Both the position numbers and the translations under genes were made by a program. The notes beneath the pieces were generated by a model, which was not told the DNA's origin, did no database searches, and saw only the letters and a list, made by a program, of their open reading frames with translations. 41,472 nt of DNA from positions 1 to 41,472 of the IMG/VR virus record IMGVR_UViG_3300009177_000065, one strand, 5' to 3'. The stretch's first letter is position 1. Each line of letters opens with the position of its first letter. The stretch is from a virus. This document shows, piece by piece, positions 1 through 41,472 of this stretch.

Positions 1-123
1 AATGATTACGAGCGCGATCAGCGCACCATTTCTCCTGCGCAGCTATGCTCAGCTAAGCGCGCCAAATCTGACGCCGACGAACTCGAAGCGCTACTGAGCC
101 GCGCCGCAACGACGCAGGCGGGA
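1..123. repeat. Terminal direct repeat, left copy (contig circularity)
   Basis: The first 123 bases are identical to bases 41350-41472. Both copies lie inside the same open reading frame and in the same frame, so joining the ends makes one continuous gene. This is the signature of a circular or circularly permuted molecule cut at an arbitrary point by the assembler. It does not prove a physical terminal repeat in the virion. Confidence 0.95.
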
Positions 124-846
124 GACGCTGAAGAATTGGAACTCAGCGACCAAATCTGCAAGATGCAGAGCGATCTGTTGCAGCGCACCGCCATTGTTCT
201 GAAAGGTGCAGAGAAGCCTCTACAGATGCACGGTGTTGATGATCTGCCAGAGATTGCAGAACGCGCTATGGACGCGCTACGCAGCGCCAACGACCTTTGC
301 CGGTCTGCGCACCAGATAGCCGAGCGTGAAGGCAAGGCGACGCGCTGGACGGCATTCAGGGCGCGTCTGCTCGAATCATGCCTGAAACAAGCGCTGGCAA
401 TTCACGGCCACGAAGTGCGCGCTGATTCGGCAGTCGCAACGGCGAAAACATTCAGGATCGTAGATAGAGACGAACTCACAGCCCCACCATCGCAGCCTGT
501 CGCGCCAGTGGTGGCGGATGGCTTGTTGCCCATTTTGCCTTTTCACGTTCTGGAAATTTGCACGGCATACGAGTCAGGTTTTGGGCAGCCGCATCGTAAG
601 TTGCGCAACCCATATCGCGAGGGGTCGGATGCTTGGCACGCCTACGCTCACGGCAAGGAAATAGCCGAGGAACGCATAGCGCAGCCGCAGGAGAGGGAGC
701 CGAGGGAAACGACGGTGCCGATTGTCGAAGGTAGGCGGTGTCCAGCCGATGGCGAACTATGCGTGCTGCGCGAATGCACCTTTAATTGTCAATGCCGCAC
801 AGCCATTAATCCTGCGGAAAAGCGGCGGGAGCTGGCGCGGAAGTGA
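1..846 (+). CDS. Accessory protein with RMF-like segment (3' part, starts at 41287)
   Basis: This is the carboxy part (281 codons) of a gene that begins with ATG at 41287 and crosses the contig junction in frame, giving about 302 residues. The first half is helical and charged, of unknown function. Between about 558 and 670 the product reads AYESGFGQPH, then NPYREGSDAWHAYAHGKE. This resembles ribosome modulation factor (tandem short helices with Y-x-x-G and N/CPY followed by a W-x-x-G/A-type segment). The last 30 residues contain a CTFNCQC cluster that may bind metal. The stop overlaps the next start (GTGA), implying coupled translation. The RMF link is by eye only; a regulatory role on host ribosomes would be inference. 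Confidence 0.75.
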   Translation, partial: NDYERDQRTISPAQLCSAKRAKSDADELEALLSRAATTQAGDAEELELSDQICKMQSDLLQRTAIVLKGAEKPLQMHGVDDLPEIAERAMDALRSANDLCRSAHQIAEREGKATRWTAFRARLLESCLKQALAIHGHEVRADSAVATAKTFRIVDRDELTAPPSQPVAPVVADGLLPILPFHVLEICTAYESGFGQPHRKLRNPYREGSDAWHAYAHGKEIAEERIAQPQEREPRETTVPIVEGRRCPADGELCVLRECTFNCQCRTAINPAEKRRELARK

Positions 847-1028
847 GCTACCCAAACACATTTCCCGGATGCTGTCCACGGTGCGGAGGCGACTTAGTCG
901 AGGAATGCGATTCGGTCGGAGAAGAGGACTACCTGATCGAGTACTATCGGTGCACGTCTTGCCACAAATATGTGAGTCAGGACGAGTTCGAAGAACTTCC
1001 TGCTGTTATGTCGCCTCCATCAGGCTGA
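843..1028 (+). CDS. Small zinc-ribbon protein
   Basis: A 61-residue protein starting with GTG that overlaps the preceding stop by four bases (GTGA). Two CxxC knuckles are visible: CCPRC near residue 10 and CTSCH near residue 39. They are separated by an acidic segment (EECDSVGEEDY), a typical zinc-ribbon layout. It is the last gene of the rightward unit, and its final 23 bases overlap the end of the leftward tail gene. The target (DNA, RNA or protein) cannot be told from sequence. Confidence 0.75.
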   Translation: MSYPNTFPGCCPRCGGDLVEECDSVGEEDYLIEYYRCTSCHKYVSQDEFEELPAVMSPPSG

Positions 1029-1890
1029 CAGGCCAACTCCACAGCGGCGGCTGATCGTTAGGAATCTGGCCGAGAGAACGAACCTTGGCCACCATCCAAT
1101 TCCCCTGCATGAAGTTCTGATCGTAGCGAATGCCCCCGGTCACTGTGCCGCCCATATAATCGCAAGGCGTATCGCAAACTGCGCAGATGTTCGTAGTCGA
1201 GAGAATCTCGCGCAGCGTCTGTATGTCGATCACGCCGGCAGGGTAGGCGCCGCTTACAAGGCTTGACGTTGAACCTCCTTTTGCGTCGGCCCTGTTGAAG
1301 TAACCCAGGTGCGCCGAAGTTATCCTTCGCGGCTTGCGCATCAGTGGCCAGTCTTGCCCGCCCGAGGAACTCTGGTGCGCAGTCGGATCAAACAGGTCAG
1401 GTATTGGCGGGCTCGATCCTGTTAGGCTTGGCAGCGACATGACTCGACCGACGAAAATTTCACCAATCGCGAACGTTGCACCAGCGGCAATGGAAGGTGA
1501 GCCGTTAACGTCGTTGAATATCTGAATAGTGAAAGGCGTGCTCGTATGGGTATTCGGCAGCCACCACGCGCAAGGCTCGCCACGAGGGCCAGGAACTAAC
1601 CGTTGCGTAACCCCGTTGACTACGAGCTTCGTGCCAAGCGGTAGACCTTGAACGTTGGCGACGCCGACGCACCCGAGCGGATAAGTAGACCCGTCGAGCG
1701 GATCACTGACGGTGATCGTCAGAGCAACATAGACGCTCGTCGATTGCGTGCCTCCAGTGAAGCTCATGCTCGTTGCGCTACCAGACTTGTAATCGAATAG
1801 CGCGCTCGATGAGGTGAGAAATGTAGGCGATGGAGTTTGACTGCCAGCGATTGAGGCTGTGCAGATGTAGCCACCATATCCGATGATCAT
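1006..1890 (-). CDS. Putative tail-tip or tail fibre-associated protein
   Basis: A 294-residue protein, last gene of the long leftward structural series, starting ATG three bases after the stop of the hub-like gene. Residues 1-140 are rich in Thr, Ser, Gly and beta-type patterns (for example a TSVYVALTITVSDPLDGSTY segment), as in virion surface proteins. The middle has a proline-rich stretch, and the end carries a CAVCDTPCDYMGG cysteine cluster. I do not recognise a family. Position after the tail fibres argues for a distal tail or adsorption component. Its 3' end overlaps the convergent zinc-ribbon gene. Confidence 0.7.
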   Translation of the reverse strand: MIIGYGGYICTASIAGSQTPSPTFLTSSSALFDYKSGSATSMSFTGGTQSTSVYVALTITVSDPLDGSTYPLGCVGVANVQGLPLGTKLVVNGVTQRLVPGPRGEPCAWWLPNTHTSTPFTIQIFNDVNGSPSIAAGATFAIGEIFVGRVMSLPSLTGSSPPIPDLFDPTAHQSSSGGQDWPLMRKPRRITSAHLGYFNRADAKGGSTSSLVSGAYPAGVIDIQTLREILSTTNICAVCDTPCDYMGGTVTGGIRYDQNFMQGNWMVAKVRSLGQIPNDQPPLWSWPVSLMEAT

Positions 1891-1891
1891 G

Positions 1892-4351
1892 CTACACCTC
1901 TATGGCAATGATGATTTTCTGAGCGAACGGGAAGAGTTCGGTCTCCCGCACGATCCCAGGAGTATTGTTGAAGCTGTGCGTCGGGTAGTCGAATGAAACA
2001 GCGTCGCCAAATAGAAGGTCAGTAACTGCACAAGTCGTATTGACCCCGAGAGATAGCGGGTCATCCCAGAACGCCGTGTATCGCACCACTTGTCGCTTAC
2101 CAGTTCCAAATACGCCGTTCGTGTAAATCTGCGGTGAGAATATCGCCACCACGCGATCGGCCTCGATCTGGCAATCGTTCGCTATGTCGAAGATCGTATC
2201 AAACTGCGGGATTGCGTTGATCGCGAAAGAGTACTGAGCCGCTGGCGTCTGGCTGCTCGTGATCTGAAATTGAGATTTGCGCGAGTAGCGCATCTTTACG
2301 TCTTGCGGCACAAGGGCTTGATCAGTCACGAAGTCGGCTGGCGTGAAGACCTGCCAGTTACGACGAGCCCCAAATATTGTCGTCAGGCCGCTCGCGCGAT
2401 CGTTGGATACCTTGATGGGGCGCTCTACGTTGACCATGCTGAAATCACACTTGATCGCCGGGCGAGTATCAGGATTACTCGGATCGCTTAGACGACGGCA
2501 GCGCAGCACGCCGAGGTTGTCTGTGAAAAGCGCCGCGCAACAGGAGTCGAGCGGCATCCGTAGGGCGTCCAGCATGTTCGGCGGTGCGTCAAAGTGCACA
2601 CCGAACGGGATCAGGGAACCGGCTACACCATCCGGAGTCGCCTTGTCGCGGATCATCAGCGCATCGGTGTCCGCCGAATTGAAGACGCTGGGGTCTTCAC
2701 CTCCGCGGTTCACGAGTATTTCCGTGAAGTAGTTCGTCATAGAGATCGCGCTCAACGGCAGAGAGATGTATTGCCCGAGCTTTTCCAGGCGAACACCGTA
2801 CACCCAAAGTGACACAGAACCGCTTGAGGTGCTCGGCGTTGCTCCTGAGCTTGGAGCTGCGACGAAATACAGCTTGCGTGCTGCGCCGATAGGTGCCTTG
2901 AATTCCAGAGTGAAGGTCTGGGCGCCAGCGTTGCCCCTCGTGGCACTAAGCCGGATCGGGTTTGCGATCCCCGTAATGTAGTCGTCCGGGTTGCTGGTGA
3001 GCGCCGTAGCCACCACCAGCCCCCCATAGACCCCATCGGTCAGCGCAGGCGGAGCGGTGACTACCGCGAACACGGAGAACGTCACTCGATAGGACACGCC
3101 GCCATCAAGGACAGGATTTTCCGTGGCGAGCTGGTCGCCATACAGACCGCTGTACGGGGAAAACGGTTTATCGCTGATCAGTTGCGCCGCGTTGTTCGTG
3201 CCAAGGAATGCAGCAAGGCTCGCGAGGCGCTCGGTGATCGTCCCGGACAGTTTGCTGAACGTCCAGCCATCCGGAGCCCCAGGAATCACCAGAACCGATC
3301 CTGATGGGATACTGGTCGGGGTGCCGGTCGTAACCTGCCCAGTCGCAGATGTCACAATCGAGTGCGTTCCGCCGCCGCTGGCGATCGTCGCATAGATGCT
3401 ATTCGTGCCGTCCGTTACGTAAATCTTCTGCCCGTTGGCCGGAGCAAGCGCCGTCGTCGGGATCGTGTACGTCGTGGAGCCAGTGATAGCCCCGCTGGTC
3501 GTCGTGTCGTAGCCGTTGCGGCCTAGCCATGCCCCGCTTCCTGCGGTGCCTGGAAACGCGCCAGAGCCCGCCAGCACGTCCGCTGTGCCTGGGATCGTCG
3601 CCTGGACCCCCACGGAACTGCAATCGACTGCAAGACGTCCAACGGGCATCGTCTGGAGCTGTATGCCCCATCCGCTGAGTGCTGGGGTGTATTGCGGGAC
3701 GGTCGGATCGAGAATAGCCGCCTTGTCGGAGACGGCCGATATGTTCGGGACATTAGCATCGGCGATATAGAACAGCCGGTTAGCGGAGTCGATCAGTTGC
3801 GCAGGAACGTTACGCCGTGGGCCGAATCCCATCGGTATCATCTGATTCGCAGCGTTCGGCTCAACATAGGGAGGGTTGAAAGAAGCCGGGAGGGTCTTGT
3901 CGAGGCGCGCAATCGTGTCCTTGAGCGTGATGGTGATCACGTCCTCGTCATCGGATCGGATGTCGTCAATAATTGCCGTGACCATCGTGGGCGCGTCGTG
4001 CATCGTGGTGCCGGTCAGCAGCGAGCCCGCTTTCACCAGTTTAATAATTACAGACGTGTCTCGCAGGTCAGCACTCAGCAGTTGATCGTAGGCGCCGTCG
4101 TAGTTGTCTATTTGCAGAGTTCCGACAGCCGCGGCCTGGACTCTCGAATTGCCCCACACCCAAACCTGCGGGGCGCGGCGAATGCTGAACTGCTCCGGAT
4201 TCAGAACGCGCGGGCGAAACGCTCCGTTAGACGGCGTATCGCCAGGAGCAGTAACGATGCCCTCGTCGATGATCGAGAAATACAGCGTCGCGATTCCTTC
4301 GCTGTTGATTTGGAACCACCCCGCGATTTGCTGAGTCTGTAGCTGCGTCAT
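1892..4351 (-). CDS. Tail-tip hub-like / host-specificity protein
   Basis: An 819-residue protein. The open frame extends to 4510, but the start at 4351 is chosen because ATG overlaps the upstream stop as ATGA and the extra 53 residues would lie inside the SPRY-like gene. Residues 1-220 and 560-819 look like a baseplate-hub type protein (paired beta domains, segments such as TLQIDNYDGAYDQLL and a C-terminal GDAVSFDYPTHSFNNTPG). The middle 240-550 is Gly/Ser/Thr-rich and may be a carbohydrate-binding insertion. The role at the tail tip is inferred from position downstream of the tape measure and from fold type; no catalytic motif is visible. Confidence 0.7.
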   Translation of the reverse strand: MTQLQTQQIAGWFQINSEGIATLYFSIIDEGIVTAPGDTPSNGAFRPRVLNPEQFSIRRAPQVWVWGNSRVQAAAVGTLQIDNYDGAYDQLLSADLRDTSVIIKLVKAGSLLTGTTMHDAPTMVTAIIDDIRSDDEDVITITLKDTIARLDKTLPASFNPPYVEPNAANQMIPMGFGPRRNVPAQLIDSANRLFYIADANVPNISAVSDKAAILDPTVPQYTPALSGWGIQLQTMPVGRLAVDCSSVGVQATIPGTADVLAGSGAFPGTAGSGAWLGRNGYDTTTSGAITGSTTYTIPTTALAPANGQKIYVTDGTNSIYATIASGGGTHSIVTSATGQVTTGTPTSIPSGSVLVIPGAPDGWTFSKLSGTITERLASLAAFLGTNNAAQLISDKPFSPYSGLYGDQLATENPVLDGGVSYRVTFSVFAVVTAPPALTDGVYGGLVVATALTSNPDDYITGIANPIRLSATRGNAGAQTFTLEFKAPIGAARKLYFVAAPSSGATPSTSSGSVSLWVYGVRLEKLGQYISLPLSAISMTNYFTEILVNRGGEDPSVFNSADTDALMIRDKATPDGVAGSLIPFGVHFDAPPNMLDALRMPLDSCCAALFTDNLGVLRCRRLSDPSNPDTRPAIKCDFSMVNVERPIKVSNDRASGLTTIFGARRNWQVFTPADFVTDQALVPQDVKMRYSRKSQFQITSSQTPAAQYSFAINAIPQFDTIFDIANDCQIEADRVVAIFSPQIYTNGVFGTGKRQVVRYTAFWDDPLSLGVNTTCAVTDLLFGDAVSFDYPTHSFNNTPGIVRETELFPFAQKIIIAIEV

Positions 4352-4920
4352 CTGTTCACCGTGAAGATGGGATACCGGAACAGGCGCTGACCGAAATTGC
4401 AGAACGCTGACACGTCGCCCGGAGAATCGCTGCCGATGCTGACTGCCGGCACGTAGAGCACGCCAGCAGTCAAAGCAATCTGACCGATGTAGTTTCCGTT
4501 TACCTGCCACGATACGAACGGCGAGACAGGATCATTCCACAGCGCGACGCCGATTACTTGGCGCTCGCCCTGCTGCGCATACCCCGTCAGGAGTGAATTA
4601 TTGTTGTAGATGCCAGAGTTCCCTGCTCCGTCGCTCGGGCGGAATCCGTAGGACTCAGCGCCTTGTCCGACGCATTGATTCAGTGCGCTATTCGCCGACG
4701 CAACGCCGACGCTGCACAGATTCACGAGGCCGCCAGCCGGGTTCGAGTTGCTCCAGAACTCGCATTCAAAAGCATGCGTGCCCGCACCGAACGCGAGATT
4801 ACCGAACACTGAGCGATGAAAGTCACAAATCTCTTTTGTCGTGACAACGAGGTTCCCTTGCGATAGAGAGAGTAGTCCGTTGCATCGGTTCGGGCTAAGC
4901 GTGCAGAGTATTTTGTTCAT
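4348..4920 (-). CDS. SPRY/B30.2-like virion protein
   Basis: 190 residues starting ATG at 4920, with one base shared with the stop of the fibre gene (TGATG). The sequence follows the SPRY/lectin-like pattern: an amino-terminal beta run, HAFECEFWSNS, then SYGFRPSDGAGNSGIYNNNS, GERQVIGVALWNDPVSPFVSW, and a C-terminal YVPAVSIGS-type strand. SPRY domains in phages occur in tail fibre and receptor-binding proteins. Placement between an arabinofuranosidase-like fibre and the hub-like protein supports an adsorption role. Assignment is by pattern recognition only. Confidence 0.7.
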   Translation of the reverse strand: MNKILCTLSPNRCNGLLSLSQGNLVVTTKEICDFHRSVFGNLAFGAGTHAFECEFWSNSNPAGGLVNLCSVGVASANSALNQCVGQGAESYGFRPSDGAGNSGIYNNNSLLTGYAQQGERQVIGVALWNDPVSPFVSWQVNGNYIGQIALTAGVLYVPAVSIGSDSPGDVSAFCNFGQRLFRYPIFTVNR

Positions 4921-6032
4921 CAGTACAACAAAGCCTCGACCGCAGCGCGGTTAGCCGTCTGGTCCCCAGCGCACTCAATATAGGACGTGTAAGCCATGTC
5001 GGATGTATAGCTTGAGCCATTGCCGCCAAGGACGCGGGTTGTGTTGGCGATGTTGCCGCTCTGCAAACTGCTGAATGAAGGGGTCGGCGTCAACGCCGTA
5101 CCATTCCACCACGCTTTCACTTGATCCACGGCAGCGCCCTGGGTTGTATCGAAAAGAAACGTGAGCGTTCCGAGAGCGGTTGGCGTATATGACCAGTCAT
5201 TGCCGGCATATCCCGAACTGCCATTGTGCCCAAGGAATGTCCGGAATTTGGATGCGGAGACCACGTAGTAATGCGCGAAGCCAGTCGTCACAGACCCATT
5301 GAAACCGGCGTCTATGCCGACGTGATACGTTGGGTCTGCGCCAGTGGTCGCGCCGCGCTGGCGCGTGAAAATCGTCAATGCTGTATTGCTTACAGAGACA
5401 CCAGACGTACTCGGCAGATAGTCGTGGGTGCTGCTGTTGAAGGTGATCTCGTTGTTAGCCACGCCGCTTGTTATGAGCAATGGCCTATTGCTGGTGGGCT
5501 GAATGAAATCGTTTGTCGTGCCGCCTTGGTCGTACCATTTTGTGATGTATCCGTTCTGTGTGCCGCCGCCAGCAATAACCCAGGCAACCGCGCCACCCCA
5601 ATCGAATCCATCGCCAACAAAACCAAAGTCGCTAGTCGCGCCATCGCCACTGCGTGAAATCTGCACCGCATTTCCTGCATACCCGCGCACTACGCGTCCG
5701 AGCGAATAGGCAACGAGAAGATTCGAAACAAGGTCGCTGACGTATAGGTGATTCAGGTAACGCACCGCGCTGCGTGTACGGCGGAACGAAAGCATCCGAA
5801 CCGTGATGATATCGCCCGAAGCAGGAAGCGGCGATGTCAGCGTTGCGGCTTTTTGATCTTGCGCGAGCGTGTACGTTGTTAACGGCGTCGTTACCCCCGA
5901 ACTGGTCTTAGTGATCTGCAGGCTTCCGGGAATAGGTCTACCAGTCAGGAAAAAATGCGGGTCTCCGCCATAGGTAAATTGCCCGTAGCTAAACCAAGGC
6001 CCTTTGGATAGTGCCGGATCGAGATCAATCAT
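4920..6032 (-). CDS. Tail fibre protein with arabinofuranosidase-B-like domain
   Basis: 370 residues. Residues 1-80 have the look of a fibre anchor (WFSYGQFTYGGDPHFFLTG, then strand-rich repeats ending DIITVRM). Residues 104-190 carry the hallmark of the alpha-L-arabinofuranosidase B catalytic-domain family: LLVAYSLGRVVRGYAGNAVQ, FGF, and GYITKWYDQGGTTNDFIQ. The rest is concanavalin-like beta structure (GTLTFLFDTTQG). The domain may bind or cleave surface glycans. In phages it is often only a carbohydrate-recognition fold, so enzyme activity is not assumed. Overlaps of one base on both sides tie it into the tail operon. Confidence 0.8.
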   Translation of the reverse strand: MIDLDPALSKGPWFSYGQFTYGGDPHFFLTGRPIPGSLQITKTSSGVTTPLTTYTLAQDQKAATLTSPLPASGDIITVRMLSFRRTRSAVRYLNHLYVSDLVSNLLVAYSLGRVVRGYAGNAVQISRSGDGATSDFGFVGDGFDWGGAVAWVIAGGGTQNGYITKWYDQGGTTNDFIQPTSNRPLLITSGVANNEITFNSSTHDYLPSTSGVSVSNTALTIFTRQRGATTGADPTYHVGIDAGFNGSVTTGFAHYYVVSASKFRTFLGHNGSSGYAGNDWSYTPTALGTLTFLFDTTQGAAVDQVKAWWNGTALTPTPSFSSLQSGNIANTTRVLGGNGSSYTSDMAYTSYIECAGDQTANRAAVEALLY

Positions 6033-6445
6033 TAGAAGTCGAACCCGTCACCTTGGCAATACACGAAGTGACCGCTTCCAATGGCGGCCGTAGTTACAAC
6101 TTTAATCGTCGTACCAGCCAAACACCAAAGGACATAATTGCCGTTTGCATCCAAGCTGCACGGTAGATAATCCATGATGCTAACCGCCTCACTGGCGCCA
6201 TCGTCTCCCGAGTTCGCCGGGATGCTTACCGTCGCAATGATGTCGTCTGTACCGCTCCCACCTATGTTGCGAGTCACACGAAGAAGAAGATCAGACGAAT
6301 TTGTGCTCGTCGCCCAAAATGACTTCAACACACCATCATCTACACCAGCAGTCCACGCAAGTTGCAACGAAGACATCGAGTCGTCTAGCTTGCAAATGAG
6401 GTTGTTGACGTTCTGCAGACATGGAGCTTGGAAGGTCTTAGCCAT
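6032..6445 (-). CDS. Small virion-associated protein, function unknown
   Basis: 137 residues, ATG start at 6445, located between an Ig-domain protein and the fibre. The middle contains IIATVSIPANSGDDGASEAV followed by LPCSLDANGNYVLWCLAGTTIKV. This beta-rich pattern is common in small tail or decoration proteins near fibre genes. No membrane segment or catalytic motif is present. A structural role is inferred from position; the exact role is unknown. Confidence 0.7.
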   Translation of the reverse strand: MAKTFQAPCLQNVNNLICKLDDSMSSLQLAWTAGVDDGVLKSFWATSTNSSDLLLRVTRNIGGSGTDDIIATVSIPANSGDDGASEAVSIMDYLPCSLDANGNYVLWCLAGTTIKVVTTAAIGSGHFVYCQGDGFDF

Positions 6446-6447
6446 GA

Positions 6448-7581
6448 TTAGAACCCCACGCCTAAACTACGTCGGAAAATCGGATCGGCCCCACTACCGC
6501 CACCGCCCGTCGGGATGGTGATCTTTGCTGTTACGCCGTCCGCAGTGACATCGAAAGTGCTTCCTGTTTCGAAGTTCAGATTGCCAAAGCCAACATATCC
6601 GACAGCGACGCCGTTCTTTTGGATGACGGCCGGCGCGGCGAGGCCAACAGTAAATTGCAAATCTTTCGTGACGGTAGCGCCTAAGGAATCTGTGACCGTG
6701 TACGTGCAGCCTGTGATGTAGCCAGGGCTCCCGGAAGTGTTGGCCCCGAAGAAGCGACCGGACGAATCGACGGAAATACCCGGAGGAGGGAACCCAGCAA
6801 CCCAGAAATACGAGAATGTATACGGCGGGACTCCGTTCGTGATGCCAGCATAGTTGGCGAAGTTGTCATCGACCGGAACGCCTTTATACAAAACGATTCC
6901 AGGCACCATGAACGGCGGTAGCAGAATATCGACCGCGTCCACGTGCAGGCTGACAAACATCGTTGCGGCAGGGCCGATGCCGGAGGTGTACGAGATGCTG
7001 TCGCCCGTGCCGCTGTCGGAAACCGTAAACGTGATGTTGTAAGAGACCCAAGCTCCGGAAGGGGTGCCGCTGATGGCGCCTGTTGCGGAATCGAGCGTGA
7101 CGCCGGTGGGCAGTCCGATACCACCACTGTTGACGGTCTTTGTCCATGTGAGTGTGCCGGTCGCTCCGCTGACCTCCATCTGGTAGAAATACGGAACGCC
7201 AACCTCAGCGTTATATCCATTCGTGCTTAGGTTTCCATCAGGCGGGTATGTCACCCATTGCAGCGTGTGTTCAACAGTAAGCTCGAAGTTCGCGTGAAAT
7301 ATCGTCGAGGCGCTGTCCTGAACCTCGACTGTGATCGGATACGAGCCTGTGGCCGAAGGCGTGCCGGTACTGACGCCGGTCGCTCCGTTTATCGCACCCA
7401 TGCCAGGAGGCAATGATCCAGATACAAGGCTGTAGGCGTACGGAGGAACCCCCCCGACACCGACGAATGTCAGGACAGCCGCGACGCCGATCTTCAGCGC
7501 CGTTTTCTGCATGCGCAGCGTAAGCGGATTCGAGCCGCCAGCCGTAAGTTGTACTGCGAGGTTTCTGCGTTGATTGCCCAT
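6448..7581 (-). CDS. Tail protein with putative Ig (He_PIG-like) repeats
   Basis: 377 residues immediately downstream of the tape measure gene. At least three copies of a putative Ig repeat are visible: GGVPPYAYSLVSGSLPPG, then SGATGTLTWTKTV followed by GLPTGVTLDSATGAISGTPS, and NGVPPYTFSYFWVAGFPPPG. Each shows the PPGxxxxxxTGxxSGTP pattern of the He_PIG family. Such domains decorate tails and capsids and aid weak surface attachment. The C-terminal 70 residues (FETGSTFDVTADGVTAKI, glycine run) look like an anchoring segment. Confidence 0.8.
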   Translation of the reverse strand: MGNQRRNLAVQLTAGGSNPLTLRMQKTALKIGVAAVLTFVGVGGVPPYAYSLVSGSLPPGMGAINGATGVSTGTPSATGSYPITVEVQDSASTIFHANFELTVEHTLQWVTYPPDGNLSTNGYNAEVGVPYFYQMEVSGATGTLTWTKTVNSGGIGLPTGVTLDSATGAISGTPSGAWVSYNITFTVSDSGTGDSISYTSGIGPAATMFVSLHVDAVDILLPPFMVPGIVLYKGVPVDDNFANYAGITNGVPPYTFSYFWVAGFPPPGISVDSSGRFFGANTSGSPGYITGCTYTVTDSLGATVTKDLQFTVGLAAPAVIQKNGVAVGYVGFGNLNFETGSTFDVTADGVTAKITIPTGGGGSGADPIFRRSLGVGF

Positions 7582-7584
7582 GTT

Positions 7585-10500
7585 CTACAACCCTTGCCGC
7601 GAACTGCGCGACATCTGTTCGAAAATTCGATCTCCGATGCCGGCGCTTAGGGCCGCAACGGACTGCGAAGAAATATGAACTCGCCGATCGCCTGGAGGCG
7701 TATCTCCTGAGCCGTTGCCATTCCCTGCCCCTGGTCCGGGAACAGGGGCAGGCGCTGGGGTTGGCTGCGGCGAAGGTGTCCCGGTCGGCGGGATAGTGCC
7801 GCCGCCAGGATGCCACGGCAGCCCAGGCGTACCGACAGGCGTTCCCGGCTTCCCAAGATTGCCGCCACCGATCGCTTTTGCAATCTCCTCCGGGAGCGAG
7901 TTGATAGCATCGACAATGCTGCTCGTGTTTTGATTGGCGCTATCAACCTGCGTGCCGAGAGAATCGAGAAATGCTTTCAGGTCCGCATCGCTCTTGATGC
8001 CCAGCCCCTTCTCGAAGTCTTGGACATTAAGCTTCATGTCCTTCATCACTTCGAAAACGTCTTCGTTCTTTGCCTTTGAGATTTCCTCTATCTGCTGCGC
8101 AAGTGTTTGGTATTGCGCGAGCTGATTTGCGGCTTGCAGTTGCTGCTGCTCGGCGAGAAGTTCCTTCAGGCGCTCGGAGTCGGTTGTCGATAGACCGCCG
8201 CTATGAGTCGGCCCAGGAGTGAACCCGCCGCCCTGGTGCGCCTGCTTGCCGACGTAAGGCATCACCTCTTGGAAAAGTTCGTTATAAGCGTTGCTGGACG
8301 CGTACAGGCTGCGTCCAATCTGCAGAACTTCGTCCGGTGTTGCGGTGCCAGCGCGCAAGCCCTGGAGTGCAATCTGGAGCTTTTGCTGGTCGTTGTACGG
8401 CGACAGGCTTCCAAGCATGAGGTTCATCGCGTCTGTAGCAGCCTGCGATGTCTTGTGTATGGCCGAACTGAAGCCGCCCATCGAATCAGTTGCACTCGTC
8501 GATTGCGATTCAAGCGCAGCGATCTCTTGATTGACCTGATCCAAGGAGCCGTTGACCGTGAGCCCGAGCGAGAACGCCAGCGACTGCGCAGATGCCTGAA
8601 GTTGCATCACAAGTTGCGCAACCTCCTGGGCTGCGTGCTTGTGTATCGCAATCAGGTCTTGCATTGAAAGGCCGGTCTGCCCGTTCGCTTGGGCAAGCGC
8701 CGTAGCCTCGGCAATGTTCTTTTCCATCTCCTGATCGACCGCTTCCATCGACTGCTCGAACGCATCGACGAAATGCGTCGGCTGGGTAAACTGCGCCATG
8801 AAGTGAGAGAAGTTCGCCGCAGCTTGCTTTACCGCGTTGTCCGCCTGCTGTTCGGCAGCGTACAGGTCGTGCAGGTCAACACCGAATTGCTTCCACTGAA
8901 CGATTTGTTCCGCGGTGAGTGTGGGAAGTGCTTTCTGGTAATCGGCAAAGAACTTCGCAAGGCTCTCGGTCGGGTCCTCTCCGATCTTGTTAGCCTCTCC
9001 CGCCACCTTCGTTTTCTGGTCGTCGATCGCCTTCGCCTGCAATTCTGCAGCGCTAAAAAAATCCTTGTTGAACGAATCGAGCAGCTTTGCGAGTTGCTGC
9101 GCGCCGCCAGCCGCTTTCGCCTCTGCGTCGGCGAACTCCAAAACCTGCTGCGCTGTCTTACCAGCCGCAAGCGTGGCCTCGTCCATGTCGATCTTGAATG
9201 CCTGCATCTCTCCCTGCAGGCGCTGGTAAGCGTTGATCAATGGCTCGTTCGCGCCGTCGAGTTTCATCACCTCGTTAACGACATCGGCGATCGAGCTATT
9301 GCCGCCGAGCAATCCCATTCCTTGCTTGATGTCGGCCTGCGCCTGCTGCGCTGCTGCCGCCTCGTCCTGCACCGCTGCAAAGAGCTTGTCCGCATCGTTC
9401 TGCATGCCGGACACGAAAGCCGATGCGCCGATGCCCATGTGATCGAGCACGGCCAGGAAGTTGTCAGCTTGCAGGCGTTCGGCGAACTGTTGCTGAGTTT
9501 CGTCCTTGTACGTGACTCCAAGAACGGTGTCCTCCGTCGTCGTCGGCTTGCCCTTCTTGTCGAAGTGCTGCACGAATGAACCGCCAACGAGATCGCCTGC
9601 GGTCTGGCCGAATTGTTTTGCAAAGTCGGCGGTGCCCTGAACCAATGCCGTAAAGAAATCGTTCGCAGCCTGTTGCGTGGCAGCGTCAACCGGAATGTTT
9701 TTATCGTGGTAGTACGAGCCGCCGAAAAGGGCGTGCTGCCCCTTGTATGTCATCTCGGCGGATACATTCGCCCCGCTCGCGTCGATCGTCTCCGTCTCAG
9801 CCCCGCCGATCGGCTTCCCTGACGTGCCGAACAGCTTTCCGCCCGAGATCATATCAACGACCATCGCGGCGAGCGCCACCCAGCCAATCACGGGTATAAC
9901 GCCCACCCCTGCAGCCGCCGCAGAACCGCCTGCAACAGCGCCAGCCCCAGCCGCGCCTACCCCGCCAGCAATGCCAGCCATCGCGCCGCTGATCGCTCCT
10001 GCAGCCGTTACAGTCCCCAGGCCATAGGCTACGCCTCCAGCTATGCCGGCCAGACCGCCACCAGCGTTGTTGAACTCGTTGATACCGGCCAGGATGCCGC
10101 CCCCGATGCCGAGTATCTGCCCGAGGCCCATTCCTCCGCTTGCCGCGCCCGCCCCGCCTACATCGCCATAGGTGCCTTGCAATGCCCCTTGCCCAGCGAA
10201 GTCCACGCCAGCGCCCGCGTAGTCGGGCACAAGCCCCAGAGCATCGGAGCTGCTCATTAGGTACATGCCGGAGGTGGAGTCGAAAGCCGCCCCTCCGCCC
10301 ATGAGCCAATTCCAGGCATTGTTTGCGGTGCCGGCGAGCTGATTGGTGTTCATCGCCTCGCTAACGAGCCCACCGCCGCCAGCGTTGCCGGTCGCAAGGC
10401 TCATAAGGCCGCCGCCACCAGCGCCACCGCCGCCAAACATGCCGGCGATGTTCCCGAAGATCGACCCGAAGGAAGCTGTCGGCATCGCGCCGCTCGTGCC

Positions 10501-12552
10501 GCTCAGCCCAAAGATGGAGTTCAGAATCGGGTTGATGATCGCGAGCTTCTCAAACTGCATGATGATCGACTCGACGACTTGCTTCGCAACGTTCGTGAGG
10601 TCTTTCATCACGTTGCCGCCCTCGATGATGTCCTTGTTGATCGTCGAGAAGGCCGAATCGAAAGCGCTGCTGGCAATCTGCTGCCACTGGCGCTGCTGTT
10701 CCGCGCTGAGCTTGAGCTGATCGGTGTACTGCATCAGGGCCGTGGCGTCGTCCACATAGCCCTGCTTTATGTTCGCGTTGGCGTCAATAGCCTGCTGCGC
10801 CGTCTCGTGCCACTCGCCGAGTGCGTCCCGATTCTCCAGAAGGTTCTTTGTCGCGAGCGCTTCGAACTCGGCAGATGCTTTCTGGGCGTCAGTGAGAAGT
10901 CCGGTTTGGGTGACCTGATCCTTTAGCTTCTGAATCCAGTCGTCCGCGAGGTCGTGCTTCTGCTGGTCCGCGGCGATCATCTTCCAATATGCCGCCGTCG
11001 CAGCGTCGGTCGCGTCGGCATCCATCTTGAGCGCATCCGCGACGCTCAGTCCGTTGCCGATCATCTTCACGAGTTCGTCATTTAGACGCTGCATCGTGGC
11101 GAGGTACTGTAGGTTGGCCGCGTCGTACGGGCCGGCAGACTTGGCCGCGAGCATGTCAAGCTGCTCCTGCCACTTGCCAAGCTCTTCCGAGAGCGCCGCC
11201 GCGTTCTGGGTGACCTTTGTCGGCAGCTCAAGCAGCTTGTCGCCGAGATGTCCAGCGGTGACCGTCATCGTCTCCATCGTGGTCGTGTTCTGTTGCTGCG
11301 CGCCAGCAGTAACCTTTAGGTTCGCGACGTAGTCGGTAAACGTCGCATCGGCCTTCTCCATCGCGGCCTTGTAACCAGTGGTATCCGCCGTCGCCTTCTG
11401 CATGTGTACAGAAAGGTCGGCAAGTTGGTCGGCGAGTTGTTTGTTGCCAGTGGCGAATGCAACGAGCGCCGCACCTCCTGCCAGACTCGCAAGGCCGTGC
11501 TCCATGTTGACGAAAGCGGTCTGCGCGGCGAACTCGATTGTTGCCCAGGCTTCTTCGCCTAGTTCGCGAATCTTGGCGAACCCGATCCCGATCGTGTTGG
11601 AGAAGTTCAGCCCGGCTTGCGTGCTTTCCGCAAAGTCCTTGATGATGAAAGCCCCGAGGCTACCTGTAGCGACAGCAGTCAGCAGTTGCTTCCAGTGCTC
11701 CGTAGCATAGGTCGCCATGTCGCCGATGCCCTTTATCGCATCGTGCGTCGTGCGGTCCTCGGCGAACTCGCGGAAGCCCTGATTTACGTTATTGATGGCG
11801 GGCAGTAGATTCACCGCCAACTCAGCCTTGAGCCCGGCGAATTCTGCGTTCGTCTTGTTGATCGCCTGCTGCGCATCAGCCATCGCGAGCACGTCGTCTG
11901 CAGTGACCCCAGCGAACTTCAAAGCCTCCTCATTGAGCCCTTTCCAGTTCTCGCCAAGCTCGTTTATAAGCGGAACCATAGCGCCAGCGCCGCGGCCCAT
12001 AAGGCCCATCTCTATGGCGGTCTTGTTCGCGCCATCTCCGAACTCCGCGAGGTGCTGCGTTACAACCCGAATCATGTCGTCCGGGTTCTTGATCAGTTGC
12101 GCGAGTTGCTCTGACGAGATGCCTATGGCGTTGAAATACCCGAGCAGTTTTTCATTGCCGGAATTTGCCTCCGCCGCCGAGCGCGTCAAGCGCGTAAGTG
12201 CGTTCGTCGCAGTGTCGAGGTTGCCGCCGGCGAGCTGAGCCGCATAACTGACTGTCTGGATAGTCTCAATGCTGACGCCGAGCGTCTGCTGCAGATGCGT
12301 GATTTGCTCGGCGGCCTCCAGCGCCTCGTGCGCCATCTCTCCGAGTTCCTTCGAGGCTTCCTTGATCTTGTCAACAGCGAAGCCTATCCCCAGCGCTTCA
12401 GTGACATGCAGCATTGATTCCTTGATGCCGTCGAGCTGCTCGCTGATGCCGGACGCGCCAGACTCCACGGTCTGGCGCGCATGCTCGAACGCCTGTACTA
12501 GGCCAGAGTCATCGGCGGTTATACCTATGCGTACTTCGCTTTCTTCAGCCAC
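7585..12552 (-). CDS. Tail tape measure protein
   Basis: 1655 residues, the longest gene. The start is GTG at 12552, overlapping the end of the frameshifted chaperone frame by eight bases. The amino third is helical with phage tail-tape features (IGITADDSGLVQAFEHA, then long coiled-coil segments). Residues about 830-900 form a Gly/Ala-rich hydrophobic region (GGVAYGLGTVTAAGAISGAM, VIPVIGWVALAAMVVDMISG) that could insert into the host membrane. Coiled coils follow, and a Pro/Gly-rich tail ends the protein. At about 1.5 angstrom per residue, a family rule of thumb, the tail would be around 250 nm. Position directly after the chaperone pair is diagnostic. Confidence 0.93.
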   Translation of the reverse strand: MAEESEVRIGITADDSGLVQAFEHARQTVESGASGISEQLDGIKESMLHVTEALGIGFAVDKIKEASKELGEMAHEALEAAEQITHLQQTLGVSIETIQTVSYAAQLAGGNLDTATNALTRLTRSAAEANSGNEKLLGYFNAIGISSEQLAQLIKNPDDMIRVVTQHLAEFGDGANKTAIEMGLMGRGAGAMVPLINELGENWKGLNEEALKFAGVTADDVLAMADAQQAINKTNAEFAGLKAELAVNLLPAINNVNQGFREFAEDRTTHDAIKGIGDMATYATEHWKQLLTAVATGSLGAFIIKDFAESTQAGLNFSNTIGIGFAKIRELGEEAWATIEFAAQTAFVNMEHGLASLAGGAALVAFATGNKQLADQLADLSVHMQKATADTTGYKAAMEKADATFTDYVANLKVTAGAQQQNTTTMETMTVTAGHLGDKLLELPTKVTQNAAALSEELGKWQEQLDMLAAKSAGPYDAANLQYLATMQRLNDELVKMIGNGLSVADALKMDADATDAATAAYWKMIAADQQKHDLADDWIQKLKDQVTQTGLLTDAQKASAEFEALATKNLLENRDALGEWHETAQQAIDANANIKQGYVDDATALMQYTDQLKLSAEQQRQWQQIASSAFDSAFSTINKDIIEGGNVMKDLTNVAKQVVESIIMQFEKLAIINPILNSIFGLSGTSGAMPTASFGSIFGNIAGMFGGGGAGGGGLMSLATGNAGGGGLVSEAMNTNQLAGTANNAWNWLMGGGAAFDSTSGMYLMSSSDALGLVPDYAGAGVDFAGQGALQGTYGDVGGAGAASGGMGLGQILGIGGGILAGINEFNNAGGGLAGIAGGVAYGLGTVTAAGAISGAMAGIAGGVGAAGAGAVAGGSAAAAGVGVIPVIGWVALAAMVVDMISGGKLFGTSGKPIGGAETETIDASGANVSAEMTYKGQHALFGGSYYHDKNIPVDAATQQAANDFFTALVQGTADFAKQFGQTAGDLVGGSFVQHFDKKGKPTTTEDTVLGVTYKDETQQQFAERLQADNFLAVLDHMGIGASAFVSGMQNDADKLFAAVQDEAAAAQQAQADIKQGMGLLGGNSSIADVVNEVMKLDGANEPLINAYQRLQGEMQAFKIDMDEATLAAGKTAQQVLEFADAEAKAAGGAQQLAKLLDSFNKDFFSAAELQAKAIDDQKTKVAGEANKIGEDPTESLAKFFADYQKALPTLTAEQIVQWKQFGVDLHDLYAAEQQADNAVKQAAANFSHFMAQFTQPTHFVDAFEQSMEAVDQEMEKNIAEATALAQANGQTGLSMQDLIAIHKHAAQEVAQLVMQLQASAQSLAFSLGLTVNGSLDQVNQEIAALESQSTSATDSMGGFSSAIHKTSQAATDAMNLMLGSLSPYNDQQKLQIALQGLRAGTATPDEVLQIGRSLYASSNAYNELFQEVMPYVGKQAHQGGGFTPGPTHSGGLSTTDSERLKELLAEQQQLQAANQLAQYQTLAQQIEEISKAKNEDVFEVMKDMKLNVQDFEKGLGIKSDADLKAFLDSLGTQVDSANQNTSSIVDAINSLPEEIAKAIGGGNLGKPGTPVGTPGLPWHPGGGTIPPTGTPSPQPTPAPAPVPGPGAGNGNGSGDTPPGDRRVHISSQSVAALSAGIGDRIFEQMSRSSRQGL

Positions 12553-13110
12553 CGCGGCTCTCCAATGACTTTACCGTCTCTGCAAACCATTCGTCGGAGT
12601 CGTAACTGTTCCCGTCTGGTGGCTTGCCCTTCAACTCCTCGCGGAGTTTGTAATACGCCTTTGCTTCTACAAAGTCGTAGGCTGTCGCAATCCTTGAGAC
12701 GAAAGACGGCGGTAGCCCGAAGACCTCAAGACTCAGGTGGACGAGCCACCATCTCCCGAGGTCTTTACGGAGTTTTTTACTGCGTCTTTGATTGCCTCCG
12801 CGTTCATGCCGTTAACTTTGTTGATCGCACGCATCAGGCCGTTCAACACACCATCCGGCCACGTGCCGACCTCGATCGGGTCGTACGTCTCCCCGTCGTC
12901 AATCAAGCTCGCTGCGATCAAGCGGGAGCGATACGTCTCCTGCTTCTCGTCAACGATCTTGCCGTCCGGGCCGACGAGACCGGCGCGAATATGATCCATT
13001 TCCAGTCCGGTCAAGCGCTTGATCGTGAGAGTGTCCTTCACGCCGTAAGCTTCGACCTCGACCTCCTGTGTCACAGGTCCCGCTGCATCAATGAATTTCT
13101 GAATACGCAT
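12545..13110 (-). CDS. Tail assembly chaperone, -1 frameshift fusion (gpGT-like)
   Basis: The 125-codon chaperone frame contains the slippery heptamer A AAA AAC at 12778-12772, correctly phased (A|AAA|AAC). A -1 slip opens a 75-residue extension ending with TGA at 12547-12545, giving about 188 residues. The extension reads protein-like (LEVFGLPPSFVSRI, AYDFVEAKAYYKLREELKGK). No independent start exists for it. In lambda and many siphophages, gpG and gpGT are made this way and load the tape measure. The extension runs to the tape-measure start exactly as in that arrangement. Confidence 0.9.
12733..13110 (-). CDS. Tail assembly chaperone, unshifted product (gpG-like)
   Basis: 125 residues starting ATG at 13110. 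The amino part (VEVEAYGVKDTLTIKRLTG) resembles the beta-rich start of tail assembly chaperones, with a helical C-terminus. It lies between the tail tube gene and the tape measure gene, the expected place. The stop at 12733 terminates ribosomes that do not slip at 12778-12772. It likely coats the tape measure while tail tube subunits assemble and is absent from the mature virion, as known for the family. Confidence 0.88.
   Translation of the reverse strand: MRIQKFIDAAGPVTQEVEVEAYGVKDTLTIKRLTGLEMDHIRAGLVGPDGKIVDEKQETYRSRLIAASLIDDGETYDPIEVGTWPDGVLNGLMRAINKVNGMNAEAIKDAVKNSVKTSGDGGSST
12772..12778 (-). promoter_or_regulatory. Programmed -1 ribosomal frameshift site A AAA AAC
   Basis: On the minus strand the run AAAAAAC sits with the first A as the third base of a GTA codon, so zero-frame reading is AAA AAC and both tRNAs re-pair after a -1 slip. 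This is among the most efficient known heptamers in bacteria. The -1 frame is open from here to the tape-measure start. I did not identify a clear downstream pseudoknot by eye. Confidence 0.88.
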
Positions 13111-13136
13111 TGTCTTTCACCCTTTTAGGTAGCAGA

Positions 13137-13198
13137 AGGAGTCCGACGCGACCAGGGCGCGTTCCCAACGGTCGAGGGAACAGCCGCGCCGAACTCCT
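13137..13198 (-). ncRNA. Long hairpin between tail tube and chaperone genes
   Basis: Bases 13185-13198 and 13137-13150 form a 14-bp stem. On the minus strand all pairs hold, two as G-U wobbles; on the plus strand those would be A-C mismatches, which supports an RNA made leftward. An inner 6-bp stem (13176-13181 with 13161-13166) sits on top. No T-run follows, so it is not a standard intrinsic terminator. It may lower downstream expression, block exonucleases or mark a processing site after the abundant tail tube message. Confidence 0.7.
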
Positions 13199-13214
13199 AA
13201 CCGTTAATGACCGT

Positions 13215-13775
13215 TTAGAAAGTCGCTGAAGCGCCCAGGACGATCGGAGTCACCGCACCCGAGATGCGCAGGGTCAACTTCGCCTTGACGAAGCTGTTCA
13301 CCTGCACGTCCTTGGAGAACTGCTTCACGTAGGCGTAGAAATAGAAGCCCGAGCGCTTCCACGTCTTCGGAGAAGTCGAGGTCTTCGGCGGATCGAGCAC
13401 GAGATTTCCGGAGGCCAGCGAGCCGGTTACGGTCGGAACGACAGTCGTTGCGGCATCGGCCATCGCGAGGAACCATTGCGTAGTAGCGTTCTGGCCCTTC
13501 GCGAGCATGATCTCCAGCCATGCGTGCGTGTTGTTGTTGAAGTTGTACACCACGTCACCGGACGGCTGGCCGCCGTCGATCAGGCCCTTTGCGAATTCCT
13601 CGTAACCAGGGGAATCAAGGTTCGTGATCTTGATGTCGGATGCGGCCCCGCCGACGTTCTGAAAGCCCATCGAAGCGGCCATCGTCATAACCTGCGCGGG
13701 AGAAGCGTTTGCATTCAGACCGAAGAGCTGTACGCCTTGGGTGCTGAAATACGGAGTTGCATAAGGAGCGGTCAT
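13215..13775 (-). CDS. Major tail tube protein
   Basis: 186 residues, ATG at 13775. The order here (tail terminator upstream, chaperones and tape measure downstream) is standard for the tail tube gene. The sequence is beta-rich with a central helix (GYEEFAKGLIDGG, VVYNFNNNTHAWLEIMLAKG) and a C-terminal domain SFVKAKLTLRISGAVTP, typical of the lambda gpV / phage tail tube fold. It forms stacked hexamers of the tail. The structured RNA immediately downstream could protect or separate this message. Confidence 0.85.
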   Translation of the reverse strand: MTAPYATPYFSTQGVQLFGLNANASPAQVMTMAASMGFQNVGGAASDIKITNLDSPGYEEFAKGLIDGGQPSGDVVYNFNNNTHAWLEIMLAKGQNATTQWFLAMADAATTVVPTVTGSLASGNLVLDPPKTSTSPKTWKRSGFYFYAYVKQFSKDVQVNSFVKAKLTLRISGAVTPIVLGASATF

Positions 13776-13783
13776 ACATCACC

Positions 13784-14449
13784 TCAGTTGAGAAAACCGG
13801 ACACACCGGCATTTTGTAGCCCGTCTCCCTGATCGGGGCCATGTAACTCCTGCTCGATCGTGGAACATCGAAAGCAGGTAATCGCTGACTTGCGCGTGCA
13901 GTTGACAACTTCGATCCCCATGTTTCGCAGATCGTCAGTCATCGAATCGAACACGCGGGCAAACACGCCGTATTCGTTCGCCTCGACGTTCGTCAGCGGT
14001 GTTGGGTGTGCACCGAACCAGTGGCCCCGACCGGTCGCACCCATATCAAAACCCAGAAGCAGAATTCGGCGAGCGCCGAAGTGAATCGCAAGGTTGATCG
14101 CTTGATACCCGGAGTTCGCGCCTTCTTTGCCGTCGTGGATCACGCCAGGAATCGGGCACAACCCGAGCGCTGAACGCGTCTGCACGTAGCGCAACGAAAA
14201 GGTCTGCGAAGCAATCTGGCTACCCGTCCAGCGCTCACCCTCGAATACGAAGTGTGTCGCCTCGTGCTGCGGCTTGTCGTAATAGGTAGGCTTGGACACC
14301 CACCAGTCATAATCGCGCGCGTAAAGGTAGTCGGCCCAGGGCGCCATCATGTAACTGTCATTGACGACGATAACCCGCGCACGCCCGCGGCACGCTGCGA
14401 CATCGGCCGGAGTTAGGCTCGGGCCGGAACCGACAATGACGAAAGTCAC
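13784..14449 (-). CDS. DUF115/MptE-like Rossmann-type protein (possible glycosyltransferase relative)
   Basis: 221 residues. The start is GTG at 14449, overlapping the upstream stop (GTGA); the longer open frame to 14542 would run inside the tail-terminator gene. The amino end VTFVIVGSGPSLTPADVAAC carries the G-x-G-P-S-L loop of the DUF115 / 6-hydroxymethylpterin pyrophosphokinase MptE-like group. The later segment ANSGYQAINLAIHFGARRIL, followed by LLGFDM, is the second family hallmark. These folds bind nucleotide or nucleotide-sugar. It lies inside the tail module, so virion or surface-glycan modification is conceivable, but substrate and role are unknown. Confidence 0.7.
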   Translation of the reverse strand: MTFVIVGSGPSLTPADVAACRGRARVIVVNDSYMMAPWADYLYARDYDWWVSKPTYYDKPQHEATHFVFEGERWTGSQIASQTFSLRYVQTRSALGLCPIPGVIHDGKEGANSGYQAINLAIHFGARRILLLGFDMGATGRGHWFGAHPTPLTNVEANEYGVFARVFDSMTDDLRNMGIEVVNCTRKSAITCFRCSTIEQELHGPDQGDGLQNAGVSGFLN

Positions 14450-14913
14450 GGGGTAGCCCACGGCACCATCACCTTCACCGGAATACGCGCGATCGAGATA
14501 TTTGCAATCATGCCGTCCACATAGTCGATCGTGCCGTCCCAAAATAGCGGCATTGCAACGCCGTCCACAACGAACGGGACGCCAGCAGGCGGCAGCTTGC
14601 CGAGCACTGCATCAACGATCGGGTTCAGCACGCTAGACGGAGCTGTGCTCGTGCTCGGCGCGCTGTAGGCGTAGACCATCCAATCGAAGCCCATCACGGA
14701 AACGTACATTCCTTCGAGCGTTCGCTGTCCTTCCTGAACGTGTTCGTCTGAGATGACTTGGAACACTGCCGGGCACTGCGCCGGCTGTATCTGCACAGCC
14801 GGAACAATTCGACGGCTCAGCGTAGCCACCAGCGGCGGCGACGTGGATTGCAGCGGCGCGAGCAGCGCAATGAGCGCAAGGGCGATGTCTTCACGCGGAA
14901 GCACTGACGGCAC
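14446..14913 (-). CDS. Tail terminator / completion protein (gpU-like)
   Basis: 155 residues starting GTG at 14913, overlapping the preceding connector gene by 23 bases. The amino half has helix and strand patterns of tail terminator proteins (DIALALIALLAPLQ, PAVFQVISDEHVQE), and the C-terminal half is beta-rich. Its place between the HK97 gp10-like connector and the tail tube gene is the normal terminator slot. It would cap the tail tube and join it to the head. Identification rests more on gene order than on sequence. Confidence 0.7.
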   Translation of the reverse strand: MPSVLPREDIALALIALLAPLQSTSPPLVATLSRRIVPAVQIQPAQCPAVFQVISDEHVQEGQRTLEGMYVSVMGFDWMVYAYSAPSTSTAPSSVLNPIVDAVLGKLPPAGVPFVVDGVAMPLFWDGTIDYVDGMIANISIARIPVKVMVPWATP

Positions 14914-15364
14914 CCCTCACCCAGTCGATATAAGTCTCGCGGCGCTCCTTGAGGCTCGAACGCAGGTAAGAACGTTCCGGCATGTTCATCATCCGCGTAA
15001 AGCCGCCAACTTGTACCGTAACCGGCTCGATCTCGTGACCGAACGCAAGCGAGATCGTCCGCGCGTGCGCCCTGACGTGCTCCTGTCCGTGGAAACCGTA
15101 CTCGTGGATCGCAGCGTAGGGAACCGCGTTGCTGTCAACGCCGACCGTCGTCGTTACCGTCCGGCCGTTGTCGTCTGTCTGATCGTGCAGCTTTGACGAC
15201 AGGCGGCCAGAACGCTGATGCAAAACCTGTCCGTGCAGCTTGTTGATCCGCACATATCCGAGAAAATCGAGCCCGACTTTCTGCATGACAGTGACCAGAC
15301 GCTTGTGCGCGCGCGCGGGGAACTGCACGAGCATATTCAGGGCGCTGGAGGCATCGACGCTCAT
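14891..15364 (-). CDS. Head-tail joining protein, HK97 gp10-like
   Basis: 157 residues. The pattern RAHKRLVTVMQKVGLDFLGY, then VLHQRSGRLSSKLHDQ, a variable strand TVTTTVGVDSNAVPYAAIHEYG, and a C-terminal PERSYLRSSLKERRE is the recognisable layout of the HK97 gp10 / minor tail completion family (the YAAIHEYG and RSYLRSSL motifs). It acts at the neck between connector and tail terminator. The start ATG at 15364 overlaps the upstream stop by four bases. Confidence 0.85.
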   Translation of the reverse strand: MSVDASSALNMLVQFPARAHKRLVTVMQKVGLDFLGYVRINKLHGQVLHQRSGRLSSKLHDQTDDNGRTVTTTVGVDSNAVPYAAIHEYGFHGQEHVRAHARTISLAFGHEIEPVTVQVGGFTRMMNMPERSYLRSSLKERRETYIDWVRGAVSASA

Positions 15365-15927
15365 AGTGGCGCAAGCAATTTTGACTGGTAGTTTGAAATA
15401 ACGGCTTTGACGAACGGCGAAAGTTCCGACGCAACGTAGTTCGTCTGTTGCTGCAACATGCTGAGCGAACTCTTGTCCGCCTCAAGAATGCGCTTGAACT
15501 TGATATTGCACATATCGGCCACGGCTTGCTGGAGGTCTTGCGGGATCGGCGAATAGCCGGCCGTGTAGGCGACATCAATCTCTTGGATCGTCTTCGGGAA
15601 GATACCGCCGCGATACCAGAGGCCGTATTGATCGAAACGGAAGCCAGGAACCTGCGCGGAGACGCTCAAGGCAACCGCGCGCCCGCAGATGGTGACCGAG
15701 GCGACCGCCGTTACCGGGTTCTGTCGCAACAGCAAGCGCGCATTGCCGCTCCCGTTGAAGGTGTGCGCGTAGGACTGCGAAACGAAGTCACGCCCGCACG
15801 TCTGCTCGATATAGACAGACGCTGCCGAGATCAGCGCAGGAAGCGCAGCAGAAACTGCGGTGCTCGTGTCCTGCATGTACGCCTGCACGTAGGCAAGCGT
15901 TGTCAAATCGGTTGCGGGCGTGGGCAT
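15361..15927 (-). CDS. Head-tail connector protein (gp6-like)
   Basis: 188 residues beginning ATG at 15927. It has the connector pattern: a helical amino part with ALPALISAASVYIEQTCGRDF, strands HTFNGSGNARLLLRQNPVTA, then IDVAYTAGYSPIPQDLQQAV and a final helix containing VADMCNIKFKRI. The AYTAGY...P.D..QA motif is typical of the HK97 gp6 / Phage_connect_1 family. It binds beneath the portal. It shares an ATGA overlap with the next gene. Confidence 0.88.
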   Translation of the reverse strand: MPTPATDLTTLAYVQAYMQDTSTAVSAALPALISAASVYIEQTCGRDFVSQSYAHTFNGSGNARLLLRQNPVTAVASVTICGRAVALSVSAQVPGFRFDQYGLWYRGGIFPKTIQEIDVAYTAGYSPIPQDLQQAVADMCNIKFKRILEADKSSLSMLQQQTNYVASELSPFVKAVISNYQSKLLAPL

Positions 15928-15930
15928 GGC

Positions 15931-16164
15931 TTACTTCTTCGACTTGCTGACTTTGTCGTCGGCTTTGTCCATATCGCCGGTGTCCTCCACGAAGCCGTGC
16001 GACTTGATCTCTTCGACCGCTTCGGGCGGAACCAGCACGGAGCCATCGGCTTCAGGCTCGTACATGTCGCCGCGGTAACTGAATCCCACGCCGTCGCGGT
16101 GACGCATGCGGACCCGAATCTCGTTTTTGGTGACCTGAACCTTTGAACCTTTTGCTTCGCTCAT
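15931..16164 (-). CDS. Small charged protein in head module
   Basis: 77 residues, start ATG at 16164, no cysteine or membrane segment. It has a beta-like amino half (VQVTKNEIRVRMRHRDGVGF) and an acidic/lysine-rich tail (DMDKADDKVSKSKK). Small proteins of this kind between capsid and connector are common in siphophages, with unproven roles in head completion. I do not recognise a family. A hairpin lies just upstream at 16190-16215. Confidence 0.65.
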   Translation of the reverse strand: MSEAKGSKVQVTKNEIRVRMRHRDGVGFSYRGDMYEPEADGSVLVPPEAVEEIKSHGFVEDTGDMDKADDKVSKSKK

Positions 16165-16185
16165 TTTCGTACCCTCTTACGTTGG

Positions 16186-16215
16186 AAAACCTGGGAGCCT
16201 TTGTAGGCCCCCAGG
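16186..16215 (-). terminator. Hairpin with short T run after the capsid gene
   Basis: Bases 16205-16215 pair with 16190-16200 (10 of 11 pairs, loop of four) and are followed on the minus strand by TTTT (16189-16186). The hairpin lies between the major capsid stop and the next start. It may terminate part of the transcription and so keep capsid mRNA in excess over connector mRNA. The T tract is short, so it is probably leaky. Confidence 0.6.
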
Positions 16216-16243
16216 GACAACACTCCGGGCTCAGGTAGGGGGA

Positions 16244-17812
16244 TCAGGTGCCTGGAGCGATGTTGTTGATAACCCCCATCGCGAACGGCGCATACACCGC
16301 GACCGTCTGCTCCGAGTACACACCCGATTCGAACAACCGCGTGCGCAGCGGCCAGTCGATCTGGTAGTAATCCCGGCGCGTATGCACTTCGGCGACGTTC
16401 GGGATGTTCGAGTCCATGTACTGCGCCGGCAGCGTTTCGCACCACAGAAGGATCGTGCCAGCCGGCAGAGTCGGATGGATGACGATCGGAATCTTCGTGC
16501 CGCCGTCTTGGGTGAACGGGTTGAAATAGAACTCGATGTTTCCGCCCGCCATCAGCTTTTGATAGCCGACTGCCGGGTCAGTGAAGTACTGCAACAGCGG
16601 GCCGCTCGAACCATTCAGGCACAGAGTCGTGATGTCCTTGAGCTGCTGGGCAGCCACGAAGATCACGGTCGGGCTCGTCTGGTAGTTGTTCCACATGGAG
16701 ATCAGCGCGTCATCGATCTCGTTGACGGTGCCACGGCCAGAAGCGGTCAGCTTCGTACCGACGCCCGCCGTCCCGGTCGCAAGCGACTTGACATACGCCC
16801 CCGGGAGGTACGAGTTCGAGTTGACAGCCGAGAAGCTCGCGAAGGTCGCGTACAGCAAACCGTCGTAAGCAGCCGGGCCAGCGTTGACGATACCGTCATT
16901 GTAGGAATGGTCGGCAGTGATCGCCGTCGCATTCTGGCCGGTCGTGGTCGGCGTGGTCGTGGTGCTGTAGCTGTTGATCAGCGTCACGGCCTGCAGGGTC
17001 TTCGCACCCGAGCCGCCGTCGTCGATATACCACGCCCAGGCGACCGTGCCGGACGCAACCGGAACGCTGGCCGAGAGAACACCGGTGCCGGAACTGATCG
17101 CGCTGGAGGCCGCTGCCGCCGATTTGTTCGACGTGCCGCCGTTCAGGACGAACGTCGCGCCAGTCGGGTCCGTGACAGTGGTCGTGGTCGGCAGACCGGT
17201 AACGATCGAGGCGCCGGACTTGAGCCAGTTCAGGTAACCCTCGAAGGTCAATTCCACCACCTGCACGTGATACGTGCCGTTGGCGACGGTGCCGCCAGTC
17301 GCAGCGGAAACGAAGGTCGGAGTCGTCGGCGTGCCGAGCTGCAGCGAGAAGTTGCCGCCCAGGATAGAGTTCTCTTCCTTCAGCCACATTTTCTGCAGCA
17401 TGCGGACGGTCTGACGTGCCTTCTCGTCCTCGAAGCCTTCCGCAGCGCTCCACGCCTCGAATGTGAGATTGCCCTCTTCGCCGATCGTGGTATAGCCCGC
17501 GTACTTCGTCGAAGCGGTGATCGTCATAACGCCCGAACGCCCGCCTTCCGGCACCCAGCCCATCCCGTCGTAACCGGAGCCAGTGATGGCGCTGACGACT
17601 TTCCAACGGGTTGCGATGTCGCCCTTACCCGCTACGCGCGGCATCCGCTTGCGGATCGGCGTATTGACCGGGTAGGCGTTCCTGGACGGGATTTGAAGAT
17701 CGTAGTTGACGAGACCGGTCGCCGTGTTGACGGTCGTGGTCTTCTGCAAAGGCGCGGGGCCTTTCTTGTAGCTGTCCCGGAGTTCCGAGATGACTTGCTG
17801 AATTGCGTCCAC
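16244..17812 (-). CDS. Major capsid protein with inserted domain
   Basis: 522 residues, start GTG at 17812 with a GAGG ribosome site. Residues 1-157 have the HK97-type amino arm and E-loop pattern (STKYAGYTTIGEEGNLTFEA, QKMWLKEENSILGG). Residues about 158-295 are Thr/Gly/Ser-rich and beta-like (TFVSAATGGTVANGTYHVQV, VAWAWYIDDGGSG), an apparent Ig-like insertion. Residues 300-522 return to the P-domain/A-domain pattern (NEIDDALISMWNN, VHTRRDYYQIDWPL). It directly follows the protease/scaffold gene, as in HK97-like heads. The inserted domain would project outward. Confidence 0.85.
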   Translation of the reverse strand: MDAIQQVISELRDSYKKGPAPLQKTTTVNTATGLVNYDLQIPSRNAYPVNTPIRKRMPRVAGKGDIATRWKVVSAITGSGYDGMGWVPEGGRSGVMTITASTKYAGYTTIGEEGNLTFEAWSAAEGFEDEKARQTVRMLQKMWLKEENSILGGNFSLQLGTPTTPTFVSAATGGTVANGTYHVQVVELTFEGYLNWLKSGASIVTGLPTTTTVTDPTGATFVLNGGTSNKSAAAASSAISSGTGVLSASVPVASGTVAWAWYIDDGGSGAKTLQAVTLINSYSTTTTPTTTGQNATAITADHSYNDGIVNAGPAAYDGLLYATFASFSAVNSNSYLPGAYVKSLATGTAGVGTKLTASGRGTVNEIDDALISMWNNYQTSPTVIFVAAQQLKDITTLCLNGSSGPLLQYFTDPAVGYQKLMAGGNIEFYFNPFTQDGGTKIPIVIHPTLPAGTILLWCETLPAQYMDSNIPNVAEVHTRRDYYQIDWPLRTRLFESGVYSEQTVAVYAPFAMGVINNIAPGT

Positions 17813-17842
17813 TGGAGTTACCTCGCTTTGTGTAGTGGCTGA

Positions 17843-19489
17843 TTACTTGATCTTTTCAAAAGCCGGGTTCGTGGCGTAGTCCGCCATACCCTTGTGGGCT
17901 AACCAGATATGCGCCTGCAAATCGCCGGATTTTGCCGCTCGCACTTTTGCCACTACATCGGCGGGGTACTGCTGATCACCTTCCGCGTCTTCGCGATGGG
18001 TCGTGTCTTCGCCCTTCGTGATTGCACGGAATACACCTTTTCGAACCGGTAGCTTGTCCCACTTGCTCGCCTTCTCCTTGAGAAGCTCGAACGCTTTCGC
18101 GAGATCGCTCTCGCTGGCGTTCGCCATCCCGATGGCTTTGGCGAGGTCGAAACTGACCGGTACGGTCGAAACACCTTGCGTTGCCTTTTCCAGCTTGACG
18201 ATGCCGAACGAGTCCAGACCCTTCTGCAGGTCGCCGCGAACAGTCGCCTTGTTGGCTTCCTCCTGGGTCTCCTCCTCGGCCATCTCGCACAGAATCTCGC
18301 CCAGCTCAGCAGCGACGGCATTCAGGCGTCCCGGCACGATCGAGCCGTCGCCCTCCATCATCGCTTCGTACTCGCAGCAGTCGGCCAGACAGATAACCTC
18401 CTGCGTTATGCGCGCGAGCCAGCCCAGGTTCTCCAGGCCCTTCGTCAGGTCGAGCTTCTCCTCCAGCTTGCCCCAGTCCTCCGGGATCATGTCGGATTCT
18501 CCCAACGCCTTCGCGCGGCGCTTGATATGCCGTTTGACAGCCGCAGGGTTCTTCGCTCGGCCGATGGACTGGATTGCGTTCTTCAGGTCGTCTTTCGACT
18601 TGATCGGGTACGAGCCGTCCGGCATCGCCTGACCCTTGTCTGCTGCAGCGTCGCGCTGCTCCTGTGTGAATTCGCGCTTCTCGATGTCGGCCAGTTCCTC
18701 GGGGGTAAACTCGCCGACCTTGAACAGCGCGGCAAGCAACGCCGGAACGTCGCCCTTGCGCTGGTCTTCCGGGAGCCACTGCTCGGCGAGCTTTTCGAGA
18801 TCGCCCATCGTGATATTCGGGTTCGACATTGCAGCCTTGAGCACGTCGCGCTTCGTTGTCTTCGCGAGTGCTTCCATGTCACTCTTGCGCGTCTCGATGA
18901 ACTTCACGAGTTCCGCAGGTGCTATCGCGCCATCGTCGAGCAGCTTTGCAAGCCGGTCGATCGCAACCTTGTCCGGGTCTCCGGTCAATTCGACCTCGAC
19001 CTCCGAACCGTCCGCCTTCGCCATCTTGAAGCGCGCTGAAGGGTTGCACGGGTTGTCCACGAGAGAAACCTCCGAGGGCTCAGCTTCGTACCACATAACG
19101 CCCTTGTTCTCTTCGTCATCCCACTTGCGCAGGCACGATCCGCCGATCGAAACGCCGGTATATACGCCGGCTTCCATTTTCTTCTGATCGACCGGGTCCA
19201 CGATCAGGCCACGAACGATGATGGCTTTCTGCTCGTCGTCGCACACCATCGACTTGAGGCATCCCGCAGCCACCTTGCCGTGCATTGAACGCAGATTGCC
19301 GACGCTCTTACCGTCCGTCGCCTTCTCGAACTCCTGTGACCACTTGATGAAATGCGCCTTCGAGGAGTCGTAGTGCATTCGCTCCTTGACCTTGTCGATG
19401 GTCTGGTCTGTGGCAACAGCTTCGAAGGTGTGATCGTCCGCGTTGTACTTGGCGAGGCGGGCGTGAATCTGGAATTGTGCGGCTGGCAT
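17843..19489 (-). CDS. Prohead protease fused to scaffold-like domain
   Basis: 548 residues. Residues 1-150 resemble the S78/XkdF-type prohead protease: SMHG (His70), GVSIGG (Ser114), and the closing motif SEVSLVDNPCNP at 139-150. Residues 150-548 are charged and helical, suited to an internal scaffold. They include SYPIKSKDDLKNAIQSIGRA, a segment often seen in such proteins, and a late YPADVVAKVRAAKSG. It lies between the portal region and the capsid gene. It would shape the procapsid, then process itself and capsid arms. The catalytic residues are assigned by motif only. Confidence 0.82.
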   Translation of the reverse strand: MPAAQFQIHARLAKYNADDHTFEAVATDQTIDKVKERMHYDSSKAHFIKWSQEFEKATDGKSVGNLRSMHGKVAAGCLKSMVCDDEQKAIIVRGLIVDPVDQKKMEAGVYTGVSIGGSCLRKWDDEENKGVMWYEAEPSEVSLVDNPCNPSARFKMAKADGSEVEVELTGDPDKVAIDRLAKLLDDGAIAPAELVKFIETRKSDMEALAKTTKRDVLKAAMSNPNITMGDLEKLAEQWLPEDQRKGDVPALLAALFKVGEFTPEELADIEKREFTQEQRDAAADKGQAMPDGSYPIKSKDDLKNAIQSIGRAKNPAAVKRHIKRRAKALGESDMIPEDWGKLEEKLDLTKGLENLGWLARITQEVICLADCCEYEAMMEGDGSIVPGRLNAVAAELGEILCEMAEEETQEEANKATVRGDLQKGLDSFGIVKLEKATQGVSTVPVSFDLAKAIGMANASESDLAKAFELLKEKASKWDKLPVRKGVFRAITKGEDTTHREDAEGDQQYPADVVAKVRAAKSGDLQAHIWLAHKGMADYATNPAFEKIK

Positions 19490-19525
19490 AGCAGTATCCT
19501 CGGTTTGTGATTCGTGTTCGCCCGT

Positions 19526-20143
19526 TTACGGTGCAGGTTCGATCAATAGCCATGCAACGGAACTCGTATCGCTTGCCGCGCACTTCATGCCAAACGAGAC
19601 TCCCGCGCTTCGACTGGAGACGTAGTAAATCCCTCCGACTGTGCCGGCCGGAACTTGCTCCGTCAGGAATATATTGCTGGTCGCTGTGACCTTCGTCGTC
19701 GCAACAGTGACCTCAGTCACTCCGTTGCACGTCGCGCGGCCCATCGTCGCATTCGTTCCGGTCTTGATAGAGATTCCGTCACCCGCCGCAGGTAGAACTA
19801 TGCCGTCTGCAGTGATCGATCCCGTCAACGTTGCCGAATAGGTGTAATCGCCTCGCAGGAATGTCGTGCTGTCTGCCGTACCTGTTGGCGCTGCCGCGTA
19901 GAAGGTGAAAGCCGAAGTGTCGACAAACCCCAGCGCGTACAAACCTCGCAGCGCATTCGGGTCGGTCGTCGTGACGGTGCCGGTCGAGGACACATGGAAC
20001 TGCCCGGAACTGCCCGAGACCTGCACAACCTGATTCGCGAGGTTCAGGTTCGTAACGGTCGCAGCATGAAGCAACGAGCAACCGAGCAGCGCGAAGAGAA
20101 GCGCCGTCAGCAGATGGGTCAAGCGTCGTCTTTCAGCGTTCAT
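19526..20143 (-). CDS. Exported surface/decoration-like protein
   Basis: 205 residues. The start is ATG at 20143, overlapping the portal stop as ATGA; the open frame to 20185 is not used. Residues 1-28 form a signal peptide: positive RRR, a hydrophobic run LLTALLFALLG, and then CSLLHA. LLGC could be a lipobox or LHA a signal peptidase I site. The C-terminal half (DGIVLPAAGDGISIKTGTNA, IFLTEQVPAGTVGG, VAWLLIEP) matches a beta domain common in phage decoration and fibre proteins. A secretion signal on a head-module product is unusual. Confidence 0.75.
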   Translation of the reverse strand: MNAERRRLTHLLTALLFALLGCSLLHAATVTNLNLANQVVQVSGSSGQFHVSSTGTVTTTDPNALRGLYALGFVDTSAFTFYAAAPTGTADSTTFLRGDYTYSATLTGSITADGIVLPAAGDGISIKTGTNATMGRATCNGVTEVTVATTKVTATSNIFLTEQVPAGTVGGIYYVSSRSAGVSFGMKCAASDTSSVAWLLIEPAP

Positions 20144-22392
20144 TCTTCCTCTCCGGCAACAATTGGGGCGATGACACATTGACAATTCGGGTGCGCTGGC
20201 GCGCTGTCGTCGCCGCTGGGGAAATCGTCTTCAACGTCGATCGGGCCTTCGTCCGCGTTGCCCTGACACTCGTCGCAGCAGCCGTCGTTCGACACGAGCC
20301 AGACCTTCTGAGCCACGAGGCCAGAATCCTTCCAGCCGGCGAGCTGGCCCTTGCTGTCGGCAAGGCGCGTCTCGGTGCGAGCAATGACCCCTGCGCGCTC
20401 GGCGCTGAAGGCGTACGAATCGGCGAGTGCGTCGCTGAATTGATCCAGCGACCAGCCTTGATCGATCGATTCCTGCAGCAGGTCGCGCACGCCCGCGCGG
20501 GTCTCGTCGGTGATGGCCCACTGTGCATCCGGATTCTCCACAAGGTTTCCCTCGTCGTCGTACCGCATGCCGACCATCTCCGCGCCGCGCTCGGAGGCGT
20601 AGTCTGCCGCGTACTGATCGATGAACCCCGGCTGGATCGCAATCCCTGAGCTTGCCGCATCCTTCTGTAGATGCGTCTTGGAGTGCTCGACCGCATCCGC
20701 CGAAACACGCTTGAGCGGGTCGCGGACAGCGCCAGGGAAATCCTTTAGAACGCTCCAATCAATCGCGCCGGCCAATTCTTCGGCCGTCTTGGCTTTGCCC
20801 AGGTGCGGACCGACTGAGGTCTTGACCGCCAATGCCTGGGCGCGCAGTTGGCGCTTGACCGCCCGCGTCAGTCGCTGCCGCTGAATCATCACCGTTCGCC
20901 GCTCTGGCCGGACGGCCTTCGCCAGCTTCTCAGCCTTCGGAGATTCTGCGGGCGGGGCCGGCTTGGCTGGTGCCCCGCCCGCTCCGCCGCCACCAGCCGC
21001 GGGAGGTTGCTGTCCGTCGAGCTGCTCGGTTGTGAGCATACGCGGGTCTGTCTCGATCTTCTGCGGAAGCGGTTCCTTGCCTCGATCCGCACGAACCTCG
21101 TCCGCTGTAATGATGCCCTCGCGAACCTCTTGTACGGCTATGTCGCTCGCGACCTTGGGATCGATCTCTGTCTCTTCGTCCCAAACGAAGTGGACATCGC
21201 CCGCGTTCAGGTATTTCACGAGCAAGTAATCGACCAGCGCCTTCCAGAACTTCTTCAGCGGGAGCAAGCCCTCCTCGCGAGATTGCTCCTTCTGGGTCTC
21301 GGCCGTGCCGCGGTTCATCTGCTTGATAAACGGCGTGGGCTCGACGCTGAAGCAGTAGCACACCACGCGCGCAAGCCATTCGTCGAACTCGTCCTTGAGT
21401 GCCGCCTCTTTGGAGAACGTGACTTTGTTAGCGCCCGGCACGAACTTGAGCTTGCGGCGCTCGCCGATGTTCTCCCAGCCTGGGGAGTTGAACATCGAGT
21501 CCCAATGGTCTTGGATCACGAGAATCTGCTCGGGCGTCCAGTTGTCAGGCACGCCGACGAGCGCATCAGGCACCGAGCCTTGCCGGTAGTAGTCTAGTTG
21601 GAAAATCTGCCGGCGCAGAGCGATGTTGACGGTAACGATGATTTGCTCGACCTGCGGATACCCGTAGACGCTGTCAACGGACTGATTACGCGGCCAGTAC
21701 ACAAGCTCGTCGCTCGTGTAGTCCACCGCTGGCATGCCGCGGAGTATCTGCTGGTAAGCTGGCGACGGCGGATCGGGCAGGTCGCCTGATTCGTCAATAA
21801 CCGGTTTGATCTTCGTTCCGTCCATCCACCGGAAAGCGTGGAAGCTGCCGTCATTGGTGAATTGCGGATATATGCACAGCGCATCCGTAACAAACACCTC
21901 TTCGAGCAGCGCTCGCGCCCATGTCACGTAAGGCCGACGCCCATCCGGAAACTGAAACAGCGCATTGAGCTTGCGCAGCTTGTCGTCTTCAGCCTTCCCG
22001 GCATCGCGATAGTCGAGCTTCCAATCCAGCGCTACGAACTGATCCTTGCGCGTCTCGATCACCGAGCGCAGCACGTCGTAGTTGCGCGCCAATGCCCGCA
22101 AGTCGTTGAAGCTGACGAGCTGATTGCCGCGCGGGGTGTAATTCGTATTGACCAGCGGCTGGTAGTCGAAGCGCCGGCCCACTGCTCCCATGCGCGGGGC
22201 CTGAGCCTGCGGGAGCATCGGCTGACCGGGCGAGAAGAACGTCTCCGGGTTCAGCCCTGCAACGGTGAACGTACCGTCTGCGTTGATGCGGATTCGCATC
22301 TTGTCGCCTGCGGCGATCAGAGTTTCACCGGGAATAGGCTGCTTGTACGCCCCCGCTGGGGTGTCGATTCGGCTCACTGCGCGCTGAGACAT
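20140..22392 (-). CDS. Portal protein fused to MuF head-morphogenesis domain
   Basis: 750 residues, ATG at 22392. Residues 75-450 are portal: VLRSVIETRKDQFVALDWKL, a VEQIIVTVNIALRRQIFQLD helix, and EQSREEGLLPLKKFWKALVD. A Gly/Pro/Ala linker lies at 461-485. Residues 500-745 match MuF-type morphogenesis proteins: RAGVIARTETRLADSKGQL, then CCDECQGN (705-711) and PAHPNCQCV (732-740), whose Cys/His set likely binds zinc. In most phages these are separate adjacent genes; here they are fused. The portal forms the DNA entry vertex, and the MuF part is thought to be packaged or to aid assembly. Confidence 0.9.
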   Translation of the reverse strand: MSQRAVSRIDTPAGAYKQPIPGETLIAAGDKMRIRINADGTFTVAGLNPETFFSPGQPMLPQAQAPRMGAVGRRFDYQPLVNTNYTPRGNQLVSFNDLRALARNYDVLRSVIETRKDQFVALDWKLDYRDAGKAEDDKLRKLNALFQFPDGRRPYVTWARALLEEVFVTDALCIYPQFTNDGSFHAFRWMDGTKIKPVIDESGDLPDPPSPAYQQILRGMPAVDYTSDELVYWPRNQSVDSVYGYPQVEQIIVTVNIALRRQIFQLDYYRQGSVPDALVGVPDNWTPEQILVIQDHWDSMFNSPGWENIGERRKLKFVPGANKVTFSKEAALKDEFDEWLARVVCYCFSVEPTPFIKQMNRGTAETQKEQSREEGLLPLKKFWKALVDYLLVKYLNAGDVHFVWDEETEIDPKVASDIAVQEVREGIITADEVRADRGKEPLPQKIETDPRMLTTEQLDGQQPPAAGGGGAGGAPAKPAPPAESPKAEKLAKAVRPERRTVMIQRQRLTRAVKRQLRAQALAVKTSVGPHLGKAKTAEELAGAIDWSVLKDFPGAVRDPLKRVSADAVEHSKTHLQKDAASSGIAIQPGFIDQYAADYASERGAEMVGMRYDDEGNLVENPDAQWAITDETRAGVRDLLQESIDQGWSLDQFSDALADSYAFSAERAGVIARTETRLADSKGQLAGWKDSGLVAQKVWLVSNDGCCDECQGNADEGPIDVEDDFPSGDDSAPAHPNCQCVIAPIVAGEEE

Positions 22393-22471
22393 GCTCGCCT
22401 ATCTCGGTGTACTGGCTTCGCGGTCACCGGTTAGCCTGCGGCTTTATAGCACCAACTTGGAGCGGCTTCAA

Positions 22472-23770
22472 TTACTGGCCCTGCTTCTGCTTCATCTTCT
22501 CAGCCTGGAGGCGGTAAAACTCGATGATACCCGGCTGGGCCTCGATGATCGTCTGCAGTGCGTATCGCACCGCGTCCCAAATGTGATTGTTCGCGTCCAC
22601 CAGCTCTGGCTTAACGTCGCCCGTCACCCGATCGACCTTGTAACTCCAGAGTTTCGCTTCCTCGATCGTATGGCGGCAGCGGGGGTGGATGATGATCTGC
22701 TCGTACTGCCGCAAGTGCGCGACCCCGTCCTCGACAGACCCCTTCCACTTCTTGACGGCTATCATCCGCGAGTAGCCGTGCCGTTGCATGTAAGAAATCG
22801 TCTCGGGGCGAGCGCTGTCCGCCCGCATAACGTGTTTGCGAGCGTCCGGTAACTTGTCGAATAGCTCTGGCGTCTTGTCGATGTCGCACCCGATCGCCCA
22901 TGCCTCGTGCTCGATGTACAGCTTGCGCTCCTTGATCCAACACTTGACGCCAGCTGTCGGGTCTTGAGCAAACCCCCAGTCTCCCCCGAAGTACGGCCCG
23001 TCCCATCCTTCGCCACCAGCCGTAAAATCTTGAATGCTGTACTTCTCCCGCAGCACTTGAGCCTGCGAATGTCGCCGGTAGTCGCCTTCCCATACATGTT
23101 GGTACGAGTCCGGATCGACTCGGGCCATGTAATCCTTCTCGGCGATCAGCTCCGGCGAGAGCCACGGATTGTCCCGCCAGTTCGTTGCGATCACCCTTGC
23201 CATTGGGTGAGGCTCTTGCGGCTTCTCTTCTGAGACCGGCATAAACCGAATCGAAGTTGGATCGCTCGGAAGGTCTGGATTGAACCCGCACCATATCTCG
23301 GAGAAAGCCTTGCGCACGGTCGGCACGATGATGCGCCAGGAGTCTTCGGATACCTTCTCCCCTTCTTCCAACCACAGAACGTCAATGCCCTCGCGCGATT
23401 TGAACTTGCGCGGCTCTGTCTTGATGCCGGCGAAGGTAAACATCGAGCCCGTAACGTTCGAGGCAATGTACGTATCGCGAACAGTGAAGTATGGGCGCAG
23501 GTCGAGAGCGTCGATGTTAGTTACCAGCGTCTCGTGCACAGATTCGGCAATCGAGTTTTGATACTCGCGAGCGCATGTGAACCTGCACTTGTGATGCGTC
23601 GCGAGAATGATAGCGACCCGAGCGAAGCCCCAGGACTTCAGCCCGCCTCGCCCACCGTGCATGACCTTGTATCGCGAAGGAATCCATACCCCTTCGCCGT
23701 CAAAGAACAGGTCAACCACCTTCGGGGAGAGTATTTCCTTCCGCTGGGCTATCAGGTTCGGGCTGTGCAC
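22472..23770 (-). CDS. terL: Terminase large subunit
   Basis: 432 residues. The ATPase part has a Walker A-like HGGRGGLKSWG at 38-48 and Walker B VLWLEEGE at 131-138. The nuclease part carries GGDWGF (Asp264), RADSARPE (Asp318) and a C-terminal HIWDAVRYAL (Asp399), the usual aspartate triad of the PBSX/Terminase_3 type. It pumps DNA into the prohead through the portal. It overlaps the small subunit gene by 59 bases. Whether packaging is headful or cos cannot be read from this. Confidence 0.93.
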   Translation of the reverse strand: MHSPNLIAQRKEILSPKVVDLFFDGEGVWIPSRYKVMHGGRGGLKSWGFARVAIILATHHKCRFTCAREYQNSIAESVHETLVTNIDALDLRPYFTVRDTYIASNVTGSMFTFAGIKTEPRKFKSREGIDVLWLEEGEKVSEDSWRIIVPTVRKAFSEIWCGFNPDLPSDPTSIRFMPVSEEKPQEPHPMARVIATNWRDNPWLSPELIAEKDYMARVDPDSYQHVWEGDYRRHSQAQVLREKYSIQDFTAGGEGWDGPYFGGDWGFAQDPTAGVKCWIKERKLYIEHEAWAIGCDIDKTPELFDKLPDARKHVMRADSARPETISYMQRHGYSRMIAVKKWKGSVEDGVAHLRQYEQIIIHPRCRHTIEEAKLWSYKVDRVTGDVKPELVDANNHIWDAVRYALQTIIEAQPGIIEFYRLQAEKMKQKQGQ

Positions 23771-24068
23771 CCGGTCCCCCTCTTGAGAAACTGATATTCA
23801 GGACTGGCGGATTGACCGGAGGCGGGGTGTAGTCGATCACGCCCTGAATGCTCTTGCCGTCGAGGCGGTTGCCCAGTTCCTTGATTGCCCACTCGTCGCC
23901 GTCCGCAGCGGCCTTGATCAACCTGTCTGCAATGTCGTCGAGCGTTGCGCGTGCTTGGCGCGGGTCTTCGGCTTTCTGTGCCGCTGCCCGAGCGAGGGCT
24001 CGGCGTATCGCATCGTTCCACGTTGCGCCCTTCGCTGCGTTCTGATTGCCGGGTTGTCCACCAGCCAT
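23712..24068 (-). CDS. Terminase small subunit-like DNA-binding protein
   Basis: 118 residues. The opening MAGGQPGNQNAAKGATWNDA is widely seen in phage DNA-packaging proteins next to terL, and the central helices (DDIADRLIKAAADGDEWAIK, ELGNRLDGKSIQGV) complete that family pattern. The C-terminal 40 residues are proline/glycine-rich and overlap terL out of frame. It would recognise the packaging site. The assignment as the small subunit rests on this motif and the position. Confidence 0.78.
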   Translation of the reverse strand: MAGGQPGNQNAAKGATWNDAIRRALARAAAQKAEDPRQARATLDDIADRLIKAAADGDEWAIKELGNRLDGKSIQGVIDYTPPPVNPPVLNISFSRGGPGAQPEPDSPAEGNTLPEGG

Positions 24069-24078
24069 GAAACGATTC

Positions 24079-24249
24079 CTAACCCTTTGATTGGGCGGAA
24101 TCTTGCGCGCTCAAGCTACTCGCGTCAACCGTATCGCGTTGAACCCAGCCGTTGCGCATCATGTAGCCGTCTGCTTTCTTACGCCGCCTCGGGTTAAATG
24201 ATCGATAGCGCTTGCCCGTGAGTACCCCAGACTTTGTGTAGGACTTCAC
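24079..24249 (-). CDS. Small basic protein, unknown
   Basis: 56 residues. The start is GTG at 24249, overlapping the upstream stop (GTGA); an upstream GTG at 24291 would lie inside the small membrane gene. The middle is strongly basic (RSFNPRRRKKADGYMMRNGW), consistent with nucleic-acid contact. It sits just before the terminase small subunit. No family is recognised. Confidence 0.55.
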   Translation of the reverse strand: MKSYTKSGVLTGKRYRSFNPRRRKKADGYMMRNGWVQRDTVDASSLSAQDSAQSKG

Positions 24250-24377
24250 GGTTGTTGCCGGCGCTGCACAAGGCCAATGATTGCACCCCACAGCGTTTGA
24301 CCGATCGCGAACCCGAAGCCGAATAGAAGGCCCGTGACGATTAGGCCAAGCCAGTTGCTTTCGTTTCCAAGGATCAT
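24246..24377 (-). CDS. One-helix membrane protein
   Basis: 43 residues, found by reading the gap between longer frames. ATG at 24377 overlaps the upstream stop (ATGA), and its own stop overlaps the next GTG. A single hydrophobic helix (LGLIVTGLLFGFGFAIG, continuing WGAIIGLV) is followed by a basic end RRQQP. It could be a holin-like or membrane-anchored accessory product. The coupling on both sides makes it likely to be a true gene. Confidence 0.65.
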   Translation of the reverse strand: MILGNESNWLGLIVTGLLFGFGFAIGQTLWGAIIGLVQRRQQP

Positions 24378-24547
24378 TGGGGCGTCTCCTCGTCGTTTGC
24401 TGCAGGCTGCAGCGTTTCCGGGTTCTGCACGTCGATCATTGCCGTAGCGACGTGCGGATCAACCCTGTGGATGTTTCGCACAGACACCATGAACAGCGGG
24501 TTAGCGTGTCCGAGCGGTGTTCCGATCAGAATGGTATCGCCGTTCAC
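24374..24547 (-). CDS. Small protein, unknown
   Basis: 57 residues, GTG start at 24547 coupled to the preceding stop (GTGA). The product runs NGDTILIGTPLGHANPLFMV, then an acidic, polar tail ending NDEETPQ. The beta-like amino half may be a small binding domain. No family is recognised. The open frame continues upstream to 24754, but that part overlaps the neighbouring gene and is not likely used. Confidence 0.5.
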   Translation of the reverse strand: MNGDTILIGTPLGHANPLFMVSVRNIHRVDPHVATAMIDVQNPETLQPAANDEETPQ

Positions 24548-24768
24548 AGTTCGTCGGCATCTGCCGGAATACCGGACTGAGCCGCTCGCATGTTCGCCAG
24601 CGCGAGCTTTGCCTCGTGCGGTACGGTATTTAGGGTGACCGGCATCAGGTGCGAATAGCCGTCTGTGGCGCAGCCGTGGTGCCAGCCTGGGATGGGTCGA
24701 AGCAGGAACGTCGGCGAGTAGCATTGCGCACCGCCAGCCGGACCCCATACGCATGCGAAGCGATCCAT
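24544..24768 (-). CDS. Small protein, unknown
   Basis: 74 residues beginning ATG at 24768, one base after the methyltransferase stop. It is rich in aromatic residues and His/Cys in the first half (CVWGPAGGAQCYSPTFLLRP, WHHGCATDGYSHL), which could form a small metal-binding fold, then a helical acidic end (EAKLALANMRAAQSG). Gene overlaps on both sides place it in the same coupled set as the methyltransferase. Function unknown. Confidence 0.55.
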   Translation of the reverse strand: MDRFACVWGPAGGAQCYSPTFLLRPIPGWHHGCATDGYSHLMPVTLNTVPHEAKLALANMRAAQSGIPADADEL

Positions 24769-24769
24769 T

Positions 24770-25480
24770 TCATCTGCCCCTCGGCCAGCGCTTGCGAGCG
24801 ACGTTCTGAATCTTTTCCTCGCTTGACGCAACAGAATGAGCACTGGCCGTCAGGTCGATGTCCGCAATGCTGCGGCGCGGCGTAAATCGGAAAATGTATT
24901 CCCGCACACCTTCGCGCTTGTTCTCCAGCAGCTCCGGGGTGCCGTGCTCGGCCAGTTTCTTGTACCACCAACCTTCATCGTGCAGGCTCAGGTGCAGGTC
25001 CCCGTAAATGCTGGGATAGTTCGCGATCTCGAATATGGTGTGTTCGGCCAGCGGGCAGATGTTCGCGAGCACCTCGTCCACCTTCTCGGGCGGAATGTGT
25101 TCCATGACATCTGCGCAAACGCCAAGCTCGAAGCGAGCAGGAGGGTACTTTGGCGCCTCTGCGGAATCTAAGTTCGTGACATCATAATTTCGCCGAGAGA
25201 GCAACGGTTCCCACAGATTCGCCTCGACGAACTTTTCCTTGAACCCGTGGAACTTGTCGAGCACGTTGATGAAGTCAACGCCCCATCCGTCAATCCCTGC
25301 CAGATTCCAGACGGAGAAGAGGCGACCATCACCGCATCCGATGTCAATGGCGCTCTTCGGCTTGGCCGGGAAGATGCCGCGGGTATTCTGCCACAGCAGA
25401 AGACCTTGATTCTTGTCACGGTATCCGGGCGTCTCGAACGCCCGGAGGTACTTCTCCCGCTCCCTGTCGGCGAGACTCAT
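24770..25480 (-). CDS. Class I SAM-dependent methyltransferase
   Basis: 236 residues. Motif I AIDIGCGDGRLF at 44-55 binds S-adenosylmethionine; GVCADVMEHIPPEKVDEVLA is the motif IV-region signature of the UbiE/Methyltransf-type fold. No DNA-methylase catalytic motif (DPPY or PCQ) is visible, so a small-molecule, protein or sugar substrate is more likely. It lies between lysis and packaging genes, an odd place for DNA modification. The role is unknown. Confidence 0.8.
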   Translation of the reverse strand: MSLADREREKYLRAFETPGYRDKNQGLLLWQNTRGIFPAKPKSAIDIGCGDGRLFSVWNLAGIDGWGVDFINVLDKFHGFKEKFVEANLWEPLLSRRNYDVTNLDSAEAPKYPPARFELGVCADVMEHIPPEKVDEVLANICPLAEHTIFEIANYPSIYGDLHLSLHDEGWWYKKLAEHGTPELLENKREGVREYIFRFTPRRSIADIDLTASAHSVASSEEKIQNVARKRWPRGR

Positions 25481-25484
25481 AGGT

Positions 25485-25688
25485 TCAGCCGGCTTCGACT
25501 TGCTGCGTCAGGGCGTGACGCGTGGCGTCGAGCTGGTCGAGTTCAGCATCTGTCAGGTCGCGGCCTTCGGACTGCGCCTTGAGCACGAGCTGTGCGGCTG
25601 CGTCGAGCTGCTGCTTTGCAGCGATCCCGGCAGGAATGAGAGCGGTAGCAGCTTGCAGAAGCTGCGCGAGTAAGACCAATGCGTTCAT
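25485..25688 (-). CDS. Small helical protein of the lysis-region cassette
   Basis: 67 residues. A hydrophobic amino helix (MNALVLLAQLLQAATALIPA) is followed by an amphipathic charged helix (SEGRDLTDAELDQLDATRHA). Proteins with this build are common in phage lysis regions near the endolysin, from memory of such cassettes; their function is not established. The first segment could be membrane-associated. Confidence 0.65.
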   Translation of the reverse strand: MNALVLLAQLLQAATALIPAGIAAKQQLDAAAQLVLKAQSEGRDLTDAELDQLDATRHALTQQVEAG

Positions 25689-25715
25689 TGTGTTGTCTCC
25701 AAATACTTTTATCGG

Positions 25716-26096
25716 TTACTTGACCGGCAGGGACGCGATGATCGATGTCAGCAACGACAGCGCGTTTTGCGCGACGGCGAGCGCGGCTTGTGCGCCGCCT
25801 TGTGAGAAAGCCGGGTCGTCAATCGTCTTGCGAGCAGTGTCGAGCGCGTCGCTGGCTTCTTTGACAGCGGCCTTGATCTTGTTAACCGTAGCCTCGTTGC
25901 GGCAACTAGGCGTGGTGCCGTTGCATGGCTGCAACGCCTCGTACTTGAGTACGATTGCCTGGGCAGCATCGAAATCACCAGACGCGATGGCGTAGACCTG
26001 CCGTGGGGTTTGGGGCTTCACGCCTTGCGAACCACAACCGACGATGACTGAGCAGCATGCGAGCAGCGCAAAGAGTGCTACGTGTACATGTTTCAT
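25716..26096 (-). CDS. Phage lipoprotein of the lysis region
   Basis: 126 residues, ATG at 26096 with a good AGGAG ribosome site. Residues 1-21 are a signal peptide ending in lipobox VIVGC, so the mature protein would be lipid-anchored at Cys21. The rest is helical and alanine-rich (VNKIKAAVKEASDALDTARK, QAALAVAQNALSLLTSI), with two further cysteines (PCNGTTPSC). It could be an outer-membrane lysis component or superinfection blocker. It is long for a typical o-spanin, so that role is not claimed. Confidence 0.75.
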   Translation of the reverse strand: MKHVHVALFALLACCSVIVGCGSQGVKPQTPRQVYAIASGDFDAAQAIVLKYEALQPCNGTTPSCRNEATVNKIKAAVKEASDALDTARKTIDDPAFSQGGAQAALAVAQNALSLLTSIIASLPVK

Positions 26097-26183
26097 TGGG
26101 GTAATCTCCTGAATGGCTGGCCTGTTTCTGCGGCTCGCACTCTACTCCGATTTTTCGGAAGATGCTTGTGCGCAAGCGCACAT

Positions 26184-26342
26184 TCAATGGCCGGTAATCC
26201 TGAACAGCGCGGCGGCCCCGCCAATTACCGCCGCGAGCGTCGCGACAATAGCCAACACCTTTTGCCATGGAGCCCATTCCGCAGCGGATTTGTCGATTGC
26301 GTCCTGACGGGTTTCTTTGACTGTCTGCGCTGTTTTACGGTT
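26184..26342 (-). CDS. Membrane ORF without a start codon (possible +1 frameshift extension of holin)
   Basis: 53 codons are open after a TAA, but none is ATG, GTG, TTG or CTG until a late GTG. The product reads as a genuine small membrane protein: a charged helix (TVKETRQDAIDKSAAEWAPW) then a hydrophobic helix (VLAIVATLAAVIGGAAALF) ending RITGH. It begins in the holin's last codons (GTA AAA CCG TAA). A +1 shift at CCG/TAA would append it to the holin. Alternatives are an assembly indel or a lost start. The late GTG would give only 23 residues. Confidence 0.45.
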   Translation of the reverse strand, partial: NRKTAQTVKETRQDAIDKSAAEWAPWQKVLAIVATLAAVIGGAAALFRITGH

Positions 26343-26646
26343 TTACCTCAGCGTCTGGGCCCTTGATGCCAACGATCTCCCCGGCCTGAACATGAATAGT
26401 TCGGTCCGGCACGCCGGGCGAAGGAGCGGTTTGCTGGATCAGCCGAGCAAGACCACCTGCCACGCTGAGGACAAAACTCGAAACGTGAATGTGAACCTGA
26501 ATGCTCGGGTCAACCGCTGTGAGCCACGTAGCGACATCCGCAGGCGCCATAAACCAGATGCCGTTCACGAACGCGATCAGCGCGAAGCAGTGCTCCGCGT
26601 ACCACTTCCACGCATCGCGCCAGTTTTCAACCAGATGAATGTTCAT
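26335..26646 (-). CDS. Holin-like membrane protein
   Basis: 103 residues. ATG at 26646 overlaps the endolysin stop (ATGA). The amino part NWRDAWKWYAEHCFALIAFV continues with NGIWFMAPADVATWL, and a second hydrophobic segment HVSSFVLSVAGGLARLI follows; this two-helix pattern with WKWYA is a known phage holin type. A polar C-terminal tail (VPDRTIHVQAGEIVG) follows. It should permeabilise the inner membrane so that the endolysin, which has no signal peptide, reaches the wall. Confidence 0.75.
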   Translation of the reverse strand: MNIHLVENWRDAWKWYAEHCFALIAFVNGIWFMAPADVATWLTAVDPSIQVHIHVSSFVLSVAGGLARLIQQTAPSPGVPDRTIHVQAGEIVGIKGPDAEVKP

Positions 26647-27119
26647 AGAGCGAACTCCCCAAGAATGTTGCCGGAGCAAATTCGGAGGGCCGTCTCTTCC
26701 GCGCGCGCGCCTACTTCGAGGAGGTACGGGGTCAGATGGTGCTTCATGTTCACCATCAGGTGATACGCGGCTTCGTCCCATTCTTCGGCGTTGACGTGCT
26801 CGATGAACGGGACGAACTGCGAAAGCTTTTCGAGTCCCATGTTGAACGCGACGGAGATCAGCGCCTCTTTGCGCACGAGATCGAATCCGTCGAGGTTTGG
26901 GAAAAGGGTCAGCGCATCGCTGTAACCGGTCTGCAGGTCTTCAGCGAGCCATAGCGCCTCAGTGTCGGGAGTGATGTCCGGGTCGCCCCAGTTCACGCCG
27001 TGGTGCCGCCCTACGCCTTGAGTGGGCAATGGAGGATTGCGCGAATCGCCGTAGACCTTGAGGGAGGAACCCTCCCAGCGCCTCATGTCCGCCCCCATCT
27101 GCTGGCTCGGAACGTACAT
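26643..27119 (-). CDS. Endolysin, GH24 lysozyme (muramidase)
   Basis: 158 residues; the chosen start is ATG at 27119, right after the 49-residue membrane gene. The catalytic core RRWEGSSLKVYGDSRN ... LPTQGVGRHHG follows the T4-lysozyme pattern E-x8-D-x-T with Glu16, Asp25 and Thr33. The usual C-terminal helical half is present (KEALISVAFNMGL). It hydrolyses the beta-1,4 bond of peptidoglycan. No signal peptide is present, so it depends on the holin encoded just downstream. Confidence 0.88.
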   Translation of the reverse strand: MYVPSQQMGADMRRWEGSSLKVYGDSRNPPLPTQGVGRHHGVNWGDPDITPDTEALWLAEDLQTGYSDALTLFPNLDGFDLVRKEALISVAFNMGLEKLSQFVPFIEHVNAEEWDEAAYHLMVNMKHHLTPYLLEVGARAEETALRICSGNILGEFAL

Positions 27120-27123
27120 CAAC

Positions 27124-27273
27124 TTAGCATCCAGCGTCGTCGGAATCGTCCGGCTTCGGGCGGTACATCCTGACGATCTCGACCATTGCGAGTGTGCCGA
27201 TGACAAGCAGTACGGCAATCACAACGCCGACGACGATCTTGTGGACTCCCAGCGCGAGCACCCATGCCTTCAT
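27124..27273 (-). CDS. One-helix membrane protein before endolysin
   Basis: 49 residues found in the gap between longer frames; ATG at 27273, stop just before the endolysin start. One strong transmembrane helix (VVGVVIAVLLVIGTLAMV) is preceded by KAWVLALGVHKI and followed by a positively charged then acidic tail. The position suggests a holin, pinholin or anti-holin candidate besides the two-helix holin downstream. Confidence 0.7.
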   Translation of the reverse strand: MKAWVLALGVHKIVVGVVIAVLLVIGTLAMVEIVRMYRPKPDDSDDAGC

Positions 27274-27277
27274 AGGA

Positions 27278-27628
27278 TCAACTCGGTTTTTTCAGTTGGC
27301 TCATGCCCCGCAAATGATGCACGATCTTGTAGAACTCCTGTCGAAACTGCATGGCCGTTTCGCGGTCCTTGAACAGCTTCTCCCAGGCGTGTCCAGTCTC
27401 CGCACCGCGCGACAGCTTCCGCGCAAAGTCGAAGACCATCCTCGCGACCTCGCTCAATTCTCCGGATACTGTCTGCAATGCGCTTTCCATCTCCTCCAGC
27501 ATCCCCATTGCTTCTTCCCGTTCCCAGCAGCAGCGTCCCTGCGCTTTCACCAGATCGGTGTGCTGATCCGTCTTTTGCGCCCTCGCCCGAAGAGACCGAG
27601 ACCTCTGGATAATCGTTTGCTCGCTCAC
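27278..27628 (-). CDS. Helical protein upstream of the lysis genes
   Basis: 116 residues, GTG at 27628. It is rich in charged residues with a likely coiled coil (EREEAMGMLEEMESALQTVS) and an aromatic C-terminal half (WEKLFKDRETAMQFRQEFYK, then IVHHLRGM). It was preferred over an overlapping frame (27270-27635) whose product is low-complexity Arg/Gly/Ser. No family is recognised. It may be regulatory or a lysis accessory. Confidence 0.6.
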   Translation of the reverse strand: MSEQTIIQRSRSLRARAQKTDQHTDLVKAQGRCCWEREEAMGMLEEMESALQTVSGELSEVARMVFDFARKLSRGAETGHAWEKLFKDRETAMQFRQEFYKIVHHLRGMSQLKKPS

Positions 27629-27641
27629 GGCTCATAAATCC

Positions 27642-27755
27642 CTAGCGCCTCTGCTTGTAGGCAATCCAAAGTTTAACGATCGTGATCAGCGTATTGGCTG
27701 TCAACCCTGCCAGTAGCGGCCAGACTGCAATGCTGATAGTGAAAACCTGAGCCAT
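27642..27755 (-). CDS. Very small membrane protein
   Basis: 37 residues, ATG at 27755. A hydrophobic helix covers most of the product (FTISIAVWPLLAGLTANTLI) and ends in a basic tail KQRR. The stop lies 14 bases before the start of the next gene. The composition fits a short one-helix holin-like or regulatory peptide. Evidence is only the open frame, composition and tight spacing. Confidence 0.5.
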   Translation of the reverse strand: MAQVFTISIAVWPLLAGLTANTLITIVKLWIAYKQRR

Positions 27756-27786
27756 GTGAGTTAGTCCGCAGCGCGCCCGTTTCCAA

Positions 27787-27936
27787 TCAACCCTTAGTAG
27801 TTACACACGGCGAGGCTAGGCGATCGTCACCGATGGCCTTTGTGGTGCATGTAAACGCGCTGCGGAAAAAGGGAAGGCCCGCTTTTGACTGGGACGCCTC
27901 GCAGGGAGTCGAGGATACATTTCCAAAGCGGACCAT
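27787..27936 (-). CDS. Uncertain small protein after resolvase
   Basis: A 49-residue frame with ATG at 27936 and an AGGT sequence 8 bases upstream. The product has three cysteines and no membrane helix (AGLPFFRSAFTCTTKAIGDD). It fills the only sizeable hole (27756-27944) between the resolvase gene and the small membrane gene. It may be real, or the stretch may be a leader for the lysis genes. Confidence 0.35.
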   Translation of the reverse strand: MVRFGNVSSTPCEASQSKAGLPFFRSAFTCTTKAIGDDRLASPCVTTKG

Positions 27937-27944
27937 AAAGGGAC

Positions 27945-28442
27945 CTAAGATGCGTTTCGACCTTGTACACCAATGCCATCGGGTTGGCAACTAGCTGCAG
28001 TTACAGCAACCGCGAGTGCGGCCCACGCGTGGCTTTTGACGCCGTAGGTTGGCCCTGGGTCTGACTTCTTGCCGGGCGGGCCTAGCAGGTCAATCAACGC
28101 TTGGCGAATATGTCCGTCCTTCGCTCTCGGGGTACCGCAAAGGTGCATCTTCACGTCCTTGCGGTAGACGAGAACCGATGGCCTGCGCGGTTGCATAAGG
28201 CACCGCGCCCAATTCCATGCTTCCACAAGCCGGCCAATGTATACACACGTCTCGAATACCTCGCGCCCGACCGGCATCCCATAACTAGCAATCATCTCTA
28301 TCGCTAGCAGCTCTGCGTTCGACGGCATCAGATATGAGCGCATATCGTCGTTTAGCATCACGCCCGATGATTCAACTCGGTTGTTCGTCAACACCACGAA
28401 CCCGGACTGCGCTGGCCCTGGATCGATTGCCAAGATTTTCAT
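27945..28442 (-). CDS. RuvC-like Holliday junction resolvase
   Basis: 165 residues with an RNase H-type amino strand MKILAIDPGPAQSGFVVL (Asp7) and AIEMIASYG (Glu49), the first two acidic active-site residues of RuvC. The C-terminal helix region reads GVKSHAWAALAVAV, where bacterial RuvC has two aspartates; here a histidine is in that place, so the metal site may differ. It would resolve recombination or replication branches before packaging. It overlaps the Ref-like gene by four bases. Confidence 0.78.
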   Translation of the reverse strand: MKILAIDPGPAQSGFVVLTNNRVESSGVMLNDDMRSYLMPSNAELLAIEMIASYGMPVGREVFETCVYIGRLVEAWNWARCLMQPRRPSVLVYRKDVKMHLCGTPRAKDGHIRQALIDLLGPPGKKSDPGPTYGVKSHAWAALAVAVTAASCQPDGIGVQGRNAS

Positions 28443-28891
28443 GTGCGCCTCGCGACGATCTTCGCCGAGCGCTTGTACGGTCGGTTGCGCTTAGTGCGCC
28501 TGAACTTCTCCGTGAGCTTCGCGACTTTCAAGCGCTCGTCTTGCTTCGCGATCAGTTCATCATCTGATCCGTAATAGTCGTGAAAAAGCTTGCTGCCTTT
28601 CGCGAGACTAGGGCCGACAGGATTGGAGACGTTTATCCCGAGTTTTTTGGCGGCATCATTCGCGAAAATGACTACCCAGAGATTCTTTCCTTCGCCTCTG
28701 TGATGCCATAGGCAAGCCCCGAAAGTGTACCGATGGCCTCGACGGATGCCGCCGCTAAGCGTGTGATGAATGTCGCACGGCATGAACCCGTTGCCGTCGA
28801 TCCTGCACAGCAGACATCCGTCTTCCTTGATCGCAACAAAGCGCCGCTGCTCTTCCTTCGTCGGCGCTCCGGTCGAGGTGTTCAGCGGCAT
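28439..28891 (-). CDS. Ref-like HNH nuclease (P1 Ref family)
   Basis: 150 residues. The region 25-66 has CLLC (Cys26, Cys29), CDIHHTLSGGIRRGHRYTFG (Cys39, His42, His43, His53), and ACLWHHRGEG (Cys60, His63, His64), the HNH/zinc layout of the RecA-dependent nuclease Ref of phage P1. The C-terminus is very basic (RRTKRNRPYKRSAK). P1 Ref cuts DNA at RecA-made D-loops; that is known for P1 and only inferred here. Neighbours are the RuvC-like resolvase and a helical protein. Confidence 0.8.
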   Translation of the reverse strand: MPLNTSTGAPTKEEQRRFVAIKEDGCLLCRIDGNGFMPCDIHHTLSGGIRRGHRYTFGACLWHHRGEGKNLWVVIFANDAAKKLGINVSNPVGPSLAKGSKLFHDYYGSDDELIAKQDERLKVAKLTEKFRRTKRNRPYKRSAKIVARRT

Positions 28892-29073
28892 AGCAGCATC
28901 GCCTGCTCTGGTGTGAACCCGGCTTTGACGTGAGCCGAATAGGACGCGAAGCGCGCCTCCGCGAGAAGAATTGCGAACTCCGCAAGTTTTGGCTTTTGCC
29001 GCTTGAACTGCTCAATCTGTGCGATGAGCTTGTCCTCTTCGATGTTCGGCAATAGCGTTACGTTCTCACTCAT
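28882..29073 (-). CDS. Small helical protein, unknown
   Basis: 63 residues with ATG at 29073; the last ten bases overlap the Ref-like gene. It is an all-helix composition (EEDKLIAQIEQFKRQKPKLA, then LLAEARFASYSAHVKAGFT) ending in CR. Similar small proteins accompany Ref-type nucleases in phages, but I do not recognise a named family. It could be an adaptor or regulator. Confidence 0.6.
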   Translation of the reverse strand: MSENVTLLPNIEEDKLIAQIEQFKRQKPKLAEFAILLAEARFASYSAHVKAGFTPEQAMLLCR

Positions 29074-29311
29074 GGCTTAGCTCCCTGGCTAGTATTGGAT
29101 TGATTACCTTCTCTTTCATGTAGTTGCTGCACAACGCCGCAATAAAGTCTTTGGCCGCAGCATGCACAATTTTCATAGCTTCCGCCGCGTCGCGAAAATA
29201 TACCGCTGCGGCAAGTGCGCATTCGGCTGCCGCTTTATCAAGCGTGCCACTCCATTGGCGAACGCAGTAGCGATGCATAGCTCGCTCAGTTGCTGTGTAT
29301 CTGCGCATCAT
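29066..29311 (-). CDS. Small helical protein, unknown
   Basis: 81 residues. The ATG at 29311 overlaps the preceding stop as ATGA. It is alanine-rich with a helix-only composition (DKAAAECALAAAVYFRDAAE, FIAALCSNYMKEKV). It contains three cysteines but no CxxC. No family recognised; the gene lies in the replication/recombination series. Confidence 0.6.
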   Translation of the reverse strand: MMRRYTATERAMHRYCVRQWSGTLDKAAAECALAAAVYFRDAAEAMKIVHAAAKDFIAALCSNYMKEKVINPILARELSHE

Positions 29312-29460
29312 CCCGTCCTCTCGAAGTCGCGGAACTCGTGCTCGTATTCTCTGCCGTACGTGAACTCGAAGCCGTCGAGTGTCGAGATGTTGATCAGTTC
29401 ATGATCAGGCCAGCGCGAGAGCGCTTCGCTCAATGCTTCGGTTAGGCTGTCGTGCTTCAC
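29308..29460 (-). CDS. Small acidic protein, unknown
   Basis: 50 residues; the start is GTG at 29460, overlapping the upstream stop (GTGA), not the longer frame to 29520. The product is acidic with an aromatic end (LDGFEFTYGREYEHEFRDFE). A DNA-mimic role is imaginable from the charge, but nothing proves it. Confidence 0.55.
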   Translation of the reverse strand: MKHDSLTEALSEALSRWPDHELINISTLDGFEFTYGREYEHEFRDFERTG

Positions 29461-29984
29461 GTTTCGTTCTCCATCAACTCGGCTTGCTCGGCTATCGCCT
29501 CTTCCGTCATGTGCGGCCAATACTTCGCCGCAATGTGCCGACAGATGCCGCGATAGAACTCGTGAAACTCTGCTTCGTCCATCTCGTCAAACGAGATCGA
29601 GCGAGCCTGATTGACCTGCAGTAGGCCGACGTTTGGTATCTCCACGTCTAGCACCTCGCACATAATCCCGCTTTCGCGCTGCAGACGCTTCAAGGCTTCG
29701 TGCCAATTCGACGGGAACCCTTCAACCTGTTTCGCAACCAATCCGCCGAGGGCGTGCGCGAGACAGTGGAACTTGTAATTGCGCGGCTTCGTGATGTCGC
29801 CTCGCACGTCCTGCCCGACGTAGAACTTGCGCCGCTTCATCTCTGCGCGGTCCATGTTGCCCATCGCGACCAGCACGAGGCGCGGCTCGTTCGACAACAC
29901 CTCTCCGGTAGTATGGTCGATCAGAATTGCCTTCCTGATCGTGAAGTATATTTTTTGCCGTTTGTGCGGCTTGGCGGCTTTCAT
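29457..29984 (-). CDS. DUF1367-like phage protein
   Basis: 175 residues. The segment KFYVGQDVRGDITKPRNYKF and the C-terminal FHEFYRGICRHIAAKYWPHM resemble DUF1367-type phage proteins, which lie beside replication and recombination genes. The ATG at 29984 overlaps the helicase stop (ATGA). The function of that family is not settled. The match is by eye. Confidence 0.65.
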   Translation of the reverse strand: MKAAKPHKRQKIYFTIRKAILIDHTTGEVLSNEPRLVLVAMGNMDRAEMKRRKFYVGQDVRGDITKPRNYKFHCLAHALGGLVAKQVEGFPSNWHEALKRLQRESGIMCEVLDVEIPNVGLLQVNQARSISFDEMDEAEFHEFYRGICRHIAAKYWPHMTEEAIAEQAELMENET

Positions 29985-31423
29985 GCTCGCTCAGCCGTAC
30001 CGTCGAATACGAGCGCCGGCTTGCTGAGTCCCTTCCGCGCTATCGGCTTGCGGTCTTCCTGATCCTGGGCGAAGTTTCCAGACCACGATTCAAGCCGCAT
30101 GTACTCGAAGTGATTTTCCAAGTACACAGGCTTCCCGGTCGGCAGGTCGCGGCCCTTCGCAAGGATCAACTCGACTCGGCGCTCGTTGTGATGCTGCTTG
30201 TAGTAGTCGTCGCGATGAATCAGCAAGGCAACGTCCGCAACCTCCTCGATCGCTCCGGAACCGCGCAAGTCTCCCAGTGTCGGCCGATGGTCTTGGCGCG
30301 TAACGTTTGAACGATTGAGCTGCACCAGCAGGATAACCGGGACGTTCAATTCTCGACCTAGTGTGCGCAGCTCGCGCGCAGCGTCTCCCAGTTCGTTCAC
30401 TCGATCCTTCCCAGGGAGACCTATCTCGTGAAGATGATCGACGACGATCAGCGTCAGCGCGTTGCGCATGTGCTGCCGCTTCGCCCGCGCGACTATCTGC
30501 TTCGGCGTTAGCCTCGCTTGATCGTCTATGTACAGCGAGGCTTTCTGCAGGACGTTAACGGTTACGTCCGAGATGCGCTGCCATTCTTCTTCCGAGATGT
30601 CCCGAGGCGAACGAAGCGCCTTATGCGGCACGCGCGCCAAACGTGCCACCTGTCGCTGAATGATCGCCTCGGTCTTCATCTCCAAGGAGAACAGCGCTGT
30701 ATTGTTCCCGCGAATCGCGTTGAACGTCGCGCACTGCTCGCCGAGGATCGACTTACCCATGCTCGGGCGCCCCGCAATTATGATCAGGTCTCCAGGCTGC
30801 CAACCCAACGTGATCTCGTCAAGGTCCATGAACGGTGACGCGACACCGGTTATGTGCTCGTGCTTTTGAAAACGATCCTGTAGCTTCGCCCAGAAAGACG
30901 GGAGCGCGGTCTTGGATGACACTAGGCCGCCGCCCCGTGGGTCTCCGATCAGATGGCCAAGTCTACCTTGCGCAGTGCTTGCAATTCTCGAAGTATCCGA
31001 ACCATTAGGGGTGAACGATGCCGCAACCAAATCCGTCCCTATGTCTATCATCTGCCGTAGTCGAGACTTCTCCTTGACGATCTCCGCATACGCTGCGACG
31101 TTGGCAGCGCTTGGAACAGCGTTTGCAATCTTGAGCGCGTACGTCTCCCCTCGCTCTCCATCGCCGAACAGTTCGCCTGGGACGTTGGCCTCGAACCATT
31201 CGGCCATCGTAACCGCGTCGTACGGCTTTCCTTGCTCCGCAAGATCGAGGATCGCGCGGAATATCAATCTGTGATCCTTGCGGTAGAAATCTTCCTCGCT
31301 AATCCAGTCAGAAACCTTCGCAAGTGCGCGCTCGTCCAGCATCAGACCGCCGAGGACCGATTCCTCCGCGTCAAGAGAGTGCGGCGGCTGGCGCAATGTC
31401 TCGATGCGGTCAGGCTTCGCCAC
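29981..31423 (-). CDS. dnaB-like: Replicative DNA helicase, DnaB family
   Basis: 480 residues. The amino domain (HSLDAEESVLGGLMLDERAL) is the DnaB N-terminal pattern. Walker A is GRPSMGKS at 218-225, the SLEM motif at about 246-249, Walker B IVVDHLHE at about 326-333, and the QLNRS motif near 368-372 is the conserved H3/H4 region. It unwinds DNA at the phage fork as a hexamer. The likely partner is the zinc-ribbon protein at 31765-32145. Start GTG at 31423. Confidence 0.93.
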   Translation of the reverse strand: MAKPDRIETLRQPPHSLDAEESVLGGLMLDERALAKVSDWISEEDFYRKDHRLIFRAILDLAEQGKPYDAVTMAEWFEANVPGELFGDGERGETYALKIANAVPSAANVAAYAEIVKEKSRLRQMIDIGTDLVAASFTPNGSDTSRIASTAQGRLGHLIGDPRGGGLVSSKTALPSFWAKLQDRFQKHEHITGVASPFMDLDEITLGWQPGDLIIIAGRPSMGKSILGEQCATFNAIRGNNTALFSLEMKTEAIIQRQVARLARVPHKALRSPRDISEEEWQRISDVTVNVLQKASLYIDDQARLTPKQIVARAKRQHMRNALTLIVVDHLHEIGLPGKDRVNELGDAARELRTLGRELNVPVILLVQLNRSNVTRQDHRPTLGDLRGSGAIEEVADVALLIHRDDYYKQHHNERRVELILAKGRDLPTGKPVYLENHFEYMRLESWSGNFAQDQEDRKPIARKGLSKPALVFDGTAERA

Positions 31424-31610
31424 GGCCTTCCCTCTTCAATCTGCGCTGCTGTTTGGCGATGCGCTTGCGCTGTGCCGCTATCTCGCGCTCTCGGTCTGAG
31501 GTCTCATTGTCAAGCAAGCGCGCTGCGGGCAGGTTTGCAATTGCGTTGGCTAGCGGCGACAACGCAGCAAAGAATGTCGGCCTACCTAGTCGATCTCGGT
31601 TGTTTTTCAT
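31410..31610 (-). CDS. Small basic protein before helicase
   Basis: 66 residues, start ATG at 31610 overlapping the upstream stop (ATGA); its last 14 bases overlap the helicase start. The C-terminal half is a charged helix (NETSDREREIAAQRKRIAKQ, QRRLKREG). This may contact nucleic acid or the helicase. No family recognised. Confidence 0.6.
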   Translation of the reverse strand: MKNNRDRLGRPTFFAALSPLANAIANLPAARLLDNETSDREREIAAQRKRIAKQQRRLKREGRGEA

Positions 31611-31768
31611 TGCCGCGATCTACTCCAGAGGCGTATTGCTTTTATCTGATCCGCATGCAGAGCAGCGGCTTTCGCTCTTTCGTATACTTTTCTCAAAAAG
31701 GCATCTGTGCGCCAATACGACTGGCGTATTTTGTGTGCCCTTCGAATAGCTTGCGTGAATGTCCTCAT
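31607..31768 (-). CDS. Small basic protein, unknown
   Basis: 53 residues, not in the longer frames but supported by ATGA overlaps on both sides (with 31765 and 31610). The product is basic and helical (FTQAIRRAHKIRQSYWRTDA, AFLRKVYERAKAAALHADQI). It lies between the putative primosomal protein and the helicase set, which suggests a replication accessory role. No named family. Confidence 0.65.
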   Translation of the reverse strand: MRTFTQAIRRAHKIRQSYWRTDAFLRKVYERAKAAALHADQIKAIRLWSRSRQ

Positions 31769-32145
31769 GCGTGCTGCCCCTGCTGCTGCGTCGCTCGCTG
31801 TAGCTGCTTTCCGACTGTCGAAAGTTGATAAGCGCCAGTGTCAGACATGAACCACAAGCGGAACCAATTTCCCTCCAGCGCTTTGCGAAACGCTGCCGGC
31901 CAATCGGAATAAAGCTTCGTCGAACTGCGGTAGTTCCTGCAGAACGCCTCCCACGCAAGCGCGATGAACTCGCGCGGGATGCCCGCTGTATCTGCATACC
32001 GCAGCGCATGATGGCCCTCTGGGATAGCCTCGCTGCCCTGTATACTTTTCATCCATGACGCGAATGTCATCTTCGTTCGGCCCTTCTTCTTCGCGCCGTC
32101 GAGAGTCAGAGGTTCGAATTCGTGGCCACAATGGGGGCACTTCAC
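31765..32145 (-). CDS. Zinc-ribbon replication protein (possible helicase loader or primosomal protein)
   Basis: 126 residues. GTG at 32145 overlaps the preceding stop (GTGA); longer extensions run into the upstream gene. The amino end carries KCPHCGHEFE, half of a zinc ribbon. The middle and end have LYSDWPAAFRKALEGNWFRL, a D-W-x-x-x-F/W-R...W pattern seen near the C-terminus of phage replication and DnaT-like proteins. Position just upstream of the DnaB-type helicase supports a loading role. The role is inferred. Confidence 0.65.
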   Translation of the reverse strand: MKCPHCGHEFEPLTLDGAKKKGRTKMTFASWMKSIQGSEAIPEGHHALRYADTAGIPREFIALAWEAFCRNYRSSTKLYSDWPAAFRKALEGNWFRLWFMSDTGAYQLSTVGKQLQRATQQQGQHA

Positions 32146-32414
32146 AACCGCACCTCGCGCCCTGCATACAAATGCCACACCATTCCCTCGTGCTGAATTG
32201 TGTCGATGTAGCAATGGCACGTCGGCTCCTCGAATTCAAGCCCAGTGCCTCGAATGAAAATTGGCCGCTTTACGTAGTGAGCCTCGGTGTCGAACTCCGC
32301 CCAGATGCACATGTTGCCGCGCTGCATTTGAGCGCACAGGATGACCGCATCCGCTGGCATCGTGATTAACTGATGATCGATCAGTTCGAGCGTGTATTTG
32401 TATATTTTTTTCAT
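32142..32414 (-). CDS. DUF7352-like phage protein
   Basis: 90 residues, ATG at 32414 with a GAGGGGAG ribosome site. The sequence KKIYKYTLELIDHQLITMPA, then AVILCAQMQRGNMCIWAEFD, and a late GMVWHLY is the known pattern of a short beta protein found in many phages (DUF7352-like). Its function is unknown. It is the first gene after the structured non-coding leader, so it would be the first read-out of any control there. Confidence 0.75.
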   Translation of the reverse strand: MKKIYKYTLELIDHQLITMPADAVILCAQMQRGNMCIWAEFDTEAHYVKRPIFIRGTGLEFEEPTCHCYIDTIQHEGMVWHLYAGREVRL

Positions 32415-32801
32415 CTGCTCCCCTCAAACTATTAGTGACTAACACACTGCTCTTGATCTTCTTCTGCTGAACCGCTTTTCAGCTCTTGAAGGTTCGAAGA
32501 ACATTCACCAGTAAGTGACCAAGATGGGGCTCCTATCCATCTTGGCGTCAAGCCCCCCCTACCCCAAAGCACTTGGGCAAGGAGGGCGACGCGTTCTGCG
32601 TCCGGCTCGGCCACGGAGTTGCACCGTAGGTTCCTCGTCCTTGAGTTACCTCCCCGGACCGCCCGAGCACTTAGCCCACGGCGCGCACTACCGGAGTCAG
32701 AATGTGCGCTGACCGGAGTGGACTTGGCGGGGGGACGATCGTGTGTTAGGCTTTGGCCTCGTAACACGGTCGGAGACGCCTGCCAGCATCTACTCCGATC
32801 C
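32415..32801 (-). ncRNA. Structured non-coding leader region
   Basis: About 390 bases with no convincing gene on either strand. Several stems are seen: 32793-32798 with 32770-32775; 32743-32751 with 32756-32767 (bulged); the folded domain 32569-32670; and 32519-32527 with 32537-32545. The last competes with 32526-32531/32551-32556. The region lies between a strong terminator and the replication genes in the leftward direction. It may be a regulatory leader or antitermination element. No promoter with good boxes is evident inside it. Confidence 0.55.
32569..32670 (-). ncRNA. Folded RNA domain, riboswitch-like core
   Basis: On the minus strand 32670-32661 pairs with 32578-32569 (9 of 10 pairs, two of them G-U wobbles that would be mismatches on the other strand). 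32653-32649 pairs with 32585-32581 (GGAGG/CCTCC), and inner hairpins are ACGG/CCGT (around 32625-32611) and GACGC/GCGTC (32602-32588). The inner loop segment GGAAC-CTAC-GGTGCAACTCC resembles the core GGGAA/GGTGxAAxTCC of cobalamin riboswitches, but the B12 box is not found. Ligand and function are unknown. Confidence 0.55.
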
Positions 32802-32826
32802 AAAGGCCCTCGCAATGAGGGCCTTT
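32802..32826 (-). terminator. Strong hairpin terminator after the 65-residue gene
   Basis: A perfect 10-bp stem AAAGGCCCTC/GAGGGCCTTT with a 5-base loop. It lies 14 bases past the stop of the 32841-33038 gene. The stem ends in a T-rich arm (TTT) on both strands, so it may work in either direction. It would cut the short early leftward message, unless antitermination lets polymerase reach the replication genes. Confidence 0.75.
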
Positions 32827-32840
32827 GTATTTCTGAAACT

Positions 32841-33038
32841 CTACGCCGCTCGAAACTTCCGTGCAAGCCCCTTCGCTTCTTCCATCCTACGGACTTGCTC
32901 GGCGCTGCGGCTGTGGATCATATTCTGCAGCAAAGACCACCAATAGCGCTTTTCAGAGGGCGAACCGCCCGACTCGGTGAGCCTGGAAAGCTCTCCGATG
33001 ATGTTTTCACGCTCTGCGTCGGTCAGTTGCATCACCAT
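32841..33038 (-). CDS. Small helical protein of early leftward unit
   Basis: 65 residues, ATG at 33038 with GAGGG eight bases upstream. Overlaps the end of the HTH gene by 32 bases. It is an all-helix protein, QLTDAERENIIGELSRLTES then RYWWSLLQNMIHSRSAEQVR, resembling small DUF-type phage regulators. Co-transcribed with the HTH protein and followed by a terminator. Role unknown. Confidence 0.7.
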   Translation of the reverse strand: MVMQLTDAERENIIGELSRLTESGGSPSEKRYWWSLLQNMIHSRSAEQVRRMEEAKGLARKFRAA

Positions 33039-33210
33039 TTTTGCGAACCCTCATACCTCGGAGCTTGAGCGCTACGGTTAGCCTCGGTTCCTTCGTTCGC
33101 CCCTTCTTGAGATCGCACAGAGCGCCTACTGAGGCCCCGACGCGCCGCGCTATTTCGCGCAAGCTGTACTTCGTCTCAAGGGATGCGATTCGTGTTTGCC
33201 ATTCGTTCAT
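33007..33210 (-). CDS. Cro/CI-type HTH regulator
   Basis: 67 residues. The start is ATG at 33210; an upstream-extended frame to 33303 runs through the promoter region. A helix-turn-helix lies at residues 15-36 (YSLREIARRVGASVGALCDL), with a basic C-terminus (KKGRTKEPRLTVALKLRGMR). It is the first gene of the leftward unit and probably binds the repeated sites in the divergent promoter region. With no integrase seen, it is more like Cro than a lysogeny repressor. Confidence 0.78.
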   Translation of the reverse strand: MNEWQTRIASLETKYSLREIARRVGASVGALCDLKKGRTKEPRLTVALKLRGMRVRKNGDATDRRRA

Positions 33211-33220
33211 GCGGCGGCAC

Positions 33221-33272
33221 TGTACGGCAACGCGAACTATTTTGCAAGTACCCACGCTTGACAAGTGTACGG
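33221..33272. promoter_or_regulatory. Candidate operators for the HTH regulator
   Basis: The 7-mer TGTACGG recurs at 33221-33227 and 33266-33272, and CAAGTAC (33245-33251) resembles CAAGTGTAC (33262-33270). These related sites lie on and between the divergent promoter boxes. A small HTH protein bound here could shut off one or both directions. No symmetric operator is clear enough to be sure. Confidence 0.4.
33236..33264 (-). promoter_or_regulatory. Leftward sigma70-like promoter
   Basis: -35 TTGTCA (33264-33259, five of six) and -10 AATAGT (33241-33236, four of six), spacer 17. The -35 overlaps the rightward -35 on the opposite strand. The leader to the HTH start at 33210 would be about 20 bases, with no clear ribosome site. 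Another pair (TTGCAA, TACAGT) lies just downstream and could also work. Confidence 0.6.
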
Positions 33273-33285
33273 AACGGCGTATATT
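33258..33285 (+). promoter_or_regulatory. Rightward sigma70-like promoter
   Basis: -35 TTGACA (33258-33263, perfect) and -10 TATATT (33280-33285), spacer 16. Transcription would start near 33292 and reach the first rightward gene at 33329, whose AGGGAG ribosome site lies at 33316-33321. This is the best promoter seen in the window. Confidence 0.75.
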
Positions 33286-33328
33286 TGCTTCCTGCAATAC
33301 CAATCAACCGGTCCCAGGGAGACTGACA

Positions 33329-33772
33329 ATGTGCACACTCACGATGCAAGATTATTCCGATCCGCGCCAAGCGGTTTATGACGCTGTGTCTGCCCACTGC
33401 AACGACATAAAGCTATCCATCGACGACTGCGCGAAGGTCGGTGAAATGATCGGTTTGGCGTTCTCGGCGATGCCGGACATCAGCGCAGGAATGGTGATCG
33501 CCAAGGCTCGCAAACTGGCCGACGCTCTGGCCCGAGGCGGCGAGCACATTTTCCGGATTCATGTCGGCGGAACGGTTGAAGTGCGCGAGCCGACCGTAGG
33601 CGCGATTTACAGATGCGAATCCGAATACCCGAACTGGGAACACCGTTACCTCGGCGGCGGGCTGTTCGAGATCGACGATCAAGAATGGCTGCAGCTTGGC
33701 GGTCCCGGAGGCGCTCGGCTGATGGGTAGCTACAAACTGAGCGAGGATGAATTGGAGGAGGTGCGCTCGTGA
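33329..33772 (+). CDS. First rightward gene, unknown protein
   Basis: 147 residues, ATG at 33329 (AGGGAG upstream); the longer frame from 33041 runs through the promoter and the HTH gene. The amino half is helical (SIDDCAKVGEMIGLAFSAMP, AKARKLADALARGGEHIFRI), and the rest is beta-like (GTVEVREPTVGAIYRCESEY, LGGGLFEIDDQEWLQL). It is expressed first from the rightward promoter, so it may act early on the host. No family recognised. Confidence 0.72.
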   Translation: MCTLTMQDYSDPRQAVYDAVSAHCNDIKLSIDDCAKVGEMIGLAFSAMPDISAGMVIAKARKLADALARGGEHIFRIHVGGTVEVREPTVGAIYRCESEYPNWEHRYLGGGLFEIDDQEWLQLGGPGGARLMGSYKLSEDELEEVRS

Positions 33773-33870
33773 AACAACTGCGCGAATATCTGTTGATAAT
33801 GGCGGTCGCCGCCGTAGCGGTTGCGTTTCTCGTGTTGGGCTTGTTCATGGCCGCGCAGGATCAGCCATGA
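33769..33870 (+). CDS. Small membrane protein
   Basis: 33 residues, read from the gap; GTG at 33769 overlaps the preceding stop (GTGA) and its stop overlaps the next ATG. Mostly one transmembrane helix (YLLIMAVAAVAVAFLVLGLF) with a short polar tail QDQP. Early, membrane-directed; it may affect the host envelope or superinfection. The double coupling supports reality. Confidence 0.65.
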   Translation: MKQLREYLLIMAVAAVAVAFLVLGLFMAAQDQP

Positions 33871-34166
33871 CCACACAGACACAACGCACGCCGGGGCCGT
33901 TTGCATTGCCGCTTGTCTATGCCGGCAGCGAAACGACGACAGCTTCATGGATCAATGACGCCAACGGTAGGCGCGTCTGTTCGATGCGCGCATGCGAGAC
34001 CGATTCTGATATGGCGCGAGCCATCATCACCGCATGCAACGCGCATGACGAACTGGTAGCGGCGCTGCGCGGCATCATCGAGCATCGCGACCACTTGAAG
34101 CTGCACGATCACCCGGCAATCACTGCAGCCCGCGCCGCGCTGATGCTTGCCGAGAGGGCGAAATAA
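33867..34166 (+). CDS. Small protein, unknown
   Basis: 99 residues, ATG at 33867 coupled to the previous stop. A pattern common in phage accessory proteins is present: TPGPFALPLVYAGSETTTAS, RVCSMRACETDSDMARAIIT, ACNAHDELVAALRGIIEHRD. The CNAHDELVAALR helix is widely seen in small phage proteins of unknown function. It is part of the coupled early rightward series. Confidence 0.72.
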   Translation: MTTQTQRTPGPFALPLVYAGSETTTASWINDANGRRVCSMRACETDSDMARAIITACNAHDELVAALRGIIEHRDHLKLHDHPAITAARAALMLAERAK

Positions 34167-34396
34167 TGTGCTACGCATTACTCCTAGTAACCTATCGCGG
34201 CGAGAAAGGCGAGCCGCAGAAGATCATCGTAGACGACGAGGCGCAGCTTGCTTCCAAGGTCAAGGAAGCGCAGGGACGCCCCGAGGCCGTGAAGGTCAAC
34301 GTCTACATTCACTCCCCCCATGCGAGCACGGAGCGCGTCGAGGAATGGCGCTCGCGTGCAACTCTTCCGAAATCCATCGAGGACGCAAAACCGTGA
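34166..34396 (+). CDS. Small protein, unknown
   Basis: 76 residues; ATG shares bases with the previous stop (TAATG). It has a beta-like start (CYALLLVTYRGEKGEPQKII) and an acidic helical middle (DDEAQLASKVKEAQGRPEAV). No motif or family recognised. Its stop overlaps the next GTG. Confidence 0.65.
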   Translation: MCYALLLVTYRGEKGEPQKIIVDDEAQLASKVKEAQGRPEAVKVNVYIHSPHASTERVEEWRSRATLPKSIEDAKP

Positions 34397-35448
34397 CGAC
34401 ACAGATTGCAGAGTACAGCGCAACCGAGCAGGCCCTTGCGCTGCTGGCCGACAAGTACGGGAAGAAAGCGTACGAAGTCACCACAACGAAGGGGATGCAG
34501 GAAGCGAAGGAAGCGCGCGCCGAACTGCGCGGGTATCGGGTATCGCTGGAGAAGAAGCGGCAGGAATTGAAAGCTCCGGCTCTGGAGCGCTCCCGGCTGA
34601 TCGACGCCGAGGCGAAGCGCATCACCGCCGCTCTGGAAGCGTTGGAAGACCCGATAGACGAGCAGATAAAGACCGAAGAGGGTCGCAAGGAAGCGGAGCG
34701 CGCCGAGCGTGCGCGAGTGATGCAGGAGAAGGTGGCGCACGAAAACTCGATGCTGCAGGAGATCGCCAATACCCCTTTGACCCTGATAGGCCAGAAGTCG
34801 GAAGTGATCGCCCAGGCCAGCCAGGAACTCGCCGAGCGCGATTTGGCGGCCGAATTCGACTATTCAGCACAACCCCGCGCCCGAGAGATTCGGGCTCAAG
34901 CCCTGGGCAGGATCGAGCAGATGTTAACCGACGCTCGGGCGCGGGAGGAGGAACAGGCGAAGCTCGAAGCTGAACGGGCCGAACTGAAACGGCAGAAAGC
35001 CGCACAGGAAGCCCTACAGCGCGAGCAGGACGAAGCGGCGGCAGCACAGCGGGCCGAGGCCGATCGCTTAGCCAAGCTCGAAAGGGACCGGCAGGCGGCC
35101 GAGGAAAAGGCCACCGCGGACGCGCACCGTGCGGAGCAGGACCGGATAGCCCAGGCTGAACGCGAGCGCCTGGACGCCGAAGCTGCCGCCCTACGTGCCG
35201 AGCAAGAGGCTTTCAGGTTGCAGCAAGAGGAACTTGAACAGGCCCAGAAAGAGCAGCGCGAGCGCGAAGCCCAAGAGGCTCAGGCCGCGAGACTGGCACA
35301 GCTTATGCTCGACGCCCCTCCGCTTCGGCAGGCGGCCGTCAATGCCTGGAATCTGCTGCGGGCCGTTGGCTATGCCGACGACGACACAACGATCAAGCTT
35401 GGGTTCGCGATCGATCGAGACGCGCAGCAGGACAAAGCGGCAGCGTAG
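34393..35448 (+). CDS. Coiled-coil protein of the recombination cluster (DUF1351-like)
   Basis: 351 residues; GTG at 34393 overlaps the preceding stop. The opening contains YEVTTTKGMQEAKEARAELR, the typical DUF1351-type start found beside phage recombinases. Residues 80-310 are a long coiled coil (for example ERARVMQEKVAHENSMLQEI, and runs rich in Ala, Glu and Arg). A globular end (QAAVNAWNLLRAVGYADDDT) follows. It is probably a partner for Erf and the exonuclease; no enzymatic motif is visible. Confidence 0.75.
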   Translation: MTTQIAEYSATEQALALLADKYGKKAYEVTTTKGMQEAKEARAELRGYRVSLEKKRQELKAPALERSRLIDAEAKRITAALEALEDPIDEQIKTEEGRKEAERAERARVMQEKVAHENSMLQEIANTPLTLIGQKSEVIAQASQELAERDLAAEFDYSAQPRAREIRAQALGRIEQMLTDARAREEEQAKLEAERAELKRQKAAQEALQREQDEAAAAQRAEADRLAKLERDRQAAEEKATADAHRAEQDRIAQAERERLDAEAAALRAEQEAFRLQQEELEQAQKEQREREAQEAQAARLAQLMLDAPPLRQAAVNAWNLLRAVGYADDDTTIKLGFAIDRDAQQDKAAA

Positions 35449-35487
35449 CCCACCAATTCCCACAAAACTCCACCAGGGAGAACGAAA

Positions 35488-36258
35488 TTGAACAGTCAAG
35501 CAAAAGATGTCGTAACGATCAGCGCGCAAGCAGTGCAGGTAGCGGCCACACCGGCAGACCTCGTGCGGTACGCGATGGACAACAATGTGGACATGGATCA
35601 GCTCGAACGGTTCTACGAGCTGCAGCGAAAGTGGGAAGAGGATCAGGCCAAGAAGGCTTACGTCGTCGCCATGTCGGCATTCAAGGCCGAGCCGCTCGTA
35701 ATCGAGAAGACGAAACAGGTCTCAATGAAGCTCAAGGAGGGCGGGAAGATCGAGTTCAAGCACGTTGAACTGGCGGGCGTCGTCGATGCGGTTGTCCCTG
35801 CGATGGCGTTGCACGGTTTAAGCCACCGTTGGGACATCCACCAGAGCGACAAGGACCGGATCATTACCGTTGACTGCATCATCACGCATGCGGGCGGGCA
35901 CTCGGAAAAAGTGACCATGCACGGTCTGCCAGATGACAGTGGCAAGAAGAACGCAATTCAGCAAGTCGCCTCGACCGTCACGTATCTGCAGCGCTATACG
36001 CTGATGGCTGCATGCGGTGTTGCCGCGAAGAACATCGACGACGACGGCAACGGCGGGGGCGACGAGCAGGACGAGGATTCGGCAAGGATCGAGGCCGATT
36101 GGCTTAGGGCAATCAGCAATACCCCTAACCTAGACGCACTCAAGGCAACGAAGCAGGCCATGATTGACGACTACAAGGGAATCTCGAACCTCCCTAAAAG
36201 TCTCAGCGCCGCGTATAACGATCGCTTGCACGAGTTGAAGCCAAGTGCTAACGCCTGA
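35488..36258 (+). CDS. ERF family single-strand annealing recombinase
   Basis: 256 residues, TTG start with a GGGAG site. The Erf-type core is clear: KWEEDQAKKAYVVAMSAFKA, a strand pair, and ASTVTYLQRYTLMAACGVAA followed by an acidic GDDDG-like segment (KNIDDDGNGGG). It anneals single strands exposed by the exonuclease next door. Its last 14 bases overlap that gene. The pair works like lambda Red in recombination and in repair of replication ends. Confidence 0.88.
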   Translation: MNSQAKDVVTISAQAVQVAATPADLVRYAMDNNVDMDQLERFYELQRKWEEDQAKKAYVVAMSAFKAEPLVIEKTKQVSMKLKEGGKIEFKHVELAGVVDAVVPAMALHGLSHRWDIHQSDKDRIITVDCIITHAGGHSEKVTMHGLPDDSGKKNAIQQVASTVTYLQRYTLMAACGVAAKNIDDDGNGGGDEQDEDSARIEADWLRAISNTPNLDALKATKQAMIDDYKGISNLPKSLSAAYNDRLHELKPSANA

Positions 36259-36826
36259 ACTCCAGCAGGCCCGTATGGGGAAACTGACTGCCAGCATGGC
36301 GCGAATCGTGATGGGCGGACTGAACACAGACGGGCTCAAGACCTATGTCTGCAGGCTCGCAGGCGAACGTGTATACGGCGATCTTTGCGAAGCGTCGTAT
36401 CAATCAAAGGCGATGGAGCGCGGCGACCAGCTCGAATCTGACGCGCTCGACTGGTACGAGTTCAACCATGACGTTCCGATCGTTCGCCAGCAGCACATAG
36501 ACCATCCGACTATTCCGATGGTCGCGGCAACGCCAGATGGGATTGCTGACGATCACGTTGTCGAAGCCAAGTCTCCCCTATTCCACACCTGGGCCGAGAC
36601 GAAGGAGAGGCGCACGATACCGGCCGAGTATCGCTGGCAGTGCGCTTGGCAAGCGTGGTGCGCTGGCAAATCCTGGGGGCGGTTCGTTGCCTACCATCCG
36701 ACACACGGCGGTCAAGGTGTTGTAGTTCCGTTCGAACTGACGAAGTTCCTGATTGAAGAGATGACGGAACGGGTTGTGATCGTCGAAGCGCTGATTCGAA
36801 ACTGGGTAGAGGTGTTCCGTGGCTAA
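36245..36826 (+). CDS. YqaJ-type viral exonuclease
   Basis: 193 residues, GTG start at 36245. The RMGKLTAS segment and the core EESDA-like ERGDQLESDALDWYE (Glu64), MVAATPDGIADDHVVEAKSP (Asp98, Glu107, Lys109) fit the lambda-exonuclease/YqaJ fold. The WQCAWQAWCAGKSWGRFVAY segment is the usual following helix. It makes 3' overhangs for the Erf protein encoded just before it. Confidence 0.88.
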   Translation: MLTPELQQARMGKLTASMARIVMGGLNTDGLKTYVCRLAGERVYGDLCEASYQSKAMERGDQLESDALDWYEFNHDVPIVRQQHIDHPTIPMVAATPDGIADDHVVEAKSPLFHTWAETKERRTIPAEYRWQCAWQAWCAGKSWGRFVAYHPTHGGQGVVVPFELTKFLIEEMTERVVIVEALIRNWVEVFRG

Positions 36827-37277
36827 GTTTGCCGAGCGTACTGTGGTGAGCGCTGAGAAGTCGCGCATGGAGATTGAGCGCATCTTGAGCCGGTACGGCG
36901 CAACCTCTTTCGGCTACGGGACAACGAACGAGCGTGCTGTCGTGATGTTCGAGGCCCACAAGCGCCGCATCAAGTTTGAATTGCCGCTGCATGAACGCAA
37001 CGCGCGCGAGTTCACACACGATCGGCACGGATACGTGCGCGCGGATTCGACACGCGACAAAGCGTTTGATCAGGCCATGCGGCAACGCTGGCGAGCGCTG
37101 GCCTTGACGATCAAGGCAAAGCTCGAAGCGGTCGAGTCAGGCATCACAACCTTTGAAACCGAGTTTTTGCCTTACGTGGTACTGCCGAACGGGCAAACGG
37201 TAGGCGAATATACTTTGCCGCATGTCGCGGCAGCGTATGAAAGCGGGAGAGTCCCTCCCATGCTGCAACACTTTTAA
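36819..37277 (+). CDS. Conserved-looking phage protein, unknown
   Basis: 152 residues, GTG at 36819 overlapping the exonuclease end. It shows a mixed alpha/beta pattern: TVVSAEKSRMEIERILSRYG, AVVMFEAHKRRIKFELPL, RQRWRALALTIKAKLEAVES, and FLPYVVLPNGQTVGEY. This protein type often follows recombination genes, with unknown function. No motif for catalysis seen. Confidence 0.75.
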   Translation: MAKFAERTVVSAEKSRMEIERILSRYGATSFGYGTTNERAVVMFEAHKRRIKFELPLHERNAREFTHDRHGYVRADSTRDKAFDQAMRQRWRALALTIKAKLEAVESGITTFETEFLPYVVLPNGQTVGEYTLPHVAAAYESGRVPPMLQHF

Positions 37278-37296
37278 CCGACAGGAGACAAGGGCA

Positions 37297-37773
37297 ATGT
37301 TTGAGATCAGCAAGAAGTGCACGATTGCGCACGTCAACACTCGGCGCGGCAAGCAAGACACCTCACCCGTGGCCATCGACATCAAGATCAAGGCCGAGGA
37401 TGTCAGCGCGGCGGTTGCTGCTACGGCGCTGCGCGCGGACAAGACGAAGGAGGTAAGCGATGCGTTCTTCAAGGGTGAAGAGCAGCGCTTTCTCGGGATC
37501 GGGGAGATCGTAATTGACGAGGCTTGGGAGGGAAAACACAAGCTGAAAATTATGAGTCTCCCGGCCATGCGTTGCGCGAAGCTGTGGAAGATCAGGGTTC
37601 ACCCGCGCGCAAAGGGACTATTTGACGTGACCTTTCAAGTCACGATCGAGGAGCCGCCGCAGAACTACATCGACGCCATTGCTCGAAAGATCAACGACAC
37701 AGCAATGATCAATTTGGAACAGGACGCGGAACTCGACTTGAAGCGTCCTGAAGCCGAAGGGGAGGGCGAATAA
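37297..37773 (+). CDS. Unknown protein, possible DNA-recombination accessory
   Basis: 158 residues, ATG at 37297 with AGGAGA upstream; an earlier in-frame start at 37222 lies within the preceding gene. It has beta-rich halves (VAIDIKIKAEDVSAAVAATA, LFDVTFQVTIEEPPQNYIDA) and a charged C-terminal tail (RPEAEGEGE). The acidic end is reminiscent of SSB-like proteins, but no OB motif is convincing. It belongs to the recombination cluster by position. Confidence 0.65.
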   Translation: MFEISKKCTIAHVNTRRGKQDTSPVAIDIKIKAEDVSAAVAATALRADKTKEVSDAFFKGEEQRFLGIGEIVIDEAWEGKHKLKIMSLPAMRCAKLWKIRVHPRAKGLFDVTFQVTIEEPPQNYIDAIARKINDTAMINLEQDAELDLKRPEAEGEGE

Positions 37774-38057
37774 TGCAAGCCCTTCTCTACAAACTCTCGA
37801 CAGGCGAAGAGGTGATGGCGCAGGTTGCCGAAGATTCCGAGACGGTTATTTTCTTGCGCAAGGTTCGATTGCTTCAAAGGGCTCCGGGTCCGCAAGGCAT
37901 CATCCGGTTAATTCTTCCCTATTGGGCCGGCAGCATGGCGGACGAGCTGCCGGTCCAGAAGGCTCATATCGTCTTCACTGCAGAGCCAGACAAAGACCTC
38001 GTGGCGTTCTATATCAGGGAGACCTCTGGGATCATTCTGCCGGGCGCCAACGCTTAG
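37773..38057 (+). CDS. Sm-like (Hfq/LSm-type fold) phage protein
   Basis: 94 residues; the start shares bases with the previous stop. The segments ALLYKLSTGEEVMAQVAEDS, ETVIFLRKVRLLQRAPGPQG, and YIRETSGIILPG follow the short beta-barrel layout of phage Sm-like proteins (the STGEE and final DLV-x-x-Y patterns). Such proteins may bind RNA. The link is by eye; RNA binding is inference. Confidence 0.6.
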   Translation: MQALLYKLSTGEEVMAQVAEDSETVIFLRKVRLLQRAPGPQGIIRLILPYWAGSMADELPVQKAHIVFTAEPDKDLVAFYIRETSGIILPGANA

Positions 38058-38096
38058 CTATTCGACTTCAACCTTTCCTAATCTGAGGGCAACACA

Positions 38097-38807
38097 ATGA
38101 AACGCATTACCCTAATCCTCGCATGGTCGTTCGTGGCTTCGCTGCTTGCACTTGCTTACATGAGTGGTCACGCCTCTTCCTACGTCCAGCCCCTGCAATG
38201 TCAGGCAACCGGCATCGCGCTCAACACCCCGAGCACGTCTGCCACAGTGCAGTGTCCGAACGTACCGCCGCCGATCACGGGGTCTTGCACTCAAGGCTCG
38301 ACCGGCGACGTTTCGGGCTACACGGCGCAGTGTGCGGGAGTGTACAAACTGCATTCCGGTGGCACCAATTTGACCAAAGGTCCGAGTCAGTACACCTACT
38401 CGTTTGTCTTTGGCGATTCGTGGCCCGGCGACACGTTCGGGGCGACGCGGATATTCACGATTGGCAAAAAGCAGTTCCTGTCGATCCCGTTCAAGCCGAC
38501 GCCTGGGCATACGGTGTCGTTTAATGTCAACGGGACGTATACATTGTTCCCGGTCACGTTCAGCGTCAGCACGTCGCCGGGTCTGTTCAACAATGGTGCG
38601 GCCGGCAATGGCGTGATATGCGCCAAGACTAATAACCCTGCGCTCAAGGTCACATCCAATGGCAACACGACATCGAATTGCGTGCTGAGCCAGAACACGA
38701 CGTACTGGCTCAACGTTATTCCGGCCAAGTACGGCACTAGCGGATGGTACACCGGCTGCGATACGTCGCAGTGCCAACTTGGCGTGACGCTTTATTCTGT
38801 GAACTAG
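38097..38807 (+). CDS. Secreted protein with signal peptide
   Basis: 236 residues. Residues 1-27 are a signal peptide (KR then TLILAWSFVASLLALAY, cleavage near GHASS). The mature part is beta-rich with Gly/Thr/Ser and paired cysteines (CQATG, CPNVPPPITGSC, CAGVYK, late CDTSQC) suited to disulfides outside the cytoplasm. It sits among early/recombination genes, not in the structural module. It may alter the host envelope, for example in superinfection exclusion. No family recognised. Confidence 0.75.
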   Translation: MKRITLILAWSFVASLLALAYMSGHASSYVQPLQCQATGIALNTPSTSATVQCPNVPPPITGSCTQGSTGDVSGYTAQCAGVYKLHSGGTNLTKGPSQYTYSFVFGDSWPGDTFGATRIFTIGKKQFLSIPFKPTPGHTVSFNVNGTYTLFPVTFSVSTSPGLFNNGAAGNGVICAKTNNPALKVTSNGNTTSNCVLSQNTTYWLNVIPAKYGTSGWYTGCDTSQCQLGVTLYSVN

Positions 38808-38843
38808 CCGCGCCCGCTTAGGCGCGAGGAAGGAGTAGAGAGG

Positions 38844-39026
38844 ATGAGCGAGTACACCATCGAGTTTCGCAAGGATCAATGCGAGCTAATCGTGGACGTG
38901 TGCGAATACGCCAAGAGGATGCTCAACGAAGGTCTTGCGAGTGAAGCGCACAACAAGATGGCCGGTCGATTTGTGTTCCGTCGCCTGGACGAAGTGATAG
39001 CAGAAATACAGGCCAACGTGCCGTGA
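38844..39026 (+). CDS. Small helical protein
   Basis: 60 residues, ATG at 38844 with GGAGTAGAGAGG upstream. The composition is helical and charged (CELIVDVCEYAKRMLNEGLA, RFVFRRLDEVIAEIQ). It starts a second coupled set of accessory genes after the secreted-protein gene; a small hairpin (38809-38826) lies in the gap between them. No family recognised. Confidence 0.65.
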   Translation: MSEYTIEFRKDQCELIVDVCEYAKRMLNEGLASEAHNKMAGRFVFRRLDEVIAEIQANVP

Positions 39027-39694
39027 CGCAACCCGAAGTGAGCATGACGCCGGAGCAACAGTTACTCGCTTGGATTGATGGTCGCATATTAGAACGCGAC
39101 ACGATTGGTGCACGTAAAGCCCGCGCGGCGGTTGCGGAGTTGGTGAAGGAAGTCGAGCTGGTGAAGGGAAACAATACAGCATTGATTGATGAAATCATGG
39201 GCCGAGACATTAAAAACGCGAATCTGCGTGACGAACGCGACGCCCTGCGCAGGCGCGTGGAGGAGCTGATAGGGCAAATCGTTGTGCTAAAAACAGCGAA
39301 ATTTGCTACCGTGACTCGCGAATACGCCGATCGTCTTGATGCGGTGACGGTGAGCGATGCGCTCGCCAAACGCCTGCTCCATGAGCTTGTGTACCAAACC
39401 GGCACGATGGAAATTAACGGCGAAGTTGTGATGGTGATTCCCGAGGTTGCGGACATGCAAGCCGCGCTCGAATCCATCCTGCCGATAGCCGATGAGCAGG
39501 CGAAGGATGCGGAACGCTGGCGCAAGTTGTGTTCGCTAATAGATGTAGAAGCGAAGGTTGGTACTTTTGAAATCGAGTATCAAATTGGCCATGTTGGTGA
39601 ATACACAAACGTCAGCGAGCCGATCTTAGATGGCGCGCAATTAACTGAGCGCGTAGACCGCGCAATCGCCAGTGCCAAGGAAGACGACAAGTGA
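39023..39694 (+). CDS. Coiled-coil accessory protein
   Basis: 223 residues, GTG at 39023 overlapping the previous stop. The first half is a coiled coil (RKARAAVAELVKEVELVKGN, DERDALRRRVEELIGQIVVL), the second more mixed (NGEVVMVIPEVADMQAALES). It resembles Ead/Ea22-type phage accessory proteins in build, without clear homology. Function unknown. Confidence 0.65.
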   Translation: MTQPEVSMTPEQQLLAWIDGRILERDTIGARKARAAVAELVKEVELVKGNNTALIDEIMGRDIKNANLRDERDALRRRVEELIGQIVVLKTAKFATVTREYADRLDAVTVSDALAKRLLHELVYQTGTMEINGEVVMVIPEVADMQAALESILPIADEQAKDAERWRKLCSLIDVEAKVGTFEIEYQIGHVGEYTNVSEPILDGAQLTERVDRAIASAKEDDK

Positions 39695-39906
39695 GTGTCA
39701 GTTTTAGCTGTAACTGCGCCGAACGCAAGAAACCGATTGAGGAACGCAATTGGGTAGTTACTCAGCGGAAGTGCAATCATTCGGCATTCAACGGGTATCA
39801 CCGAACATGGTCTGATTATTCGACCGTGTACTGTAAATCATGTCGCCGAGTTGGGCGCACAAAAGCCAACTACGTTGCGATTTTGAAGGACGGAAATTAT
39901 GACTAA
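39691..39906 (+). CDS. Small zinc-binding protein
   Basis: 71 residues, start GTG at 39691 overlapping the previous stop. Cysteines at CNCAE near the start, KCNH in the middle, and a YCKSCRRVG knuckle indicate a compact zinc-binding fold. The sequence is aromatic in the middle (AFNGYHRTWSDYSTV). Unknown function; its last eight bases overlap the DUF551 gene. Confidence 0.7.
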   Translation: MSVSFSCNCAERKKPIEERNWVVTQRKCNHSAFNGYHRTWSDYSTVYCKSCRRVGRTKANYVAILKDGNYD

Positions 39907-40291
39907 CACCCCCATCGCGGCGAAGCTCGCGACAGCACTACGCGCTATTTCTCAGTGCGCTACCTATGATGAGCCGCATAGTAGTGGACGCTGGATGCGA
40001 CAAAAGGCACGCGCAGCCCTTGCTGAGTTCGACACCGCGAAAGTGGCTGAACCTCCCTCGCCAGCGTGGCAGCCGATTAGCACGGCGCCGAAGGATGACA
40101 AAACTTATGTTTTAGGATGGGCGGAAAGTCGTTATAGAGACGGCTACCAACAAGTCATCATGCGATGGTTCAACGATGCTGGTGATCCGCTACACGGGTT
40201 TTGGGTGTGCAACGCTATTCAATACTACCCCACCCACTGGATGCCGTTGCCACAACCACCCTCCGCAGCGCCGGAGGAGAAGGAAGGATGA
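39899..40291 (+). CDS. DUF551 protein
   Basis: 130 residues. The C-terminal half has the DUF551 pattern: AWQPISTAPKDDKTYVLGWA, then WFNDAGDPLHGFW, and the closing THWMPLPQPP. DUF551 proteins are common in phage accessory regions of proteobacteria; the function is unknown. The tail AAPEEKEG is part of a short sequence that recurs at 40839-40854. Confidence 0.78.
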   Translation: MTNTPIAAKLATALRAISQCATYDEPHSSGRWMRQKARAALAEFDTAKVAEPPSPAWQPISTAPKDDKTYVLGWAESRYRDGYQQVIMRWFNDAGDPLHGFWVCNAIQYYPTHWMPLPQPPSAAPEEKEG

Positions 40292-40437
40292 GCTACGAAT
40301 CTCACGCCTATCGCAAAGCCTTGCATGAGATTGCTCGGTTGGAGCTACTTGTGCGAAATAACACTGCGACTAAGTACCAAAAAATTAGATTGGATAAATT
40401 ACTGAAAGAGTTTGCCCACATGAGGAATAAGCCATGA
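40288..40437 (+). CDS. Small helical protein
   Basis: 49 residues, ATG at 40288 with GGAAGG upstream, overlapping the DUF551 stop. The amino helices (KALHEIARLELLVRNNTATK) and basic C-terminus (KIRLDKLLKEFAHMRNK) suggest a small nucleic-acid or protein adaptor. The stop overlaps the next start (ATGA). No family recognised. Confidence 0.6.
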   Translation: MSYESHAYRKALHEIARLELLVRNNTATKYQKIRLDKLLKEFAHMRNKP

Positions 40438-40637
40438 CCGCCGCACCCGCGTTGCTGCCGCTCGAAATTCCAGATTCGATTGTGGATAAGGTTGTTGGGT
40501 ACATGACGGCTGGAATGAACGCCGGGTGCAATGCCAACGATGCTCGCGCAATCTGGAAACTGGTGCTATCGCAAATTGCCGGCGAACTTGCTGAGCTATG
40601 GAACCGCCGCGAAGCGCTACTGAGCCATGATGCATGA
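40434..40637 (+). CDS. Small accessory protein with shared AAPALLP start
   Basis: 67 residues, ATG at 40434. Its amino end AAPALLP is encoded by a 22-base stretch (40439-40460) repeated at 41298-41319 in the junction-spanning gene. Its end EALLSHDA shares a 17-base stretch (40610-40626) with bases 84-100 of that same gene. The middle is helical (VDKVVGYMTAGMNAGCNAND). It looks assembled from shared modules. Confidence 0.65.
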   Translation: MTAAPALLPLEIPDSIVDKVVGYMTAGMNAGCNANDARAIWKLVLSQIAGELAELWNRREALLSHDA

Positions 40638-40815
40638 CTATCGCACTTGCATGGACGACGACTGCGAGGAATGCACTAGGCTCGTTGAACAGGGGTTCGT
40701 TATGTCCTGCGATCACTGCTACGAGCCGGGCGACACAGAAAGTTTAGGCTGGCGCATGCTGGATAACGGGCAAGTAGTTTGCCTTTCATGCTACGAAAAA
40801 CTGGAACAATCGTGA
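40627..40815 (+). CDS. Small zinc-finger-like protein
   Basis: 62 residues, ATG at 40627 (a second ATG follows directly). Two clusters, CMDDDCEECTRL and MSCDHCYEPG, and a C-terminal VVCLSCYEKL give a set of cysteines typical of a small zinc-binding module. It overlaps the previous gene by 11 bases. Target unknown. Confidence 0.68.
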   Translation: MMHDYRTCMDDDCEECTRLVEQGFVMSCDHCYEPGDTESLGWRMLDNGQVVCLSCYEKLEQS

Positions 40816-40822
40816 GCTCGAA

Positions 40823-40861
40823 ATGAGCGAACAACCAACCGCAGCGCCGGAGGAAGGATAA
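40823..40861 (+). other. 12-codon mini-ORF, likely remnant
   Basis: ATG at 40823 to TAA at 40861; the product ends PTAAPEEG. The 16-base stretch 40839-40854 also occurs at 40263-40278 in the DUF551 gene (end ...SAAPEEKEG). The mini-ORF stops one base before the next ATG and may help couple translation, or may be a leftover of duplication. It is too short to call a functional gene. Confidence 0.4.
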
Positions 40862-41290
40862 ATGAAACAGCGATACGAGTGGGATTGCTTCCTGTGCTGC
40901 ATCACGATGGCGGTTGATGGCGATTACGACAAGCTATGGCTGACCACGGTTGACCAAAAGCCGCCGTTTAATCTTGGCGCATTGAACTTCGTTCAACGAA
41001 TGGTCGAAAAGCGCGGCATTTACGGCGACGACATCGACAAGGCGTTTGGACAAGCTGGGCTACAAAAGGATGTTGATTACTGGCGAGTGCCGATCTATTC
41101 GACTTGCATTGATTGCGCCAAATCAATGCTGCTTGGCCGTAGAGCTATTCTGCAAGCGCCATCGCTGAATCAGGAAGGCGGTACTCATATCGTCTATTGG
41201 GATGGCGCTCAGGTTCACGATCCAAGCCCAAAGCAATGCTATAGCTGGCTACAAGCAATGCACCTTCAATACGCATGGATACTCAAATGA
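40862..41290 (+). CDS. Peptidase C39-like / papain-fold protein
   Basis: 142 residues. A possible cysteine-protease active site: Gln3 and Cys9 in KQRYEWDCFLCC, His109 in GGTHIVYWDG, and Asp120 in VHDPSP, in the order used by C39-like peptidases. The segment ILQAPSLNQEGGTHIVYWDG fits the family beta-sheet. It could cleave a host peptide or act as a transferase of that fold. Not near any transporter. Its stop overlaps the next start. Confidence 0.7.
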   Translation: MKQRYEWDCFLCCITMAVDGDYDKLWLTTVDQKPPFNLGALNFVQRMVEKRGIYGDDIDKAFGQAGLQKDVDYWRVPIYSTCIDCAKSMLLGRRAILQAPSLNQEGGTHIVYWDGAQVHDPSPKQCYSWLQAMHLQYAWILK

Positions 41291-41472
41291 CCAACCACGC
41301 CGCACCCGCGTTGCTGCCGTCGCTACATGCGCTTGTGGAGAAGTGGCGCAATGATTACGAGCGCGATCAGCGCACCATTTCTCCTGCGCAGCTATGCTCA
41401 GCTAAGCGCGCCAAATCTGACGCCGACGAACTCGAAGCGCTACTGAGCCGCGCCGCAACGACGCAGGCGGGA
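41287..41472 (+). CDS. Accessory protein with RMF-like segment (5' part, continues at 1)
   Basis: ATG at 41287 overlaps the previous stop as ATGA. The frame is open to the contig end and continues in frame at base 1, after removing the duplicated 123 bases, to the stop at 846. The start encodes the AAPALLP sequence shared with the gene at 40434. See the entry at 1-846 for the carboxy part. Confidence 0.75.
   Translation, partial: MTNHAAPALLPSLHALVEKWRNDYERDQRTISPAQLCSAKRAKSDADELEALLSRAATTQAG
41350..41472. repeat. Terminal direct repeat, right copy
   Basis: Identical to bases 1-123. Because the two copies read through in one frame, the contig is circular, with about 41,349 unique bases. The window therefore has two artificial gene halves at its ends. 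Confidence 0.95.

Follow-up and report, generated by a model that had tools for sequence, protein, structure and literature searches.

A putative structured RNA of about 400 nt between the early and replication genes of a phage

The gap between the early genes and the replication genes of this phage is best read as specifying a structured RNA, conserved and about 400 nt long, here termed R; it is flanked by a cro-p65 gene pair on one side and the replication genes on the other, and we take it to be a previously undescribed structured phage RNA. The hairpins of a small folded domain reported in a preliminary description of this DNA form the middle of R. Alignment with a distant phage locus, L062, shows that the predicted fold of the gap RNA keeps its helices through compensatory changes, and as an overall explanation we place slightly more than even weight on a structured phage RNA of ~400 nt that would run opposite the early/replication operon.

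The window analyzed is the whole of viral record IMGVR_UViG_3300009177_000065 (41,472 bases). The identity of its first and last 123 bases (1-123 and 41350-41472) makes it probable that the record represents a complete genome, assembled as a circle. Its leftward genes include those for terminase, portal and a DnaB-like helicase, and no tRNA genes were found in the window. The gap itself spans 426 nt (32415-32840), with the previously reported domain at its center, and is bordered by the following genes:

33007..33210, minus strand: Cro/repressor-like helix-turn-helix protein, which opens the leftward early operon (PHROG 6223 transcriptional repressor, E 5.9e-8)
32841..33038, minus strand: p65, a 65-aa early protein, directly before the gap
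32142..32414, minus strand: 90-aa protein, phrog_3848 (unknown function), the first gene past the gap, with the replication genes next
29981-31423, minus strand: DnaB-like helicase, among the replication genes after the 90-aa gene

The interval that separates the Cro-like gene from the rightward operon contains divergent sigma-70-like promoters (33258-33285 on the plus strand, 11/12; 33264-33236 on the minus strand, 9/12). A protein-coding gap was considered and rejected: a 144-aa minus-strand open reading frame has codon-position GC of 0.61/0.61/0.52, as against 0.65/0.41/0.69 in the helicase, and comparison of the gap with that of L062 revealed no coding conservation in any frame.

Alignment of the helicase led to 80 loci in viral contigs, among them L062, whose helicase is 47% identical to that of the window. 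The protein at the place of p65 in L062 is 43% identical to p65 over 54 aa; a helix-turn-helix gene precedes this p65 homolog and a gap of ~475 bases comes after it, such that the order cro-p65-gap-replication is common to both phages. Local alignment of the two gaps scores 297, against 195 +/- 9 for shuffles (z 11, with 0/400 as high), and among 3,228 segments of the loci compared the L062 segment scores 142, against a mean of 49 (sd 12) and a next best of 87. By these alignment scores, the two gaps are homologous. The parts of R, in the orientation that we consider probable, are:

32377..32406, plus strand: candidate promoter for R, TCGATC-18-TATATT, with weak sigma-70-like hexamers (8/12)
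32415..32835, plus strand: putative structured non-coding RNA R, proposed from the fold z of the gap, the L062 homology and the conserved structure
32461..32479, plus strand: block E, CTTCTGCTGAACCGCTTTT (L062 CTTCTGGTGAACCGCTCTT), 17/19 identical amid diverged sequence
32519..32545, plus strand: helix G, CCAAGATGG/CCATCTTGG (L062 CCGATTCCG/CGGAATTGG), 9 pairs, of which 4 are changed on both sides and one goes from A-U to G-U, a pair that is standard on the plus strand only
32548..32576, plus strand: hairpin D, TCAAG/CTTGG, with a compensatory pair and a U-G vs C-G difference
32554-32565, plus strand: C-rich loop of hairpin D, CCCCCCTACCCC, identical in L062
32588..32602, plus strand: hairpin C, GACGC-GTTCT-GCGTC (L062 CGCGA-CTTG-TCGCG), two-sided changes at 3/5 pairs
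32605..32668, plus strand: helix H, in which GCTCGG (32605-32610) pairs with CCGAGC (32663-32668), with hairpins B and A inside it; one additional A-U pair in L062
32613..32627, plus strand: hairpin B, ACGG-AGTTGCA-CCGT (L062 GAGG-TTTGCG-CCTC), two-sided changes at 2/4 pairs; it contains the GGTGCAACTCC that the preliminary description read on the minus strand
32628..32651, plus strand: hairpin A, AGGT/ACCT, with an invariant TCCCCGG directly after it; the stem is kept, one pair longer in L062, and shows no covariation between window and L062
32683..32709, plus strand: hairpin K, GCGCAC/GTGCGC (L062 GCACGC/GCGTGC), 2 two-sided changes; its loop is 15 nt and starts TACCGG in both phages
32714..32797, plus strand: long hairpin M/M2/L, pairing 32714-32721/32790-32797, 32724-32731/32779-32786 and 32736-32744/32764-32772, with several pairs that are G-U on the plus strand and A-C on the minus
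32801..32834, plus strand: predicted intrinsic terminator, CAAAGGCCCTCGCAATGAGGGCCTTTG TATTTCTG, just past the p65 stop codon

L062 also carries a further, diverged copy of block E (CTACTGGTGAACCTTTTTT, with 3 mismatches) at ~3394-3412 on the minus strand; it has the same orientation as the first copy, from which it lies ~366 nt away, and is just past the terminator.

The helices were drawn by hand on the plus strand from both sequences, and their conservation was assessed in two ways. In a hand alignment of the core, with gaps held open by N, 98.4% of cells are paired and 8 two-sided changes occur; when the partners were slid by 1-3 columns as a control, only 30-47% of cells remained paired, with 0-1 two-sided changes. 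Extending the hand alignment to the full element gave standard pairs at 134/135 cells on the plus strand and 128 on the minus, with 22 two-sided changes; because this alignment was fitted to plus-strand helices, its counts lean toward that strand. The second approach was a covariance model based solely on the core of L062 (169 nt with 32 pairs), which finds 32541-32709 on the plus strand of the window at 34 bits (E 2.8e-9, from a rough calibration). This test was partly non-blind, since both sequences had been consulted when the helices were selected. Because a pairless, sequence-only version of the same model finds no match in the window at E<=10, the match rests largely on the kept pairing.

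The reading of the gap as functionless GC-rich sequence that folds by chance has in its favor that the 102-nt domain, taken alone, is no more stable than expected (z +0.35, with 131/200 shuffles equally or more stable); 100-nt windows within the gap range from z near 0 to -1.8. Against chance stand the covariance-model match where the sequence-only model found nothing, and the number of two-sided changes separating the two phages; a very recent common ancestor of the two, which could also produce a shared fold, is made unlikely by protein identities of 43-47%. We therefore regard chance as very improbable. The gap as a whole (32415-32840) folds at z -5.7 on the plus strand and -4.5 on the minus, and 32690-32835 alone, which includes the long hairpin, at -6.8 and -5.1, respectively. 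Most of this beyond-chance folding comes from hairpins outside the originally reported coordinates, i.e., 32519-32545, 32714-32797 and 32801-32827.

These comparisons bear out the earlier view that the early region holds a folded RNA domain, with covariation in L062, and they redraw its limits, the true element being about four times larger. The minus-strand pairings as first drawn are present in the minimum-energy fold of 32563-32676 (minus; -45.5 kcal/mol), which includes the closing stem, a GGGG/CCUCC stem and the inner hairpins. The inner hairpins had been correctly drawn: hairpins A, B and C belong to the conserved fold, and compensatory changes occur among them. The closing stem, which had been taken as the defining helix, does not hold up, since 5/9 of its distal-stem pairs meet a mismatch or gap in L062; neither it nor GGGG/CCUCC has any two-sided compensatory change. 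The two pairs that were said to be G-U on the minus strand only are indeed present, but the distal closing stem is not kept in L062. The covariation that was to be sought in related phages was found in one distant relative, L062.

The same domain had been likened to a cobalamin riboswitch core on account of a short string, AGGAACCTACGGTGCAACTCC, which is present in the sequence. A cobalamin-type riboswitch or variant is nonetheless exceedingly improbable, and at the level of Rfam and the L062 comparison it is refuted. No cobalamin family of Rfam matches at gathering, and none of this kind appears at E<=10 with lax filters; across all Rfam families there is no match at gathering and nothing convincing at E<=10. 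L062 lacks the string: its aligned stretch, CGTAGAGGCGCAAACCTC in the minus-strand reading, is a plain, different hairpin with compensatory stem changes. No cobalamin-related gene was recognized adjacent to the domain. A 15-mer, GGTGCAACTCCGTGG, was found in 46 unrelated viral stretches. The resemblance is, on these comparisons, that of a short string lacking family support.

The preliminary description had proposed a leftward RNA. The evidence leans instead toward the plus strand: transcription of R probably runs rightward, beginning at a weak promoter close to where the 90-aa gene starts and ending at the 32801-32834 terminator. The window terminator, in hairpin form CAAAGGCCCTC-GCAAT-GAGGGCCTTTGTATTTC, carries its U-tract on the plus strand, and L062 has a terminator (AAACCCCGCC..GGCGGGGTTTTCTTTTTC) at the same place and in the same orientation; the count of terminators alone is not above shuffles, and it is the common position and orientation that lend support. 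The hand-aligned helices include 7 G-U cells on the plus strand and 1 on the minus. R would run from a 5' end near 32413-32443 to a 3' end near 32834, at the terminator. The search for a sigma-70 promoter that could drive a plus-strand RNA gave no strong one, the best candidates having 8/12 in the window and 9/12 in L062 (TCGAAA-16-TACAAT, at the corresponding place); these are consensus matches that are not significant on their own, and in both phages they would put the start ~46-48 nt before block E.

The main rival is a minus-strand element within the early leftward message, between p65 and the replication/structural genes, that serves in RNase III processing or in antitermination in a put-like or nut-like manner. 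From the gene order, the leftward operon very likely extends across the gap, the gap folds beyond expectation on the minus strand (z -4.5), and the preliminary description's G-U pairs are specific to that strand. The automatic consensus fold is -92.2 kcal/mol on the minus strand (15 G-U cells, 21 two-sided changes), compared with -97.9 on the plus; the minus consensus is thus nearly as good, and folding models do not settle the strand. What makes this element unlikely is the plus-strand U-tract in both phages, the distribution of hand-aligned G-U cells, the loss of the closing stem in L062, and the lack of any Rfam cis-element match at gathering; furthermore, the hairpin near p65 would be upstream of the rest of the element, not downstream as an antitermination target. 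The antitermination RNAs of HK022 (put) and lambda (nut) are structured RNAs in early phage leaders. The L062 strand equivalent to the window plus strand has CGCTCTTA and then a CCCCGAAGGG hairpin, which are boxA/boxB-like, whereas the window has CGCTTTTCA at that place with no clear boxB, and R is several times larger than these elements.

Returning to a rightward R, its position recalls that of OOP in phage lambda, a 77-nt antisense RNA with its own terminator that overlaps the end of cII by 52 bases (PMC5869508; PMC12197685). Like the pO-oop-tO unit, R would lie between cro-side early genes and replication genes, would be transcribed opposite to the operon, and would end at an intrinsic terminator adjoining the upstream early gene, as predicted from sequence both here and in L062. 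This likeness is one of place and direction. At ~400 nt and with nine or more helices, R is some five times the length of OOP, and it would stop before reaching p65; it is therefore not OOP. The terminator ends near 32834 and p65 coding ends at 32841, so that the RNA would stop ~6 nt before p65 and its antisense overlap with the p65 coding sequence would be nil. R could still regulate the operon as an antisense to the message that passes through the gap. Such regulation of the early/replication operon, by antisense pairing with the leftward message plus contacts made by the C-rich loop and block E, is a possibility to which we give distinctly less than even weight; the candidate contact sites would be the invariant loop CCCCCCTACCCC and block E (CTTCTGSTGAACCGCTYTT). 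The C-rich loop may also base-pair with a GGGG in the long hairpin, and this possible long-range contact is included in a further, somewhat unlikely proposal, that R represents a new type of phage RNA with an elaborate fold (~400 nt, nine or more helices), one that acts in trans on the replication of host or phage and not as a simple antisense.

The inverted repeats might also act as DNA, the gap being a replication origin or recombination site; the gap adjoins replication genes and has many inverted repeats. Each of the 7 plus-strand G-U cells in the conserved helices is, however, an A-C mismatch on the other DNA strand, a terminator with a U-tract is conserved, and the gap contains no iteron-like direct repeats, all of which renders a DNA element improbable.

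Few large structured RNAs are known from phages, and most of these have no known function. GOLLD and ROOL are large structured phage-encoded RNAs whose function is unknown, many GOLLD exceeding 800 nt (PMC12286853). R resembles them in being a large structured phage-encoded RNA, but it has no Rfam match, is clearly shorter than GOLLD, and is situated at replication genes in a window devoid of tRNAs, whereas theirs are at tRNA islands. Regulatory RNAs near early or switch genes also include PreS and aQ of lambda and sar of P22; sar (68/69 nt) and aQ (220 nt) act by base pairing, and neither is described in the same source as maintaining an elaborate fold, in which respect R differs (PMC12197685).

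Two members of this RNA family are recognized, those of the window phage and L062. Near and distant BLAST searches of phage and plasmid records returned no homolog, and pattern scans of IMG/VR (GGTGCAACTCCGTGG, TTAGGCNNNNGCCTCGTAACA, CTAAN{5,7}GGGCGN{2,3}CCGGGGA and CTTCTNNTGAACCGCTNTT) returned none besides L062; a pattern scan of GTDB contigs yielded no homolog among the matches listed and checked. The covariance model detected no third member in 87 DnaB-relative loci, then 67 loci, or in ~1,450 bacterial genomes (398 Pseudomonadota, 297 Acidobacteriota, and 369 and 385 of two classes). The sole genome match (locus L288, E 0.008) overlaps a long open reading frame resembling a type VI secretion gene and was taken as chance. 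Given the small number of genomes drawn, and patterns that derive from two sequences, the absence of a third member is weak evidence.

R occupies the early-to-replication junction, where lambda uses OOP, and its conserved fold, invariant C-rich loop and predicted terminator make its expression, its strand and its effect on the replication genes directly testable.

Elsewhere in the window, the C-terminal 125 aa of the 750-aa portal protein (20140-22392, minus strand) match head-morphogenesis/minor head families, such that this protein is possibly a portal-minor head fusion. Toward the right end, an exact 22-base direct repeat, CGCCGCACCCGCGTTGCTGCCG, occurs at 40439-40460 and 41298-41319.
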